Source: Thermoguttaceae bacterium
Lineage (GTDB): Bacteria; Planctomycetota; Planctomycetia; Pirellulales; Thermoguttaceae
Direction of reading: 5' to 3'
NCBI GenBank assembly: GCA_029975295.1
Contig: JARKPK010000006.1
Span: 1 to 64,000 of the forward strand
DNA: 64,000 bases
The notes beneath the pieces were generated by a model. It did no database searches. It worked only from the letters and a program-made list of their open reading frames with translations, and was not told the DNA's origin. Below are positions 1 to 64,000 of the stretch, in pieces. Each line of letters begins with the position of its first letter. Within the stretch, counting starts at the first letter, position 1. The position numbers and the translations under genes were made by a program.

Positions 1-1
1 C

Positions 2-664
2 GAGACGGGCTATCACACCTTCCGCGTCGGTTGCTACGCCGAGATTGTCGCCCGGCATTTGGGCATGGGCGTCGATTTCTGCGCGTTGATCCGCGACGCC
101 GCCACGCTGCACGACATCGGCAAGGTGGCCATTCCGGATCGCATCTTGCTCAAGCCCGGCAAGCTCGACGAGGCGGAGTTCGCCGCCATGAAGCGCCATT
201 GCGAATATGGGCGGAACGTGTGCGCCCCGCAACAACGCCCATCGCTGCCGTCACTGCCGACGATCAGCCATACCGCCTTGGGCAGGCACATCGCGGGAAC
301 GTGCAGCTCGCCGTTGATGCGGATGGCCGCCACGATCGCGTTCACGCATCACGAACGCTGGGACGGCACCGGCTACCCCTCCGGATTGAAACAACGCGAA
401 ATCCCCATTGAGGGCCGAATCACCTCCGTGGCCGACGTGTTCGACGCCCTGACGACCACGCGGCCGTACAAGTCCGCTTTCAGCATCGATCATTCGCTCG
501 ACATCATTAGCCAGGGGCGGGGCACCCAGTTCGATCCGGAAGTGCTCGACGCGTTTTGGGCGGGCATCGAGCAGGTGCTGGCCGTTTACTACCAGTACAA
601 TCCGGAAGCCACCGCTTCGAGCATCGCTTGCCGCGAGCCGGCATGGATCGGTTCGGACATTTGA
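2..664 (+). CDS. HD-GYP domain phosphohydrolase (partial, 5' end outside window)
   Basis: The frame is open from base 2, so the N-terminus lies outside the window; 220 residues are visible. They form an HD-GYP domain, the family of metal-dependent phosphodiesterases that degrade cyclic di-GMP in the cytoplasm. The metal-binding HDIGK lies at visible residues 37-41, the IPD..LLKPGKL stretch follows, and HHERWDGTGYP is at 116-126. These are the diagnostic motifs and look intact. The missing part could carry a receiver domain, as is common for this class. Compared with the usual family pattern there appears to be an extra stretch of about 24 residues (bases about 212-283) between EYG and RHIAG. 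A receiver-GGDEF gene follows 28 bases downstream on the same strand, so the two probably share a transcript and have opposing activities on the same second messenger. Confidence 0.9.
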   Translation, partial: ETGYHTFRVGCYAEIVARHLGMGVDFCALIRDAATLHDIGKVAIPDRILLKPGKLDEAEFAAMKRHCEYGRNVCAPQQRPSLPSLPTISHTALGRHIAGTCSSPLMRMAATIAFTHHERWDGTGYPSGLKQREIPIEGRITSVADVFDALTTTRPYKSAFSIDHSLDIISQGRGTQFDPEVLDAFWAGIEQVLAVYYQYNPEATASSIACREPAWIGSDI

Positions 665-692
665 CATTGTGCAATGCCCCGGGGGCAACGCG

Positions 693-1664
693 ATGAGCGA
701 AGATGTAATCCGCGGCGCGTTCGGTCTGATCGCCGCCGAAGAAGGACCGCCCGCTGAAGACTGCTGGCGCCGCGTGCTGCTGGTGGACGACGATCCGACG
801 ATCCTCCGCTTCGTCGGGGCCGTGCTCAAAAGCGCGGGTTACGAAGTATGCACCGCGGCCGATGGTCTCGAGGCCGTGGCCGCCATCGAGGAAGTCGCAC
901 TCGACTTTTTGATTACCGACTGGCGCATGCCCAACTTCGACGGCATCGAGTTGTGCCGCTGGGTGCGTCAGGCTCGGCTGCCCCATTACATCTACACGAT
1001 CGTGATGACCGCCCGGAGTGAAGTCCGGCACATGGTCGAGGCGATCTCTGCCGGGGCCGACGACTTCTTCCCCAAACCCGTCCGCCCCGGCGAACTGCTT
1101 TCGCGCATGCAGGCGGGCACGCGGATTTTGGAGCGCGAGCGACGTTTGCTTTTTCTTTCGCGCCACGACGAATTGACCGAGCTCTACAATCGCCGCGCAT
1201 TCTATGCCGTCGGCCGCGAGCGATGGGAAGAGACCGCCGCCACAGCCGCGCCGCTATCCTGTGGGATGCTCGACCTGGATCACTTCAAACGCGTCAACGA
1301 CGAACTGGGCCATGCCGCGGGCGACAGCGCGTTGGCCGCCGCGGCCGCGGTGCTGCGTCAATCGTTGCCCGAACGAACGATCGCCGGACGGCTCGGGGGC
1401 GAAGAGTTCTGCGTGCTTCTGCCCGAATACACGCTAAGCCAAGCCTGCGCCTGGGCGAACGCCTTGCGCAACCGCCTGGCCGAGGCCGTGATCTGTTGCG
1501 AGGGCGGAACCTTGTCGATCACCGTCAGCGCCGGTGTGGCCGAACGGACGCCCGACACGGCCAACTTCGAACAACTGCTCGATCGCGCCGACCGCGCACT
1601 GCTCCAAGCCAAACAGCAAGGCCGCAACTGCGTCTGCTGCTGCGGCCCGAGCGACTGCGGTTGA
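693..1664 (+). CDS. Response regulator with GGDEF domain (diguanylate cyclase)
   Basis: This 323-residue protein has an N-terminal receiver domain (about residues 25-145) with the acidic pair DDD, the phospho-acceptor Asp in LITDWRMP and a conserved Lys in FPKPV. A GGDEF domain follows (about 170-310) with the active-site signature GGEEF and the LDLDHFKRVND metal and substrate motif. It should make cyclic di-GMP from two GTP when the receiver is phosphorylated. The RxxD inhibitory site usually found five residues before GGEEF is not present (the sequence there is ERTIAG), so classical product inhibition may be absent. I chose the ATG at 693; an in-frame GTG lies at 669. The C-terminus ends in a short cysteine-rich run (VCCC). 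It sits just behind the HD-GYP gene, which points to a local cyclic di-GMP switch. No cognate histidine kinase is visible. Confidence 0.93.
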   Translation: MSEDVIRGAFGLIAAEEGPPAEDCWRRVLLVDDDPTILRFVGAVLKSAGYEVCTAADGLEAVAAIEEVALDFLITDWRMPNFDGIELCRWVRQARLPHYIYTIVMTARSEVRHMVEAISAGADDFFPKPVRPGELLSRMQAGTRILERERRLLFLSRHDELTELYNRRAFYAVGRERWEETAATAAPLSCGMLDLDHFKRVNDELGHAAGDSALAAAAAVLRQSLPERTIAGRLGGEEFCVLLPEYTLSQACAWANALRNRLAEAVICCEGGTLSITVSAGVAERTPDTANFEQLLDRADRALLQAKQQGRNCVCCCGPSDCG

Positions 1665-1858
1665 CCGGCGCGCTTGTCCACCTTCTTCCGCCTGAACGCC
1701 GCGGCCAGCGGCTGAGCGGGTAGGAAGACACGCATTGCCCGCGTCGCGCCGCCTGCTTGGCCCGTGAGCGACCCCAACGCAAAGGCGCGAAGATGTTCAC
1801 CGCGTGAACGCGCCGGGAGGGAAGGCGGCCGAGCAACGCGACTCGGCAGAGCAACGGC

Positions 1859-3349
1859 TTATCGCAGCAGCGCGGTGAATCGTTCGTAGGCCGCGTCCCA
1901 CGCTTCGCCCGGTTGCGGCTCGAAGGTTTCCACGGCGAAGCTGCGCGCGATGATCTCGCGGGCCTCGGGAATCGAGCTAACCGCCCCAGCGGCAATCGCC
2001 TGCATCATCACGTTGCCGATGGCCGTCGCCTCGACCGGCCCGGCCACCACCGCCCGGCCGGTGGCGTCGGCCGCCATCTGGCACAAGCGGCGGTTCTTCG
2101 TGCCGCCGCCGACGATATGGATCGTTTCGATCCGCTTGCCCGAAAGCTGCTCGCACATCGCCAGCACGTGGCGGAACTTCAGCGCCAAACTCTCCAGCGC
2201 GCAACGGATGACCGCGCCCTGATCGTGCGGCGCCTCTTGGCCGGTGCGGCGGCAGAACTCGCGAATGGCCGCCGGCATGTCGGCCGGGGCGAGGAAGTCG
2301 GGTGCATCGGGATCGATGAAGCACCGCAGCGGCGGAGCGGCCGCGGCCGCCAAGGTCAGGTCGTCCCAACTGAGCGTTTCGCCCGCTTGGCTCCAGATCC
2401 TTCGACACTCTTGCACCAGCCACAGCCCGCAAATGTTCTTCAGCAGCCGCGTGGTGCCGCCCACGCCGCCTTCGTTGGTGAAGTTCAGCCGCGCCACTTC
2501 GTCGTTGATGATCGGTCGGGGCACTTCCAAACCCATCAGCGCCCAAGTGCCCAGGCTGATATAGCACCAACCGCCCGAGGCCGCTGCCGCGCCTCGCGCC
2601 GGAACGGCCAACACGGCGCTGGCCGTATCGTGCGTTCCCGGCAGAACGACCTCCGTATGCGGCAATCCCAGCTCGGCGGCCAAGGCGGGCCGCAACTTGC
2701 CCAGCCGAGTGCCGGGCGGGTTGATCGGCCCGAGGATTCGCGTGGGTAGCCCGAACCGCTCGAGCAGCGCAAAGGCCCAATCGCCGCGCGCCGGGTCGAA
2801 GAACTGCGAGGTGCTGGCGTCGGTCATTTCGTTGCTCCGCTCGCCCGAAAGGAGCCAGTGGAACAAGTCGGGCATCATCAGCAGCGACTGGGCCGCCTCG
2901 AGCAACGAGGAGTTGGCCCACTTCATCGCCAGCAGTTGATACAACGTGTTCAGTTGCATGAACTGCAATCCGGTATGGCGGAAGATCTCTTCGCGGGGCA
3001 CCTCCGCAAACGCGCGTTCCATGGCGCCGTTGGTGCGGCGGTCGCGGTAGTGGTAGGGGTTGCCCAGCAGCTCGTCGTTGCGGCCGAGCAGGCCGAAGTC
3101 CACGCCCCAGGTGTCCACTCCGACGCTGACCAGTTGCCCCTTCGCGGCGGCCGCGGCGGCGCGGATCCCTTGGCGCACGTGCGACCATTGGGTCAGCAGG
3201 TCCCAATAAAGCGAGCCGGCGGCCTCGACCGGCCCGTTCTCGAACCGATACACCTCTTGCAATTCGAGCCGTCCCTCGGCCAGCAGTCCGAGGATGTGCC
3301 GTCCGCTGGAAGCCCCCATGTCCACCGCCAAGAAGATCTGATTGGCCAT
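1859..3349 (-). CDS. rhaB: L-rhamnulokinase (FGGY family)
   Basis: A 496-residue FGGY sugar kinase that would phosphorylate L-rhamnulose to L-rhamnulose 1-phosphate, the second step of rhamnose catabolism. The N-terminus has the ATP-site motif AVDMGASSGR. The stretches VDTWGVDFGLL, YRDRRTNG and FMQLNTLYQL match the RhaB subgroup rather than xylulo- or glycerol kinases. The C-terminal half carries GTHDTASAV and the IVGGGTKN nucleotide motif. Length is normal for the family. The start at 3349 (MANQIF) was chosen because the kinase fold begins there; an open frame runs to 3406. No isomerase or aldolase gene is adjacent, so the rest of the pathway must be elsewhere. Rhamnose and fucose use is common in planctomycetes that degrade algal polysaccharides. 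Confidence 0.92.
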   Translation of the reverse strand: MANQIFLAVDMGASSGRHILGLLAEGRLELQEVYRFENGPVEAAGSLYWDLLTQWSHVRQGIRAAAAAAKGQLVSVGVDTWGVDFGLLGRNDELLGNPYHYRDRRTNGAMERAFAEVPREEIFRHTGLQFMQLNTLYQLLAMKWANSSLLEAAQSLLMMPDLFHWLLSGERSNEMTDASTSQFFDPARGDWAFALLERFGLPTRILGPINPPGTRLGKLRPALAAELGLPHTEVVLPGTHDTASAVLAVPARGAAAASGGWCYISLGTWALMGLEVPRPIINDEVARLNFTNEGGVGGTTRLLKNICGLWLVQECRRIWSQAGETLSWDDLTLAAAAAPPLRCFIDPDAPDFLAPADMPAAIREFCRRTGQEAPHDQGAVIRCALESLALKFRHVLAMCEQLSGKRIETIHIVGGGTKNRRLCQMAADATGRAVVAGPVEATAIGNVMMQAIAAGAVSSIPEAREIIARSFAVETFEPQPGEAWDAAYERFTALLR

Positions 3350-3459
3350 AATCGAACCCGCTGGAAAGAGGGAATAACAGGGAAGAACGCCGACCGCACC
3401 GCACAAAACCGCTTGGCTGCCGCAGGCGAAATGCGCACGACGGCCTCTGGCTTATCGGC

Positions 3460-3481
3460 CCGGCACCCTCGGGGCTGCCGG
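3460..3481. other. Strong stem-loop upstream of rhaB
   Basis: CCGGCA (3460-3465) pairs perfectly with TGCCGG (3476-3481), and the inner CCC/GGG can extend the stem. It lies about 110 bases before the rhaB start, in the 3350-4061 gap. No U-run follows, so it does not look like an ordinary terminator. The same gap also holds a perfect 8-base inverted repeat, GTGGCCGA at 3557-3564 and TCGGCCAC at 3614-3621. Function unknown. Confidence 0.4.
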
Positions 3482-3694
3482 TGCTCGGCCGAAACACGAC
3501 CAATTCGTTGCCGAGGCGTTCCTATCGTGTTCGTTGCTTCTGAAGCGGTCAAGTAGGTGGCCGAAAGGAACAACGCAAAGGTGGCTGGGGCGTTTCCGAA
3601 CCACGCGAAGCGCTCGGCCACAGCGGAACGAGGTCCCGTTGGCGGCGTCAGGCATAGTGCTGCGGGATCGATCCGGCTGCGGCCGAAGCGATAG

Positions 3695-3723
3695 TGGACT
3701 GATATTAGCGATTTAGTTATAAT
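3695..3723 (+). promoter_or_regulatory. Sigma70-type promoter, probably for the Rrf2 regulator
   Basis: A perfect -10 box TATAAT (3718-3723) lies 17 bases after TGGACT (3695-3700), which matches four of six positions of TTGACA. It is the best housekeeping-type promoter in the 3350-4061 gap. It lies about 340 bases before the only plus-strand gene downstream, so the transcript would have a leader of roughly 330 bases. I see no convincing gene inside that leader; a 97-codon frame at 3742-4035 has no recognisable features. Confidence 0.5.
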
Positions 3724-4061
3724 TATAGTGCCGATGGTTCGTTGGATAGGTTCTTTTTGGTTCGGCTGCCTACTGTTTTCTTTGGGGGGAGTTGTGCAAC
3801 GGGGCCGACCTTCGATTGGCCTGGGTTGTCGGGATCAGCGCGAGCCCGCCGTTGCGGTGAGTCTCTAAGGATTATTAGGTCGGCAGTCGTGGGCCTGGGC
3901 GGGCCGAATCATTGGTTGTGCGTCGAACGCCGGCAGCGCTACTTGCCGGGGTCGGTCGCTGTAATGCCGGCGATTTCGCCTTTTTTTGCAAACCCGGGCC
4001 TATCGGCGACGGGGATTTTCGGCCCCTTGGGGTGATGACCCTGTCGCGGGAGTACGCGTTG

Positions 4062-4493
4062 ATGAAGATTTCGGCCAAGACGGAGTACGCGTGTGTGGCC
4101 ATGCTGGAGTTGGCGGCCCACTATTCCACCGGTCAGCCAGTGCGGGTGCGGGGGATCGCCGAGCGCCACGGCATACCGTCGCGTTTTCTGGTGCAGATTC
4201 TCTTGCAACTGAAAGGCGCGGGCTTGGTGGCGAGCGTCCGCGGTGCAGCGGGGGGCTATCGGATGGTTCGCCCGCCCAACGAAGTGTCGTTGGGGCAAGT
4301 GATGGAGGCGATCGACGGCAACGGGGAAGAGGAGATCAGCACGGCCGCTTCGCCCGACTCTTCCGTCGTGCGCGTGTTGATGGACACCTGGCGCGACGTT
4401 CGCGCCATCCAACGCGAAGCGCTCAACAAGATCTCGCTGGCCGAATTGCTGGAGCGGGCGAAGGATCAAGAGGGCCAGATGTTCTTCATCTGA
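4062..4493 (+). CDS. Rrf2 family transcriptional regulator
   Basis: A 143-residue winged-helix protein of the Rrf2 family. The opening MKISAKTEYACVAMLELA is the classic family start, followed by the recognition region ..IAERHGIPSRFLVQILLQLKGAGLV and the wing SVRGAAGGYRM. Rrf2 proteins are dimeric DNA-binding regulators; IscR and NsrR bind an Fe-S cluster through three cysteines near residues 90-105. That region here (GNGEEEISTAASPDSS) has no cysteine, so cluster binding in the IscR manner is unlikely and a CymR-like, cluster-free mode is more plausible. The ATG at 4062 was preferred over one at 4035 because it matches the family start. The gene is preceded by a long leader and is convergent with dapA. 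The target genes cannot be told from the context. Confidence 0.88.
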   Translation: MKISAKTEYACVAMLELAAHYSTGQPVRVRGIAERHGIPSRFLVQILLQLKGAGLVASVRGAAGGYRMVRPPNEVSLGQVMEAIDGNGEEEISTAASPDSSVVRVLMDTWRDVRAIQREALNKISLAELLERAKDQEGQMFFI

Positions 4494-4545
4494 GCGGGCT
4501 TTCGCGCTTCCGCAGTCGCCGAATCCGTTCTTTCTCGCACTTGTC

Positions 4546-4570
4546 GCCCGGCTGAGAACCGCTGCCGGGC
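4546..4570. terminator. Hairpin between convergent rrf2-like gene and dapA
   Basis: GCCCGGC (4546-4552) and GCCGGGC (4564-4570) form a perfect 7-bp stem with an 11-base loop in the short gap between two convergent genes. There is no clear U-run, so it may act as a weak or factor-assisted terminator for both sides. Confidence 0.4.
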
Positions 4571-4584
4571 TCTAAGCGGCGCGA

Positions 4585-5475
4585 TCAGCTCAGCAGGCCG
4601 TACTCAGTCAGCGTCTTGCGGAGTTTCTCTTCTTCGGCCGGGCCCAAGGGGGTCAGCGGCAGGCGGAGTTCGCCCGTGTCGCGGCCCAGCAGTTTCATCG
4701 CCGCCTTGATGGGTATCGGGTTGGTGGACAACCCGAGCATGTCGCGGCAGAGGGCGAAGAGTTTGTAGTGCCAGCGGCGCGCCTCATCGAGGCGGCCCGC
4801 GTCGAACGCGTCGCAAAGGGCTTTCATGTCGGCGGGCACGATATTGCCGACGACCGAAATCACCCCTCGCCCGCCGATGGCCAGCAGCGGCAGCGTCAGG
4901 CTGTCGTCGCCGCTAAGCAGCGTGAGATCCGTGCGGGCGATGATTTGCGACGCCTGATCGAGCGAGCCGGTGGCCTCTTTGACCATCGTGATATTCTTGA
5001 ACTCGGCCAATCGGACGATGGTTTCCGGCTCGATGTTCTTGGCGGTTCGGCCGGGGATGTTATAGACGCAGATGGGAATCTCGACGGCTTGGGCCAGCGC
5101 CTTGAAGTGCTGGAAGAAGCCCTCTTGGGTGGGCTTATTGTAGTAGGGGGCGACGACCAGCGCGGCGTCGGCGCCGCGTTTGGCGGCCCATCGCGTCAGC
5201 CGCAGCGCCTCTTCCGTGCAGTTCGATCCCGTACCGGCCATCACCTTGATCCGCCCGGCGGCGGCCTCGACCGAAGCGGCGATCACCCGCTCGTGTTCGG
5301 CGTGCGAAAGCGTTGGGCATTCGCCGGTGGTGCCCACCGGGCAAACGGCCGTGGCGCCCGCGGCGATCTGAGACTCGATCAATCGCTGCAACGCGTCGGT
5401 GTCCACCTGACCGTCGCGGATGGGCGTGATCAAGGCGACGTTCAGTCCGGCGAAATCCTCACTGCGTGTGGCCAT
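4585..5475 (-). CDS. dapA: 4-hydroxy-tetrahydrodipicolinate synthase
   Basis: A 296-residue TIM-barrel aldolase that condenses pyruvate with L-aspartate semialdehyde, the first committed step of lysine and diaminopimelate synthesis. Diagnostic motifs are present in order: ALITP at the N-terminus, the [11 protein letters not shown] loop, the catalytic Tyr in VYNIPGRT (about residue 137) and the Schiff-base Lys in MVKEATGS (about residue 164), followed by the LLSGDDS loop. Length is normal. It is divergent or unlinked from other lysine genes; pdxJ lies 113 bases upstream on the same strand, so co-transcription of the two biosynthetic genes is possible. Related lyases such as NanA share the fold, but the GTTGE and YNIPGRT motifs together favour DapA. 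Confidence 0.95.
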
Positions 5476-5588
5476 AGCTCGTGTTCCGGTGAATCAGAGA
5501 TCAGCACCCGTGCGGTGCGAAAACGGAGCGTGTCGAACCCACAATCATTCGAACCAAGAAGCTGTTCGGCGTTTGCCGCCTGCGGGCG

Positions 5589-6302
5589 TCAGCCGGCGAT
5601 CAAGCGTTTCATTTCTCGAACCGCGGACTCCATGCCCACCCACAGGGCGCGGGCGACAATCGCATGTCCGATATTCAGTTCGTGCATGGCTTCGATGGCG
5701 GCGATCGGGCGGACGTTTTGGTAGTTCAGTCCATGGCCGGCGTGCAACGCCATGCCGGCTTGCCGCACCAAGCGGCCGGCGGCGACCAACTGATCGAGTT
5801 CCGCGGCCCGCGCCGCTCTGCGGGCCAAAGCATAGCGGCCGGTGTGCAATTCCACCGCGTCGGCTTCGAGCCGAGCCGCGGCTTCGATTTGCTTCGGATC
5901 AGGATCGAGAAACATGCTGACGGCAATGCCCGCGTCGCGCAGGCGGGCGACCGAGTCGCGCGCCCGAGTTCCCAAGGCCGTCAAATCCAAACCGCCTTCG
6001 GTGGTCACCTCGTCGCGCCGTTCGGGCACCAGGGTGGCTTGATCGGGCTTCACCCGACAGGCGATTGCGACGATTTCATCCACTGCGGCCAGTTCCAGGT
6101 TCAGTTTCACCGTTACTGTCTGCCGCAGTAGTTGCAAATCGCGGTCTTGGATATGGCGGCGATCTTCCCGCAGGTGGATGGTGATGCCGTCCGCTCCGCC
6201 CAATTCGGCCAACACGGCCGCCCAGACAGGGTCGGGCTCGTAGGTGCGCCGCGCCTGGCGGACCGTGGCCACGTGATCGATGTTGACGCCCAGCTCAGCC
6301 AT
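5589..6302 (-). CDS. pdxJ: Pyridoxine 5'-phosphate synthase
   Basis: A 237-residue TIM-barrel enzyme that closes the pyridoxine ring from 1-deoxy-D-xylulose 5-phosphate and 3-amino-2-oxopropyl phosphate in the DXP-dependent vitamin B6 pathway. Characteristic runs are [15 protein letters not shown] at the N-terminus, [13 protein letters not shown], the phosphate-binding VSMFLDPD region, VELHTGRYA, and [11 protein letters not shown] near the C-terminus. The start at 6302 ([10 protein letters not shown]) is where the family begins; an open frame extends to 6341 without homology. The enzyme normally works after PdxA, which is not in this window. It lies divergently from the small helical gene at 6493. 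Confidence 0.96.
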
Positions 6303-6492
6303 GAGACTCTTCCGATCGTAACGAAACCCCCGATTATACAACCACTTTTTCCACCTTCAAGCGGCCATTTTCGCGTCGGCCTCGGGCCGTTCGCTTTGGG
6401 GGCAGGGGTATATTTGAATCGAAGCCGGCCGCTTTGCGCTGCCACTCCGGCGCTTTGGCCGAGTTGCGCCCTTTGAAGAATTGAGCGTGGTC

Positions 6493-6831
6493 ATGAATTG
6501 CTCCGTGTTGGCCCAACGTGTCGAATCCCTTCATCCCGGCGAAGACGCCCGGGAGGTCGCTCGGCTTTGTTTGTTGCTCTACAACGCGGCTGCGGATCCG
6601 GCCCAGTTGGCCGACGAGCAGCAGCTCGACGAGCTTTGGCGGCAGGTGGCCGCCCGGCTCGAAGCCGCCCGCGACCAGCATGCCGCCATGACCGAAGAAC
6701 TGGAAACGCTGGCCCAAAGCGATCTGAGCCGGCTGTCGATCGACCAGGTTTGGGTGTTGATTCGCGCGATCAAGGTGCAAAGCCAGGTGTTGCAGCTCTA
6801 TTTGGGCGAAGCAGCGGCGCCGACCGCCTGA
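6493..6831 (+). CDS. Small alpha-helical protein of unknown function
   Basis: A 112-residue acidic protein with no family I recognise. It is predicted to be almost wholly helical, with heptad-like stretches (AARLEAARDQHAAMTEELETL and QVWVLIRAIKVQ), no signal peptide and no membrane segment, so it is likely a cytoplasmic coiled-coil or helical-bundle protein. The ATG at 6493 was chosen; a TTG lies four codons upstream. It stands alone between divergent pdxJ and the convergent GH71/99-like gene. Codon use resembles its neighbours and no opposite frame is better, which supports it being real. Confidence 0.6.
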   Translation: MNCSVLAQRVESLHPGEDAREVARLCLLLYNAAADPAQLADEQQLDELWRQVAARLEAARDQHAAMTEELETLAQSDLSRLSIDQVWVLIRAIKVQSQVLQLYLGEAAAPTA

Positions 6832-6930
6832 CGTGCCGCCTCGGCCCCACCGGCTTGATTTGGCAGGCCGGGCCGAACGGAATCGTGCAACGCCCTCTCC
6901 ATCGCCAGGTGGCCGTTGACGCCGCTTCGA

Positions 6931-8349
6931 TCACTTTCGAGGATCGCGGTTCTGATGCTCGCGCTTGGGCATGTCTGCCGACAATAAGACCCGGTGGTGG
7001 AAGGCCTCGGCCGCTCGGCCGGTGAGCCAAAGGTAGTGGTCGCTGGGCAGGCCTTCGTAGGTTAGAAAAGGGCTTTCGCCCACCGGCGGATCGTTGGTGC
7101 ATTTGAAAATGGCGGTCGCTTCGTCCATCTCATCGAACATGGCCACGTAAACGCTGCGGCATTGGGCCGAGGCGGCCTCGACGAACTGGCTCCACAGGAA
7201 CTGCCCGCCGCGACGGGGGATTTGATCGAGGGACGCTTCACGGCCGCGCGATTTCATCAGGTTGTGCCAACTGAAACCCGGGAAGACCACAGGCAAGTAT
7301 TCGATCTTCCGCTGGCGGCACCATCGGATATCCTCGGTCGCCACTTGCCGCCAATGGCGTTGTGCGGCCTCGGGCGAGTTGTATCGGCCGACGGTCCAGG
7401 GGCTGACTACGTCGCACCGAGCGATCACCTCGTGCAGCTTCGGCTCGGCGATCGCATCGCGGTGCAGGTTTCGCCAGTAGGCCGGAACGCCCACGATGAC
7501 AGTGCAACGACCGCCGGGCGGGTCGTTGTGGAAGAAGTCGATCAACTGCGCCCATTGCTCCAGGTTCGGCGCGCGATCGTTGAAGCCGCAGCCCCAAAGG
7601 GCCACCACGGGTCGGCCGCCGTGATGAAGATAGGCTGGGTCTTTCTTCCCCTCGGGCCAAAGCCAGCGGTGCAGCGAGCGCCAGTCTTCGCCAATGCGGT
7701 CGAACTCGTTTTCCTTGATCCCCGACAAGTCGTACATCACCGCCCATCCGCGGCCGTGCGCGGCGGCGGCGTCGCGGCAGTGGGAGAGCACGGCGTTGAC
7801 TGAACGGAGTTGATCGGGCGTTCGCAACGTGGTGACGAAGCGCTGGGCCATCGCGACGTCGATGCCGTATTGCCGCATCCATTGGAAATGCCGGTCCACC
7901 GTCTTCGGGTGGAACGAGCTGAACACCTGCGCGGTCGATCCGTCGGCGTGGCGAAAGGGGGTGTCGAAGCGTTCCTCGGCGGCAAGCTCGCGGACATCGG
8001 GCCAAAGATCGATGCCGCAACGACCCGGGCCGAACTTCCCTCCGCTGCCGTAGTGGTGCCAACCCATCTTGCTGCCGTCGCCCTCGCAACGGAACCATCC
8101 CTGATAGCCGACCAAAACCTTGCCTTCGATGCTGCTGCGATCCACCACGGCGCTGCGGTCCACCACATCGGCGGCCGCCGTGGCGGCAGGCGACGGGCGC
8201 TGGGCGTTGGTGGCCGAAGCGGCAGTGCCCGAAGCAGCAGCGCCCGAAGTGGAGGGGCGATCGGCGGCCTGCGCGGCGGCCAAAGCGGCCAGTGCCGGGA
8301 GGTATAGGGCCGCAAGAAACACTCGATTCCAAACATCTATTCTGGGCAC
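6931..8349 (-). CDS. Secreted glycoside hydrolase, GH71/GH99-like
   Basis: A 472-residue exported protein. A hydrophobic signal segment (VFLAALYLPALAALAAAQA) is followed by an Ala/Pro/Ser-rich linker to about residue 75, then a TIM-barrel-like domain beginning VLVGYQGWFRCEGDG, typical of the family often labelled xylosidase/arabinosidase and grouped with GH71/GH99. Near the C-terminus MFDEMDEATAIF contains an ExxE pair that may correspond to the catalytic ExxE of GH99 endo-mannosidases; this is an inference from the motif. GH99 enzymes act on alpha-mannans, but the substrate here is unknown. The start is a GTG with a good Shine-Dalgarno sequence (GAGGA). It lies divergently from mfd and is the first of several exported carbohydrate-active-like genes. 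Confidence 0.82.
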   Translation of the reverse strand: MPRIDVWNRVFLAALYLPALAALAAAQAADRPSTSGAAASGTAASATNAQRPSPAATAAADVVDRSAVVDRSSIEGKVLVGYQGWFRCEGDGSKMGWHHYGSGGKFGPGRCGIDLWPDVRELAAEERFDTPFRHADGSTAQVFSSFHPKTVDRHFQWMRQYGIDVAMAQRFVTTLRTPDQLRSVNAVLSHCRDAAAAHGRGWAVMYDLSGIKENEFDRIGEDWRSLHRWLWPEGKKDPAYLHHGGRPVVALWGCGFNDRAPNLEQWAQLIDFFHNDPPGGRCTVIVGVPAYWRNLHRDAIAEPKLHEVIARCDVVSPWTVGRYNSPEAAQRHWRQVATEDIRWCRQRKIEYLPVVFPGFSWHNLMKSRGREASLDQIPRRGGQFLWSQFVEAASAQCRSVYVAMFDEMDEATAIFKCTNDPPVGESPFLTYEGLPSDHYLWLTGRAAEAFHHRVLLSADMPKREHQNRDPRK

Positions 8350-8450
8350 CGCTTTCCTCGATTTCTCTTTCTGTTCGGTTAGTTTCGATTTCTGTCGCCC
8401 GTTCCTGATTCACGCTGTATGGCGTTGACAACGGGATTGGGCCGCAGGCC

Positions 8451-8478
8451 GCGACAGCGGAAGGGCGATTTCTACAAT
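8451..8478 (+). promoter_or_regulatory. Possible promoter for mfd
   Basis: TACAAT (8473-8478) is preceded by GCGACA (8451-8456) with a 16-base spacer; four of six positions match TTGACA. It lies 77 bases before the mfd start in the divergent gap. Confidence 0.35.
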
Positions 8479-8555
8479 ATCATTTACCGACACGCTGCGG
8501 TAGAATGCCGCACGGCGTCGGCAGGTGCGGACGGATCGAGCCGGCGTGGAGAACC

Positions 8556-11500
8556 ATGCCCCAAGCAGTCTCGACGGAGGAGACACGGGCTCGGCTCTTG
8601 GGTTGGGCCGAGCGGTTGGAACGGCACGAAGGCTTCGGCGAAGTGGTGTCGGCCCTGTTGGCGGGCCACGCGGCCACGCTCGACGGAGTTTGGGGCTCGA
8701 GCTGCGCGCTGGCGGCGGCGGCGCTGGAGCCGCGCTGCCCGGGCACATTGCTGGTGGTTTGTCCCTGGATCGACCAGCCCGACGACTTCCTCGACGATTG
8801 GGCGTTATTCGCCGCGCGGGCGGCCGACGTCTTTCCGGCCCGCGAACTCTTGGCCGGCGACCTGAGCGTGTACGATGCGGCGGCCGGCGAACGGCTGGCT
8901 CTGCTGCGGAAGTTCCGCGCGGGCGATCCGCCCCGCGCGCTGGCCGCTTCGATTCATTCGCTGTTGCAGCCGGTCGTCGCCCCGGAACTCTTGGCGGCGC
9001 ACACGCGCCACTTGGCGGTTGGGCAGCAGCTCGATGCCGACGAGTTCTGCCGGTTTCTGGCCGAGCGCGGGTTCCAAAGCACCACGGCCGTGCAACTGCC
9101 GGGCGAATTCACCCGCCGCGGCGGAATCATCGACCTCTTTCCCACCGACGGGGGCGACCCGCTCCGCATCGAGCTGTTTGGCGACGAAATCGAATCGTTG
9201 CGGCCTTTCGACGTCAATACGCAGCGCAGCCAGGCGGCGCTGCCGAGCGTTGCGCTGACGGCGATCGAACCGCGCGCGCCCCTGACCGGCGCGCTGACCG
9301 ACTACCTTCCGCCGGCGAGTTGGGTGCTGCTGATCGAACCGTCGGAAATCGAGGCCCAGGCGCGGCAAATGCTCGAACGGCTTGACGAGCCGAAGGCCTG
9401 TTACGACTTGCCCGACGTGATGAGCCGCTTGCTGCGGTTTCCGTCGATTACGGCCTCGGGCGTGGCGGCGGCTTCGCTGGAAGCCACGTGCCGGCTGAAG
9501 ATCGAGTCGGTCGAGCGATTTGGCGGCGACCTTCAGCGGGTGCGCGCCGAGCTGGACGAGGCCGGCGCCGGCGACGAGGTGTTCGTCGTCGCCCCGACCG
9601 AGGCCGAAGCTGCCCGATTGGCCGAACTGTTCGGGCAAACTCGGTTGGCCCAGGCCGGGCGGCTCCATTATTCCGTGGGCAAGTTGCACAGCGGATTCCG
9701 GTTGGTTTCCGAAGGCTGGACGCTGCTGAGCAGCGACGAGCTTTTCGCCCGAGGCGATGTCCGCCGCCCCACCCGCCGCCGCCTTTCCCGGGCGATCGAC
9801 AGCTTCATGGAGCTTCGGCCCGGCGATCTGGTCGTGCATGTGGCCCACGGCATCGCCCGATACCGCGGACTGGAATTGATCGACCGCAACGGGCAAACCG
9901 AAGAGCACTTGGTGCTGGAGTTCGAAGGGCGCGCCAAGCTCTATGTGCCCAGCACGAAGATCGGCTTGGTGCAGAAGTACGTCGGCGGCACGCGCAGCCG
10001 CCCCACGTTGGCCAAGTTGGGCGGGCGCGTGTGGGAACGGCAGAAGGCCCGGGTCGAACAAGCGGTGACCGATCTGGCCGCCGAGATGATCGACATTCAG
10101 GCAGCCCGCGCTTCGCAGCCGGGCATCGCCTTCCCGCCCGACAGCCCCTGGCAGCGCGAGTTCGACGCCAGCTTCCCCTACGAAGAGACGCCCGATCAGC
10201 TTTCGGCCATCGCCGCGATTAAGGACGACATGTGCCGCCCTCGCCCGATGGACCGGTTGCTGTGCGGCGACGTGGGCTACGGAAAGACGGAAGTGGCGAT
10301 GCGGGCGGCCTTCAAGTCGGTCGAGGCCGGTTATCAGGTGGCCGTGCTCGTGCCCACCACCGTGTTGGCCGAGCAGCACTTGCGCACCTTCAAGGCGCGG
10401 ATGGCCGAGTTCCCCTTCGAGATCGCGGCCTTGTCGCGGTTCGCCACCCGCGCGAAGCAAACGGAGATTATCGAGCGGCTCGCCCGCGGCGAAATCGACA
10501 TCGTCATCGGCACGCATCGGCTGGTTCAGCCCGACGTGAAGTTCGAGAACCTCGGGCTGGTGATCATCGACGAGGAGCAGCGGTTCGGCGTCGAGGTGAA
10601 AGAGCGGCTCAAGGCGCTGCGGCGGATCGTCGATGTGTTGACGATGACGGCCACCCCGATCCCGCGCACCTTGCACATGAGCTTGTTGGGCATCCGCGAC
10701 ATCTCCAATCTGGAAACGCCGCCGGAAGAACGGCTGGCCGTCGAGACGCGCGTTACCCGCTTCGACGCCGACTTGATTCGCCGCGCCGTGCTCCGCGAGT
10801 TGTACCGCGACGGGCAGGCCTTCTTCATCCACAATCGCGTAAGCGACTTGGCGGCGCTGGCCGATCAACTGCGGAAGATCGTGCCCGAAGCCCGCTGGGC
10901 GACGGCTCACGGCCAGATGCCCGAGCACGAATTGGAGCAGGTGATGCTCGACTTCGTCGGGCGGAAGATCGACGTGTTGCTGGCCACGACGATCGTCGAG
11001 AGCGGGTTGGATATTCCGTCGGCCAACACGATGTTCATCAACGACGCCGACCGATACGGACTGGCCGATCTGCACCAGTTGCGCGGGCGGGTGGGCCGCT
11101 ACAAGCATCGGGCCTATTGCTATTTGCTGGTCGATCCGCGGAAGAATCTCACCCCGACCGCCGCGCGGCGGCTCAGGGCGATTCAGGAGTTTTCCGACAT
11201 GGGCGCGGGCTTCGCCATCGCCATGCGCGACTTGGAGATTCGCGGGGCGGGCAACATTCTCGGTCCGCAGCAAAGCGGGCACATTGCCGCCGTCGGTTAC
11301 GAGATGTACTGCAACCTGCTCGAGCACGCGGTCCGCCGCCTGAAAAAGCTGCCGCCGAAGGAAGTCGTCGATGTCGATGTCGATTTGCCGATCGACGCCT
11401 ATTTGCCCGCCGGCTATGTGCCCGATTTGCGGCAGAAGATCGACGTCTATCGCCGACTGGCCCGAGCTTCGCGGATCGACGAGGTGGACGATCTGCGGGC

Positions 11501-11789
11501 CGAATGGCTCGATCGGTTCGGGCCGCTGCCCCCGCCGGCCGTTCGATTGCTGGACCTGACCGGTTTGCGCATTGCCGCGCACCGTTGGCAGGTGACGGCA
11601 ATTCGCCGCGAAGATCAGTACCTGGTGTTTCATTACCGCTCGGAAGCCAAGATCCGCCGTTTGGCTCAGATGCTCAAAGGCCGCCTGAGAGTGGTGGACG
11701 GCGAAACGGCTTACTATCCGCTGAGCGACCGCCAGCGATCGTCGGAAGAGCTTTTCGAAACCGCCAAATCGCTGTTGCCCTCGGTATAA
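8556..11789 (+). CDS. mfd: Transcription-repair coupling factor
   Basis: A 1077-residue DNA translocase that removes RNA polymerase stalled at lesions and recruits UvrA. Domain order is canonical: an N-terminal UvrB-like region with LPGEFTRRGGIIDLFP; the RNA-polymerase-interacting CarD-like module near residue 420 (RPGDLVVHVAHGIARYRGLE); the helicase Walker A GDVGYGKTE near 570; the DEEQRFGV motif near 671; TATPIPRTL; the second RecA lobe with the VESGLDIPSANT motif and QLRGRVGR; and a C-terminal TRCF domain near 945 (DLPIDAYLPAGYVPD). Length is normal (about 1100). The ATG at 8556 follows GGAGA; another ATG at 8505 is in frame but lacks a clear ribosome site. A terminator hairpin follows at once, so the gene appears to be a single transcription unit. 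Confidence 0.97.
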   Translation: MPQAVSTEETRARLLGWAERLERHEGFGEVVSALLAGHAATLDGVWGSSCALAAAALEPRCPGTLLVVCPWIDQPDDFLDDWALFAARAADVFPARELLAGDLSVYDAAAGERLALLRKFRAGDPPRALAASIHSLLQPVVAPELLAAHTRHLAVGQQLDADEFCRFLAERGFQSTTAVQLPGEFTRRGGIIDLFPTDGGDPLRIELFGDEIESLRPFDVNTQRSQAALPSVALTAIEPRAPLTGALTDYLPPASWVLLIEPSEIEAQARQMLERLDEPKACYDLPDVMSRLLRFPSITASGVAAASLEATCRLKIESVERFGGDLQRVRAELDEAGAGDEVFVVAPTEAEAARLAELFGQTRLAQAGRLHYSVGKLHSGFRLVSEGWTLLSSDELFARGDVRRPTRRRLSRAIDSFMELRPGDLVVHVAHGIARYRGLELIDRNGQTEEHLVLEFEGRAKLYVPSTKIGLVQKYVGGTRSRPTLAKLGGRVWERQKARVEQAVTDLAAEMIDIQAARASQPGIAFPPDSPWQREFDASFPYEETPDQLSAIAAIKDDMCRPRPMDRLLCGDVGYGKTEVAMRAAFKSVEAGYQVAVLVPTTVLAEQHLRTFKARMAEFPFEIAALSRFATRAKQTEIIERLARGEIDIVIGTHRLVQPDVKFENLGLVIIDEEQRFGVEVKERLKALRRIVDVLTMTATPIPRTLHMSLLGIRDISNLETPPEERLAVETRVTRFDADLIRRAVLRELYRDGQAFFIHNRVSDLAALADQLRKIVPEARWATAHGQMPEHELEQVMLDFVGRKIDVLLATTIVESGLDIPSANTMFINDADRYGLADLHQLRGRVGRYKHRAYCYLLVDPRKNLTPTAARRLRAIQEFSDMGAGFAIAMRDLEIRGAGNILGPQQSGHIAAVGYEMYCNLLEHAVRRLKKLPPKEVVDVDVDLPIDAYLPAGYVPDLRQKIDVYRRLARASRIDEVDDLRAEWLDRFGPLPPPAVRLLDLTGLRIAAHRWQVTAIRREDQYLVFHYRSEAKIRRLAQMLKGRLRVVDGETAYYPLSDRQRSSEELFETAKSLLPSV

Positions 11790-11816
11790 GCGGGCGGTTA
11801 TACTCCCGCCGCTTTT
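11790..11816 (+). terminator. Intrinsic terminator after mfd
   Basis: The stem is GCGG-g-CGG (11790-11797) with CCG-CCGC (11806-11812), with one bulged G and an 8-base loop, followed directly by TTTT (11813-11816). The stem starts in the last base of the mfd stop codon. Confidence 0.6.
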
Positions 11817-11888
11817 CGCCAGGCCGTAAACCGAGCCCATCTCGCATAACGATCAATCGTGAAACGATTTGCCGCTTCCGATCACCGC

Positions 11889-13544
11889 ATGAATCGGCCG
11901 CAGAACGCTGGGGACCAACGCCGCAGTCGGCTCGTCGGGCCTTGCGTCCGACATTGCCGGGCAAGCCGGCAACGCGGCCTGAACCTGCGGGCCGTGGGGA
12001 TGTCGGCAATCATCGCGTTTTGGGGGGCTTGGGTTTTGTGCGCAGGGCTGGCAATCGCCCAACAGTCGCCTCCGGTGGCGACGCCTTGGACGCCGCCGGG
12101 CGAAGCGATTCGGCCGCCAGCCTCGCAGGTGCTTCCAACAGTGACGGGCGGCCCGCGCGTGCCCGGTCCGCCTGCGGCGCCGACGACTCCGGTTCGGCCG
12201 GGGGGCTGGCCCGGCGCCGTGCCGGCCTTGCCCGAATCGCCGCCACCATCGTCAATGCCGCCCGCGCCGCAGGCTTCGTATCCGCCTGCCGCGTCGGGCA
12301 ATGTGCCCGCCGACTACGCCGGGCTTGCGCCCCAACATCCTTCGCAAACGCCTTGGCAGCCGCCGGCGTCGGGCGCGCCGTTTAGCATTCCCACGCCCAC
12401 GGCCGAGCTGCCGCTGGTGCCGTGCGAGCGGGCGCAAATGGTGGCCGCCGTGGGCAACGAAGCGATCCTTGTTGCCGATTTGCTCAGTGCCGCGGCCGAG
12501 AACATGGACCGCAACATGAAGCAGCAGCTCGAAGCGCGGCGGCGTAAAATGCAGGCCGCCGGCCGCCCGGCTGAAGAGATCGAAGCCTTGGCCCGACAAT
12601 TCGCCGAAGAGCGCGAGCGATGGACCGATGAGCTGAAGTTGGCCATCAACGAAGCGGTCGAGGCGGCCATCGCCCCCGAGCGGCTTTCGGCCGATCAGCA
12701 GGCCCGCCGCAAACTGCTGGAAACGCTGATCAAGCACCAGATCGAGTTGAAGCTGGCCCTCTACGACGCCAAACGGAAGATCCCGAAGGAGGCCATGCCG
12801 GGGATCGAGAAGCAATTGGTCAAGCATTTCAACGAAACGCAGTTGCCGCAGTTGCTCAAGCAGTTTGGGGCCGAAACGTACCGCGAGCTCGACGAACAAT
12901 TGCGCCGCCGCGGCACGACGCTCGAACGCGAGCGGCAGGGGTTCATCGAGCGCGCCTTGGCCCAGCAGTGGCTCTTCCAGCAGGTGAAAACGGAGGAAGA
13001 TGTCAGCTTCGAGGAGATGGCGAACTACTATCGCCAAAACGGCTCCGAATTCGACCGCCCGGCCAACACCCGTTGGCAAATGCTCAGCGTGACGTTCACC
13101 CGGGTGCCGAGCCGGCAGGAAGCCTATGCGCGTATCGCCCAGTTGGGCAACGACGTTTTGGCCGGCGCCGACTTCGCCGAAGTCGCCCGCCGCGGCTCGG
13201 ACGGCGGCGGAGGCTCTGACGGGCGGATCCGCGATTGGCCCGACGAAACGGTCTCGGTGCCCGAGGTGGTCAAGCGCGCCATCGAGCAATTGCCTGCCGA
13301 TGCGATGAGCCCGATTCTCGAAGACTGGCGCGGCTACTACATTGTGCGCGTGGTCGAGCGCACGCCGGCGCGGCGCGTGCCCTTCGAGGAAGCTCAAGCC
13401 GAGCTCCGCGAGAAGATCAAGACCAAGCGCAACAACGAACAGATGGAGAAGTACCTGGCCGATCTCCGCGCGCAGGTGCCCGTTTGGACCGTGCTCGACT
13501 CGGGACGCACCGCCTCGCGTCCGCGGCTCGACCAGATCTACTAA
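11889..13544 (+). CDS. Exported parvulin-type peptidyl-prolyl isomerase (SurA/PrsA-like)
   Basis: A 551-residue protein with a signal peptide (MSAIIAFWGAWVLCAGLAIA, about residues 38-57 from this start), a Pro/Ala-rich low-complexity linker to about residue 175, a helical SurA-N-like region, and a parvulin (PpiC) domain near residues 395-500 containing RWQMLSVTFTR and the conserved ADFAEVARRGSDG stretch, then a charged C-terminal helix. It should isomerise Xaa-Pro bonds and chaperone exported proteins in the periplasm or at the cell surface. Start choice is uncertain: GTG at 11859, ATG at 11889, or ATG at 12000, which begins directly at the signal segment. It is convergent with a very large exported GH123-like gene 24 bases away. 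Confidence 0.85.
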   Translation: MNRPQNAGDQRRSRLVGPCVRHCRASRQRGLNLRAVGMSAIIAFWGAWVLCAGLAIAQQSPPVATPWTPPGEAIRPPASQVLPTVTGGPRVPGPPAAPTTPVRPGGWPGAVPALPESPPPSSMPPAPQASYPPAASGNVPADYAGLAPQHPSQTPWQPPASGAPFSIPTPTAELPLVPCERAQMVAAVGNEAILVADLLSAAAENMDRNMKQQLEARRRKMQAAGRPAEEIEALARQFAEERERWTDELKLAINEAVEAAIAPERLSADQQARRKLLETLIKHQIELKLALYDAKRKIPKEAMPGIEKQLVKHFNETQLPQLLKQFGAETYRELDEQLRRRGTTLERERQGFIERALAQQWLFQQVKTEEDVSFEEMANYYRQNGSEFDRPANTRWQMLSVTFTRVPSRQEAYARIAQLGNDVLAGADFAEVARRGSDGGGGSDGRIRDWPDETVSVPEVVKRAIEQLPADAMSPILEDWRGYYIVRVVERTPARRVPFEEAQAELREKIKTKRNNEQMEKYLADLRAQVPVWTVLDSGRTASRPRLDQIY

Positions 13545-13567
13545 CCGCGGCGGCGCAACCGGCGGCC

Positions 13568-16500
13568 TTATTGTCGGCTCAGCCGTTCGATCGCCTCGGC
13601 CACGTGCCGGCGGTGGCCGTGGATTGGGCCGGGCTCGGTGGTGAACTCTGTCAGGCTGTGGGTGATCTCCTCGGGCACGTCGAGCAGTCGGCGCAGCGCC
13701 GGATCGTCCAACCCGCTTTGCTCGATCCGCGCGCGCAACAGGTAGAGCATCTCCCAATCTTCGATCCCCTCGCGCAGCATCTCCCAGCGGATGCTTTCGA
13801 CCGGACCGGCGATGATCGGCGGGCCCTCGGCCGACCGTGCAGCGGCCTGCGGCGGCGGATAGAAAAAGCGGCCGTCGCCGTTGCCCCAGAACTGCTTGGC
13901 GCCTTTGGGCACGCCGTAGCCGCTGACGTAGCTCATCGGATCTTCGTAGGGGTTTTGCAGCGAGTCGGGAAAGGCCGTCGAAGAGGTCCAGTAGTTGACC
14001 GACCAGACGAGGATGCCCGTGATGTTCCGCTGCCACGTTTGCCAAAGCCAAACGCGGAGTTCCACGGCCGGATGGTCGATGAACAGCGTGCAGTAAGGGG
14101 CCTTCGGACCGCAACACACATACCACCACAATTTCTCGCCCGCAGCGATCCGCCGCTGGGCCTCTTCGTGCCGGTAGTTCTCGGTTACCGGGCACCAGAT
14201 GTCGATTGGGCCGGCCAGGGCGTCGTTGGGTTCTTCGGTAAGCATGGTGGCGAGCTTCGGGGCGTAGCGTTTGATCCGCTCCATCCCTTCGCGGACGAAG
14301 GCGTAGTCTTTCGGATCGGGCTCATCGAACCAGTAGATGTAGGCCATCGGAAGCCATCCCTGCTGCTCGAGGTGGCTTTGCAGCTTGCCCACGTAGTCGG
14401 CGAACGTGCGTTGATACTCGGGCGTGTCGGCGCCGAAGCGGCCGATCTTCGGCTCCCACCGTTCGTGGAAGGTGCCTCCGCCCATCCCTTCCAACGGCAG
14501 CCGGAAGTGGGTGAAGCGATACTCTTCGATCGCCCGGCGCAGGGCCGCGTCGAACCGGGTAAAATCCACTTCGGCGCGGGGCGGGTCGGCCTCGGGCAGC
14601 AGCCGCACGCGAATCGGGTCGAGTGGGGCGGGATTGTAGGGGCTGATCCGCGCCCGAGCGAAGCTGCGAAAATAGGCGTCGAGCACGCGGCGTTTGTCTT
14701 CTTCGGTCTTCAGCCGATGGTAGGTCCAAATCGCGCTCGTGTTCAACTCGAAGGCCGTGGCCAAGTGGTTCTGCCGAGGCAGCGCGAAGTTCCACACGCG
14801 GAGCTTCACCGGCACATCGGCGGCGAAGCCTTCCGCCCGAAGCGACACCGTGCCCCGATATTCGCCCGGCGGCGCGTCGTCGGGAACGGCCACCCGAAGC
14901 CAAAGCGGTTGATTCATCGCGGCGGGCAGATCGATCGGCTGATCGAGCGGGGGCAGTGCGTCGGGCCACCAATCGACGATGCCGCTGCGATCGGTGGGCT
15001 GCTCGACGAAGTGATACGCCACGCGGAGCAGATCGACCGCCGACGGCTCGATCCGCGCCCCGCCCGGCCCGACCAGCGGCCCGACCTCGGCCCGCAGCCC
15101 GCGAAGCGCCACCCGCGGTCGGACGACCAATTGCGCCGCCTCGGTGTCGCCGCGAGCGGCCTCCAGCTCGACGGCCTCGGCCGAGTTCGATGGCTGCGGT
15201 GCGGCCCGATGCGGCCAAACCTTCCAGCCCGACTCGCACCACCAAAGCGCCGCCAAGTCGGCCCCGGGCCCGGTCGGCAGCAGTCGGCCATAGTCGCTGC
15301 GGTGGTAATGATGCAGCTCGACGGGCACGGCCAGCCGCAGCAACGCGCGCCCCTGCAAAGCCAGAGCGATCGAGGCCACATTCGTTCCCGGGCAAAGTCC
15401 TTCCAGCTTCACGTGCAGCCCGACCGCTGCGTTTTCTTCAAGCCGCGTCAGGGCCGTTATGGCACTTTGCCGCCCGCGGGCCGTTCGTACCTCGGCCGGG
15501 GCTTCCAGCGCCGCCTCTTTCGGCACGCCGGTTACGCGGAGCTTCAACAACGAGGCCTCGGGATCAAAGTCGATGCGATCGAGCGCAACGCCCTCGGCCT
15601 GCTCTTCGACGATGGCGAACAGCGTTCGGCCGATGACCATCTCGCCCGGGGCACTGGGCATTCCGATCGGCCGCCCGGCGGCAGGCTTGCCCGAGGTGTT
15701 CGTCGCGGCGGTCGGGCCAGCGGCCGCCGAGGGATTGGCCGCCGGGCCTTGCGTCGCCCCGGCCGCGACAAGCCGTGCCTCGACGTTGAGGCGATCGACT
15801 TGAAGATTCGCCGCGCGGTCTTCGCCGCGAAGCCGCAGCCAAACGACCGCGGCCGGCAGCGCCTCGGCGGGCAATTCGGCGCGCGCCGTGCCGACTGCCT
15901 CGGCTCGGCCCGCCTCGCGCCACTGGGCACCGTCGGTGCTGTATTCGATCAAGAGCCGACCGCCGGCCCGATAACACACCGACGCTTCCACGCGCACTTC
16001 GCCGAGCAGTGCCCCGGGCAGCCCGAAGCGATACACAACCTCTTTGCCCTCGACCAGACACCAGCGGTTGGTGTTCAACGGGGCCGTGGCGCGCGTCAGC
16101 GGGCGATGGCACATCCCGACCGGGCCGTCGAAGCGGGCCGCAAACACGTAGCGGCCGTCGCGGATCAGTTCCCCTTCGCCCAAAGCGAACGGTTCACGGC
16201 CAGGCGCCGCCGGGGCGAGCCGATGCACAGGCGCCACCGGCGTGATCTCGGCCCGATCGAACTGGAACGTGCCGTCGGCCTCCCATTGGCCGAGGCGCAC
16301 GTCGGCCTCGCGCCCATCGTCGGGCGCGCGAAAGACGAACGAATACTCGCGCCACTGGGGCGTCAGCCGCCAATCGTGGTTGGCGAACGACGGACCGGAG
16401 GTAACGCAGCCGTCGCCGCGAACCGCGCGGGCGGTCATGCGAAAGCGATAAAACCCGCCCGGCTCGAACCGACAGCGGGCCGACCATTGCGCCGATCCCT

Positions 16501-16933
16501 TGCCCGATCCGGAGATTTCCAACACGTTGCGATCGACCCACCGACCCTCGCCGCCGGAAAGCCGCCAGCCGGTCGGATTTTGGTCGCCTTGGTCGAACTC
16601 GCCGTTGGGCAACAGCGACCGGTTCGACGCCGAGACGTTTGCGGCAACCGACAATGGGCGAGCCTCGCCGGCGTGTGCGCGCGCACTCGAAGTCGCCGGC
16701 ATCACAGCCGCGGTCAACAACAGCATCGCCGTCAACCCGCTCGCCGCGCGCCATGCCGCACGCAACAGCCGCTCATGTGAAACCGCGACATGCAATAGGG
16801 GCGCACGCGAAATCACCATGTGCCGCCGCGCCGCACGCGAAGAAGCCTTTTGCGACGGCGCTACTGCGGTCGGCCGAAGATGGAACGACTCCCAACAAGC
16901 GGGTTTTCTTTGCCGAATCAATTGCGCGTTCAT
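13568..16933 (-). CDS. Large exported GH123-like (DUF4091) protein
   Basis: A 1121-residue exported protein. An unusually long basic N-terminal region precedes a hydrophobic signal (LTAMLLLTAAVMPA, about residues 68-81). Next come beta-rich carbohydrate-binding-like domains (residues about 100-330, beginning NRSLLPNGEFDQGDQNPTGW), a middle beta-sandwich region (VPDDAPPGEYRGTVSL), and a C-terminal TIM-barrel of the DUF4091/GH123 type. The motif IYWFDEPDP near residue 860 contains the adjacent Asp-Glu pair that GH123 beta-N-acetylgalactosaminidases use in substrate-assisted catalysis; the assignment to this pair is inferred. The ATG at 16933 has a good Shine-Dalgarno sequence (AAGGAG, 8 bases away), so the long N-terminal region seems genuine. 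The next gene upstream on the same strand, a GHL10 protein, is 81 bases away, which suggests a shared transcript for polysaccharide processing. Confidence 0.8.
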   Translation of the reverse strand: MNAQLIRQRKPACWESFHLRPTAVAPSQKASSRAARRHMVISRAPLLHVAVSHERLLRAAWRAASGLTAMLLLTAAVMPATSSARAHAGEARPLSVAANVSASNRSLLPNGEFDQGDQNPTGWRLSGGEGRWVDRNVLEISGSGKGSAQWSARCRFEPGGFYRFRMTARAVRGDGCVTSGPSFANHDWRLTPQWREYSFVFRAPDDGREADVRLGQWEADGTFQFDRAEITPVAPVHRLAPAAPGREPFALGEGELIRDGRYVFAARFDGPVGMCHRPLTRATAPLNTNRWCLVEGKEVVYRFGLPGALLGEVRVEASVCYRAGGRLLIEYSTDGAQWREAGRAEAVGTARAELPAEALPAAVVWLRLRGEDRAANLQVDRLNVEARLVAAGATQGPAANPSAAAGPTAATNTSGKPAAGRPIGMPSAPGEMVIGRTLFAIVEEQAEGVALDRIDFDPEASLLKLRVTGVPKEAALEAPAEVRTARGRQSAITALTRLEENAAVGLHVKLEGLCPGTNVASIALALQGRALLRLAVPVELHHYHRSDYGRLLPTGPGADLAALWWCESGWKVWPHRAAPQPSNSAEAVELEAARGDTEAAQLVVRPRVALRGLRAEVGPLVGPGGARIEPSAVDLLRVAYHFVEQPTDRSGIVDWWPDALPPLDQPIDLPAAMNQPLWLRVAVPDDAPPGEYRGTVSLRAEGFAADVPVKLRVWNFALPRQNHLATAFELNTSAIWTYHRLKTEEDKRRVLDAYFRSFARARISPYNPAPLDPIRVRLLPEADPPRAEVDFTRFDAALRRAIEEYRFTHFRLPLEGMGGGTFHERWEPKIGRFGADTPEYQRTFADYVGKLQSHLEQQGWLPMAYIYWFDEPDPKDYAFVREGMERIKRYAPKLATMLTEEPNDALAGPIDIWCPVTENYRHEEAQRRIAAGEKLWWYVCCGPKAPYCTLFIDHPAVELRVWLWQTWQRNITGILVWSVNYWTSSTAFPDSLQNPYEDPMSYVSGYGVPKGAKQFWGNGDGRFFYPPPQAAARSAEGPPIIAGPVESIRWEMLREGIEDWEMLYLLRARIEQSGLDDPALRRLLDVPEEITHSLTEFTTEPGPIHGHRRHVAEAIERLSRQ

Positions 16934-17014
16934 CAGATCGGCTCCTTCAGGCGAGTCGGTCGTGAATGGGAAATGGCGATTCCTTCGACCTCGATGGCTC
17001 GCATCAACCGGCTC

Positions 17015-19648
17015 TTATCGCCGATGCGGCGCAACGGCCGGTGTGGCGCCCGCCCCAAGGCCCACGGCCGGAATGATCGACGCGGCCGTGCCCGGGCCGA
17101 AGTCGAAGATGGTGAAGCCTTCGGCCCCCAACTGCCGCGCCCAGTGGATTTGCCCCACCACGCGATCGGCCGATAGGGCCATCAGCGAAGCGGTCGCCCC
17201 AATGCCCGGGTAAAGCGGCACTTTCACCAGCCTCCGTTGGTTGCGCACTAAGCGGATAAACTGCCGATCGTCGGGCGTGTAGTCCATCGGGCAGAGGAAA
17301 TCGACGTAGCCTTTTTCGGCCCACACGGGCCAATCTTGGCCCACGCTGCGGCGGCAATCGGGATAACTGCCGAAGACCGCGGCCGAAATCTTGATCTGCG
17401 GCTTCATCGCCCGAGCCTCGCGCGAAAGCGATTCGACCAACGTGGTGATCTGCCGGCAGCGCCAATCGTGATACTCGGCCTCGCGCGGGCCGTTGTAGCA
17501 GTCGCCGGGCCAATGGGCCACCGGCTTGCCGCTGTCGCGCTCGAACCGTTGCCGGCAACCGTCGCAGTAGCAGTTTTCGCGGCCCGGGTAACGGATGTAA
17601 TCGAAATGCAGCCCAGCCACGGGGTAGCGGCGGGCGACTTCGAGCATCGACTCGCGCTCGAGGCGCTGGTTCTCGGGATGCGACGGGCAAAGCCACGGTT
17701 GCTCGCGCCCCTGGACGGTGCGTTGCAGTCGTCCTTCACGCCGGAGCGAGGCGACGAACTCCGTCGGCGCGTTGCCCAAGTTGTAATTCACTTTCCATAC
17801 GTGGACCTCGATGCCGTGCTTTTCGGCCGCGCGGCAGCATTGCTCGATCTGGTCGCCGTAGCGGCGGAAGGTTTCGCTGCGCGGCAACAGGTCGCTGGGG
17901 TAATGGGCCAGCCCGCCCCAAAGCATGTTGGGCAACACCATGTTGAAGCCGTTCTCTGCGAGCAATCGGGCCGAGCGCTGCCAATCGCCGGGAAATGCGC
18001 CCGTGCCCGAGTGGTTCCACACGGCTCGCCCCTCGACGGCCGGCGACGGAGCGGCACGAAGATACGCATCGACCACTTGGCGGCGGTATTCCTCGGCTGC
18101 GTCCAGCGCGCGGAGGTGATCGCCGCCGACAAGCAAGCGATCGACTTCCGCCCGTTGGGCCAGCAGCCGATCGACCTGGCCCGACTCCAACCGCGGCGAT
18201 CCGCGCAAATAGCTTTCGAGCGACGGCAGACTGCGGCAGTGGCCAATGTCGCTCAGCCGTGCGGCCGCCCCGGCCGCTAAGTCGGCCCACAGCGGTGGAT
18301 GAAGTTGGGCCAACACCGCGCCGAGCATCCGACGCTTCTTCTCCACGTCGTCGCCCAGCACGACGTGCGTGAAGAACGCCCCCCGCGGGCTGAGCAGCCA
18401 CGCGGCGTGATCGGTGGCCCGGCCTTCAGCGTCGAGCCAACGGGCGACGATGCGGGCGTCGTCGGCTGCGGGCCGAGCGTCGGTGATGTTCCACGAACGT
18501 TGGCCAATGCGCCCCAATGCCGCCAAGGCCGCAGCCCCTTTATCGAACTCGATCCACGAGAATCGCCCCGGCGGTTCGTCGCGCACATAGCGCAACTGTC
18601 CGAAACCCAACGCGGCGGCCAAACGCGGCGGCAACTGATAGCAGGCGACCACCTTGCCCCCGCCGGCCGCATAGCGCACCAAAGCGTCCTCGGCGGCGCC
18701 GCGTAGCCCGGGCCGATAAGCAAGGACGACAACGGCTGGTCGAATCGCCGCCGGCGCGCCGGTGTTGGCCGCGGATTCGTTGTTTGAAGCCCCGGCCGCG
18801 GCCGGCTGCCCAGGCGCACCGGGTGGGGCGGCTCCTGCGGCGGCAAGCCGGTCGGCCAACTGCCCGTCGCGGAGCATCTCGCAGCGGATGCCCAACTGGT
18901 TCAATGCCTCCGACCACAAGCGGGCCTGATCGATCGCCGTGCGGTTTTCGCCGTTGTTCTCACCTTCGCGGTCGGGCAGCAAGATCGCCACCGGGTAGGA
19001 GGCCGCCCGAAGCTCGACCAGATGAACCACGGCGTTCTTCGCGGGCCCGCTGCCTCGCCAGGCGGCAATGCGGATGCCACCGATCTTACGCCACGACGCC
19101 GGCCGCTGCTCCGTGCCGAACTCCGCACGCGGAAACCGCAGCGTAACGATCCGCTGGCCTGCGGGCTCCTTCGGGCTTGCGGCCTTTGTTCCCGCCGTTG
19201 CGCCCCCGGCCGCGTTGGCGTTGGGGCTTCCGGCGGCCTCGATCGCGACCAACTCGTCGTCGTCTTCGCGCATGGCGGCCCCGCAGGCGTACCAGCCCTC
19301 ACCGCTGCGGAAGTACAGGGTCCACGACTGCACGGCCCCGGGCGGATCGACCGCCACGTCCAACTCGAACTCGCTCGCCCAAGATAGGTCGAGATTCACC
19401 CGGCGATCGACAACGCCGCGCTTCAGCTCCGGCCTGTCGGCAAAGGCAATGGGCAGCCTCAATGCCGATCGACTCCGTCCGGCAAACTCGATGCGGGCAG
19501 TTTCCACCGCGCCGGTGCCTTCGGAGGCCTGCCACGCGGCTCGGGCGGCGGTTGCGTCGGGGTAGTCGAACCGATCGATCGCGGCGCCCGAACCCTCGGC
19601 CGTGGCAAGCACCATTACAACGGACAAGCACGATGAGAGAAATGCCAT
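17015..19648 (-). CDS. Exported glycoside-hydrolase-like 10 (GHL10/DUF187) protein
   Basis: An 877-residue exported protein. The start at 19648 (MAFLSSCLSVVMVLATAEG) gives an immediate signal peptide and has AGGA upstream; an open frame reaches 19930 but looks untranslated. The N-terminal third is a beta-sandwich, sugar-binding-like module (RFDYPDATAARAAW, LYFRSGEGWYACGA). The middle contains a flavodoxin or glutamine-amidotransferase-like beta-alpha region (VVVLAYRPGLRGAAEDALVRYAA). The C-terminal half (about residues 540-860) is a GHL10 barrel: WNHSGTGAFPGDW, HFDYIRYPGRE, CPMDYTP and IFDFGPGT are typical. A CYCDGCRQRF knuckle sits next to the active-site loop. The family is related to TIM-barrel glycosidases; members act on cell-envelope or plant glycans, but the substrate here is unknown. 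It lies between the GH123-like and PQQ-propeller genes. Confidence 0.8.
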   Translation of the reverse strand: MAFLSSCLSVVMVLATAEGSGAAIDRFDYPDATAARAAWQASEGTGAVETARIEFAGRSRSALRLPIAFADRPELKRGVVDRRVNLDLSWASEFELDVAVDPPGAVQSWTLYFRSGEGWYACGAAMREDDDELVAIEAAGSPNANAAGGATAGTKAASPKEPAGQRIVTLRFPRAEFGTEQRPASWRKIGGIRIAAWRGSGPAKNAVVHLVELRAASYPVAILLPDREGENNGENRTAIDQARLWSEALNQLGIRCEMLRDGQLADRLAAAGAAPPGAPGQPAAAGASNNESAANTGAPAAIRPAVVVLAYRPGLRGAAEDALVRYAAGGGKVVACYQLPPRLAAALGFGQLRYVRDEPPGRFSWIEFDKGAAALAALGRIGQRSWNITDARPAADDARIVARWLDAEGRATDHAAWLLSPRGAFFTHVVLGDDVEKKRRMLGAVLAQLHPPLWADLAAGAAARLSDIGHCRSLPSLESYLRGSPRLESGQVDRLLAQRAEVDRLLVGGDHLRALDAAEEYRRQVVDAYLRAAPSPAVEGRAVWNHSGTGAFPGDWQRSARLLAENGFNMVLPNMLWGGLAHYPSDLLPRSETFRRYGDQIEQCCRAAEKHGIEVHVWKVNYNLGNAPTEFVASLRREGRLQRTVQGREQPWLCPSHPENQRLERESMLEVARRYPVAGLHFDYIRYPGRENCYCDGCRQRFERDSGKPVAHWPGDCYNGPREAEYHDWRCRQITTLVESLSREARAMKPQIKISAAVFGSYPDCRRSVGQDWPVWAEKGYVDFLCPMDYTPDDRQFIRLVRNQRRLVKVPLYPGIGATASLMALSADRVVGQIHWARQLGAEGFTIFDFGPGTAASIIPAVGLGAGATPAVAPHRR

Positions 19649-19930
19649 CGTCGTGTTCCTTATCTTCGAGACATGCCCGGCCGCTTCACGCCGCCATTGT
19701 CGCTGCCCAAACCCGGAGTGTGCAACGCACGGGGGCAGGGCCGATGGTTCGATGCGCTGCAAACGAACCGCTGTTGCGATCCGTCGCGGTTGGGCGCTGC
19801 TGCTGCAACGCCGGCAGTACGAAGTGCTTTTCAACGCCCGGCCGGACGACGCAGGCGCAGCAATCCGGCTCGAACCCCCGGGGCCGAAGTCGCGATGTTG
19901 CTTTGGGTGATTCGATTGGTTGTTGCGCAC

Positions 19931-21304
19931 CTACCGCCCGATGCAGTAGAGCGCGTTCTTTCCGCGGAGGTAGATGCAGCCGTGGGCGACGGCCGGCGAG
20001 GCAACGAACTCGTCGTCAAGCTGGTTCTCGGTCAGTTTGTCGAATCGCCGCGAGGCGGAAACCACCGTGGTCAGCCCTTTCATGTTGACGAAGTACAGCC
20101 GGCCGGCGGCGGCGATCGGCGACGCGCGATATTCGCCCCGCAGCCGCTCTTTCCAAAGCAGTCGGCCTTCCACCGGATCGAAGCAGCGGAGCACCCCGTC
20201 GTTGGAGATCATGAACAACTGCTCGCCGACGACGATCGGCGAAGGGCTGTCGGAGGTGCCCTGGTCGAACTTCCACACGATGTCGTCGCGGGTTCGCGGG
20301 CCATCGCCGCTGGGACGCACGGCCAACAGCGCCTGCCGCATCCCTTGGATGGCGAAGATCATATCGCCGTACAAAACGGGCGAGGGAATCACCCGATTGC
20401 CCGACAGGCCGGTCAGCTCCCACAGCTTTCGGCCGGTTTGCGGGTCGTAGGCGTCGAGGATTTGTCCGCCCCAAACGATCATTTCGGTTCGTTTGTTGTT
20501 CACGCGGAGGATCGGCGTGGTGTAGCTGTCGCAGCTTTCGGCTGTGGCCGCGGTGGGGCGAAGCACTTTCCAGGCCGGCGCGCCGCTGCGTTTATGATAG
20601 GCCGCGATGTAGCTGGGCGACGGATCGCCCGGCAGGTCGGCCAGCGAATCTTGCATGCACACGTTGATCACCAAGTCGCCGTAAAGGATCGGGCTGTTGC
20701 CGTGTCCCCACCAGATGGTGTACTTGCCGTGCTCCTCTTGCAGATTGCGTTGCCAGAGTTTGTTGCCGTCGAAGTCGTAGGCGGCCAGCAGTCCGTTGCC
20801 CCAGTGGCACACGACCAACTGCCCATCAGTTACCGGCGAGGGTGTGGCCAGGTTGTGCGTGTTGTGGAACTTCTGCGCGCGGCGCTCTTCGCCCGCCTTG
20901 CGGAGCTGAGCCGCCCGCGGGGTTTGTTCTCGGCCCACCTCGCGGGTCCATACGATGTCGCCTTTCTTCGCGTCGATCCGCAGCAGAAGCAGCCGTTCAT
21001 CGTCGGCCTGGGTGGTGACGAACACGGCGTCGTCCCAAATGGCCGGCGTGCTTGCGCCCCAGGGGGGCAACGGACACTTCCATTTGATGCCGGAATCTTC
21101 AGCCCAACTGATCGGCAGATCGGCGGCCGAGCTGACGCCGTCGCCCCGCGGGCCGCGCCATTGCGGCCAGGCCTCGGCGGCCTCGGCCCGCGAACCACCA
21201 GCGGCAGTGAAGCCCGCAGCCGCGCCGGCCGCGATGATGCTTGTGATGATGCTCCACAGAAAGAACGTCGGCGCCAACTTCGGAGGTGTGCAACGGTTTT
21301 TCAT
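19931..21304 (-). CDS. Exported PQQ-type beta-propeller repeat protein
   Basis: A 457-residue exported protein with a signal segment (FFLWSIITSIIAAGAAAGF) and then WPQWRGPRGDGVS, the signature start of a large planctomycete family of secreted PQQ-like propellers. Repeats with the Trp-docking pattern (for example YDFDGNKLWQRNL, YDPQTGRKLWELTG, FDPVEGRLLWKERL) cover the chain, giving about seven or eight blades. The enzyme-type PQQ and calcium residues of quinoprotein alcohol dehydrogenases are not evident, so a scaffold or binding role is as likely as oxidation. The start at 21304 (MKNRC) is the nearest ATG to the signal. It is the upstream member of a run of three exported genes on the minus strand; gaps of 282 and 81 bases separate them. 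Confidence 0.85.
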   Translation of the reverse strand: MKNRCTPPKLAPTFFLWSIITSIIAAGAAAGFTAAGGSRAEAAEAWPQWRGPRGDGVSSAADLPISWAEDSGIKWKCPLPPWGASTPAIWDDAVFVTTQADDERLLLLRIDAKKGDIVWTREVGREQTPRAAQLRKAGEERRAQKFHNTHNLATPSPVTDGQLVVCHWGNGLLAAYDFDGNKLWQRNLQEEHGKYTIWWGHGNSPILYGDLVINVCMQDSLADLPGDPSPSYIAAYHKRSGAPAWKVLRPTAATAESCDSYTTPILRVNNKRTEMIVWGGQILDAYDPQTGRKLWELTGLSGNRVIPSPVLYGDMIFAIQGMRQALLAVRPSGDGPRTRDDIVWKFDQGTSDSPSPIVVGEQLFMISNDGVLRCFDPVEGRLLWKERLRGEYRASPIAAAGRLYFVNMKGLTTVVSASRRFDKLTENQLDDEFVASPAVAHGCIYLRGKNALYCIGR

Positions 21305-21575
21305 GGCTTCGAGGAATGACAGGAAGGAATGGGGAAGCGAAACGACGCAGCCGCCCGGCGACTGCTTACCGGTTGCCGGCAACGGATTACACGGCCGCGA
21401 TCTGCGAACACAAGTCCGGCGGTGGACGAAGCGCCTCGGCGGTCGGCCGTGGCCGAACGGCTGCATTGCCGTCCGCGAACGACTCCATTGCGGGTTTCGT
21501 GCCTTTCGCGGCAGGGGGCGGCGTTCGACTCAGTCTTCCGGCGCGCGGCCAACCGGATTCTGCTGCGCCGGACTC

Positions 21576-21866
21576 TTACTGTAATAGATGACCGCGGCTG
21601 AGGGAACCGTTTTTCCACTTTCGCGGTCGAGAACCCCTTCGCGGCCCTGTTGCGTCGATTCGCGGTCGAGAACGCCTTCGCAGCCCTTGGTGTGCTTTTG
21701 CGTGCATCAGCGGGCGGAACCCACGGTGCATCTCGTCGCGTTCACTTGCAGCCGCGATGCCACGCTTGAACGAACGCAGGGCTGACAACCTGCGCGCTTC
21801 CTCGCGTTCACTTCCGGCCGCGATCCCTTCGCGCCGCCTCGCGGAACAGTCCCTTATGGGACTCAT
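21576..21866 (-). CDS. Possible small Arg-rich repeat protein (doubtful)
   Basis: An open frame of 96 residues whose ATG overlaps the stop codon of the upstream acyltransferase gene in an ATGA arrangement, a common sign of translational coupling. The product would be very basic and internally repetitive: EGIAAGSEREE recurs as RGIAAASERDE, and RRRSRPR recurs as RRGSRPR. No known family, signal peptide or membrane segment is seen. The peptide repeats reflect degenerate direct repeats in the DNA, so this may equally be an untranslated repeat tract that happens to be open in a GC-rich genome. Confidence 0.25.
   Translation of the reverse strand: MSPIRDCSARRREGIAAGSEREEARRLSALRSFKRGIAAASERDEMHRGFRPLMHAKAHQGLRRRSRPRIDATGPRRGSRPRKWKNGSLSRGHLLQ
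21621..21825. repeat. Degenerate short direct repeats
   Basis: Two pairs of near-identical sequences lie in the gap before the PQQ-propeller gene. TCGCGGTCGAGAAC begins at 21621 and again at 21660 (about 28 bases nearly identical, 39-base period). TCGCGTTCACTT begins at 21736 and again at 21802, each followed by a variant of GCCGCGAT (66-base spacing). Neither pair has the regularity of a CRISPR array. Confidence 0.6.
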
Positions 21867-23092
21867 TCGCGGTTCTTCAAAGCGGTCAGCCAACGGGCCG
21901 AGCGGATCAACGGCCGCAGCGTTCGGATGAGCATCACCATCAGTCGGCCCAGCGGTCCGACGCCCACGGCCAGCCGCCCCACTGCGTAGCTTTCGGGCCG
22001 CCATGCGCGATGCGCAGAAGTGAGCGCGCCCTGGAAGTCGATCGCGGCGATTCGTTCGCGGTCGTTTGCAACATCGGCCATTCGCTCGGCGAACAGTTGT
22101 TCCAGCAGCAGTCCGCGGAGCACTTGGCCGGGCGAGTAGTCGGCCCATTGCGGCTCGTAGCCGATCTTGCACGAATGGAATACGCCCTTGCCGTGCAGCC
22201 CGAAGATGAACGCCGCCGGCTGGTCGCCCACTTCGAGGAAGGCGATTTCCACGCGCCCTTCGACCGCCAGCGGCTTTGCCTGGGCGAGAAAGTAGCCGAA
22301 CATCCCCGGCGACGAAAGCACGCTGGTGCCGCCGCGGCCTTTCCAACTGCGGTGTTCGATGGTGAACGCCTCGCGCAGGGCCGCTTCGAGTTGCTCGGGC
22401 GTTCGCGGACGCACGCGCCGCAGCCGCAATGGGCCGAGGGATTCCAACCGCCGCCGTTGCCGCATCCACCGCTGACGATGCCGCCGCGACCAGCTCGAAC
22501 GGTAGGCCGCCCAATCATCGCCGATGGCCAGCTTGCCCACCTCGGCCCAGGGACGGGCGTCGTGCGCCGCACCGAAGCGACGCAGGGCGGCCGTTAGGGC
22601 CTGCCAATGCGGCTGACCGAGCGGGGCCTCGTTGAGCCACAAAAGCGGCCAGGGAACCCGGCGGCAAATCACGGCCGCAAGCAGATCGAGGGCGGCTGTC
22701 GTTTCCAAAGCATCGACCGGCGCGGCCGCCAGCAGGTCGCCGCAGGTGAGCCAGGGATTGGTCGGCAGCGCGCCGACGCGAACCAGCCCGGCGAGCCGCC
22801 GCTCGACCAACGGCAGGGCCGCCAAGAATCGTTCGCCTTGGGCCACGGCAAGAAACCGCACCGGGGCCTGCGGGGCGAACTGCCGGCACCATTGGGCGAT
22901 CGCCGCCGCTCGGGCCGTCGGAATCGTCGTCGTGCTTTCCCACCACAGGCGGTCCCATCGGGCGGCCTCGGCCAGCAGCTCGGCCGCACTCTCTAAGCAC
23001 ACCGGCCGCAGCCCGACGAGCCGAATATCGACCGATCGGCTCGGCCCGGGATCTATATCCCTCGGCGGCAACTGCAACGATGGCCCGCTCAC
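21863..23092 (-). CDS. GNAT-fold acyltransferase, CelD/FemAB-like
   Basis: A 409-residue cytoplasmic protein with no signal peptide. The C-terminal two thirds match the Acetyltransf_6 (CelD, BioF2-like) pattern: a basic helix (SRRHRQRWMRQRRRL), FTIEHRSWKGRGGTSVL, then VEIAFLEVGDQPAAFIFGL, YEPQWADYSPGQVLRGLLLEQLF, and a closing IDFQGA motif. Members are found in cellulose and exopolysaccharide clusters and in peptidoglycan-peptide bridge synthesis, where they transfer acyl or aminoacyl groups. The next gene upstream on the same strand, only 18 bases away, is a lipid-linked polysaccharide flippase, which supports a role in decorating an exported glycan. The donor and acceptor are unknown. Confidence 0.82.
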   Translation of the reverse strand: MSGPSLQLPPRDIDPGPSRSVDIRLVGLRPVCLESAAELLAEAARWDRLWWESTTTIPTARAAAIAQWCRQFAPQAPVRFLAVAQGERFLAALPLVERRLAGLVRVGALPTNPWLTCGDLLAAAPVDALETTAALDLLAAVICRRVPWPLLWLNEAPLGQPHWQALTAALRRFGAAHDARPWAEVGKLAIGDDWAAYRSSWSRRHRQRWMRQRRRLESLGPLRLRRVRPRTPEQLEAALREAFTIEHRSWKGRGGTSVLSSPGMFGYFLAQAKPLAVEGRVEIAFLEVGDQPAAFIFGLHGKGVFHSCKIGYEPQWADYSPGQVLRGLLLEQLFAERMADVANDRERIAAIDFQGALTSAHRAWRPESYAVGRLAVGVGPLGRLMVMLIRTLRPLIRSARWLTALKNRE

Positions 23093-23110
23093 GGCTTGGA
23101 TTCCTCGATG

Positions 23111-24853
23111 CTATCGGCCCGAAGTAGGCTCGTCCGTCGTTGTCGCTTCGCTTGCCGGGCTGTGCCGTTGCAGACGTTGCTTGATCATCTCACGTTCTTC
23201 GTCTGAGAGCAGTCCGCATCCGGCCGCGGCGCAGGCGGCCAGGCCGACCAGCAGCCCTAGCGTCGGCAGCGCGCCTAGCGGCAGCATCAGCGGCGCGAGC
23301 GAGGCCAGTGCCAGCCCGCGGTCGCAGCAAAAGCCCAGCCGGCAGTTCATCGCCAAGATGATCAGCAACGTAACGCCGTTGGCTACCGTCGTGCCCCACA
23401 CCGCCCCGTGCAGCCCCCATCGGGGCAGCAACACGATGTTCAGCCCGACGTTGATCGCCAGCCCGACGGCCAGGGCCGCGCACACCCAACTGGTCCGCTC
23501 GGCGCACCACAGGTATTGTTGGGCGAGCATGACGATGCCGAACCACACGCACATCGTCAGCGTCCACGGGAGCACAGCCAGCCCGTCGGCGAACTTCTGC
23601 CCCCACGCGCCGGTGAACAGCGTTGGGCCGAACAGCAGCAGCCCGGCCGAGGCCGCCGTCAGCCCCCACGACGACACCTTCAGCGCCAGCGAAAGCCTTG
23701 CGGCCGCTTGGCGCGGCCGGCCCGCTTCCCAATCGTGGCTCAAATGCGGCAAGATGATCGCCGAGAGCAGCCCGGCCACCGAAACCAACAGCAGCGGCAG
23801 CACCCGCGAACTATGGTATTGCCCGAGCACCGCCAGCGAATCGCCGGGCGCGAAATGCACGATCAACGCCCGATCGGCCAACCCGAACAGGTTCGTCAGC
23901 AAATTGACCACCATGATGCCCGCGGCCAACGGGGCCATCTTTCGCGCCACCGCGCCGCGGGCGAGCGGTGCCGCCGGTTCGTCGAGCCTGCGCCATGTTT
24001 GCGACAGCCATCGCCCGGCCGGCAGCAAACACACCAGGCACGCGCCGCTCCATGCGAGCACCACGGCATGGGCGGTCGAGGCCCCGGCCGCCAGCAGCCC
24101 GATTCCCAGCAGGGCGAACATGCCGCTGTTGAGGAAATCGAGCATCGCCACGCGCCGCGCTTGCCTCAGCGCGGTCAGCAGGCTGGTGAGGTAGTTGTAG
24201 GTGATCGTGGTGGCCAGGGCCGCGGCCGCCGTCATCATCAATCGGCCGTAGGAGAGATCGCCGAAGACCAGTTTGGCCAGCGGTTGCCGAAGCACGACGA
24301 TCATCGCCAGAAACACGGCGGCCGAGCCGACGCAGAAGGCCGCCGTCCGCCGAATGAACGGCCGAAGCGCCCCGCGCTGCGCAAAATGCTCGGCATACCG
24401 CCCGAACGCCCCGGGCAACGAGAGCACCGCCAACGGGGCCATCAACGTGATGAACCCCCAGGCCATGTCCCACAGCCCTAGTTGATCGGGATCGAGCCAG
24501 CGGCAAAAGAGGATCGCGCGCACCATGCCGATCGCCCGTTGCGCCACCGCCATCACCAACATCGCCGTAACGCCGGCCAACAGGCTTTCGGCATAGGGCA
24601 TTTCGAATGTGGCGGGGTCAACCGGCGGTATAAGGCCTTCGCCGGCCGCAGGGGCGTCGGTTTCGTTCCGGTCGTGCGCCGCCGATGAACGATCGCCGCT
24701 TGCGGGCGGGCAATCGTCGCCCCATCCAAGCGGCTGAGTCGTCGATGCGCTGGCGGCAACGAGTTGGGCTTCAGGTGCGTTCATCCCATCGAGGGCGCAG
24801 GGAGCGTCATCGGTCGATGCGAACGAACCCGGCGCGGGCGGAACGATCGCCAT
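23111..24853 (-). CDS. Wzx/MviN-type polysaccharide flippase
   Basis: A 580-residue inner-membrane protein of the MATE/MVF flippase superfamily with 12 to 14 hydrophobic helices from about residue 90 onward (for example LAGVTAMLVMAVAQRAIGMVR, WGFITLMAPLAVLSLPGAFG and the late LASLAPLMLPLGALPTLGLLVGL). It would move lipid-linked oligosaccharides across the cytoplasmic membrane. The N-terminal 80 to 90 residues are Pro/Ala/Asp-rich and disordered, which is unusual. Start choice is uncertain: ATG at 24853 or 24781, and the frame stays open to a GTG at 25042. None has a convincing Shine-Dalgarno sequence. It probably forms a two-gene unit with the CelD-like acyltransferase downstream, and together they point to exopolysaccharide or surface-glycan export. 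Confidence 0.85.
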   Translation of the reverse strand: MAIVPPAPGSFASTDDAPCALDGMNAPEAQLVAASASTTQPLGWGDDCPPASGDRSSAAHDRNETDAPAAGEGLIPPVDPATFEMPYAESLLAGVTAMLVMAVAQRAIGMVRAILFCRWLDPDQLGLWDMAWGFITLMAPLAVLSLPGAFGRYAEHFAQRGALRPFIRRTAAFCVGSAAVFLAMIVVLRQPLAKLVFGDLSYGRLMMTAAAALATTITYNYLTSLLTALRQARRVAMLDFLNSGMFALLGIGLLAAGASTAHAVVLAWSGACLVCLLPAGRWLSQTWRRLDEPAAPLARGAVARKMAPLAAGIMVVNLLTNLFGLADRALIVHFAPGDSLAVLGQYHSSRVLPLLLVSVAGLLSAIILPHLSHDWEAGRPRQAAARLSLALKVSSWGLTAASAGLLLFGPTLFTGAWGQKFADGLAVLPWTLTMCVWFGIVMLAQQYLWCAERTSWVCAALAVGLAINVGLNIVLLPRWGLHGAVWGTTVANGVTLLIILAMNCRLGFCCDRGLALASLAPLMLPLGALPTLGLLVGLAACAAAGCGLLSDEEREMIKQRLQRHSPASEATTTDEPTSGR

Positions 24854-25410
24854 GCCCGGCAGCGGCACATCGGCGGCAGAGGGATCGAAGCAGGCGGGTT
24901 TCACGTCGAGGACGATTCTATGATGGCAGGCGGGCGGTAACTTGTCGGATGTGATCGCGCCGTTGCCCTTTCGATCCGAGGAACGACCGAAATAACGAAC
25001 GGCCAGGGCGGCGGCGCGATCGGGCAACCTTGGGCGGCTCACCCCGGCGCGATCGGCCGCTGGCGAGTTCCGCTGGTCGGCCCTGCATCCCAGGCCGCGA
25101 GACAGACCTGAAACCGCGATGCCGCAACCCTCTTTGTAATGCTAGCTTGTGGGGACGGGGCCGCGACCGCCGGCCGGTCGGCGAGGCGGCTTTTCCGACC
25201 CGGCCTAAAGACGGCCGCAATCCGACGCCCGACGACCGATCGGATAACCGATACAACCGCTTCGGGCCGACCGATCGGTGCGATGCATTTGCCCGCCGGC
25301 GGCAAGTGCCCAATGGCCGATCGGTGCGTTGGCCGCGGACAGAACTCGGCCGGAGCTGGTTCTGAACTCAATGCCTCTCCGCTGTTGTTACCCTAAGCCG
25401 TGTGTCGAGA
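24854..25410. other. Gap between flippase and HicBA pair
   Basis: Part of this stretch continues the open N-terminal frame of the flippase (to 25042). From 25043 to about 25380 I see no convincing gene, RNA or repeat. A possible promoter for the toxin-antitoxin pair lies at its end. Confidence 0.5.
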
Positions 25411-25416
25411 TACAAT
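25388..25416 (+). promoter_or_regulatory. Weak promoter candidate for hicB-hicA
   Basis: TACAAT (25411-25416) is preceded by TTACCC (25388-25393) with a 17-base spacer. The -35 match is poor (three of six). It lies about 118 bases before hicB. Confidence 0.3.
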
Positions 25417-25533
25417 ACGAAGAGACTCAGTGGCCTGGCAGAAGAAGCGATCGGCATCATCGGGTCGGTATATCTCCCATCTCCCTTGGCGATCGGCGCA
25501 GAGCGGCATGCGGCTTTGTCGGAGCGGAAAAAG

Positions 25534-25755
25534 ATGAGCAGGCGTTTGACGGCAGTGATTCATCGTGAGGGCGACGGATTCGTCGCCCTTTGTCCCGAAC
25601 TGGACATCGCCAGCCAAGGCGACTCGGTCGAATCGGCTCGGGATAATCTCCGCGAAGCGCTCGAGTTGTTCTTCGAGTGCGCTTCATCCGCCGAGGTCCA
25701 AGAGCGATTGGGGCAGGATGTGTTCGTCACACAAGTCGAGGTGGCGGGTGGGTAG
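25534..25755 (+). CDS. hicB: HicB-like antitoxin (short form)
   Basis: A 73-residue protein with the HicB partial RNase H-like fold: RRLTAVIHREGDGFVALCPELDIASQGDS followed by a helix, SARDNLREALELFFE. HicB proteins bind and neutralise HicA. There is no C-terminal helix-turn-helix or ribbon-helix-helix domain, so this form may not repress its own promoter in the usual way. The ATG at 25534 has GGAG about ten bases upstream; the frame is open upstream to 25402 but the family match begins at 25534. It overlaps the downstream hicA gene by 8 bases, so the two are translationally coupled. The order is antitoxin first; the classic E. coli order is toxin first. Confidence 0.85.
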   Translation: MSRRLTAVIHREGDGFVALCPELDIASQGDSVESARDNLREALELFFECASSAEVQERLGQDVFVTQVEVAGG

Positions 25756-25972
25756 CCTTCGAGTGCTCTCCGGACGAGAAGTCTGCTCGATTCTCGAACG
25801 TTACGGCTTCAAATGCGTCCGACAACGCGGCAGCCACATCGTTATGCAATGCGACACGGGCGAGCGGACGATCACTGTTCCGGTGCCGGATCATAAAGAA
25901 TTGCGATTGGACACACTGCGATCGATTATTCGTCAGTCCGGTGTGCCGCGAAGCGAATTCGAGTCGCCTTGA
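25748..25972 (+). CDS. hicA: HicA-like mRNA interferase toxin
   Basis: A 74-residue protein of the YcfA/HicA family with a double-stranded-RNA-binding-like fold. Diagnostic features are LRVLSGREVCSILERYGF at the N-terminus, RQRGSHIVM with the catalytic His, the TITVPVPDHKELR strand and the closing TLRSIIRQSGVPRSEFE helix. HicA cleaves mRNA in a ribosome-independent manner when free of HicB. The start is a GTG inside the last codons of hicB (8-base overlap); MGSLRVLSGREV is the usual family start, which supports this choice. The catalytic histidine is intact, so the toxin should be active. The pair stands alone between a flippase gene and mutY with no mobile-element remnants visible. Confidence 0.88.
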   Translation: MGSLRVLSGREVCSILERYGFKCVRQRGSHIVMQCDTGERTITVPVPDHKELRLDTLRSIIRQSGVPRSEFESP

Positions 25973-26038
25973 TCGGCTCTGGATTTGCGAGTGCGTCGCT
26001 CGTTGCCGGCCTTTGGAAATGGGCGCTCTCTCATTGGA

Positions 26039-27694
26039 CTACCGGCCCTCTGCGGCCGCGACGACCATTCGGGCGAGACGGCGAGCGGTCGATGGCATGG
26101 GGAAGTCGGCCAGGGCCTCCGGCTCCACCCAGGCGGTTTCGCACCATGGGCCGATCGAATCGCCGCTCGGCGTCGCAATCGTTTTTCGGCTCAAGCCGTC
26201 CGTCGGCGCAGTAGAACAGCCGCTCGGCTTCACAGAAGAACAGTCGCCCGTCTGCGCCGCAGAGCCCGTCGGCCCTCGGCGAGACGTTGCCTCACCCCGC
26301 GGCCGAAGCGAGCTTTCCTTGCTGCCGACCAACTCCTTTCCGGCATTCTTCAAGATCATCGGTGTGGCCGTTGCGGCCGATGGGCGTTTGTCAGCGCCGT
26401 TTGAATCCTCCGGCGCGATCCATCGAGCCGCCAGGCAATCCAACGTGATTTGGAAGCGGGTCACGCGATGCTTCCATTGGGCCAAGTGCCGTTCGACGAC
26501 GATCGCGGCTTCGCTGCCGATGCATCGGGAGTTTCTGTCCTCATTGTCGGCCGACATGCCCAAGAGACGGCACAACGCTTCCTTCACCTGCCGGGCGAGA
26601 AGGTTGCCCCATTCGTCTGTTGCAGCCGTTTCGCCCGTTGGGTTTCCCCTGGCCGCCCGGCGGGTTGAGTTGCCGCCTCGCGTTGGGCTTCGGGCCGCAG
26701 CGCCGCGAGGGCAAAGCCGGCGTTGCACGCCGGCGGGCGAGTTGGGCGGGCACGCTGCGACCGCCGGCGCTTCATCGGCCAGCAGCATGCGGGGAAAGTC
26801 CCACAGGCCGGCCCAACGTCCGCCCGTGCCGTAACGCACCAGCAGCACCTTCCGTCCCTGGTGGAGCACCACCGCCGCCTCATGCCGCTGCTGAAGCGTT
26901 GTCTTTTCTCGCTTTCGGGGCAGTTCGTTTTGAACGCCTTCGGCCCAAGCGACACAGTGGGGCGCCAACGGGCAGCGAGCGCATTGCGGTTGCCGCGCAG
27001 CGCAGACTGCCGACCCCAAGTCCATCAGCGCCAGATTCACGCTCCGCGGATTCCGGCTGCGGCAGACAATTTGCTCGGCCGCCGCCCAAAACAACCGGTC
27101 GGCTGCCGTCGAGTCCGCTTCGCCCCGAAACCCGAGCAGCCTCGCCCACAGGCGGCGGGTGTTGGCCTCGATGATCGGCAACGAGCGGCCGCGAGCGAAG
27201 CAGAGCACGGCCGACGCCGAGTAGCGCCCCAGGCCGGGAAGGCTGGCCAGCGCGTTTGGGTCGTCGGGCACGCGGCCGTCGTGGTCGGCAACGATGCGTT
27301 GCGCTGCCGCGTGCAGTTGGCCGGCTCGACGGTAGTACCCCAGGCCCTCCCATGCCCGCAATACGTCTGCCAAGTCGGCTCGCGCCAGCTCGGCCGCCGT
27401 TGGAAATGTTTCGAGGAATTGCCGCCAGCGGGGCTCGACCGCGGCCACGGTTGTTTGTTGCAACATCAACTCGCTGACCAAAACGGCGTAGGCGTCGGCA
27501 GTCCGTCGCCAAGGCAAATCGCGCCCATGCCGGGCAAACCACCCAAGCGCCGCGCGGCGCACCGCGGCAAACCATCGGGCCGGCGGAAGCGGAACTTCGT
27601 CGGCTGAAGGGGCGGCTTCGTCGCTCGGCCGCGCGCAAGGCGGGCGAATGGGCCGAACATCGCTTCGCCGCTTCCTCGGCAGGTGCAACGGCAT
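26039..27694 (-). CDS. mutY: A/G-specific adenine glycosylase (long C-terminal form)
   Basis: A 551-residue DNA repair enzyme that removes adenine paired with 8-oxoguanine. The N-terminal helix-hairpin-helix domain has LPWRRTADAYAVLVSELMLQQTTV with the catalytic Glu, the hairpin LPGLGRYSASAV, and the catalytic Asp in LMDLGSAVC. A [4Fe-4S] motif C-x6-C-x2-C-x5-C follows (CAARQPQCARCPLAPHC). The C-terminal MutT-like domain is recognisable (AAVVLHQGRKVLLVRYGTGGRWAGLWDFPR) but is interrupted by two low-complexity insertions of roughly 50 and 75 residues, so the protein is about 200 residues longer than typical MutY (about 350). The start at 27694 (MPLHLPRKRR) follows the upstream gene's stop by 8 bases, and the frame remains open far upstream only because of high GC. 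It probably shares a transcript with the STN-like gene. Confidence 0.9.
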   Translation of the reverse strand: MPLHLPRKRRSDVRPIRPPCARPSDEAAPSADEVPLPPARWFAAVRRAALGWFARHGRDLPWRRTADAYAVLVSELMLQQTTVAAVEPRWRQFLETFPTAAELARADLADVLRAWEGLGYYRRAGQLHAAAQRIVADHDGRVPDDPNALASLPGLGRYSASAVLCFARGRSLPIIEANTRRLWARLLGFRGEADSTAADRLFWAAAEQIVCRSRNPRSVNLALMDLGSAVCAARQPQCARCPLAPHCVAWAEGVQNELPRKREKTTLQQRHEAAVVLHQGRKVLLVRYGTGGRWAGLWDFPRMLLADEAPAVAACPPNSPAGVQRRLCPRGAAARSPTRGGNSTRRAARGNPTGETAATDEWGNLLARQVKEALCRLLGMSADNEDRNSRCIGSEAAIVVERHLAQWKHRVTRFQITLDCLAARWIAPEDSNGADKRPSAATATPMILKNAGKELVGSKESSLRPRGEATSRRGPTGSAAQTGDCSSVKPSGCSTAPTDGLSRKTIATPSGDSIGPWCETAWVEPEALADFPMPSTARRLARMVVAAAEGR

Positions 27695-27702
27695 GGCGGC
27701 GC

Positions 27703-29196
27703 TCAAGGCAAGGGCAAGTCGGAAAGTTCGTAGTCGAAGTCGGCCACGGCCAAGATCGTGGGCGTTTGGTAGATGAATTGGGCCGCGTTCGGCTCGCCCG
27801 GGTAGTCGAAGGTGAAACTGATGCCTACCTCGCGCAGGCTCTGTTTGACCGTTTCCGCGCCGATGGGCGAAAGCAGTCGGCCGTCGGCCGTGCGCAGGCG
27901 AGCGGGATTGCGGAAAACCCAGCCGCGGTGGGTGGCCAGGGCTTCGCCGGGGTTGTCGAATCGCAAGGTCAGGCGAACTTCCAACTGATCGTTCCGCTGC
28001 CGGCTCTGCTCGACGACCACCGCCGCTGCCGCGCCGCGCTTGGCGACTGGTCGAGCGCCGCCCATGCCGTCGAAAACGAATGTTTCCGGCCGGCCCGGCA
28101 AGACTGTGTGCAGGCGTCCCTGCAACAGGGCCAATCGCTTGGCCGAGCGGGGCGGCAGGGGCAGCGGCAATTGCAGCCGCTGGGCGGTGCGATCGGCGAA
28201 GTCGGCGATTTCGACCGAACCGGCTTGTTGGGCCGACGCCAGACTCTCGCCCGTATCGAGCTTGGCGCTCAAGTCGGCCAAGCTGTGCCGCAAGACGATC
28301 GGCTGAACCCGCGGCTCCCACGAAAGCTCGATCTCGACCGTCAGGCCGTCGGCCGAGGGCTGACGCGGGTTGCGCTGCGCGCGAATCGCCACGGCCTCGA
28401 AGCGGAACGGGCCGCGATAACACGCTCCGGCGCGGCGCGGGCCGTGGCCCTCGGGCCGAGCCACCACGCAAATCGCCCGCGGCGCTCCGTAGGCATAGAC
28501 GGTCAGTCGCGCGGCATCCAGCGTTTCGTCGAGCGCCTGCCAGAAAGGCGTTTCGCGGAATTGCACCTCGACCTGCGGATCGATGGCCACTTGATGGAAC
28601 TGAGCGCGGTAGTCGATGATGCGGTTGCCGCTTTGCCGCTCGAGTTCGGCGAGAATCTTCGAGACCGGCGCGCGCCGTTTTTCCACATCGACAACCGAGG
28701 CCTCCGCGCCGGTCAAACCTTCGATGCGTTGCAGTTGCTGCACCACGCGGGCCGCGCGGGTTCGCGCCTCGGCCGAAAGACGCGGTTCGGCCCCGCGAAG
28801 CAAGGGAAGCGCGGCCGGACCCATGCGAACCAGTTCCGTCTCCGCGGCGTCGCGCTGGGCCAACTCGTCGGCGTCGAGCTGGCGGAGCAAGCGACGAACG
28901 GCCGACTCCCATTCGGGCGTCGAATCGATCGGGACCGTGTCGCTTTTATCCGCGGCCGCGGGCAAAGCGGAAGGCGAAACGGAAGGCAAAGCGGAGGGGG
29001 AGCCAGGGACCGGACCGGAGGCGGCCGGCGGCGCAGCGGCCGCGGCCGGCGAGGCGGCAATCGTTTCCTTCGAACGCTTGGGCGGTCCTTCGCCGCCCCA
29101 CAGCACCGCCGGCATCAGCAAGAGGCCCAGGCAGGCCAACAAGCCAACGGGGCACAGCCGATGTGTCGTCCGGCAAAGCCCAGTGCCGACAACCAT
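27703..29196 (-). CDS. Exported HEAT/STN-like protein of unknown function
   Basis: A 497-residue exported protein with a signal peptide (CPVGLLACLGLLLMPAVLWGG). An Ala/Pro/Ser-rich linker follows, then a short helical repeat-like stretch (RRLLRQLDADELAQRDAAETELVRMG), then a segment resembling the secretin/TonB short N-terminal (STN) fold (APVSKILAELERQSGN.. and ..ETPFWQALDETLDAARL), then a beta-rich C-terminal domain ending DFDYELSDLP. STN-like domains form parts of secretins or regulatory receptors, but no secretin or TonB partner is nearby, so no specific function is claimed. The start could also be an ATG at 29319 with a good Shine-Dalgarno (AGGAG), which would give a 41-residue longer N-terminus. 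It lies 8 bases before mutY. Confidence 0.65.
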   Translation of the reverse strand: MVVGTGLCRTTHRLCPVGLLACLGLLLMPAVLWGGEGPPKRSKETIAASPAAAAAPPAASGPVPGSPSALPSVSPSALPAAADKSDTVPIDSTPEWESAVRRLLRQLDADELAQRDAAETELVRMGPAALPLLRGAEPRLSAEARTRAARVVQQLQRIEGLTGAEASVVDVEKRRAPVSKILAELERQSGNRIIDYRAQFHQVAIDPQVEVQFRETPFWQALDETLDAARLTVYAYGAPRAICVVARPEGHGPRRAGACYRGPFRFEAVAIRAQRNPRQPSADGLTVEIELSWEPRVQPIVLRHSLADLSAKLDTGESLASAQQAGSVEIADFADRTAQRLQLPLPLPPRSAKRLALLQGRLHTVLPGRPETFVFDGMGGARPVAKRGAAAAVVVEQSRQRNDQLEVRLTLRFDNPGEALATHRGWVFRNPARLRTADGRLLSPIGAETVKQSLREVGISFTFDYPGEPNAAQFIYQTPTILAVADFDYELSDLPLP

Positions 29197-29612
29197 TCGC
29201 CGCCCCGCCGCCTCTGGCCCGGCAAAGCGACCGACGGCGTGTTTCGCCCGCTTCGGCCGGATGCGACTTCCTGCGGTATTGCATGAACAACCGCGCGCGT
29301 TGCCGGGCACTGATGGCATGGCTTGCCTGCTCCTGCTCTCTGACCAATGCGGATTGATCTTCCGACCGGCAATGTTGGTCGCAGTCAACGACATTGTCGG
29401 CGAAATCCGACCTTGCGTTGGTTGGCCTCGGAACATTGCTCTTCTAAGACACCATGCCGATCCCGGCCGCACGGTCGGCTTGCGTGACATCCTTATTGTA
29501 ACCGCTCGATCGGCATCAGGCATCGGGTTGCCGACCAGGCCGGCTGCCGTCGGCCGCTTCGTGTGTGCGCGGCCGACGCGGCGGACAGGGCGGGCTGCTT
29601 GGGCGGCTCGCG
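29197..29612. other. Upstream region of the STN-like gene, nothing firm
   Basis: This 416-base gap separates the pepF stop from the STN-like gene. The STN-like frame stays open through part of it. A TACAAT on the minus strand near 29500 could be a -10 box but has no good -35. No RNA gene or repeat recognised. Confidence 0.4.
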
Positions 29613-31427
29613 CTACTCGGCGAGCAGGGCGTCGAGTTGCTCGACCCAATGGGCGAATCGCTGCAAGGCGGCGTTGATCGGTTCGGGCCGCGCCAGGTCC
29701 ACTCCGGCATCGCGGAGCAGATCGATCGGGTCTTTGCTGCAGCCGGACGAGAGAAAGTCGAGGTAGCGCCGTTGCGCGGAGGGGTCGCCGCTGAGCACGG
29801 CGTCGGCCAGGGCCAAGGCGGCGGACATGCCGGTGGCGTATTTGTACACGTAAAACGCGCGGTAGAAGTGCGGGATGCGGAAGCATTCGAGGTTCAATTC
29901 GGCATCGAGGGTGAACCGCGGCCCGAAGTAATCGACCAGCAACCGGCCGTAGGTTTCCGTGAAGTAGTCGAGCGTCAGCGGGACGCCGGCCTCCGCGTCG
30001 GCGTGGATGAGCATTTCGAACTCGGCAAACATGGTTTGCCGGAAGATCGTGCCGCGCACCGCGTCGATTTGGCGGCTGAGAATCGCCGCCCGGCGCAACG
30101 CGTCGTTGCCGTCGCGGCGGAGCAGGTGTTCGGCCAGCAGTTGTTCGTTGAAGGTGCTGGCCACCTCGGCCGCCAGGATGGCATAGTCGTAGTAGAGGTA
30201 AGGTTGCCGCCGCGCCGAATAGTAGCTGTGCATCGAGTGGCCCGCCTCGTGCGCCAGCGTGAACAACTCCTCGAACACGTCGGCCCGATAGTTCATCAAG
30301 ATGTACGGATCGCCGTCGTACGAGCCGCACGAGAAGGCGCCGCTGTGCTTGCCGCGATTCTCGTAGCGATCGCACCAGCGGCCGCGCAAGCCGGATGCCA
30401 GGGCTCGGCCGTACTCGGCGCCCAACGGACGAACGGCTTCGAGCACCGTCTCGACGGCGTCGTCCCAGGCGATGCAGGTTTTCAGCTCGGGAACGAGCGG
30501 GGCGTAGAGGTCGTAGTGGCGCAGCTCGGGCAACCGCATCTTCCGCCGCCGCAGTTCGTAGTAGCGGTGCAGATCGGGCAGCCGGTTGCGCACGGCGGCA
30601 ATCAGGTTCTCGTACACCGCGCGCGGCACTTGGTCGGGAAACAACGCCGCCTCGAGCGATCCGTTGTAGTTCCTCGCCCGCGCGTAGTACACGTCGCGAT
30701 GAACGGCCCCGGCCAGGGCGGCGGCCAAGGTGTGCCGATGGGCGAAATACTGCTGGTAATAGGCGTGAAATGCCGCGGCGCGGACGTTGCGGTCGGCGCA
30801 GCGGAGCAGCGATGAGAACGAGGAATGAGTCAGCGCGGTCGCACGGCCGGCTTCGTCCGTCACCGTGCCGAAGTCGAGGTCCACGTCGTTCAATTGGCGG
30901 AAGATCGTGTCGGCCGTGTAGGCCATCTCGGCCTGCATGGCCAGCAGCCGCTCTTCAGAGGCGGAGAGCGTGTGCGCGCGCCGCCGCAAGACGCGCTCGA
31001 GCCAAAGCCGAAACGGGGCCAGAGCCTCCGCCTCGAGCCAGCCGGCGATCTGTTGCGGATCGATCGCTAGAATTTCCGGCTCGATGAACGAGGCGGCTTG
31101 GGCCGCGCGCGCCGCCGCATTGCGATACCGCCCGAGCATCCCCTGATAGCGGCTGTCGCCGGCGTCTTCGGCCGACTTGAGGAACGCGTACACCCCGAGC
31201 CGCTCGGCGCGGCGGTCGAACTCGCCATGAAAGCCCAGGCAACGCGCCAGCGATTCCGGACTTTCGCTCAATCGGCCGCGGAACGATTCGTACTCGGCCA
31301 TCTGCGCGTCCCACTGGCGAAAGGCCGCCTCCCAAGCGTCGTCGTCGGCAAATAGGCTGCTCAAGTCCCAAGTGTGGGCCAGATCAACTTCGCTGCGAAG
31401 CGGCGCCCGCGAGATGGATTGGTCCAT
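29613..31427 (-). CDS. pepF: Oligoendopeptidase F (M3 metallopeptidase)
   Basis: A 604-residue cytoplasmic zinc peptidase that cleaves oligopeptides of about 7 to 17 residues. The zinc motif HEAGH lies near residue 392 in TLAHEAGHSMHSYY, with the downstream glutamate in EVASTFNEQLL acting as third ligand. The N-terminal PepF domain (TWDLSSLFADDDAWEAAF) and the C-terminal region (YKYATGMSAALALADAVLSGD) match the oligoF/PepF subfamily. Length is normal. The ATG at 31427 has AGGA upstream. It is followed after a 179-base gap by fabH upstream on the same strand. The role is presumably turnover of peptides. Confidence 0.95.
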   Translation of the reverse strand: MDQSISRAPLRSEVDLAHTWDLSSLFADDDAWEAAFRQWDAQMAEYESFRGRLSESPESLARCLGFHGEFDRRAERLGVYAFLKSAEDAGDSRYQGMLGRYRNAAARAAQAASFIEPEILAIDPQQIAGWLEAEALAPFRLWLERVLRRRAHTLSASEERLLAMQAEMAYTADTIFRQLNDVDLDFGTVTDEAGRATALTHSSFSSLLRCADRNVRAAAFHAYYQQYFAHRHTLAAALAGAVHRDVYYARARNYNGSLEAALFPDQVPRAVYENLIAAVRNRLPDLHRYYELRRRKMRLPELRHYDLYAPLVPELKTCIAWDDAVETVLEAVRPLGAEYGRALASGLRGRWCDRYENRGKHSGAFSCGSYDGDPYILMNYRADVFEELFTLAHEAGHSMHSYYSARRQPYLYYDYAILAAEVASTFNEQLLAEHLLRRDGNDALRRAAILSRQIDAVRGTIFRQTMFAEFEMLIHADAEAGVPLTLDYFTETYGRLLVDYFGPRFTLDAELNLECFRIPHFYRAFYVYKYATGMSAALALADAVLSGDPSAQRRYLDFLSSGCSKDPIDLLRDAGVDLARPEPINAALQRFAHWVEQLDALLAE

Positions 31428-31606
31428 GCGTTGTTCCTGTTGCCTGTGTCGCAACCGCAGCGGTTGCCGTTGTCCGATGTGATGTCTCGTTGCGACGCTC
31501 TGCGATCGTCACAGCGATGGGGTTTTTCTGACGAGCGGCGATACTTCCTTGCCTGCTTCGGCGACGAGGCTGTCCGTGCCTCGCCGCGTGCGCTGCCATC
31601 AGGCGC

Positions 31607-32572
31607 CTACCATTGCAACAGCATCGTGGCCCAACTCAACCCTCCGCCGAACCCGCTGAACAAGATGCGGCTTCCGCGAACGATTCGGCCGGCGCGAACC
31701 GCCTCGTCGAGCGCCAGCGGAATGCTGGCCGAGGCGGTGTTGCCATAGCGATCGAGGTTGTTGAACACCTTTTCCGGAGGCAATCGCAACTCGGCGGCGG
31801 CCGAATCGATGATCCGCAGGTTCGCTTGATGAAACACAACCAGATCGACGTCAGCGAGCGTCAGGGCCGAAGCGGCCAGCACTTGTTCGGTGGTTTCGCG
31901 GAGGGTGCGAATCGCCCATTTGAAGACCGCCCGGCCGTCCATCCGCAAAAACTGCTCGGCGGGCCGCGACGGATCAAACGGTTCGCGCGTTCCGCCCATG
32001 GGGCGATAGAGCAACGGGCCGCCCAAGCCGTCGGAGCCGGCGGCGTAGGCCAAGATGCCTTGCTGCGGCCCGCCGGGGCCGAGCAGCACCGCGCCGGCGG
32101 CGTCGCCGAACAGCGGATAGGTTTTCGGGTCGGCCGGATCGACAACGCGCGAGTTTACGTCGGCCCCAAGGGCCAACACGCGACGGCAGCAGCCCGTGGC
32201 GACGTATTGCATGCCGGTCAGCAGGGCCAAGGCGAAGCTGGTGCAGGCGGCCTGGATGTCGAAGGCCGGCGCGGTGACGCCCAGGGCGGCTTGAACCATG
32301 CTGGCCGTGGCCGGCATGAGTTGGTCGGGCGTGTAAGTTCCCAGCAGCAACAAATCGACTTCGTCGGGAGGGACATTCGCATCGGCCAGGCAGCGTTGGG
32401 CGGCCATCAGGGCCAGATCGCCGGTGGCCAAGCCGGGTGGCGCGTGTCGCCGTTGGGTGATGCCGGTCCGCCGCAGAATCCACTCGGCATCGCAGCCGAG
32501 TTTCGCCAAGTCTTCATTGGTGACGACCACCTCGGGCACGCTGCTGCCGACACCGAGAATCTGCACGCCCAT
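31607..32572 (-). CDS. fabH: Beta-ketoacyl-ACP synthase III
   Basis: A 321-residue thiolase-fold enzyme that condenses acetyl-CoA with malonyl-ACP to start type II fatty-acid synthesis. The catalytic triad is visible: Cys in IQAACTSF (near residue 110), His in VVFHQANLRII and Asn in YGNTASASIPL. The N-terminus MGVQILGVGSSVPE is typical, and the closing SGFGGGLSWATMLLQW is a strong family signature. The ATG at 32572 was chosen; ATGs at 32620 and 32635 are also in frame. It is divergent from the sigma-factor gene; the two promoters seem to overlap in the 32573-33075 gap. No other fab genes are near, so it may act in a specialised pathway, but the residues point to a standard KAS III. Confidence 0.94.
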   Translation of the reverse strand: MGVQILGVGSSVPEVVVTNEDLAKLGCDAEWILRRTGITQRRHAPPGLATGDLALMAAQRCLADANVPPDEVDLLLLGTYTPDQLMPATASMVQAALGVTAPAFDIQAACTSFALALLTGMQYVATGCCRRVLALGADVNSRVVDPADPKTYPLFGDAAGAVLLGPGGPQQGILAYAAGSDGLGGPLLYRPMGGTREPFDPSRPAEQFLRMDGRAVFKWAIRTLRETTEQVLAASALTLADVDLVVFHQANLRIIDSAAAELRLPPEKVFNNLDRYGNTASASIPLALDEAVRAGRIVRGSRILFSGFGGGLSWATMLLQW

Positions 32573-32804
32573 CAAACGACCGAAGCGAGAACGCGCAGAA
32601 AGTTGCGGCTCAGAGGGCATGGCAATAACTCGCAAGGGAGTGCAAAAGGATTCGGATCCCGTGGTCTTCCGCGGGTCTTCCGCGGTCGGGCGGCCCGGTC
32701 TGCGGTTTGGCGACCCGAGGTCGGTATAACGTAGGCCCCCGGGGGGAATTGCTCAAGCCCCAAACCGGCCCGGCGCGGGCGGGAGGGATGTTGCGATCTT
32801 GTTG

Positions 32805-32853
32805 ATTTTATCTAAATTGCCTACTTGACAACCAGTTGCGATTCGTTAGTTTG
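32805..32853. promoter_or_regulatory. Overlapping divergent promoter region of fabH and the sigma gene
   Basis: On the plus strand a perfect -35 box TTGACA (32825-32830) is followed by only weak -10 candidates (TAGTTT at 32847, 16-base spacer; TTGAAT at 32851, 20-base spacer). On the minus strand TTGTCA (32826-32831 read backwards) is followed 15 bases on by TAAAAT (32805-32810). The shared -35 suggests mutually exclusive polymerase binding for the two divergent genes. Confidence 0.35.
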
Positions 32854-32912
32854 AATGATCTGCACAATTTGCGGCATAGGAGTAAAAAAGGCAACACGGA
32901 GGGATCGCACCT

Positions 32913-33002
32913 GATGCTCAATTGCCCCAGCGTCGGCAACGGCGTTGGACTCACGGGGTGAGGCCTGTTTCCTAAATGGTTTTTAGGCAAACGCTTTGCG
33001 TT
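32913..33002 (+). promoter_or_regulatory. Structured leader of the sigma-factor gene (short ORF and two hairpins)
   Basis: A Shine-Dalgarno-like CGGAGGG is followed ten bases on by ATG at 32913 and a 15-codon frame ending in TGA at 32958-32960. Two hairpins follow: CCTAAA (32971-32976) with TTTAGG (32982-32987), and AACGC (32990-32994) with GCGTT (32998-33002). The sigma-factor start lies about 75 bases further on. This could be an attenuator-like or translation-controlled leader; it is inferred from sequence only. Confidence 0.4.
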
Positions 33003-33075
33003 GTTGTGCGATACGGCCCGTCGCCATTGGCATCCGAAGTGCTTCATTGGCTGAGCAGTTCGGGATGTTGCACGA

Positions 33076-34785
33076 ATGTCGGCCTTCGCACTTGTAGAGG
33101 TGGCTCCCTTGCCTAAGACTCTCCGTAAGCCTGCCGTGGTCACTGGTCAGCGTGCGCGAATCAACGGTTCGGCCCCGAACGCCAAGGGAAAGAACGGCGT
33201 CAAAGCCGTCGAGCGATTCGAGGAAGACGATCTGGTCGAAGCGCTCGAGGCCGACGACGAGTATTCAGGCGAAGTCGCGGCCGAGGTCGATCTCGACGAA
33301 GACCTGCTCGACGACGTCGAGCTGCTCCGCACCGGGGAAGACGACCAGATTGACGATCCGGTGCGGATCTATCTGATGCAGATGGGCGAGATCGCCCTGC
33401 TGACCCGCAAAGACGAGATTCGCGCCGCCCAGCGGATCGAGCGGGGGCGGCGGCGGTTTCGCAACGCCCTGTTGGCCGGCGACTACATCTTGCAGGGAGC
33501 GGCTTCGCTGCTCGAACAGATTCAGGCCGGCCAATTGCGACTCGACCGAACGATCGACGTTTCGGTGATCAACGTTCGCGAGAAGAAGCGGCTGCTGAAG
33601 ATTCTCGCGCCGAACTTGACGACCCTCAAGCGATTGCTGGCCGCCAACCGCCGTGATTATGCCGTGGCGATTCATCGGCGGCGGCCGAAGGCCGAGCGAC
33701 GGGCCGCCTGGCGGCGGATCGTTCTGCGGCGCGGCAAGGGCGTTCGTTTGGTCGAGGAGCTTTGCCTGCGGACCCAGCGATTGCAACCGATGCTGGAGAA
33801 GCTGCGCCAGATCGGCCGCCGCATGACCGAGATCCAGCGGCAGCTCGAAGGGGTCGCCGCTGGCGCCGAGGCGTCGGCCCAGCGAGCCGAGCTGCGGAAA
33901 GAACTGCACTATCTGATGCGGTTGACCCTGGAAAGCCCGGCCACGCTGCACCGCACGTTGGGGCGCATTCAAAAACACCTCGACGATTACGAATCGGCCA
34001 AGCGCTATCTTTCGGCGGGAAATTTGCGTCTGGTTGTCTCGATCGCCAAACGGTATCGCAATCGCGGGCTGAGCTTTTTGGATTTGATCCAGGAAGGCAA
34101 CACCGGGCTGATGCGGGCAGTCGACAAGTTCGAACACGCCCGAGGCTACAAGTTCTCCACCTACGCCACGTGGTGGATTCGCCAGGCGATTACGCGGGCG
34201 ATTGCCGACCAGAGTCGGACGATTCGCCTGCCGGTCCACATCATCGAAACGTTGGGCAAAGTCCGGGCGGTTTCGCGTCAATGGCTGCAAACGCACGGTT
34301 GCGAGCCGAGCGTGGAAGAAACCGCCACGGCCGCCGGGCTTCCAATTGACGAGGCCGCTTGCGTGCTTCGCATGACCCGGCAGCCGCTTTCGCTCGATCA
34401 ACCCGTGGGCGATCACGACGACACCTATTTCGGCGAATTCCTTGCCGACCACCGCGAAGAAGACCCGCTGCACGAGATGAACGCGCAATTGCTCAAGCAG
34501 CGCATTGCCGACGTGCTCGAAGGGCTCGACTACCGCGAACGCGAGATCATCCGCCTCCGCTACGGCTTGGCCGACGGCTACTCCTACACCTTGGAGGAAG
34601 TGGGCAAGATCTTCTCGGTTACGCGCGAACGCGTCCGGCAGATCGAGACGAAGGCGGTTCGCTCGCTGCAACATCCCTGCCGCTCGCGGCAACTTTCGAG
34701 CTTTGTGGATGGCTGGAAGGAAACCGCGCCGCCGGCGTTGCCGCCGATCGAGGGCGGGCCGGCCGCCTCGCTGGAAGCGGTTTGA
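33076..34785 (+). CDS. rpoD: RNA polymerase sigma factor, RpoD/SigA type
   Basis: A 569-residue sigma70. Region 1.2 lies near residue 93 ([22 protein letters not shown]). A long helical, basic insertion follows (about 120-305). Region 2 starts near 307 and includes [34 protein letters not shown] and the -10-recognition run [15 protein letters not shown]. Region 3 follows RTIRLPVHI. Region 4 near 485 has [15 protein letters not shown] and the helix-turn-helix [10 protein letters not shown]. Region 1.1 is not recognisable; instead there is an acidic stretch (residues 50-90). The C-terminal tail after region 4 is extended by about 30 residues. All core regions of a primary-type sigma are intact, so it is either the main sigma factor or a close paralog; planctomycetes carry several. 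The ATG at 33076 lacks a strong ribosome site; a GTG about ten codons downstream is an alternative. Confidence 0.9.
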
Positions 34786-35080
34786 GCCGCGCCCGACGAC
34801 GGCCTCGGTGAACTGCCGCCGCGGAAGGCGTGCGCGCTGGTGACCATCGGACGCTCGGACGGGTCCGAATGCGTTTTCCGCTTGCCAAGCGGCGCCGGCT
34901 GAATCATATTGGCGCAACGGCGGCGAACCGCGGAACCGTCGGCGAATGCCTTGGAATGTCGCCGACGATTGCTGGGCCGGTTGCCCGCGGCCCCGATCGC
35001 CCGATCGCGCGGGCCGACGGCGTTGGCCGCCGCTGCGTCGCTGAGAGTTCCTCACCTTCCCGCCCCTTTGGACTGTGACC

Positions 35081-35743
35081 ATGAAACCGCTTCAAGCCTG
35101 CTGTGTGCTGTTGGCGGCGGCTGTGTCCGCCCTGGTCTCTCCGTTGTTTGCCGCGTCGCCCGCCGCGCCGCAACCCGGCGCCGATGGGTTCTACGAGCTC
35201 TTCAACGGCAAGTCGCTCGACGGTTGGAAATTGGGCGGGCCGGAAGGATCGTTTTTCGTGGAGGACGGCAAACTGGTGGCCCGGGCCGTGAAGAACCAGG
35301 CCCATCTCTTCTACGTCGGCCCGGTGAAAAACGCCAACTTCAAGAACTTCCATTTGAAGGCCGAGGTGATGACGCTTCCGGGGGCGAACTCGGGCATCTA
35401 TTTCCACACGGCGTTTCAGGAATCGGGCTGGCCGAAGAAGGGCTACGAAATTCAGGTGAACGTCTCGCACAGCGACCCGAAGAAGTCGGGCGGGCTGTAC
35501 GGCATCCGCGATTGCCTCGACCCGCCCTGCAAAGACAACCAGTGGTACACGCAGGAGATCATCGTGACGGGCAAGAAAATCGTCACGAAGATCAACGGCC
35601 AAACGATCGTTGACTACACCGAGCCCGACGATTGGAACAAGGGCGACCGCCGCGTCGATCGCGGCACGTTCGCCCTGCAAGCGCACGATCCGAAAAGCAC
35701 CGTCTATTTCAAGAGCATTCGCGTCAAGCCCTTGGACGACTAA
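35081..35743 (+). CDS. Exported DUF1080 (3-keto-disaccharide hydrolase-like) protein
   Basis: A 220-residue exported protein with a clear signal peptide (ACCVLLAAAVSALVSPLFAA) and one DUF1080 domain, a concanavalin-like beta-sandwich. Typical runs are YELFNGKSLDGWKLGG, NSGIYFHTAFQESGWPKKGYEIQV and GTFALQAHDPKSTVYFKSIRVKPL. Some members hydrolyse 3-keto-disaccharides or bind sugars; many remain uncharacterised, and the family is greatly expanded in planctomycetes. The ATG at 35081 was preferred over a GTG two codons upstream. It ends 6 bases before the stop of the convergent PEP-CTERM gene, with a palindrome in between. Confidence 0.88.
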   Translation: MKPLQACCVLLAAAVSALVSPLFAASPAAPQPGADGFYELFNGKSLDGWKLGGPEGSFFVEDGKLVARAVKNQAHLFYVGPVKNANFKNFHLKAEVMTLPGANSGIYFHTAFQESGWPKKGYEIQVNVSHSDPKKSGGLYGIRDCLDPPCKDNQWYTQEIIVTGKKIVTKINGQTIVDYTEPDDWNKGDRRVDRGTFALQAHDPKSTVYFKSIRVKPLDD

Positions 35744-35758
35744 CGGCGATCATCGCCG
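35744..35758. terminator. Palindrome between convergent DUF1080 and PEP-CTERM genes
   Basis: CGGCGAT (35744-35750) and ATCGCCG (35752-35758) form a perfect 7-base inverted repeat around one base. It starts directly after the DUF1080 stop codon and overlaps the last codons of the PEP-CTERM gene. No U-run follows, so termination efficiency is uncertain. Confidence 0.4.
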
Positions 35759-36556
35759 GCCGGTCGGTGGGGTTCGTCGTTGGGCCGCGAGTGCGATGCA
35801 GGCGGCGATCGCCGAAAGCGCCATCGCCATCGCGCGCGGCTCGGGGACGGCGGCCGCGTTGATCACCCCGACGGCCTCCAAGTCGAACCCGCCGCTGCCG
35901 CTGGTGGGGTGCGGATCGTAAATCGGCCGCCCCGCGGAATCCGTCGCGCCGCCGTCGCCGACGATATCGACAATCCGCACGAAGCCGATGGCGTTGACAT
36001 CGAGCAGCGGCGAAACGCCGGCCAATTGCGCCAAATCGAACGGCGTGCCGAAGCCCGCTCGGTACTTGCCCGCAAGGTTGTCGATGTTGGTCGGATCGAC
36101 GGCGCCGAACGCGCCGACGGGCGACGGAGTCAGCGATGCGTTGGGGAAGCGGAAGAAGTCCGTCCCGTTCGATGAGACTTCGACGAAGCCCAGTTCGAGG
36201 AACGTGTCGCTGAAGCTGTTTTCAAAGACGGCGAAATCCCAGCCCGGGCCATCGACGATAAACAGGTCGAAAGTCAGGGTGATGCTTCCTCCGTTGCCGA
36301 GGCAGACGATGTCGGTGCTGGTTCCCAGGGCGGGGCCGAGGGCTTTCTCGGGCGTTTGCCAAGTCGGGTCGCAGCCGGAGCCGACCAGGTAATCGCGCCA
36401 GCCGGTCGCCCAGGCGGCGAAAAGCGGGTTGTCTTTGGCGATGGCCGTCGAGCCGGGCTGTCCGGCGCCCGGCGCATAGGGGCCGGCCGCGGCCTGTTCC
36501 GCGGCCACTGCGGTGCAGAGCGCCCATCCGATAAGCATGCCAGTCCAGCGAGTCAT
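35750..36556 (-). CDS. PEP-CTERM surface protein under a cobalamin riboswitch
   Basis: A 268-residue exported protein with a signal peptide (GMLIGWALCTAVAAEQAAA) and a C-terminal PEP-CTERM sorting tail: VPEPRAMAMALSAIAACIALAAQRR (shown here as motif VPEP, hydrophobic helix, Arg cluster). The mature domain is beta-rich: GNGGSITLTFDLFIVDGPGW, DFAVFENSFSDTFLELGFVE, and a closing GSGGFDLEAVGVIN, with two cysteines (GSGCDP, DIVCLG) that could pair. The ATG at 36556 has a near-perfect Shine-Dalgarno (GGAGG). The only regulatory element upstream on this strand is a complete cobalamin riboswitch (36960-37140) with its own promoter. It may therefore be made when cobalamin is scarce and act in corrinoid capture at the surface; that role is inferred from regulation only, as no B12-binding residues are known to me for this fold. 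Confidence 0.85.
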   Translation of the reverse strand: MTRWTGMLIGWALCTAVAAEQAAAGPYAPGAGQPGSTAIAKDNPLFAAWATGWRDYLVGSGCDPTWQTPEKALGPALGTSTDIVCLGNGGSITLTFDLFIVDGPGWDFAVFENSFSDTFLELGFVEVSSNGTDFFRFPNASLTPSPVGAFGAVDPTNIDNLAGKYRAGFGTPFDLAQLAGVSPLLDVNAIGFVRIVDIVGDGGATDSAGRPIYDPHPTSGSGGFDLEAVGVINAAAVPEPRAMAMALSAIAACIALAAQRRTPPTGRR

Positions 36557-36693
36557 GTTCCCTCCGATCTTTGGTGGTGCGTCGTGCGGCGGGAAACCGG
36601 CACGACATGGGGTGTGCGCTTCGGCAGGCGAACGTCGGCGGAGATCAAGGGGCGTCGTCTCCCGGCGGCGAGCCTTCGGCGGAAGACTGCGTC

Positions 36694-36723
36694 GCGGGGT
36701 GTTGTCATGCGGGGTGTTGTCAT
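36694..36723. repeat. 15-bp perfect tandem repeat in the riboswitch leader
   Basis: GCGGGGTGTTGTCAT occurs twice in direct tandem (36694-36708 and 36709-36723) in the untranslated stretch between the riboswitch and its gene. Confidence 0.8.
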
Positions 36724-36772
36724 CCCGAATGGCGATCATGGAGACAATCGAGCCCATCGTGCGAGCGGTTGA

Positions 36773-36869
36773 GCGCGCCTTGCGCGCGCGGCGACGGGGA
36801 ATCGGCGCACCTTGTTTGCGGCGCGGTGCGCGATTCGCAAGACGATTGCCGCCGCGCGCACAGCGCGCG
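36773..36869. other. Two GC-only hairpins in the riboswitch leader
   Basis: GCGCGCC-TT-GCGCGCGC (36773-36788) and GCGCGC-ACA-GCGCGC (36855-36869) are compact, very stable hairpins between riboswitch and coding region. Neither has a U-run on the minus strand. They may be part of the expression platform or a factor-dependent termination site. Confidence 0.45.
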
Positions 36870-36959
36870 CTGAACCGCGTTGGCGAACGAACCGACGAAG
36901 CCTAAGCCGGAGCGAGTTCAGGCCGTTTCCGTCCCGCGCGGAACATAAGCCGATTTCGC

Positions 36960-37140
36960 GTTGGTAGGTCTTCTGACTCCCGAGCTTCGTCGGCCGGCCT
37001 TCTCGCCGCCCCGGTTGGGGCGGCAATGGCAACGAAAGGGCGCGACGCACCGCTCGGTTACAGCGGCGGGGACCGTTCCGGGCTCTCACCGGATTCCCTG
37101 TTAGTCAGGCGGCCGAGAGGCGGCGCGCCTGCACACCAAC
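36960..37140 (-). ncRNA. Cobalamin (adenosylcobalamin-type) riboswitch
   Basis: Read on the minus strand from 37140, all landmarks of the cobalamin aptamer are in order. The closing stem P1 is GTTGGT (37135-37140) with ACCAAC (36960-36965). Next come GGGAATCCGGTGAGAGCCCGG and GGTCCCCGCCGCTGTAACCG, the GCCATTG and GAAGGCC core elements on either side of a GC stem (CCCC..GGGGCGGCGAGAAGG), and the B12 box AGTCAGAAGACCTACC. These match the Rfam cobalamin class very well. The RNA binds cobalamin and usually reduces expression of the gene downstream. The only gene downstream on this strand is the PEP-CTERM surface protein, about 400 bases away. Confidence 0.95.
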
Positions 37141-37154
37141 GCACGACGGTCTAG

Positions 37155-37183
37155 AATATATTTTCTCGGCTTAGCGCCGACAA
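37155..37183 (-). promoter_or_regulatory. Promoter of the cobalamin riboswitch transcript
   Basis: On the minus strand TTGTCG (37178-37183) is followed by a 17-base spacer and TATATT (37155-37160). The predicted start of transcription falls a few bases before the aptamer's P1 stem, which fits well. The region lies in the divergent gap to glnE. Confidence 0.65.
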
Positions 37184-37255
37184 GGGGGCGGCTTGTTAGA
37201 ATAAGATGTTCTTTCATCCCAATCGCGCTGCCGGCGGCTACGCACTGAATCGAAC

Positions 37256-40200
37256 ATGGACATCAGCGTCTTGCGCGAACGCCTTGCCGATTTCGCAACG
37301 GCTGCGGCGTGGTTGCGCGCCTGGAAGGTGGCCGACGTTCGCCGCGCGCACGAGTGCCTGCTGCGCATTGCCGCGGGCGGGATGACGCCCGACTTGCTCG
37401 CCGTGCTCTGCGATCAACTGGCCGAGCATTTGCCCGCCACGGCTGATCCCGACATGGCGCTGAACAACCTCGAGCGTTTTATTGCCGTGGCGCGCAATCC
37501 GCTGGCAGTCGGCACGCTCTTCGAGCGCGACCCGACGGCCTTGCCGCCGTTGCTGCACCTGTTCAGCACCAGTCAATATCTCAGCGATTTGCTGGTTACC
37601 GATCCGGAGAGCTACGACCTGTTGCGGCTCAGCGAGGGCCTGCCGGTGGCGCGGCAACCGCTGGTCGGCGAATTGGTGGCCGAAGTGATGGCCTTGGACG
37701 ACGAAACGGCCGTGGCGCGGGCGCTGCGGCGGTTCAAGCGCCGCGAGGTGTTGCGCATCGCCTACGGCGACATCATTCGCGGCCAGAGCCTGAAGACGGT
37801 GACGGCGCAAATCTCCTATTTGGCCGACGCGGTGGTCGAGGCCGCCCTTCAAGCGGCCTATCGAAAGGTGGCCGCCCAGCGCGGTGTGCCGCAGTTGCCC
37901 GAAGGCCGCGGCGCGCCCCGCTTCGTCGTGCTCGGGTTGGGGAAGCTTGGCGGGCTGGAATTGAACTATTCCAGCGATATTGATCTGATCTTCCTCTACG
38001 ACGGCGATGGACGCACCGACGGCCGCCGCAGCGTGACCAACGTGGAGTTTTTCGACTATGTCGCCCGCGAAATGGTCCGGCTGCTGACCGAAGCGACTCA
38101 ATGGGGAAGCTGCTATCGCGTGGACTTGCGGCTCCGGCCCGACGGCCAGCGCGGGCCCACCGTGCCCAGTTTGGCCGGGGCGCTGAGCTACTACGACCTG
38201 CGCGGGCGCACCTGGGAACGGCAGGCGATGATCAAGGCGCGGCCCGTGGCCGGCGACTTGGACTTGGGATGGGACTTTCTCGAACGCCTCGGGCCGTGGA
38301 TTTATCGGCGTTATCTTTCGGCGGCCGACATCGCCGGCATCAAGGCTCTGAAGCGGCGCATCGAGCGCCAGGCCCAGCAGGCCGGCGGTGAAACCCGCGA
38401 CGTAAAGACCGGCCGCGGCGGCATCCGCGACGTGGAGTTCGCCATTCAGTTCCTGCAATTGCTCAACGGCGGCGACTTGCCCGAGTTGCGCACGGGGAAC
38501 ACGCTCGACGCGCTGTCGCGTCTGGAAGCCAGCGGCTGCCTGAGCCACACGGAAAGCGCGCTGTTGGCCGAGAACTACGCCTTTTTGCGGAAGATCGAGC
38601 ATCGGTTGCAGATCATGTTCGATCTGCAAACCCATCTGCTTCCCGACGATCCCGGCGAACTGACCAAACTGGCGTTGCGCATGGGCTATGCCGAGGGCGG
38701 TCCGGCGTCGTTTGCCGCCTTTGTCGACGACTATCGGCAGAAAACCGAGCTGAATCGCAAGATCCTCGATCACCTGCTGCACGAGGCCTTTGCCGACGAT
38801 CCGCACACTGCCCCCGAGGTCGATCTGGTGCTCGACCCCGACCCGTCGGAGGGCCGCATCGAAGAAGTGTTGGGCAAGTACCCGTTTCGCGATTTGAACC
38901 GGGCCTACGACAACCTGATGGCGTTGGGCGAGGAGCGCATCCCCTTTCTTTCGACGCGGCGTTGCCGGCACTTTCTGGCCTCGATCGCCCCGCGGCTGCT
39001 CTCGGCCGTGGCCGAGACGGTCGATCCCGACGCCACGCTGGTGCAGCTTTGCCAAGTGAGCGATTCGATCGGCGGCAAGGGAGTGCTGTGGGAACTGTTC
39101 AGTTTCAACCCGCCCAGCCTGCGTTTGTACGTCGAATTGTGCGCCTATAGCCCGTACTTAGCCGGCATCGTGACGAGCAATCCGGGCATGCTCGATGGAT
39201 TGATGGACAGCCTGGTGCTCGACAAACTCCCGGCGGCCGACTTCCTTGATTGCACCCTGGCCGATCTGTGCGAGTCGGCCGAGGATGTCGAGCCGATTTT
39301 GCACAGTTTCAAGAATGATCAGACGCTTCGCGTCGGCGTGCGCGATTTGCTCGGCAAGGAAGACGTGCAGAACACTACCGGCGCCTTGGCCGACATCGCC
39401 CAAACGTGCCTGAAGCAGATCGTGCGGTTGGAGTACGATCGTTTAACGGCCAAGTTCGGGGCCCCGCACGTTCACGTCGGTCGGCGCACCGGACGCCCGT
39501 GCGAGTTGGTGATTCTGGCCTTGGGCAAGTTCGGCGGCCGAGAGCTGAACTACCACAGCGACCTGGACATCGTCTTCTTGTACGAGGCCGAGGGACACAC
39601 GCAGCCGCCGCCCGGGCGCGAAGGCACCTCGAACCAGCATTTCTACAGCGAATTGGGGCAGCGGATCATCAAGTTCATCAGCCGACTCAGCGGGCATGGT
39701 CGGTTGTACGAGGTGGACGCCCGGCTTCGGCCCACCGGCCGCAGCGGCAGCTTGGCGGTTTCGCTGCCCGAGTTGCTCCGCTATTTCACCAGCGGCGAGG
39801 CGCAACTGTGGGAACGGCAAGCGTTCACCAAGGCCCGCGTGGTGTTCGGCAGCGAACGGGCGGCGCGGCTGGCGATGAATGTCGTGGCCCGCGCCGTCTA
39901 TCAACGCCGATGGCAAGCGGCCGACGCCGCGGAGATCCGGCACATGCGGCACCGGTTGGAACAAACCGCGGCCGCGGGCAACCTGAAGCGGGGTCCGGGC
40001 GGAATCGTCGATATCGAATTCCTCGTGCAAATGCTGCAACTGCGACATGGCCGAGGAATACCGCATGTGCGTTCGCCCAACACGTTGCAGGCGCTGCGGG
40101 CGTTGTTCGAGGCCGGTTGTCTGTCGGCCGACGACTATGAGCTGTTCTATTTCAACTACCGGCTGTTGCGGACCATCGAAGGCCGTTTGCGGCTGATGAA

Positions 40201-40396
40201 TTCGACGGCGCGCGACCAGCTTCCGACCGACCCGACGGAACTGGCGAAACTCGCCCACCTGACACGCTACCAGAGCACGGAGTTGTTGCTGCAAGACTTT
40301 GCCGTGGCCACGCGCCGAATTCGCGAGCGGTTCGATCAGTGGATGGATGCGGCCGCCCGCACGGCCGCCAAGCGGCCGGCCGACGGGAAGGCGTAA
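37256..40396 (+). CDS. glnE: Glutamine synthetase adenylyltransferase / adenylyl-removing enzyme
   Basis: A 1046-residue bifunctional enzyme that adds and removes AMP on a tyrosine of glutamine synthetase according to nitrogen status. It has two nucleotidyltransferase domains. The N-terminal adenylyl-removing domain shows GLGKLGGLELNYSSDIDLIF near residue 226; the C-terminal adenylylating domain shows ALGKFGGRELNYHSDLDIVF near residue 755. Each is followed by its helical regulatory domain (GGIRDVEFAIQFLQL near 385; GGIVDIEFLVQMLQL near 915). Both Asp-x-Asp metal sites are intact, so both activities are expected. Length is slightly above the E. coli enzyme (946). No glnA or glnB is in the window. 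It starts a run with a BshC-like gene (25-base gap) and a GNAT gene. Confidence 0.95.
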   Translation: MDISVLRERLADFATAAAWLRAWKVADVRRAHECLLRIAAGGMTPDLLAVLCDQLAEHLPATADPDMALNNLERFIAVARNPLAVGTLFERDPTALPPLLHLFSTSQYLSDLLVTDPESYDLLRLSEGLPVARQPLVGELVAEVMALDDETAVARALRRFKRREVLRIAYGDIIRGQSLKTVTAQISYLADAVVEAALQAAYRKVAAQRGVPQLPEGRGAPRFVVLGLGKLGGLELNYSSDIDLIFLYDGDGRTDGRRSVTNVEFFDYVAREMVRLLTEATQWGSCYRVDLRLRPDGQRGPTVPSLAGALSYYDLRGRTWERQAMIKARPVAGDLDLGWDFLERLGPWIYRRYLSAADIAGIKALKRRIERQAQQAGGETRDVKTGRGGIRDVEFAIQFLQLLNGGDLPELRTGNTLDALSRLEASGCLSHTESALLAENYAFLRKIEHRLQIMFDLQTHLLPDDPGELTKLALRMGYAEGGPASFAAFVDDYRQKTELNRKILDHLLHEAFADDPHTAPEVDLVLDPDPSEGRIEEVLGKYPFRDLNRAYDNLMALGEERIPFLSTRRCRHFLASIAPRLLSAVAETVDPDATLVQLCQVSDSIGGKGVLWELFSFNPPSLRLYVELCAYSPYLAGIVTSNPGMLDGLMDSLVLDKLPAADFLDCTLADLCESAEDVEPILHSFKNDQTLRVGVRDLLGKEDVQNTTGALADIAQTCLKQIVRLEYDRLTAKFGAPHVHVGRRTGRPCELVILALGKFGGRELNYHSDLDIVFLYEAEGHTQPPPGREGTSNQHFYSELGQRIIKFISRLSGHGRLYEVDARLRPTGRSGSLAVSLPELLRYFTSGEAQLWERQAFTKARVVFGSERAARLAMNVVARAVYQRRWQAADAAEIRHMRHRLEQTAAAGNLKRGPGGIVDIEFLVQMLQLRHGRGIPHVRSPNTLQALRALFEAGCLSADDYELFYFNYRLLRTIEGRLRLMNSTARDQLPTDPTELAKLAHLTRYQSTELLLQDFAVATRRIRERFDQWMDAAARTAAKRPADGKA

Positions 40397-40420
40397 CGTC
40401 ATCCGATCGAATGCCGGATT

Positions 40421-42085
40421 ATGATCAACCAGCCGTCTCCCGCCAACTGCTTTCCGCCCACCAAGGGCGCGCCGGTTGCACGGCGCAGCCTGAAGGCGCC
40501 GCGCGACGATCGCACGTGGTTGATCGATCCCTCGCTCGATCAGCTTGCCGCACTGGCCGAGCGGAACGCGCAGCGGGCCGAAGCGCGCCAAGGCGCAATC
40601 GCCGGCGCCGATTGGGGCGCGTTTGCCGCCGCGGCGCGCAGCGAACTGATTGCCGCCGCCGCGGACTATGCCGCCGAATTTCTCGACGCGGAATCGGTGG
40701 CTCGCGCCAACCGCGGAACGCGCCGGATCGTGTTGGCCGGCCATCAACCGGGACTGTTCCACCCGGGGGTTTGGTTGAAGAACTTCGTGCTGGATGTTGC
40801 CGCTCGTCCGGTCGGCGCCACAGCGGTCAACCTGGTGATCGACGACGACGTGCTCCGCTTTCCCTCGGCGTTGGTTCCCGGCGGCTCGGCGGCGTCGCCG
40901 ACGCTCGAGCCGCTGGCTTTTGATGGTCCGCACGAACAGACCGTTTGGGAATTGCGGCCGGTGGCCGATCGGGCGGTCTTCGAGACGTTTGCCGTTCGGG
41001 CGTCGGAGCGGCTGGCCTCGCTGATCGATCGGCCCTTGGCGGCCGATTATTGGCCGCTGGTCGTCGCCCGCGCCGACGCCGGCTGCAACCTGGGCGCGGC
41101 GTTGGCGCAAGCCCGGCGGCAATGGGAAGGCCGCTGGGGCGTCGATACGCTCGAAGTGCCGCAAAGTCGGGTGTGCCGATTGCCGTCGTTCCGCCGCTGG
41201 GCCGCCTGCCTGTTGAGCGACCTGCCGCGGCTGGCCGCCGCCTACAATCGGGCCTTGGCCGAGTACCGCCGGGCGCATCGGGTGCGCAATGCCGCGCAGC
41301 CGGCGCCGAGCCTGGCGGTCGAAGGCGATCGGTGGGAAGCTCCCTTTTGGCTGATCCCGCCCGACGGGCGGCGGAATCGGTTGTTTGCGCGGAGGACGGC
41401 CCGCGGCATCGAGATTGCCGGCGAGAAAGGCTTTGCCGCGTTGCTGCCGCCTGCCGAGGACGACGGGGGCAAGGCGGCCGCCGACGAGATTCAACGGCTG
41501 GAAGCGCAGGGCGTTCGCTTGCGCACCCGCGCGCTGCTCACCACGCTGTGGGCCCGTCTGTTCCTCGGCGATCTGTTCATCCACGGAGTGGGCGGGGCCG
41601 CCTACGACGAAGTCACCGATCGGATCATTGCCGACTATTTCGGCGTCGAACCGCCGGAGTTTGCCGTTGTGTCGGGCACGCTCTATTTGCCGGTCGAATC
41701 GCCGTCGGGCAGCGACGAGCTTCTGCGGCAAACGGCCCGACGATTGCGCGAGTTGGATTATCATCCCGAAACGGCCGCGCCGCCCCCGAGCGACCCGGCG
41801 ACGCGGCGGCGCTGGCAAGAGCTGGCGCTCGAGAAGCGACGGCTGACGGCAGCGGGCCCATCAAACATGCCGGCTGCGGCGCGGCATCGGGCGATCGAGT
41901 TGGTCAACCGCGCGCTGGGCGAGTTTGCGCAGGCCGTCCGCCACGAACTGCTCGAACAGTGCGAAGCCTTGCGCCGCGCGCGGCGCATCGAAGGCGTGTT
42001 GCGCCGTCGCGACGTGCCATTCCTGTTCTACCCGGCTTCGACATTGCGGGATTTTTTCGACGGGCTACTTCACAAGGTTGAATAA
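40421..42085 (+). CDS. Remote BshC-like protein (putative)
   Basis: A 554-residue cytoplasmic protein. It has two runs that resemble BshC, the cysteine-adding enzyme of bacillithiol synthesis: AGHQPGLFHPGVWLKNFV (BshC: GQQPGLF..) near residue 110, followed by AVNLVIDDDVLRFP where BshC usually has EDHD, and HGVGGAAYDEVTDRIIADYFGVEPPEF near 390 (BshC: GGPGEIAY..). A C-terminal coiled coil (about 460-540) and an overall length near 540 also fit. Key catalytic residues differ, so function is uncertain; it may handle another small thiol or amino compound. It lies 24 bases behind glnE and 33 bases before a GNAT gene, suggesting one transcript. Confidence 0.55.
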   Translation: MINQPSPANCFPPTKGAPVARRSLKAPRDDRTWLIDPSLDQLAALAERNAQRAEARQGAIAGADWGAFAAAARSELIAAAADYAAEFLDAESVARANRGTRRIVLAGHQPGLFHPGVWLKNFVLDVAARPVGATAVNLVIDDDVLRFPSALVPGGSAASPTLEPLAFDGPHEQTVWELRPVADRAVFETFAVRASERLASLIDRPLAADYWPLVVARADAGCNLGAALAQARRQWEGRWGVDTLEVPQSRVCRLPSFRRWAACLLSDLPRLAAAYNRALAEYRRAHRVRNAAQPAPSLAVEGDRWEAPFWLIPPDGRRNRLFARRTARGIEIAGEKGFAALLPPAEDDGGKAAADEIQRLEAQGVRLRTRALLTTLWARLFLGDLFIHGVGGAAYDEVTDRIIADYFGVEPPEFAVVSGTLYLPVESPSGSDELLRQTARRLRELDYHPETAAPPPSDPATRRRWQELALEKRRLTAAGPSNMPAAARHRAIELVNRALGEFAQAVRHELLEQCEALRRARRIEGVLRRRDVPFLFYPASTLRDFFDGLLHKVE

Positions 42086-42118
42086 AGATGCTTTGATACC
42101 GGAGAAAGGATTCGCGCG

Positions 42119-43450
42119 ATGGATGCCGCGATCTCGTCTCTGGAACCGACGCCGCTTGTTGCCACGCGCCCCGGCGCGAAACGCATTCGCACGCCCATCG
42201 TCCCCGCGGCGACGGCGGATCATCCCGCGATTCATTATTTTCTCGAGGCCGTGTTCGATCGCAATTGGGCCGCAGAGTTCCGCGCGGCCTGCGACGACCC
42301 GAATTATCGGCCCGGTGATCGGCTCTTGCTGCGCCGCGGACCGCGTTTGTTGGGTCATGTTCGCATCAGTCGGCGGACGATGCAGTTTGATTGCAGCCGC
42401 GTGCCCGCCTACGGACTGCACGAGTTGTGCATCATTCCGTCGATGCGGCGTCAGGGCTACGGCGCGTATCTTCTGGGCGCGGCGGAACGGGCGATGGCGG
42501 ACGCCGGCGCGTATGTCGGCTGGCTGCGAACGTCGTCGCCGCATTTCTTTCGCCGATCGGGATGGGCTTTGTGCGGCCGGCACAATTACAGCCGTGCCGA
42601 CGCCCGGTCGCTATTGGCCCAGCTTTGGCAGCGGGGCGTGCCGCAACGCCGCGGCCGCGCTTGGCATATTCGGCCTTGGCGGCAGTGGGAAACCGGTTCG
42701 CTGGCCCGCATCTATCAGCAAAACCTGTTCGGCGCCCACGGCTGGCCGGTTCGCGACGACGGCTATTGGAACTGGCTGCTCGGACGGCCGGCGTTCGACG
42801 AAATCTACGTGGCCATCGAGGGGCCCGAACAGCTCGAATTGGGCGAACGCAACACGCGGTTGATCGGCTATGCCGTGGTCCGCGGAGCGCGAATCATCGA
42901 ACTGCTGACCGCGCCCGATCGGCCGCGGGCGGCCCTGGAGCTGCTGGCCCGAATTGCCACCGACGCTTTGGAGCACGATCGTTCCGATCTGACGTTCCAC
43001 GCCCCGGCCGAGCATCCGCTGCACGGCGTTTTCCTCGACGCCGGCGGACTGCACCAACACGTCCAGGCCGACCGCGGCGAGGTCCATATGGCGCGGGCCC
43101 TCGATCCGGTGCGACTGATGCAAGCGATGGCCGAGGTCTTCCGCCGCCGAGTGGAGCGGGCCCGGGTGAGTTCGCCCGTCGAGTTGGGGTTCTTCGTCGA
43201 AGGCCGAAAATACCTCTTGGAAGCGGATGGCGATTCGGCGCAGGCTTCGGCTCATCGGCTCGGGCGAAGCTACTTGGCGATGAACGTGGCCGACTTCACC
43301 CGCCTGCTGCTCGGCCAACTCGATTGGGATTGGGCCCTCCGCGATCGGCGGATCGAGTGCTCCACCGCCCTTGCCCAACAATTCGGGCGCATCCTCTTCC
43401 CAACCGTGCCGCTCTATCGGCCTGTTTGGGACGAGTGGCCGCTGGCTTAG
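42119..43450 (+). CDS. GNAT family N-acetyltransferase (Eis-like)
   Basis: A 443-residue protein with an N-terminal GNAT domain: the acetyl-CoA-binding motif RRQGYGAYLL lies near residue 115, preceded by HELCIIPSMR. A second GNAT-like half (about 195-310) and a C-terminal SCP2/sterol-carrier-like segment (SSPVELGFFVEGRKYLLEAD) follow; this tripartite plan resembles the Eis family. The start at 42119 has a strong Shine-Dalgarno (GGAGAAAGGA). Substrate unknown. Position behind the BshC-like gene would fit a small-molecule amine acceptor. Confidence 0.8.
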   Translation: MDAAISSLEPTPLVATRPGAKRIRTPIVPAATADHPAIHYFLEAVFDRNWAAEFRAACDDPNYRPGDRLLLRRGPRLLGHVRISRRTMQFDCSRVPAYGLHELCIIPSMRRQGYGAYLLGAAERAMADAGAYVGWLRTSSPHFFRRSGWALCGRHNYSRADARSLLAQLWQRGVPQRRGRAWHIRPWRQWETGSLARIYQQNLFGAHGWPVRDDGYWNWLLGRPAFDEIYVAIEGPEQLELGERNTRLIGYAVVRGARIIELLTAPDRPRAALELLARIATDALEHDRSDLTFHAPAEHPLHGVFLDAGGLHQHVQADRGEVHMARALDPVRLMQAMAEVFRRRVERARVSSPVELGFFVEGRKYLLEADGDSAQASAHRLGRSYLAMNVADFTRLLLGQLDWDWALRDRRIECSTALAQQFGRILFPTVPLYRPVWDEWPLA

Positions 43451-43455
43451 GCGGC

Positions 43456-43515
43456 TGAATTGCAGGCGGCTGGGCCGAATTGCGCGCGACGGGCTGGGTT
43501 GCACGCGGCTTGGGA
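43456..43515. repeat. Imperfect 20-bp tandem repeat
   Basis: Three degenerate units of about 20 bases (GAATTGCAGGCGGCTGGGCC, GAATTGCGCGCGACGGGCTG, GGTTGCACGCGGCTTGGGAG) follow the stop of the GNAT gene. No coding potential. Confidence 0.5.
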
Positions 43516-43645
43516 GAGGCCGTCTCTTATCGCTCCGATCGGCCTCGGCCGGTTTGCCGCCGCTGTGCTCTGAAGCCGCCCCTGGTTGGAACCCTCTTCC
43601 ACGGTCCCGTTGCGCCTGTTCGCCCGCGGTTTGCGCTGCCGGCGG

Positions 43646-44806
43646 CTACACGCGGGCGACCGTCGTGCCGCTGAGCCGCCGGATCAGTCGCCGCATCTCC
43701 AGCACACTGAGCGTGGCCAGCACGCGGGCGGTGGGCAGATTCGTCTTCGCGACGATCTGATCGATCTGCGTGCCCTGTTCGCCGACGGCCGCAAGCACCT
43801 CGCGTTCGGTGTCGTTGAGCAGCAATTCAGCCGGGCGGCGCAGCGGCGGGCCGTCGTCGCGCGGGGCGGCCTCGACCAACGGCCCGAGGGCCTCGAGCAC
43901 ATCGTCGGCCGATTCCACCAGCGTCGCCCCGTCGCGGATCAGCCGGTGGCAACCGCGCGCGGTGCGGCTTTCGATGCTGCCCGGCACGGCGAACACCTCG
44001 CGGCCTTGTTCGAGGGCGTGCTTGGCGGTGATCAACGCCCCGCTCCGCTCGGCCGCCTCGACGACGATCACCCCCAGCGACAGCCCGCTGATGATCCGAT
44101 TGCGTTGCGGGAATTGACCGGCCAGCGGTTCGACGCGGGGCGGCGATTCACTGATCAGCGCCCCGGCCGTGCGAACCTCGTCGGCCAAAGCGGCATGCTC
44201 CGGCGGGTAGATGCTCAACACGCCGCTGGCCAGCACGGCCAAGGTCCGCCCGCCGGCCGCGATGGCCCCGCGATGGGCGGCCGCGTCGATTCCGCGCGCC
44301 AGCCCGCTGACAATCGTCAATCCCGCCCGGGCCAGGGCCGCCGCCAGCCGTTCGGCCTGCCGCAGTCCATACACCGAGGCGTGGCGCGTCCCCACGATCG
44401 CCACCGCGGCCGCATCGCGCGGCAGCAGTGAGCCGCGGACGAAGATCGCCCCGGGCGGGTCGTGAATCTCCTTCAGCGCCCGCGGATAGGCCGGGTTGCT
44501 TTCCAACAGAATCTCGATCCCTTCGCGGCGGCAGAGTTCGATCTCGGCGGCGACATCGATCGAACCAGCTTCGAGAATCTTGCTCGCCAGCTTCGGCCCC
44601 ACGCCGGGCACCTCGACGAGGGCCGGCCGATCGGCCGCCAGCACGGTCCGAGCCGAACCGAACCGTTCGAGCAGCGCCTTGCGCGTCCGCGGCCCCACTC
44701 CGGGAATGAGAATCAGCCGCAAGGCGTCTTCCAGCGTGTCGGCCGAGTCGGTTGCCGGCGCTGCCGCTTGCCCATCGCTCGAGGCCGGCGCGTTTTCGTC
44801 GTTCAT
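43646..44806 (-). CDS. dprA: DNA-processing protein DprA
   Basis: A 386-residue protein that loads RecA on incoming single-stranded DNA during natural transformation. It has an N-terminal helix-hairpin-helix (LILIPGVGPRTRKALLERFG and VPGVGPKLASKIL), the Rossmann-like core (VAIVGTRHASVYGL, LTIVSGLARGIDAAAHRGAIAAGG, FPQRNRIISGLS, ALEQGREVFAVPG) and a C-terminal winged helix (LNDTEREVLAAVGEQGTQIDQIVAKT). All core motifs are intact. The start could be 44806 or the ATG at 44854 (MAGLFDRS). It lies downstream of aroB on the same strand. No other competence genes are visible. Confidence 0.94.
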   Translation of the reverse strand: MNDENAPASSDGQAAAPATDSADTLEDALRLILIPGVGPRTRKALLERFGSARTVLAADRPALVEVPGVGPKLASKILEAGSIDVAAEIELCRREGIEILLESNPAYPRALKEIHDPPGAIFVRGSLLPRDAAAVAIVGTRHASVYGLRQAERLAAALARAGLTIVSGLARGIDAAAHRGAIAAGGRTLAVLASGVLSIYPPEHAALADEVRTAGALISESPPRVEPLAGQFPQRNRIISGLSLGVIVVEAAERSGALITAKHALEQGREVFAVPGSIESRTARGCHRLIRDGATLVESADDVLEALGPLVEAAPRDDGPPLRRPAELLLNDTEREVLAAVGEQGTQIDQIVAKTNLPTARVLATLSVLEMRRLIRRLSGTTVARV

Positions 44807-44976
44807 CGGATGTGCATGGGCAGAGGGTGCAGAGCGATCGAATAAGCCGGCCATCGAAGCGACTTCCCGACACACGGAGGGAAAAAGCAATTCCCGCTTC
44901 CAGTCTTCGATAAGATCGTCCGCGGGCGATCGGCTTCGCGCAAGCGTCCGCCGAGCCGCGGTCCGTCGATCCGTCC

Positions 44977-46065
44977 TCAGCCGAGCACGGCCGCCACCTC
45001 GCGCGGATCGACCCCGCCGACCAGCTCCACCGCGCCTAAGCGGCTGGGCAGCACGAACCGCAGCTCGCCGTGGCTCACTTTTTTGTCGCGGGCCATCACT
45101 TTCAAAGCGGCCTCGGCATCGCACTTCGGCGGATTGACGGGCAACCCGAGCCGTTCGAGCAAGGCCGTCTGCCGCGCGACGAAGGCCGAATCGACGCGTC
45201 GCATCCGCTCGGCCAGCCGGGCGGCGCAGGTCATGCCCATCGCCACCGCTTCGCCGTGGAGCAGCGCACCGTAGCCGCTGAGGGTTTCGAAGGCGTGAGC
45301 GAACGTGTGCCCGTAGTTGAGAATCGCCCGGTGCCCGCTCCGCTCGAATTCGTCGGCCTCGACGACGTCGGCCTTCAGCCGGCAGCAGCGGGTGATCACT
45401 TCGGCCAGGCAGTTCGGATCGCGGGCGTTGAGTTGATCTGTCCGCGCTTCAAGAAAGCTGAAGAACTCGGCGTCGAGAATCACGCCATACTTGACCACCT
45501 CGGCCAGGCCGGCGCGATACTCGCGGTCGGGCAGGCTTCCGAGCACCGTCGGATCGATCAGCACGCCGATCGGCTGCCAAAACGCCCCGACCATGTTCTT
45601 TCCCTCGGGCAAGTTGACGCCCACCTTGCCGCCCACCGAGCTATCGACCTGGGCCAACAGCGTAGTAGGAACCTGAAAGAACCGCAGCCCGCGCAAAAAC
45701 GTGGCCGCGACGAAGCCGGCCAAGTCGCCCACTACCCCGCCGCCGACAGCGACGACAACCGTTTGCCGATCGGCCCCCAGTTCGAGCATCCCATTCCACA
45801 GCCCGGCGGCTGTCTCCACCGACTTGCTCTCTTCACCCGGCTCGACGGAGATGATGTCCACGTCGATCTCGGCAGCCGACAGGCTCTCGGCCGCCGGCAG
45901 CGCATAGGGTTCCTGCACGTTGGCGTCGGTGATGACGATTGCATGAGTGGCCTTGCCCAGCGAAGCCAGCGTCGGCCCGAGCCGCGCCAACCGGCCCGCG
46001 CCGACCTCGATGTCGTAACTCCGCTCGCCCAAGGCGACATGCACTCGATGAACGTCGTCGGTCAT
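44977..46065 (-). CDS. aroB: 3-dehydroquinate synthase
   Basis: A 362-residue NAD- and metal-dependent enzyme that converts DAHP to 3-dehydroquinate, step two of the shikimate pathway. Diagnostic motifs are VVVAVGGGVVGDLAGFVAAT, FQVPTTLLAQVDSSVGGKVGVN, EVVKYGVILD and the metal ligands in RAILNYGHTFAHAFE and LLHGEAVAMGM. Length is normal. It is the middle gene of a minus-strand series: a polysaccharide-lyase-like gene, aroB, dprA. A palindrome lies about 90 bases upstream of its start. Confidence 0.96.
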   Translation of the reverse strand: MTDDVHRVHVALGERSYDIEVGAGRLARLGPTLASLGKATHAIVITDANVQEPYALPAAESLSAAEIDVDIISVEPGEESKSVETAAGLWNGMLELGADRQTVVVAVGGGVVGDLAGFVAATFLRGLRFFQVPTTLLAQVDSSVGGKVGVNLPEGKNMVGAFWQPIGVLIDPTVLGSLPDREYRAGLAEVVKYGVILDAEFFSFLEARTDQLNARDPNCLAEVITRCCRLKADVVEADEFERSGHRAILNYGHTFAHAFETLSGYGALLHGEAVAMGMTCAARLAERMRRVDSAFVARQTALLERLGLPVNPPKCDAEAALKVMARDKKVSHGELRFVLPSRLGAVELVGGVDPREVAAVLG

Positions 46066-46150
46066 AATTCCTCGATCGGTGTGGGCAAAGGTGGTTCCGT
46101 CGCCGCCGTCAATTCGTTTCGCGCAGCTTCAATTCTCTTCTCTCTGCGCC

Positions 46151-46165
46151 AGAACGAGTCGTTCT
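46151..46165. promoter_or_regulatory. Perfect palindrome upstream of aroB
   Basis: AGAACGA (46151-46157) and TCGTTCT (46159-46165) form a perfect 7-base inverted repeat around one G, in the gap 46066-46219 between the lyase-like gene and aroB. It is short and AT-balanced, like an operator rather than a terminator. The flanks hold degenerate copies of AATTCGCGCAG. Confidence 0.4.
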
Positions 46166-46219
46166 AATTCGCGCAGTTCTGATCCGTTCGGCTCAGGGTT
46201 GCACTGTTCTCGGGCTGCA

Positions 46220-48457
46220 TTACTTCGCCGTTTCGCCGGCGTGGGCCACCCGCAGTTCGGCCTCCCAGCGTCCCAATGTCTCGCCGGCGGATACGCGCGG
46301 CAGTTGTTCACGATAATTCAGGTAGAGCCGGTCGGTGGCTCGGCCGCGCTCCATCTTCGTCGCGCCGAAGTAGGCCGCCAGCAGCGGCGCCGGGCTGCTG
46401 ATTTCGAGTCGGCCGTCGAGGGAGATCTTCGCTGTCGGCGACGGCCCGATCTTCTTGCCGCTTAGGGCCGCGACCGGCGTTTCGTGATTGTCAAAGCGCA
46501 CAACGCGCCGGCCGGTTTCGTAAACCCAGTTGGCATTGTTTAGGATGCCGATCAGGCCCGTGGCGCAAAGGGCGATCTCAACGTCGGCCAGCGCGGTCAG
46601 CTCTTCGCGAACAAGCAGTGCGCCGTCGGCCCGCGATTCCAGCGTAAGCTGGGCGCGGACATGCGCGCCGTGATCCACTTCGATCACAGCGCGAAATCCG
46701 CTGGCCGCCGCTTCGTCAGCCGCCGGTTGCCCCGCGGCCGCAGCGGGCGTCAGCAGTTCGACATTTGCGCTATGCAGCTTCACCGGCAGGGGCTTGTTTT
46801 CGCCCGCCAAAACAATCTGTCCGATGCCGTTGCGCTGGTCGGGCGACACGATACGGTCTTCGTCCATTGCCACCAGTTGGGCCATCACCACTGCGCCCCA
46901 ACTGAGCGAATGAATCGCCCGCGGCGTGCGGTGAATGATGATTTTGCCTGCGTCCCAACGTCGCACGCCGAACAGCGGCGGTGGCTCCGCCGGGCGGGGC
47001 GTGCGGCGGTCGGCCGTGGCGAGCACGAGCCACCCCTGGGCCAACGAGCGCAACTGCGAGTGCTGCATCGACGCGAAAAACCATTCGCCCGGCGAGAAAA
47101 CCGCGCCCGATTCGCTCCTCGCTTGCATCTTCTCCAAAGTGCGCAGCGAACGCAGGGCCATCGCCCAGGCGTCGGGATCTGCGGCATGGATGGCCATCTC
47201 CAGGTGATCGTCGAGAAAATTGGGGTTGCGGAACAGCTCCCAATCTTGGCCGCTGGGATAAACGAACCCGCCGTCGGGCAGGTTGAACCATTTGAGGTTC
47301 TCGTAGATCGGGCGGACATTGTAGAGCAAGGCCTCGGGCGGCTTTCGGCCGCTCAGTGTGAAATCGACGTGCGCGCCGAGCGTCAGGGCGAAGCAAGTCA
47401 TGTAGTCGGGATGAACGAAGCCGTGATTCTCCAGCGTGAAATCATCGAAGATGTTCGCCCCGGTGAACTGCTCGGCCACGGTGCGTCCGTCGATCACCGC
47501 CTGCGACCGAGCGTCGGCGGGCCGCAGAAACGACGACAACGTCCACTGCTGAAAACCTTCGGCCCATTGGGGGCAGCGGGGATCGTCGGGCGCGATCAGC
47601 ATGGCGGCATGAAAGATCAGGGCGTTCCAAGCGTTTTCCTCGGCCTTGGTGTCGTAGCGAATCTGGTGCGGCGGCTGGGCGCGGAGGAAGCGGCCGGCTT
47701 CGTGCAACACGACCTTGCGCACCGATTGCCGCAAATCGTCGGGCAGGTCGTCCCACAGCCACCAAGCCGCGCGCCCCAGCATGTAGGCCCAGTAGGCCGA
47801 CTGCCAAGCGTCGCCCCAGCACTTGCCGTCGTCGGTCGGCCGGCCGCCGGTGGCGTGCGTCGCGGCGCAATAGCGCATCATCGGTAGGATCGTTTCTGTC
47901 AGCAGCGCTTGCCGCGAGACGCCGACCACCCGCTCGTCGTACGGCCCGAAGCGATAGAGAAAGGCGAACCCTTCGATGGCCGAGGTGTTGGGCCGAATCA
48001 TGTGTTCGCCGCTGGCGCTGGCAGTCAACAGCTTCAGCGACGGATCGGCCGACCACGGGCGAACCATCGAAAGCAAATGGCGGGCCTGCTTCTCGGCGGC
48101 TGTGTAGATCCGCTGCGGCACGCCGTCGAAATCGTCGGCCGCCGGCGCGGGAAACGCCTTGATCGGCAGAACGCCGGGTTCGCCGCCTCCGTCGGCCGAT
48201 AGGGGCGATGCGAAGAGAACCGCTGCCGCGCACGCCGTTATTGCGCACCAAGCCCGCGCAAGCACGGCCGCTGCTGGTAACGCCGCCTCCAGTCGGGCCG
48301 CAGCGGCCCGGGCCGTTGTGCCGCTGGCGCGTTGGCAACGCCGCTCGATGATCGCCTGCCGGCCTGAAAAGACGACTGCCGCTGATCGAATGGGTACCGC
48401 TGATGGGTGATCGACAATCACGGGCGCTGGCTGTGGATATTGCTGTGTGCTCGGCAT
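46220..48457 (-). CDS. Exported (alpha/alpha)6-barrel protein, polysaccharide-lyase-like
   Basis: A 745-residue protein with a long N-terminal region and an internal hydrophobic segment (CAITACAAAVLFASPLSA, about residues 71-88) that is probably the signal peptide. The central part is helical with (alpha/alpha)6-toroid features (CWGDAWQSAYWAYMLGRAAWWLW, EENAWNALIFHAAMLIAP, LENHGFVHPDYMTCFAL); the C-terminal third is a beta-sandwich (LRVAHAGET). This plan is typical of heparinase- or alginate-lyase-like enzymes. I do not see a motif firm enough to name a family. The ATG at 48457 lies 7 bases behind the stop of a 45-residue basic protein, whose last codons supply GGAGG as ribosome site. Confidence 0.65.
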   Translation of the reverse strand: MPSTQQYPQPAPVIVDHPSAVPIRSAAVVFSGRQAIIERRCQRASGTTARAAAARLEAALPAAAVLARAWCAITACAAAVLFASPLSADGGGEPGVLPIKAFPAPAADDFDGVPQRIYTAAEKQARHLLSMVRPWSADPSLKLLTASASGEHMIRPNTSAIEGFAFLYRFGPYDERVVGVSRQALLTETILPMMRYCAATHATGGRPTDDGKCWGDAWQSAYWAYMLGRAAWWLWDDLPDDLRQSVRKVVLHEAGRFLRAQPPHQIRYDTKAEENAWNALIFHAAMLIAPDDPRCPQWAEGFQQWTLSSFLRPADARSQAVIDGRTVAEQFTGANIFDDFTLENHGFVHPDYMTCFALTLGAHVDFTLSGRKPPEALLYNVRPIYENLKWFNLPDGGFVYPSGQDWELFRNPNFLDDHLEMAIHAADPDAWAMALRSLRTLEKMQARSESGAVFSPGEWFFASMQHSQLRSLAQGWLVLATADRRTPRPAEPPPLFGVRRWDAGKIIIHRTPRAIHSLSWGAVVMAQLVAMDEDRIVSPDQRNGIGQIVLAGENKPLPVKLHSANVELLTPAAAAGQPAADEAAASGFRAVIEVDHGAHVRAQLTLESRADGALLVREELTALADVEIALCATGLIGILNNANWVYETGRRVVRFDNHETPVAALSGKKIGPSPTAKISLDGRLEISSPAPLLAAYFGATKMERGRATDRLYLNYREQLPRVSAGETLGRWEAELRVAHAGETAK

Positions 48458-48464
48458 CGGGCGA

Positions 48465-48602
48465 TCATCCTCCCTTTTTCGCGCCCGGCTGTTTGCGGGC
48501 GACGATCCGCGACTCGATCCGCCGCTGTTCGAGCCGCTTTTTCAGCTTCGGGAATTTCGTGGCGGGCATCCGCACGCCCTGCTTGCCTTGTCCCTTGCCC
48601 AT
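48465..48602 (-). CDS. Small basic 45-residue protein
   Basis: A short gene missed by length filters. The ATG at 48602 has a strong Shine-Dalgarno (AGGAG) at the right distance and the TGA ends at 48465. The product is very basic: it begins MGKGQGKQGVRMPATKFP, continues with a charged helix (KLKKRLEQRRIESRIVARK) and ends PGAKKGG. It has no cysteine, no signal and no membrane segment. The composition resembles small ribosome- or nucleic-acid-associated proteins, but I recognise no family. Its 3' end provides the ribosome site of the next gene 7 bases downstream, so the two are probably co-translated. Confidence 0.6.
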   Translation of the reverse strand: MGKGQGKQGVRMPATKFPKLKKRLEQRRIESRIVARKQPGAKKGG

Positions 48603-48858
48603 GGTTCGTCTCTCCTAACGCGAGGCATCGCCAGATTATCACGCCAGGGCGTCGGCGGCAATCTGCCCGAGTTTCGGCCGGCGGCGCGACGCCCGACCAA
48701 GCTGCGCGTACCCCATCACAGTCGCCGAGAACATTGGCCGGGCGAGTGCATCGATAAGGCAGGCCAATCGAATTGGGGTGTCGGCCGAGCCGGATTTTCC
48801 GCACGGCAGCGCCGGCCGGGCTTGGTTCCCGCACTTGTCGGCCGCGGTTGCGTTACGA

Positions 48859-48888
48859 TTGACAGCCGTTGCATCGCGGACGTAGGTT
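48859..48888 (+). promoter_or_regulatory. Promoter candidate for the GH43-like gene
   Basis: A perfect TTGACA (48859-48864) is followed after 18 bases by TAGGTT (48883-48888), a weak -10. It lies about 94 bases before the gene at 48982. The rest of the 48603-48981 gap holds nothing I recognise. Confidence 0.4.
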
Positions 48889-48981
48889 ATCACGGGTTGC
48901 GATTGAGCCGCTTGCCCGGGGCGACTGCCCATCCGACAACGCCCGTTCGCGACTCTCGACCAGTGGTTGGGGAACGAAGAT

Positions 48982-50232
48982 ATGCTTCAACGAACACTGC
49001 GCGCGGTCTATTGTCGTGGAGAGAGCGTCATCCGAGCAGACGTTGCTGATGGTGTGATCGGCCGGGCGGAGTTCGGCTGGGCTGCCCGACGCCGCGGGAG
49101 ACGATCGACACACTCCTGCCGGCGCTGTGTGCCGCGTCGGATTGGCTCGGGCGATTGGACGGCTTTGCGGACGGCCGTGTTCGCGGTGTTCTTCGCGCCG
49201 GTGATTGCGGCGATGGCCTCGGCGGCCGCTGCCGATGCTGCCACCTTCGCGGTTGCCGCCGAGGGCCGTCGGCCGCTGCGCTTCTCGGCCGAGCGGCTGC
49301 TCGATCGGCCGATCATCGCCCCGGGCATGGAAGGGCTGGCCCGCGAAGGCGGCCGCGACAACATCAACGGCCCGTCGTTGATCCGCACGCCCGACTGGCT
49401 TCCCGACGCGAAGGGAAAGTACTACCTCTACTTCGCGCATCACGGCGGCAAGCACATCCGTTTGGCCTATGCCGACCAGTTGACCGGCCCATGGACCATC
49501 GTGCCCGGCGGGGTGCTCGGCGTTGAGCAAGCGCCGGGCCGGGGGCACATCGCCAGTCCCGACGTGCATGTCGATCCCTCCCAGCGGCGCATCCGCATGT
49601 ACTTCCACCAGCCCGGACCGCCCGGCAGCCCGATCTCGGGCCAGGTTTCGTTTGTCGCCGTTTCGGGCAACGGTCTGAAGTTCGAACCGCGCGGCGAAGT
49701 GCTCGGCAAGTTCTACTTCCGCGTGTTCGAATACGACGGATGGTTTTACGCCCTGGCGAAGAACGACAACGAAGACGGCATCATCTATCGGTCGCGCGAT
49801 CCGCTTGGCGGGTTCCGCCCCGGACCGCGGTGCTTGCCGAAGGTGCGCCATACGGCCGTGTGGGTCGATCGCGAAAACGCCATGCTCTACGTGTTCTACT
49901 CGCTGGTGGGCGAGGCGGATCGGCCGGAGCACATCTGCGTTTCGTCGATCGATTTGCGCGACGATTGGACGAATTGGCGTTTCTCGCCGCCGCAGACGGT
50001 GCTTCTGCCCGAACGCGATTGGGAGGGCGGCCGACTGCCGCACAAGCCCTCGTCTTACGGCGCGGCCGCCGGGCCGGTGCGCCAACTGCGCGATCCGGCC
50101 GTCTTTTGCGAAGACGACAAAATCTATTTACTCTATTCCGCGGCGGGCGAGCAGGGCATCGGCATCGCGCGGCTGCATGGGCATCCTGCGCGCGATGCGC
50201 CCGCGTCCGACGGCGCGCACAGTGGGCGATAG
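48982..50232 (+). CDS. Exported GH43/GH32-like five-bladed propeller protein
   Basis: A 416-residue protein with an N-terminal basic stretch and a hydrophobic signal (TAVFAVFFAPVIAAMASAAAA). The rest has five-bladed-propeller repeats: DRPIIAPGM, NGPSLIRTPDWLPDAKGKYYLYFAHHGG, YADQLTGPWTIVPGG, SPDVHVDPSQRRIRMYFHQ, DPAVFCEDDKIYLLYSAAGE. The pattern (sugar-facing Asp or Glu in blades) resembles GH43/GH32 clan proteins that act on arabinan, xylan or fructan. No exact catalytic triad can be assigned with confidence. The ATG at 48982 was chosen; a TTG lies five codons upstream. It is followed 61 bases on by a heparinase-like gene on the same strand. Confidence 0.7.
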   Translation: MLQRTLRAVYCRGESVIRADVADGVIGRAEFGWAARRRGRRSTHSCRRCVPRRIGSGDWTALRTAVFAVFFAPVIAAMASAAAADAATFAVAAEGRRPLRFSAERLLDRPIIAPGMEGLAREGGRDNINGPSLIRTPDWLPDAKGKYYLYFAHHGGKHIRLAYADQLTGPWTIVPGGVLGVEQAPGRGHIASPDVHVDPSQRRIRMYFHQPGPPGSPISGQVSFVAVSGNGLKFEPRGEVLGKFYFRVFEYDGWFYALAKNDNEDGIIYRSRDPLGGFRPGPRCLPKVRHTAVWVDRENAMLYVFYSLVGEADRPEHICVSSIDLRDDWTNWRFSPPQTVLLPERDWEGGRLPHKPSSYGAAAGPVRQLRDPAVFCEDDKIYLLYSAAGEQGIGIARLHGHPARDAPASDGAHSGR

Positions 50233-50293
50233 TCGAGGCCTTGTCGAAGCCGCGAAATCGCGGGAGCATCGGCACACAAGGGGGATCATCGTA

Positions 50294-52042
50294 ATGAAGG
50301 GCAAGAGCAGCTTCCGGTCGCGTTTGCAGGGCGTGATTCTTCGGTGCGCGTTGATTTCGGCAGTGGCGGCCGGCGCTGGCGGCGGCGTTGCGGCCGGAGA
50401 GGCGGCCTCGCCGTGGCCGAGCAACGTGCCGGGCTTTGCCGCGCCGGCGCCGGGCGAGCACCCGCGGTTGTTCTTCCGCAAAGGCGAGCTTGCCGCGCTG
50501 CGCGCCAAAGCCGAAACGCCCGAGGGCCGAGCCGTCGTCGCCCGCTTGCGGAAACTGCTCGATGGGGCCGGCGGCAACGCCATGCCCAAACAACACCGTC
50601 CAGAAGACGCCCCCTACGGCGACCGCAGCCAACCGGTTGAGATGCCCGAGGGTGTTTACACCATGAGCCATGCGGCGGGCTACGGTCTGCTCTATCAGTT
50701 GACCGGCGAACGCCGCTACGCCGATCTGGGCCGCGAATGTTTCGAATGGGCTTGGCGCGGCATCCGCGACCGCGACGCCAAAGGCCGCTACGCTTGGAAA
50801 GACCCGCAAGGCGCGCTCCGCGCCGGGGTGGTCCTGGGCTGGTATGCCGTGGGTTACGACCTGTGCTACGACGGATGGGACGACGAGTTCCGCGTCAAGG
50901 CGGCTCGGGCGATTCAAGACTACAACGAAGGCCCGTTCCAATCGCTGCCCGAATTGGCCCGCGGCGCGCGGCATCATCCCGGCAGCAATCATTGGGGGAT
51001 GCAGGTGGGCGGGGCGGCGCTGGCGCTGCTGGCGATCAAAGACGACCCCGGTGTGGACATGAAGATGATCGGCCCATTGCTCGACCAGAACGCCAAGTGC
51101 ATGATCCGCAACATGACCGAGGGCTTCGGCGACGGGGGCTTCTTCGCCGAGGGCGACGGCACCGGCAGCATGTCGAGCCACATCGTCTTTCTGCCTGCGC
51201 TGCAAGCGTGGCGCACGGCCGCCGGCAAAGACTTCATCGCGTCTCGGCCCAACGCCCAATGGATGGCGCTGCGCTGGTTCGCGCAGGCAGTCAGCCGCGA
51301 CGGGCGGGCCGACTTCTGGCCCCAACGCGGCGGCTACCCGCACAACATCTGGGCCCGGGGCGACATCAGCGGGGCGGGCTACTTCTCCATCGCCTTTGGG
51401 GTGCTGGCCCCGCAGGCGAGGGCGGGCGTGCTGGGGTACTACGATCGGTTCTTCAAGGCCGCCGACGAAAAGAACGGCACGCCCTTCGACACCGTCAGCC
51501 CCTATCCGCACCACGCCCTGCTTTCGCTGGTCAATTGGCCGGTGGGCGTCGAGCCGATCGATCCGGCCCGGGCGTGGCCGTTGGCGTTTCACGATTCGAA
51601 GCATCAATTCTTTCTGATCCGCAATCGATACCGCGACGACGATGACATCGTGATCACCCATTTGGGCGCGAACGCGAGGGGCTTCATCCGCGCGCCGGCC
51701 GACCGGCAGATTCAGATCCGTGCGCTGGGCAAGAAGCTCGGCTGGGGGCGGCTGCCCGGCAAGATCACCGCCTTCGACACCCGCGACGACGGATCGACGA
51801 TCGTGCAAACCGCCGCCGATTGTCTGGGCGTCGATTTCTCGGGTGCAAGCGGGCTCGACGCTCTGATCGCACTGACCGGCGAGCACGGCGAACGCACCGC
51901 GCAGCTCGGCGGCCGAACGATCAGCTTGCTGATGTTGAGCAAGAACAAGCAGCTTCCCGAAGTGCGCGTCGAGGACGATCGCGCCGTCATCGGCGGGCAG
52001 ACGGTGCGGCTCGAGGGCGGGCGAATCGTGTTCGGCCGGTGA
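50294..52042 (+). CDS. Exported heparinase II/III-like protein
   Basis: A 582-residue exported protein with a signal peptide (CALISAVAAGAGGGVAAGEA). The N-terminal half is an (alpha/alpha)6 toroid (LFFRKGELAALRAKAET, GYGLLYQLTGERRYADLGRECFEWAW, GWYAVGYDLCYDGWDDEFR, HHPGSNHWGMQVGG); the C-terminal half is a beta-sandwich (DSKHQFFLIRNRY, LGANARGF). This matches heparinase II/III-like and alginate-lyase proteins; the SNHWG run is a plausible catalytic Asn-His. The start at 50294 has GGGGG upstream. It is the second gene of a two-gene unit with the GH43-like gene. Substrate likely an acidic polysaccharide. Confidence 0.75.
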   Translation: MKGKSSFRSRLQGVILRCALISAVAAGAGGGVAAGEAASPWPSNVPGFAAPAPGEHPRLFFRKGELAALRAKAETPEGRAVVARLRKLLDGAGGNAMPKQHRPEDAPYGDRSQPVEMPEGVYTMSHAAGYGLLYQLTGERRYADLGRECFEWAWRGIRDRDAKGRYAWKDPQGALRAGVVLGWYAVGYDLCYDGWDDEFRVKAARAIQDYNEGPFQSLPELARGARHHPGSNHWGMQVGGAALALLAIKDDPGVDMKMIGPLLDQNAKCMIRNMTEGFGDGGFFAEGDGTGSMSSHIVFLPALQAWRTAAGKDFIASRPNAQWMALRWFAQAVSRDGRADFWPQRGGYPHNIWARGDISGAGYFSIAFGVLAPQARAGVLGYYDRFFKAADEKNGTPFDTVSPYPHHALLSLVNWPVGVEPIDPARAWPLAFHDSKHQFFLIRNRYRDDDDIVITHLGANARGFIRAPADRQIQIRALGKKLGWGRLPGKITAFDTRDDGSTIVQTAADCLGVDFSGASGLDALIALTGEHGERTAQLGGRTISLLMLSKNKQLPEVRVEDDRAVIGGQTVRLEGGRIVFGR

Positions 52043-52268
52043 ATCGCCGCTCTAGGCGGAATGCGATTGCCGCCCAACGAATCAACGCCGCGCGACCGGC
52101 GATGACGAGGCACTTGGACCTTGGGGGGCGATCCATCGGGGAGAACGGGCGCCGGCCGGAGCGCCGGACTGTTCTGTTGCGGCCGTTCGGGGCTTGCCTT
52201 CCGGCCGTTTCGTGTCGCGTGTTTCGAGGCGAGCGAGGTTGACGCCGTTGCCTGGCGAATGCAAAGAA

Positions 52269-55136
52269 TCACCGCTCCGAGTCGCTCGCCTCGGAGTCGG
52301 TTTCCGGCGGACCGCCAGCGGCGGAGTGGTCGCCGGCGGGCGTGGTGCTGCCGGTTGGCGCTCTGCCGACAATGGCATGATAGCGAATCGTGGCGGCCAA
52401 GACGAAGAGCCAATTCAAGAGCACGAATAGCCCGACGTACCATTGGCCGCCCGCCCCGCCGCTGCCGTACGAGTGTTTGCCTGCCGGCAGCAGGAAGTTC
52501 ACGCCGTACCATGCCATCAAGATGAACGTGGCCCCGAGCACCGAGCCGAACGCCATGCCGAAGTTGCCCGCCCAACCGATATGTCGGGCATGGAGGATGG
52601 CCATGTAGGCCAGCAGTGTGAGCAACGACCACACTTCTTTGGCGTCCCAGCTCCAGAAGTGGCCCCATGCTTTGTCGGCCCATAGGGCGCCGAGGATCGT
52701 TCCGGCGGCCAAGAGCAGCACAGCCACCTGCGTCGCTTTATACGCATACTGGGCCAGCGGGGCGACGCTGGACGGCGGCAAGACGGCGTCCCCTTCGCGC
52801 CGATAGCTGCTCAAGAGATAGTAGCCCAGCGATATGTTGGCAACGCCCCAGGCCAACGCGCCGGCGGCATAGCTGGCCGTGATCGTCAGCACGTGGACGA
52901 ACAGCCAGAAATTGTCGCGGAGCACCGGCTGGGTATGTGCGATGTCTTTGTCGATTACGGTGTCGGGCGCATAGTAGGCGACCAACGCGGTCAGCATCCC
53001 CACGGCCGCCCCCACCAATGCGAACACGCGGCGATCGACCACCTGATCCCAAAGGGCCCGCCCGCCCAGCCGCCGCGCCTCGCGCGGCACCGTCGCCAAC
53101 GCCAGCAACAACACCGGCACGAGCCGCGAGCCGAAATAGACCGTGCCCGCCACTACCGCGGCTGCCACCAACCACACGGCCAATTCCCCGGCGCGTTGGC
53201 CCCAGCTCTGGTCGGCCCATTCGATCGAAAGCGAAATGTAGCGGGTGGTGAAATAAGCGATGGGGCCCAGTAGCGCCAGCCGCAGCAACACGGCCCCGGC
53301 CGTAACGACCGGCGCCGTCGAGCCGACTGCTCCCGCTTCGACGTTCGCTCCGGCAGCCTCTTGCGACGAGAGCGGCCTGCCGGCCGACCCCCTGCCTGCC
53401 GCACTTCCCGCCAATTTAGGTTGCCAAAGCAACCGCGCATCGGTCAACAGCCACGCCTGTCGCAGCCCGGGCCAAGTGATTGGCAGCAGCGTGAACCATG
53501 CCCCCAACAGCGGAACACAGAGGCTGACGAAGGCCACGGTTTCAAACATGTTCGTCAGCGGAACCAGCCGCATAATCGCCATCCGCAAGGCGAAGCCCAG
53601 CGTCGTTACCGCCACGGCGACCGCCAGAACGCACAACCCGGCGAAGAGCATGGCACGGGTTTGCCGACCGAAACTCAATGCCAAGCACGCCAGGGCCGCC
53701 AAGTTGACCAACCACGACCAGAAGAACGGATCGAGCCGATTATAGAACACCTCCGTATCGGTGAACCCGGGCGGAGGATAGGCCGTTTGACGGAGCAGGT
53801 CGTCGTCGGGGCGGACCAACGGCAACCGGTCGCGGCGGAGGGTCGTTTCGCGGCCCAACGCGCCGAGCGATTCGGCCAACTCGTTCATGGCCGCGGCGAA
53901 GGCGGCGGGCCGATCATTGCGGTTGCGATCACCGTAAACGGCCGTGACTTTTTCCCATGCCGTGCGGACGGCGCGCACTTGGTCGAGCGGATAGCCCTCG
54001 ATCAGCGCGTCGGAGCCGAAGATCAACGCGCGAAAGCCGATCCACGGTTGAAAATCGTCTTCCGGGTCGCGGTCGGGTTCAAAGGCGGCCGGATTCAGCC
54101 CGGGCGCAACGCGGAGGGTTATTTGCGGGTCGTATCGAGTGAAGTGCGCCTCGACCGCGTGACGGAGCGATGTTTCCGCCAGAATCCCCAAGCGTTTCGA
54201 TTCGTTCGTTCGGCAATGCTCGGCCCAAACCGTGCAGGCCCGCCGCAGCGCCGAAAGCTGCGACTCGCGACGGCCCGGCCCGGCCGACCGATCGGCCGAC
54301 GCAAGCAGCGGGTCGATCGCTTCTCCCACGGCAACCAGCAGGCGGGCGGCCGGATCGTTTTCGGTCATCCGCCCTTGCCGCTGCAAAAGTTGTGCGGCCT
54401 GCTCAGCCTGGTTGACCACCGATTCCAAATGCCGGCGCATGCGCCGGCCGGTAGTGGCGGCGTCGCGCGGATCGGCGGTGAACTCGGCGAAATACCCGTA
54501 GGCTTCGTCGAGCCGTTCGATTGCCCGATCCACGCCCGTCGGTTCCCAGCTCTTATCTTGCCGCCGGCGTTCCATGGCCAGGGCTTGCAGCCGTTGATGA
54601 AACTCGCGGGAGGATTGGGCCTCGATGGGCGAGACAAAACGCAGCCGCCCGAACGCATCGTGGGTGGGCAGCGCGAAAACTTGCTCGCGCAATTGCTTGT
54701 GCTCGGCCGCGAGAAAGGGAACGGCCTGCCAACGCTGCGGCTCGACGAGCCAACTGAACACCAGCTCCGACGCTCGAAATCGCCGCGGCCTCCCCTCGGG
54801 AAACAGCGCGCGGGCCGCTTCGATTTGGGCCGCGTCGGCCCCCCTTAGTGGCTCGGGCAGCCAGAGCTTCGGGTTCGACCGCCCGCACACGGTTGTCACC
54901 AGCGATCGGGCGAAGGTGTCGAGCGGCATCCGGCGGCCGGCTTCGAGCACGGGCAGGCGCTCCCAGGCGTCCCAGTCGAGCGGTTGCTCGCCGCCGGGCG
55001 CAGCGGCGGCAAACGAACAAACCGCCGCCAGCGTCAGCGCGACGATCGCGACGCCGTTGTACGGCAGACGAGCGCGGCGGTCGGCCGAGCTAGAACATTC
55101 CTTCCGGTCGGTTGCATGGAGGCAATTGAGGGCCAT
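52269..55136 (-). CDS. ccsA: Cytochrome c biogenesis protein CcsA, with long N-terminal domain
   Basis: A 955-residue membrane protein of the system II cytochrome c maturation machinery; with ResB it delivers haem to apocytochromes. The C-terminal part is a standard CcsA/ResC with the WWD haem-handling motif WGHFWSWDAKEVW and several membrane helices (VALLLL-type segments from about residue 490). The N-terminal 450 residues are an extracytoplasmic, helical extension beginning with a signal-like segment (VAIVALTLAAVCSFAAA), not present in typical CcsA (about 300 residues). The start at 55136 lies two bases behind the resB stop (TGATCATG), so the two are translationally coupled. Confidence 0.93.
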   Translation of the reverse strand: MALNCLHATDRKECSSSADRRARLPYNGVAIVALTLAAVCSFAAAAPGGEQPLDWDAWERLPVLEAGRRMPLDTFARSLVTTVCGRSNPKLWLPEPLRGADAAQIEAARALFPEGRPRRFRASELVFSWLVEPQRWQAVPFLAAEHKQLREQVFALPTHDAFGRLRFVSPIEAQSSREFHQRLQALAMERRRQDKSWEPTGVDRAIERLDEAYGYFAEFTADPRDAATTGRRMRRHLESVVNQAEQAAQLLQRQGRMTENDPAARLLVAVGEAIDPLLASADRSAGPGRRESQLSALRRACTVWAEHCRTNESKRLGILAETSLRHAVEAHFTRYDPQITLRVAPGLNPAAFEPDRDPEDDFQPWIGFRALIFGSDALIEGYPLDQVRAVRTAWEKVTAVYGDRNRNDRPAAFAAAMNELAESLGALGRETTLRRDRLPLVRPDDDLLRQTAYPPPGFTDTEVFYNRLDPFFWSWLVNLAALACLALSFGRQTRAMLFAGLCVLAVAVAVTTLGFALRMAIMRLVPLTNMFETVAFVSLCVPLLGAWFTLLPITWPGLRQAWLLTDARLLWQPKLAGSAAGRGSAGRPLSSQEAAGANVEAGAVGSTAPVVTAGAVLLRLALLGPIAYFTTRYISLSIEWADQSWGQRAGELAVWLVAAAVVAGTVYFGSRLVPVLLLALATVPREARRLGGRALWDQVVDRRVFALVGAAVGMLTALVAYYAPDTVIDKDIAHTQPVLRDNFWLFVHVLTITASYAAGALAWGVANISLGYYLLSSYRREGDAVLPPSSVAPLAQYAYKATQVAVLLLAAGTILGALWADKAWGHFWSWDAKEVWSLLTLLAYMAILHARHIGWAGNFGMAFGSVLGATFILMAWYGVNFLLPAGKHSYGSGGAGGQWYVGLFVLLNWLFVLAATIRYHAIVGRAPTGSTTPAGDHSAAGGPPETDSEASDSER

Positions 55137-55138
55137 GA

Positions 55139-57250
55139 TCACGCTTCTTCCTCAGAGGCTCGGCGGCGCATCGGCCGTCGGCCGTAGTACAACCAGATCA
55201 TCCCCCCGACGATCAACAGCGAACCAAAATACTTCGGCGCTCGGCCCGGATCGTAGCTGACGCTGAAGATCGAACGATTCAATTTGCCGCGCGGTTCGTC
55301 GGGCCGCACCAGTTGTTCGAAGAGCGGATCGCCCGGCCGGCGCGGAGGCTCGAAACTGGCCTGGAACAGCCGATAACTCCGACCCGTGCTCGGATCGACG
55401 AAGTCGATGGGCCGATTCAATTCGATCAGCACATCTTTCTTGAATGGTTTCACTTCGCCCTCCTCCGTCGGCAGGCGAAAATCGACCACGCTGGCGTAGT
55501 ACGACGGCCGTCGCTGCCCCGGATCGAGTTTTTGGATGAACCGGTGCAGAAAAACCTCGAATCCCAACGGCACCGCCTCCTGCGGCATGCTCACCGTTAC
55601 GCGGCGCTGTTTGCCCTCGATCATCCGCCGCTGATCGTCGCTTCGCTCGCCCGAAGGACCGGCCAGATAGAACTCCTCCTGCACTCCGTCAACGGTGGCC
55701 CGCACCAGCGCCCGCGGCTGGCGCACTTGCTCGGGCTTGCGCCGGTAGGGCAGCGCCTCGATCTTCCAGTCGGGCTGGGGCGAGGCGACATATTCGTCGA
55801 GGCGCAAACGCATGGCGGCGGGCGTTTCGGCGAACACGCCGAGCTCTGCCCCAGCGGCCAGTTGCGCTGCGTCGGCCGCAGGCCAGGAACCGATGCGACA
55901 CTCGTCGGGCAGCCGCCAACTGCGATAGTACAGTCGCCCGTCGTGGCCCTGAAGGATATCGACACGTGGCGACTCGGTGTCGCGGCGGACTTGCGCGGCG
56001 CGCTCGTCGCTGTGGTCGTCACCGCGCTCGTCGCCGGCCGACGCACCCAGCCAGTACGCGCCGTACACGCGAAGTTTTCGGGCGTGATGATTCCAATGGG
56101 GCAGCGCCGCGTAAAGCAGCATCCGCTCGGCAAAGTCGTCGCCGCGAGAAACCATCAATTGCGCTGCGGGAACGGCAAAGCCCATCACCTGCGGATTCAG
56201 CCCGACCAGCTCCACCTCCAGCCCGCTTTGGCCCAGCGGAACCTTTCCGCCGCCGAGCAGCTCGTCGCACCTCAATCGGTAGGCTCGGCCGTCGTGGTGG
56301 AGCACCAGTTGACCTTGCGGTCCGAGCGGACCCTCCGGCGCACTGGCGAGGAAGGCCGCCGTTTCGTCCCGGTCGGCGGTCATCCAGAAGAGCAGCCGGG
56401 TTCCGTTGGCTAGTTCCGCCCGCGATCCCATCCCGAACGGGCGATTCGCTCCATGGCCGCGCGGGGCGGGCGAGATTTCCAGCGTGGCTTGTTCGGGTTC
56501 GCGCCGTAAGCGTCCGGCTCGCGTTGCCGCGTCTTCGATCACCGACAGTGTCAGCCGCGGAATCGGCAACCGGCGCGAATCGTGAAAGTAGTCGAGCACT
56601 TCCAGACGAATGCCGTCGCGATCGTAAATCAGCCCGCGGTCGCGCGGCGCCAACGACCACGGAAACCACGAGTGCTCCGAGCCGTAGTCTTGCCAATTGA
56701 AGGGCCCGGACCGAAACGGCACGGTGATCTCGGCGTCGGCCGAATCGCTCGCCTCAGGCTGCGCCCGGGCAGCGTCGTCGGCGCCGCCGGTTGCCGCAAC
56801 GCGAAGCTGGAAGTAGTGTTCGCCGCTGAACAACCGCCGCTCGGCCGTGCCCTCGAAGACCGAAAGCGTGCCGTCGATCCCGAAACGATAACTCACCCAC
56901 GAGCCGATCAGCAGCACCAGGATGCCGGCGTGAATCACCACGAACGGCCACTGCCGCTTCGACCACGGCCAACGGATCAGCGCCGCGTTGAGCACGTTGA
57001 TCGCCAGCAGCGCATTAAGGGCCAGGAACCACGGCGCCAGATAGATGCCGAACTTCAGTTCGCTGTCGGCATACCAGCGGCTCATCACCATCGTGGCCCA
57101 AATCAACACGGCCATGTAGGCGGCAATGAGCGCCACGGCCAGTTCGAGCGAGGCTGACGCGCGGAACAACGCCCGGAAGGCTCCGCTCAATGCGGAACGC
57201 GGCATGCCGGCCGAACGACTCGATGGAAGGGAACGATCGGATTCTGTCAT
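55139..57250 (-). CDS. resB: Cytochrome c biogenesis protein ResB
   Basis: A 703-residue membrane protein that pairs with CcsA in system II cytochrome c maturation. It has the N-terminal hydrophobic segments (LELAVALIAAYMAVLIWATMVM, APWFLALNALLAINVLNAAL, WPFVVIHAGILVLLIGSWVSY), a long extracytoplasmic region (about residues 160-660) and a C-terminal membrane segment (PKYFGSLLIVGGMIWLYYGRR). This matches ResB, though it is longer than most (about 450-600). The start at 57250 (MTESDRSL) was chosen; the frame is open to 57361. It is first in the resB-ccsA operon. Confidence 0.92.
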   Translation of the reverse strand: MTESDRSLPSSRSAGMPRSALSGAFRALFRASASLELAVALIAAYMAVLIWATMVMSRWYADSELKFGIYLAPWFLALNALLAINVLNAALIRWPWSKRQWPFVVIHAGILVLLIGSWVSYRFGIDGTLSVFEGTAERRLFSGEHYFQLRVAATGGADDAARAQPEASDSADAEITVPFRSGPFNWQDYGSEHSWFPWSLAPRDRGLIYDRDGIRLEVLDYFHDSRRLPIPRLTLSVIEDAATRAGRLRREPEQATLEISPAPRGHGANRPFGMGSRAELANGTRLLFWMTADRDETAAFLASAPEGPLGPQGQLVLHHDGRAYRLRCDELLGGGKVPLGQSGLEVELVGLNPQVMGFAVPAAQLMVSRGDDFAERMLLYAALPHWNHHARKLRVYGAYWLGASAGDERGDDHSDERAAQVRRDTESPRVDILQGHDGRLYYRSWRLPDECRIGSWPAADAAQLAAGAELGVFAETPAAMRLRLDEYVASPQPDWKIEALPYRRKPEQVRQPRALVRATVDGVQEEFYLAGPSGERSDDQRRMIEGKQRRVTVSMPQEAVPLGFEVFLHRFIQKLDPGQRRPSYYASVVDFRLPTEEGEVKPFKKDVLIELNRPIDFVDPSTGRSYRLFQASFEPPRRPGDPLFEQLVRPDEPRGKLNRSIFSVSYDPGRAPKYFGSLLIVGGMIWLYYGRRPMRRRASEEEA

Positions 57251-57399
57251 CGGAATGCGAACGGGGACAGCGTGGCTTGGCGCCGCCTGGGAATTCGGGT
57301 GATGGGAGGCGGCTGCCTTCGGAACTTCCCCGAACGGAACGCCCGCCGACGGCTTTCGCACGTCCTAAGGGCCGAGAACGGCACGGCGGGGAACAGAGG

Positions 57400-57405
57400 A
57401 TTATA
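57400..57405 (-). promoter_or_regulatory. -10 element of a resB-ccsA promoter
   Basis: A perfect TATAAT on the minus strand lies 150 bases before resB. The -35 region is weak (TGTTTT at 17 bases). The remaining 57251-57640 gap shows no gene or repeat. Confidence 0.4.
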
Positions 57406-57640
57406 TCGCTTTGCCCCGAGAAAAAACACCCGCACGCGCCCGCAAGCACTGCCGCGCCGCCGGCGACAGCGGGTCCGCTCAGGGCCTTTTGGACCAGCGA
57501 ATGCGGCGATGGCCCCTTGCGCGACGAGAAGACCGAGGCCGGACGCTTTCAGGCAACGACGGGCCGACCTGGGGCTATCGAGGAACCCGCCACGGCCGAC
57601 GAAATGCCAACGGTGATCGAGGCTTCTTCTCCGGCGATCA

Positions 57641-58480
57641 TCAACGTCGCAAGCCGCTCGGCGACGGAACTCGGCCGACGATCGGAACATCGGCGGCCAC
57701 CACGCACACCTCCACCCGTCGCTCATGCTGTCGCGGGTCGGCCTGCGAAGGCAGCGGGCTTCCGGCGGGCCACTGCGCGCCGAAACCGACGATGCTCAGG
57801 CGATCTTCGCTCAAGCCCGCCTCGCGCAGGCAATCGGCCACGGCCAGCGCGCGGGCGGCGCTCAGATGCAAATTCGTCGGCAATTCGTCGCGCAGGGGGC
57901 GGCCGGCAACCGGCCGCGAGTCGGTGTGCCCGATGACCACCACTCGCAGGTCGGCCGTCTCTGGCGACTGCAAGGCTTTCGCCAGATTGCGCAACGATTG
58001 CACCGCGCCGGCCTTCAGCTCCGTTCTTCCGCTGTCGAACATCACGTCGGTTTCGAGCTTGCCCACGGCCGTGGCGCGATCGAAACGGACCGCCGACACC
58101 CGCTGCGAAAGCGCTTCGAGCTGACCGATCGACTGTGGTGAGGGCGGCAGTTGATCCGGCGGCGTCCAGTGGGCCAACTGTTGATGAACCAATTCGCGTT
58201 CGCGCTGATAGGCGGCCATCAGCAATTGCTGCCGCTCGGCGTCGGTCTCCATCTTCGCCAGCACGGCTTCCGTTCGGGCAAGCTCATCGACCACCTTGCG
58301 GCTGTGCGAGCGCAGGTTTTCGATTTCCGTGGTTTGCGCCCGAGTTTGCGCCAGCAGCGCGCGATTCTCCGACTCCAATTCGGTCACGCGGGTGGCCGAA
58401 GCGCAGCCGGCAACACCCAGCAGGGCGAACAAACCCAAGAGGAACCGCGGAGATTCGAAAGCCACCAAGGCGCGCATCAT
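57641..58480 (-). CDS. OmpA-family lipoprotein
   Basis: A 279-residue outer-membrane or surface lipoprotein. The signal ends in a lipobox (LLGVAGC), then comes a coiled coil (about residues 30-110: VTELESENRALLAQTRAQTTE), then an OmpA C-terminal domain: FDSGRTELKAGAVQSLRNLA, VIGHTDSRPV and the Asp/Arg residues in NLHLSAARALAVADCL and HERRVEV that bind peptidoglycan. It would anchor the envelope to peptidoglycan. Start uncertain: 58480 gives an immediate lipoprotein signal; ATGs upstream at 58576 and 58723 are in frame. A 30-base direct repeat lies upstream at 58711-58778. Confidence 0.85.
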   Translation of the reverse strand: MMRALVAFESPRFLLGLFALLGVAGCASATRVTELESENRALLAQTRAQTTEIENLRSHSRKVVDELARTEAVLAKMETDAERQQLLMAAYQRERELVHQQLAHWTPPDQLPPSPQSIGQLEALSQRVSAVRFDRATAVGKLETDVMFDSGRTELKAGAVQSLRNLAKALQSPETADLRVVVIGHTDSRPVAGRPLRDELPTNLHLSAARALAVADCLREAGLSEDRLSIVGFGAQWPAGSPLPSQADPRQHERRVEVCVVAADVPIVGRVPSPSGLRR

Positions 58481-58710
58481 GCGCGAGAAGGACCAGGGCG
58501 TCGGCCGGCGCAGTGCGGCGCCGGCGGCCCGCGAGGCCGATTGCGCATCGTCGGCGTCAGTTCTGCGCGGCTTCATTCGTCGCCCCGCGACAAGCAGTGC
58601 ACTGGGGCTGATCCCCGAAGTTCGATTGGTCGGGAATAAGATGCGGCCAGCGTCGCAGTCCCTTTGTGGAGTTCCATTGCGCCAGAGAATTCGCTGCGGC
58701 CGAATCGGCC

Positions 58711-58778
58711 TGTGAAGAAGCAAAACGGCCTCTGAACGTTCAACATTCTGTAAAGAAGCGAAACGGCCTATGGACGTT
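58711..58778. repeat. 30-bp direct repeat pair upstream of the OmpA-family gene
   Basis: Two 30-base units (58711-58740 and 58749-58778) share 26 identical positions, with a 38-base period. Read on the minus strand each contains GCCGTTTYGCTTCTTYACAG. They lie in the divergent gap 58481-59026, which is otherwise empty. They could be paired operator sites. Confidence 0.65.
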
Positions 58779-59026
58779 GCTTTTCTCAGCCGCGCGCGAT
58801 AGATAGCAAAATCCCCTGTTCAGGGCAAGATCGTCTTGGCTCTACCGACGTGCCGACTTGTCGCCGAGCCGGCCATGCACCGTTCGGGTTCCACACGGCG
58901 TCTCGATCGCCATGAGCGACACGAGCAAGCCGTTGCGGCACTTGCCTGGACTTCGCGGTTTGGCAGGCTTGGCGGCCTCTGCGGGCTTGGCTATCCTGTG
59001 TATTCCGCCAGAACAGTGAGTGAAGT

Positions 59027-59875
59027 ATGACGTTGCCCCAGCATGGGAATAAGACCGAACTGGCGACACCGTCGGACGGGTCGGGCGATCGGCTTGCGGG
59101 CCGGCTGGTATTTTTGGGCACGGGCACCTCGCATGGAGTGCCTGTGATCGGGTGCTCGTGCGCGGTTTGCCGAAGCGGCGATCCGCGCGACCAACGCACG
59201 CGATGCAGCGTGGTGTTGGGCTTGCCTGAGGGAAACCTTCTGATCGACTCGCCTCCCGAGCTTCGGCTGCAACTGCTCCGCGAGGGGATTGGGCGGATTG
59301 ATGCGGTGGCCTACACGCACGAACATGCCGATCATCTGTTCGGGCTCGACGATTTACGCATCTTCCCCCAGTATTTGGGTGCCGATCTGCCGGTCTTTTG
59401 CTCGCTGCGGGTCGAACAGCGAATTCGCAAGGCCTTCGACTACGCTTTTGATCCGGCAGTGCAGGGGTTTCCGGCGGGCGGGCTGCCGAAACTCGACTTT
59501 CGCCGCATCGACGCGTCGCCCTTCGAGGTTCTCGGGGCTCGAATCGTGCCGATCCCGCTCGAGCACGGGCCGTATGAGGTGCTGGGCTTCCGCATCGGCG
59601 ATGTGGCCTATTGCACCGACGTCAATGCGATTCCGCCGTCGAGCGTCGAGCTGCTCGGCAGTTTGCGGGTGTTGGTGCTCGACGCCTTGCGTCGCCGCAA
59701 GCACCCGACGCACTTCAGCCTTGCCGAATCGCTTGAGGTGGTCGCCCGCCTGCGGCCTACGACGACTTACTTCACCCATATTTCGCACGATCTGCCGCAC
59801 GGGGCCACGCTGGCTGAATTGCCGCCCGGTGTCGCTTTGGCCTACGACGGGCTGAGAATCGCGTTGAGGCCGTAA
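59027..59875 (+). CDS. MBL-fold metallo-hydrolase, PhnP-like
   Basis: A 282-residue metallo-beta-lactamase-fold protein with the phosphodiesterase pattern of PhnP: FLGTGTSHGVPVIGCSCAVC (structural Cys cluster), RTRCSVVL, the metal motif THEHADHLFGLDD near residue 97, VPLEHGPYEVLGFRI-type beta strands, and THISHDLPHGAT near the C-terminus. PhnP hydrolyses cyclic ribose phosphates in phosphonate metabolism; other members process tRNA or lipoate derivatives. No phn genes are close, so the substrate is open. It is convergent with a GlmU-like gene 17 bases away. Confidence 0.88.
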   Translation: MTLPQHGNKTELATPSDGSGDRLAGRLVFLGTGTSHGVPVIGCSCAVCRSGDPRDQRTRCSVVLGLPEGNLLIDSPPELRLQLLREGIGRIDAVAYTHEHADHLFGLDDLRIFPQYLGADLPVFCSLRVEQRIRKAFDYAFDPAVQGFPAGGLPKLDFRRIDASPFEVLGARIVPIPLEHGPYEVLGFRIGDVAYCTDVNAIPPSSVELLGSLRVLVLDALRRRKHPTHFSLAESLEVVARLRPTTTYFTHISHDLPHGATLAELPPGVALAYDGLRIALRP

Positions 59876-59892
59876 TCGACAGACGCGGCCCG

Positions 59893-61137
59893 TCAACCGA
59901 GGCACTCCCGCTCGGCCATGTACGAGCCCGAGCCGAAGTTCGGCGGAGCGACTTCCAAGCCGACCCGTTCGGCCGCCGTCAGATCGAACATTGCGCGGAG
60001 CGCCATGGCGTGGGCTTCGGTCCACGGTTGATTTCGACGGCCGAACATTCGTCGCTGGGCGGCGGCAAGCACCTGATAGTCGATTGCCGTGGGCCGCCCG
60101 GGCGGCGGAACATGATTGACGAAGCTGGCAATGTTCTCGCGCACGGTGTCGTACACCATGCTGCCGGCCCCAATCACCTTGCCGGTGTAGATCATCGTGC
60201 CGATCGCCGTCTTGGCGTAGTCGCCGATCATTACGCCGAGAAACTGCATGTCGGTGGGCACGGAACGGCCCGCATAGCGCATCGTGATGGCGCCGTAGGT
60301 GTTCTTCAGATTGCTGTTGGTGGTGCCCGCCCCCAGATTGACCCAGGCGCCGATGTAGCTGTCGCCGAGGAATCCGTAGTGCTGCTTGTTGGCGAACGGT
60401 TCGAGCACCGAGTTGCTCAGCTCGCCGCCCAGGCGGCATCCGCGCTCGGCGGTCACGCCGGGCCGCAATGAAGCATGGTCGTTCACCACGGATTGCGGGC
60501 CGAGCCGGCATGGGCCATGCACAATGGCCAGGGGCCCGATGGCCGCCGCCTGTTCGATGACGATCGGGCCGCGCGAGGCGTCGAACACCGCCGACGGATG
60601 GACGGCGACTTCGTCAGCGGCGAACACTCCCGGGAGCAGTTCGCGGTAGGCGCCGCGGGCGACGCGGTCGCGGAGGTTCTCGCCCAAAATCGAGGAATGG
60701 TAGCGCACCAGATCATGCGGGTATTCGATGAGCGGGTGATCGAAGTCGATCACCGGCAACCCGGGCGAGCGGAGGTCGGCCGACGTTCCGGCGCGGCTCA
60801 AGCAACCGGCGATCGGCGCGCCGTTGTGCACGGCGACGAACGGGCGGGCCGCTTCAATCCAAGGCCGCAAGCGTTCCACCGAGGCGGCGATCGGCGCCAA
60901 CCGCGCGTGAAGGAACACGCATGGGGTGTCGGGCGGCAGGGGATCGAGCATTGCCGGCGCGGTTGCCGCCAGCAGCGGGCGCAGGTGCGGACGGACCTCG
61001 GCGCGCAGCGGGCGGCCGAATCGAGCGGCCAGATCGATCAATCGATAGCCCCCGCACGAAAGCTCGAAGGCCGGCCGGCCCAAGGCGACCGGGTTCAGCC
61101 CGGCCGTAGCGTCGTCCTCGAACAAGACGATGTTCAC
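59893..61137 (-). CDS. GlmU-like protein with degenerate nucleotidyltransferase domain
   Basis: A 414-residue protein. The N-terminal part (NIVLFEDDATAGLNPVALGRPAFEL) matches the sugar-nucleotidyl-transferase-like domain found in GlmU-related proteins, but the GxGTRM pyrophosphorylase signature is missing, so this domain is probably not a standard nucleotidyltransferase. The C-terminal half is a left-handed beta-helix with hexapeptide repeats (IVIEQAAAIGPLAIVHGP, GFLGDSYIGAWVNLGAGTTNSNLKNTYG, DYAKTAIGTMIYTG). GTTNSNLKN and the hexapeptides suggest acyl transfer to a sugar. A GTG start at 61137 matches the family start (VNIVLFED) better than a TTG at 61173 that would overlap glgP. It lies 14 bases behind the glgP stop. 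Confidence 0.8.
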   Translation of the reverse strand: MNIVLFEDDATAGLNPVALGRPAFELSCGGYRLIDLAARFGRPLRAEVRPHLRPLLAATAPAMLDPLPPDTPCVFLHARLAPIAASVERLRPWIEAARPFVAVHNGAPIAGCLSRAGTSADLRSPGLPVIDFDHPLIEYPHDLVRYHSSILGENLRDRVARGAYRELLPGVFAADEVAVHPSAVFDASRGPIVIEQAAAIGPLAIVHGPCRLGPQSVVNDHASLRPGVTAERGCRLGGELSNSVLEPFANKQHYGFLGDSYIGAWVNLGAGTTNSNLKNTYGAITMRYAGRSVPTDMQFLGVMIGDYAKTAIGTMIYTGKVIGAGSMVYDTVRENIASFVNHVPPPGRPTAIDYQVLAAAQRRMFGRRNQPWTEAHAMALRAMFDLTAAERVGLEVAPPNFGSGSYMAERECLG

Positions 61138-61151
61138 CGCAGATGCACCGC

Positions 61152-63350
61152 TTACCGCATGTTCATCGAACAACTGGTGCCGCCTGCCGCGGGCAAGTAG
61201 CCGTGCAGCACATAATCGGCCACCATGCGATGGGCGCTAAACCGCCACGCCAGCGAGCTGATCGAGTTCATCATCCGTTTGATCCAGTTTCGCGGCAGGC
61301 CGTCAACGTCACGATCGTAATACAGCGGGATGACTTCCTCGGTGAGCACCCGGTGCAAATCGGCGGCGTCGCGGGCGTCGGTGATTCGATCGTCCACGTG
61401 GTGGGTGCCGTGTCCGATGGCGAAACCGTTCGAGCCGTCGTAGGCTTCGGCCCACCAACCATCGAGGACGGAGAGGTTCAGCGCGCCGTTGAGCACGGCC
61501 TTCTGCCCGCTGGTGCCCGAGGCCTCCAGAGGCCGCCGCGGGTTGTTCAGCCACACGTCGACGCCCTGAATCATGTGCCGGCAGACGTTGATGTCGTAGT
61601 CTTCGATAAAAGCGATGCGTCCGGCGAACCGCGGATCGTGTCGCAAATTGGCGATGCGGCGGATCAACTGCTTGCCGGGCTCGTCGGCCGGATGGGCCTT
61701 GCCGGCAAAGATGATCTGAATCGGGCGATGCGGATCGTTGATGATCGCGGCCAAGCGATCCAGATCGCTAAGGATCAGGTCTGCCCGCTTGTAGGTCGCA
61801 AAGCGCCGTCCGAAGCCGATCGTCAACACGTTCGGATCGAGGATGTTGCGGGCGGCTTCCACGGCTTCGTCGCTTTCGCCGCGGCGACGGCACTGCCGGC
61901 TGACCCGCCGGCGGACGAATGCCAAAAGCTGGTTCTTCAACGCGTAATGCGTTTCCCACAATTCGCCCGGATCGACGTTGCGTATCGCCTGCCAAACCTC
62001 GGGCTCGCCGTGCCGATCCATCCAGCCGACCGGGAAATTGCGGTCGTAAAGCTGCTGCATCTGATAGGCCAGCCAGCTCTGAATATGCACGCCGTTGGTG
62101 ATGTGCCCGATGGGTATCTCTTCTTCCACGCGCCACGGCCAAAGGTGCGCCCACATCCGCCGCGACACGTGGCCGTGCAAGTTGCTCACGGCGTTGGCGC
62201 GGCGCGAAAGTTTCAGGGCCAGAACAGTCATGCAGAACGGCTCGTGCTGGTTCTGCGGCTCGACGCGCCCCAAGCCCATCAACTGCTCGAACGAAACGCC
62301 CAACTCGTCGCGGAGCGGCCCGAGGTGCTCTTCCACCAAACCGCCGTCGAACCGGTCGTGACCGGCGGGCACGGGCGTGTGGGTGGTGAACACCGTGGCT
62401 TTGGCCACCTCGCGGACGGCTTCGTCGAAACTCTTGCCGTCTTCCTTGATCCGCTGACGCACCGCTTCGAGCGTGGCGAAGGCGCAATGGCCTTCGTTAA
62501 GGTGGTACACGCCCGGGGTGATGCCCAGCGCCTTCAGCGCGCGAATGCCGCCCACGCCGACCACCAATTCCTGGCGAATCCGCGTGCGGGTGTCGCCGCC
62601 GTAGAGCCGCGAGGTAAGTTCCCGATCCTCGGGACTGTTCGACGCCACGTCGCTGTCGAGCAGATAGAGCTTCACGCGGCCGACCCGCATCAGCCACACC
62701 TTCGCCAACAGCCGGCCGGTGCGCGTCTGAATCTCGACGGTGATCGGTTTGCCGTCGGCGCCGCGGGCCGGCTCCATCGGCAGCGTTTCGACCTTGGTGT
62801 TGAGGTATTCCTCCTGCTGCAATCCGTCGAGATCGAGATGCTGCTTGAAATATCCCTGATCGTAAAACAAGCCGATCGCTACCAGCGGCACGCCCAGGGC
62901 GCTGGCGCTTTTGATGTGATCGCCCGACAACACGCCCAACCCGCCCGAGTAGATCGGCACCGATTCATGCACGCCGAACTCGAGCGAAAAATACGCCACC
63001 GGCTTCGACCCCAAAACGCCGGCATTGGTTCGGCCCCAGAGGGGTTGTTCGGCAAGGTACTCCTTCAGCCGGCGATACGCATGATTGATGCGGCTGTGCA
63101 GCACCAACTCGGCCGCGCGAAGCTCCAGCCGTTCGGGCGTAAACTCCGACAGAAGCGCGATCGGGTTGTGGTCCAATTGCCGCCATCGAATCGGATCGAG
63201 ATCGCGGAAAAGGTTGATCACCTCGGGGTGCCAACTCCACCACAAATTCCGCGCCAAAGTCATGCACTTTTCGTACAGCGTTTCCGGAGTCAGTCCGATC
63301 GTTGGGGACGGTTTGCGCATCCCAATCGGGGGATTCTCTACTTGGCTCAT
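61152..63350 (-). CDS. glgP: Alpha-glucan (glycogen/maltodextrin) phosphorylase
   Basis: A 732-residue PLP enzyme that releases glucose 1-phosphate from alpha-1,4-glucans. It belongs to the short subfamily of alpha-glucan phosphorylases (TIGR02094-like): [12 protein letters not shown] near the N-terminus, [57 protein letters not shown], and [25 protein letters not shown], where the Lys of GQKAVLNG is the PLP lysine. Start chosen at the third ATG of an ATGATGATG run (63350), which has AAGGGA at proper distance; the frame is open far upstream. A good minus-strand -10 box lies just upstream. Confidence 0.94.
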
Positions 63351-63402
63351 CATCATTCCCTTTCTCTTGGAATGATATTGGGTTCGGCAACTCAAGCGCG
63401 CG

Positions 63403-63408
63403 ATTATA
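63403..63408 (-). promoter_or_regulatory. -10 element of a glgP promoter
   Basis: A perfect TATAAT on the minus strand lies 53 bases before the glgP start. No good -35 is seen (TCGAAA at a 17-base spacer). The remaining 63409-63851 gap contains no gene I can support. Confidence 0.45.
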
Positions 63409-63851
63409 GCGGTGAGTGCCTGCAATTTCGACCCCGGATTGTGGGCCGCGCCGAGAGATTCGCCCTTTTCCACGGCCCAAACAGTCTGCCCCTTCCCACT
63501 CCCGTCCGAAGATTCCACGTCGCCGAAGCCCCAGTCAACACAAAACGATCCTTGTGCTGTGAAAATGGGGTAAATAGTGTGTGTGGGTTGGCGGGGTGGT
63601 TTTTCGTCGGGCATTGCCTTTCCGTTCCTAGTGGCCTAACATGATTCGTTTTGTGGTATCGGCGGGTTCGGGCATGGCTCCGCCGATCGCCGGCTGCATC
63701 GGGGCGCACAGCAGCAGCCCGTCAAGGGCGTCGTGCGACGGACGGCGGACCAGCCCCCATGGGGAAGGGACGCTCCGTATCGCCCAATCGAATTGTTGGC
63801 GTATCTCTTCTCTGCCTTTGCGATACACCTTGCGAGGTCACGGAACCCATC

Positions 63852-64000
63852 ATGACACAACACGTTGAAGTCCACTGGCACGAACACGCCGTCTCACGCG
63901 AAGAACGCGAGCAACTTAACGGGCATCGAGGCTGCGTTGTTTGGTTCACCGGGTTGAGCGCCTGCGGCAAGAGCACGGTGGCCAACCTAGTCGATCACAA
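63852..64000 (+). CDS. cysC: Adenylylsulfate (APS) kinase, partial
   Basis: The first 49 residues of a P-loop kinase that phosphorylates APS to PAPS in sulfate assimilation; the rest lies beyond the window. The run [20 protein letters not shown] is the APS-kinase Walker A. Most family members have GLSGSGKST; here the residues are Ala-Cys. The lead-in with [17 protein letters not shown] is typical of stand-alone CysC. ATG at 63852. Because only the N-terminus is visible it could also be part of a CysNC or other fusion, though CysC domains in such fusions lie at the C-terminus. Confidence 0.88.

Follow-up and report, generated by a model that had tools for sequence, protein, structure and literature searches.

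The sigma-70-family gene at 33109-34785 (forward strand) of the window, by which the whole stretch of 64,000 nucleotides is meant, encodes a second RpoD-like sigma factor and is likely (probability about 0.8) controlled by an RpoN promoter together with an enhancer-binding protein. The region in front of the gene had been singled out as a control feature, and this part of the original prediction was borne out: it is an evolved control region and not filler. The arrangement recurs in most of the families sampled of the order, which points to activation of one sigma factor by another in these bacteria.

Identity and start codon of the sigma gene

Sigma-70 regions 1.2, 2, 3 and 4 were detected in the encoded protein with Pfam, and region 1.1 was not found in it by the same search. 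The protein scored 329.2 against TIGR02393 (RpoD equivalog), below the cut-off of 354. Two further RpoD-like genes were located in the genome, one on contig C146 and one on contig C60. The C146 gene contains region 1.1, lies directly after dnaG and scored 355.7 against TIGR02393, above the cut-off. It is the primary sigma gene of the genome, and the window gene is therefore group-2-like: region 1.1 and an RpoD equivalog score, the marks of a primary (group 1) sigma, were not obtained for its product, and the marks of group 2, RpoD-like regions 1.2-4 and paralogy to the primary sigma, were. Its earlier description as primary-type holds as a resemblance only, since another gene has region 1.1 and follows dnaG. 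Among the sigma matches listed, those outside the order were only at the level of paralogs. The nearest named relatives of the window's genome are recorded as Pirellulales or Planctomycetota.

Orthologs were collected as 46 related loci from named contigs and 30 from a family search, giving 50 distinct loci after removal of repeats. Start codons were chosen manually from listed candidates for 48 of these; L060 and L080 were excluded for want of an assignable start, and at L011, L055, L072 and L074 the start was set without a listed Shine-Dalgarno sequence of 4 bases. The N-termini of the 48 orthologs align on a start equivalent to TTG 33109 (36 TTG, 9 GTG and 3 ATG). They share an EDxTLPKxxxKxxxRK-like pattern in which ED derives from the Shine-Dalgarno GAGGA and L (or V) is the TTG or GTG codon. 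The Shine-Dalgarno sequence in the window, AGAGGTGG at 33096-33103 (forward strand), has a conserved GAGGA-like counterpart at the equivalent place in the orthologs. The sigma gene thus most likely starts at TTG 33109 behind AGAGGTGG and not, as first read, at ATG 33076, which is without counterpart in the orthologs. This alignment-based assignment corrects the protein start by 11 codons. The weak ribosome site formerly ascribed to the gene is no longer a puzzle, because the start codon was wrong. The near-constant non-ATG start may itself limit translation.

Probable promoter box and upstream elements

A TTGGCAYCCGAAGTGCTTTT-like sequence was found upstream of the ortholog starts; its GG and GC are separated by exactly 10 nt, as in sigma-54 promoters. 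In the window this -24/-12 box is TTGGCATCCGAAGTGC at 33027-33042 (forward strand), and the GG-N10-GC shape is present in 46 of 48 orthologs. The pattern [TC]GGC[AG]N7TGC was matched within 250 nt upstream in 46/48 orthologs, against a mean of 1.75 (maximum 5) after dinucleotide shuffling and 4/48 on the opposite strand. The flanks of the box are directional, with T or C before TGG in 41/46 loci and T or A after GC in 38/46, and next to the GGCA/TGC core the outer bases lack the pairing expected of a palindrome. The window sequence at 33027-33043 has the sigma-54 promoter form (GG and GC 10 nt apart, flanking YTGGCAC / TGCW); its -12 half reads GTGC, and the consensus for this half is TTGC. 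Upstream of the sigma gene at L011 the box was absent, and L017 carries a variant with G before GG. The distance from box to start codon in the orthologs is 67 to 143, once 204. Transcription from the window box is predicted to start near 33054.

Across the window's whole genome the box pattern occurred 18 times, against 19 for the reversed control; with no enrichment, the case is carried by conservation at this gene and not by the pattern as such. No such box was found within 500 nt upstream of the aligned part of either of the two other RpoD-like genes. The CIRCE operator of HrcA, TTAGCACTC-N9-GAGTGCTAA, was considered for the box and rejected: GCAC and GTGC are 5 nt apart in the window box and 13 nt apart in CIRCE.

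Three further elements were recognized upstream of the box, and their positions were counted from the first G of GG in its -24 part. E1 (32879-32896, forward strand, -150) is a dyad of the form YGWTG-N8-CAACR and scores 7/10 in the window, where only its right half is good. E2 (32912-32929, forward strand, TGATGCTCAATTGCCCCA) is the same dyad at about -117 to -118 and scores 8/10. E3 (32972-33000, forward strand, CTAAATGG...TTTGCG) is a split inverted repeat, CGTAA-N19-TTACG, at -57 and scores 7/10. At their places, E1 reached at least 8/10 in 34/46 orthologs (4.4% of 1803 random anchors), E2 at least 8/10 in 41/46 (5.2% of the same anchors) and E3 at least 7/10 in 40/46 (2.1%). E1 and E2, each of 18 bp, are spaced 31-35 bp apart in the 30 loci with both good, and exactly 33 bp in 14. 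In register, the three scores sum to 24.96/30 on average; other anchors average 15.96 (sd 1.67; largest 27). At 44/46 loci the sum beat 99% of the locus's own other anchors. The spacing of the elements is fixed relative to the box and not to the start codon; at L008 they stand 8-9 bp farther from the box. Because motifs and distances were derived from these 48 loci, which come from several families of the order, the scores of this first set are in part circular, and the motif counts are not independent since the orthologs are related by descent.

A hold-out set was therefore assembled. It comprised 58 loci from other genomes of the order, hand-picked among the matches listed, of which 8 were left out as repeats of the first set and 50 were scored; it covered 18 further families and added one genome (L183) from the family to which the window belongs. 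The box was picked by its own matrix alone and the elements were scored afterwards. They fell in the best 1% of positions at 31 of the 50 loci and in the best 5% at 41; the 41 include L146, although its picked box is not real, the box of that genome lying outside the stretch searched (see L218). The box was not found at L160 (family f6), and several loci of families f8 and f16 have the box with poor E elements.

E1 and E2 are thus in register at most loci, and a role as activator sites is putative. The window's own copy reads as degenerate: half of E1 is gone, the E1-E3 sum is 22/30 while values of up to 27 occur at some unrelated anchors of the set, and a strict pattern of E2 plus box had no match in the window's genome. 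The copy may therefore no longer be fully active in this organism.

A candidate sigma-70-type promoter lies farther upstream at 32825-32852 (forward strand; TTGACA, 16 nt, TAGTTT, the -10 matching 3 of 6). The pattern TTGACN-N15-18-TAnnnT was present between -330 and -160 from GG in 11/45 orthologs, at varying distance (shuffles: mean 0.37, maximum 3), and no comparable sigma-70 promoter was found in that range in the other 34. A scan for consensus promoters listed neither the forward promoter of the original prediction nor its divergent partner, and the candidate at 32825-32852 is absent from the list.

The window's genome contains one copy of rpoN and 16 matches to the Sigma54_activat domain, 12 of them strong and full-length and 4 weak. 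rpoN is present in 93/101 genomes of the family and in 39/40 chosen genomes of the order; a correlation of box with rpoN was discarded as a test, as a nearly universal gene offers no contrast. Dyads near the activator genes of the genome were few single matches and none was paired, so that no activator is named.

From this arrangement we infer binding by sigma-54, an activator, looping, a role for E3 and a physiological signal. The stretch 32825-33109 would be a promoter region with two entries. The distal one, P1, would serve the ordinary holoenzyme and yield a leader some 250 nt long. RNA polymerase carrying sigma-54 (RpoN) would bind the second, P2, at 33027-33042. The tandem dyads E1 and E2, which lie about 3 turns from each other on the same face of the helix and 100-130 bp upstream of P2, would be occupied by dimers of an enhancer-binding AAA+ activator, and this activator would open P2, with looping, by hydrolysing ATP. 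At E3, which lies between these dyads and P2, a bending protein or a second regulatory protein would be bound. The product would be the second RpoD-like (group 2) sigma, and RpoN and the activator would thereby switch a sigma-70-type regulon.

Alternative readings of the leader

The region had been read as a structured leader in which a short frame and hairpins control translation of the sigma gene or act by attenuation. The parts of that description can be found in the window. A 15-codon frame (MLNCPSVGNGVGLTG, 32914-32961, forward strand) runs from ATG 32914-32916 to TGA 32959-32961, with GGAGGG at 32898-32903, 10 nt before it; the inverted repeats CCTAAA/TTTAGG (32971-32987) and AACGC/GCGTT (32990-33002) follow, and TTGACA is present upstream. 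The distal promoter, if used, would place frame and hairpins in the transcript. In addition, 33109-33116 (TTGCCTAA) and 32983-32990 (TTAGGCAA) are complementary throughout, so that the true start codon could pair with the right arm of the first hairpin. Against an RNA leader, neither frame nor hairpins proved to be conserved when they were looked for in relatives. Over 45 relatives the first hairpin forms 4.40 of 6 pairs (4.32 at random places) and the second 3.96 of 5 (3.77 at random places). A Shine-Dalgarno sequence before a start codon at the position of the short frame was seen in 2/46 loci, window included, and frames of all lengths occur at this place in the relatives. The combination typical of an upstream frame or attenuator, a conserved short frame with Shine-Dalgarno and conserved or compensated hairpins, was thus not found at these loci. 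Instead, DNA elements at fixed distance to the downstream box are conserved, and they track that box while its distance to the start codon varies. The ATG at 32914 is part of the TGATG half-site of E2, and the two hairpins overlap the two halves of E3. Symmetry of the dyads is often broken at position 3 (17/34 in E1, 17/41 in E2), as would be expected of protein-DNA contacts rather than of an RNA stem. The whole leader folds with a z of -1.49 against shuffles, and 15/200 shuffles fold at least as well. At the gathering threshold, Rfam returned no family in the leader. Its one match elsewhere is a cobalamin riboswitch at 36946-37155 (reverse strand; RF00174, 93.4 bits, E 6.6e-22). The transcription start is predicted downstream of the hairpins, near 33054. 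Of the two results named beforehand as speaking against the leader, the lack of conservation was thus obtained by computation, and the downstream start is predicted. Control of the sigma gene by such an RNA leader is consequently very unlikely, and the 15-codon frame is probably no gene. Transcripts from the distal promoter may nevertheless be subject to an effect at the RNA level. The suggested competition with the divergent fabH-type gene (31607-32620, reverse strand; beta-ketoacyl-ACP synthase III by Pfam/NCBIfam) through a common -35 box was abandoned, as this neighbour is not conserved. It lies outside the conserved arrangement and stands beside the sigma gene in 1/50 distinct loci, the window itself, in upstream sequence of 80 bases to 3 kb.

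More serious is a cluster of operators for regulators other than sigma-54, in which GGCAY-N5-RTGC would be a small dyad and transcription would come from sigma-70 promoters. The GCA/TGC core of the box is itself an inverted repeat, its three positions pairing in 46, 46 and 43 of 46 loci, but the fourth inner pair fails in 12/46 and the bases flanking the core are directional and non-palindromic. Paired dyads of the E1/E2 kind do occur elsewhere without the box, and before flgM a TATCAT-like -10 follows a few bases on. The upstream sigma-70-type promoter in 11/45 orthologs fits the same reading, against which stand the 34/45 lacking a comparable one in the range searched. The GG-N10-GC spacing, exact in all 46 loci by the pattern used, and the coincidence of the conserved bases with those stressed by the sigma-54 consensus further argue for the sigma-54 promoter, and we consider the operator cluster improbable. 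An ordinary spacer, its similarities due to common descent of the region or to chance, might be entertained because the orthologs are related and their motif counts not independent. However, BLAST against 59 relatives gave only short DNA matches outside the window's own genome, over the leader just one of 30 bases in a sulfatase gene, and the four elements recur in register, where shuffles and shifted anchors fail to reproduce them. This reading was rejected on present data. The 30-base match (32908-32937, with 90% identity to a sulfatase-like gene of L004 on its reverse strand) is probably due to chance or codon bias.

Known systems and a possible wider regulon

The NtrC-controlled glnA gene has a sigma-54 promoter with tandem upstream activator sites. 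As there, the paired dyads are about three helical turns apart and roughly 100-150 bp upstream. To our knowledge, the half-site TGTTG/CAACA is not assignable to any known activator, and we know of no counterpart of E3 at classical sigma-54 promoters or of sigma-54 control of the cyanobacterial sigmas SigB-E. Pirellula enhancer-binding proteins were reportedly treated by Studholme and Dixon in 2004, and prior predictions may be found there.

In being RpoD-like, lacking region 1.1 and standing alongside a primary sigma, the window sigma resembles the group 2 sigmas SigB-E of cyanobacteria (PMC1087845). A cascade in which RpoN drives a sigma-70-family gene is described for RpoN-RpoS of Borrelia burgdorferi (PMC3037356, PMC2940757). 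Control of a sigma-70-family gene by RpoN would be the likeness between the two. The window's case belongs to another phylum; its target, about 560 aa long, is a group 2 sigma of RpoD-like type, E3 and the tandem dyads stand at fixed distances, and some lineages have a distal sigma-70 promoter. According to the sections covered of a 2025 survey of computed sigma-54 regulons (PMC12316311), a link to predicted sigma-54 promoters is frequent among genes of the sigma-70/32 type (COG0568), and csrA, chaperones and rpoN itself are predicted targets in Planctomycetia; a sigma gene of Planctomycetota, its enhancer sites and its start codon are not described in those sections. In a Rhodopirellula baltica microarray study (PMC2754498), rpoD (RB6780) was raised in the cold and a 567-aa sigma factor (RB12251) was repressed under several stresses. 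Searches of the open-licence literature found no description of the promoter, the enhancer-like sites or the TTG start of the sigma gene, and literature on planctomycete transcription starts, or on group 2 sigma factors and RpoN, yielded nothing on this gene. A cascade from sigma-54 to a sigma-70-family gene is already known in kind; here it would be a well-conserved case, whose mechanism we infer.

Paired dyads were found at 16 loci in 296 genomes, against 0 for the reversed pattern. Four are before the sigma gene and 12 are not; the latter (within L197-L212) carry tandem TGTTG-N8-CAACR dyads 12-18 bp apart, most without a properly spaced sigma-54 box. Genes close to these 12 are flgM twice (L199 and L203; Pfam E 1.1e-7 and 3.3e-9), Wzz-type genes twice (L208 and L209, one below the Pfam cut-off) and TPR genes twice. 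At both flgM loci TATCAT stands about 11 nt beyond the dyad pair, as it would if the pair acted at a sigma-70 promoter. Searched as one pattern, E2 plus box gave 26 places in 24 genomes, against 2 for its reversal: 9 directly before the sigma ortholog, 1 at the end of a contig, where E1 and E3 are both good, and 16 elsewhere, some of which will be chance. Among the 16, judged by eye only, L215 has a Wzz-like gene and L233 a sugar transferase; L226 and L230 have a coiled-coil protein, and L222 and L224 form one more pair. The motif W.RT..GWE, beside a hydrophobic stretch, was seen in small membrane proteins at two of the 16 (L216 and L225, again by eye) and at the paired dyads of L201 and L206, whose proteins matched no Pfam family.

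It is tempting, though on balance doubtful, to see in these loci a surface and life-style regulon of the order, governed by one enhancer-binding protein on TGTTGC-N6-GCAACA-type dyads partly at sigma-54 and partly at sigma-70 promoters. Its members would be flgM, genes for exopolysaccharide (Wzz-type, sugar transferase), the W.RT..GWE membrane proteins and the group 2 sigma gene, which would act as the hub linking it to a broad transcriptional programme, possibly the switch from swarmer to attached cell.

The exact bases to mutate are now named, and the likely transcription start has moved below the supposed leader structures. Sigma cascades beginning with RpoN are known in few lineages. Planctomycetes of this order have many sigma factors and little worked-out regulation, and an RpoN cascade kept across most of the sampled families would give a handle on how they reprogramme transcription.
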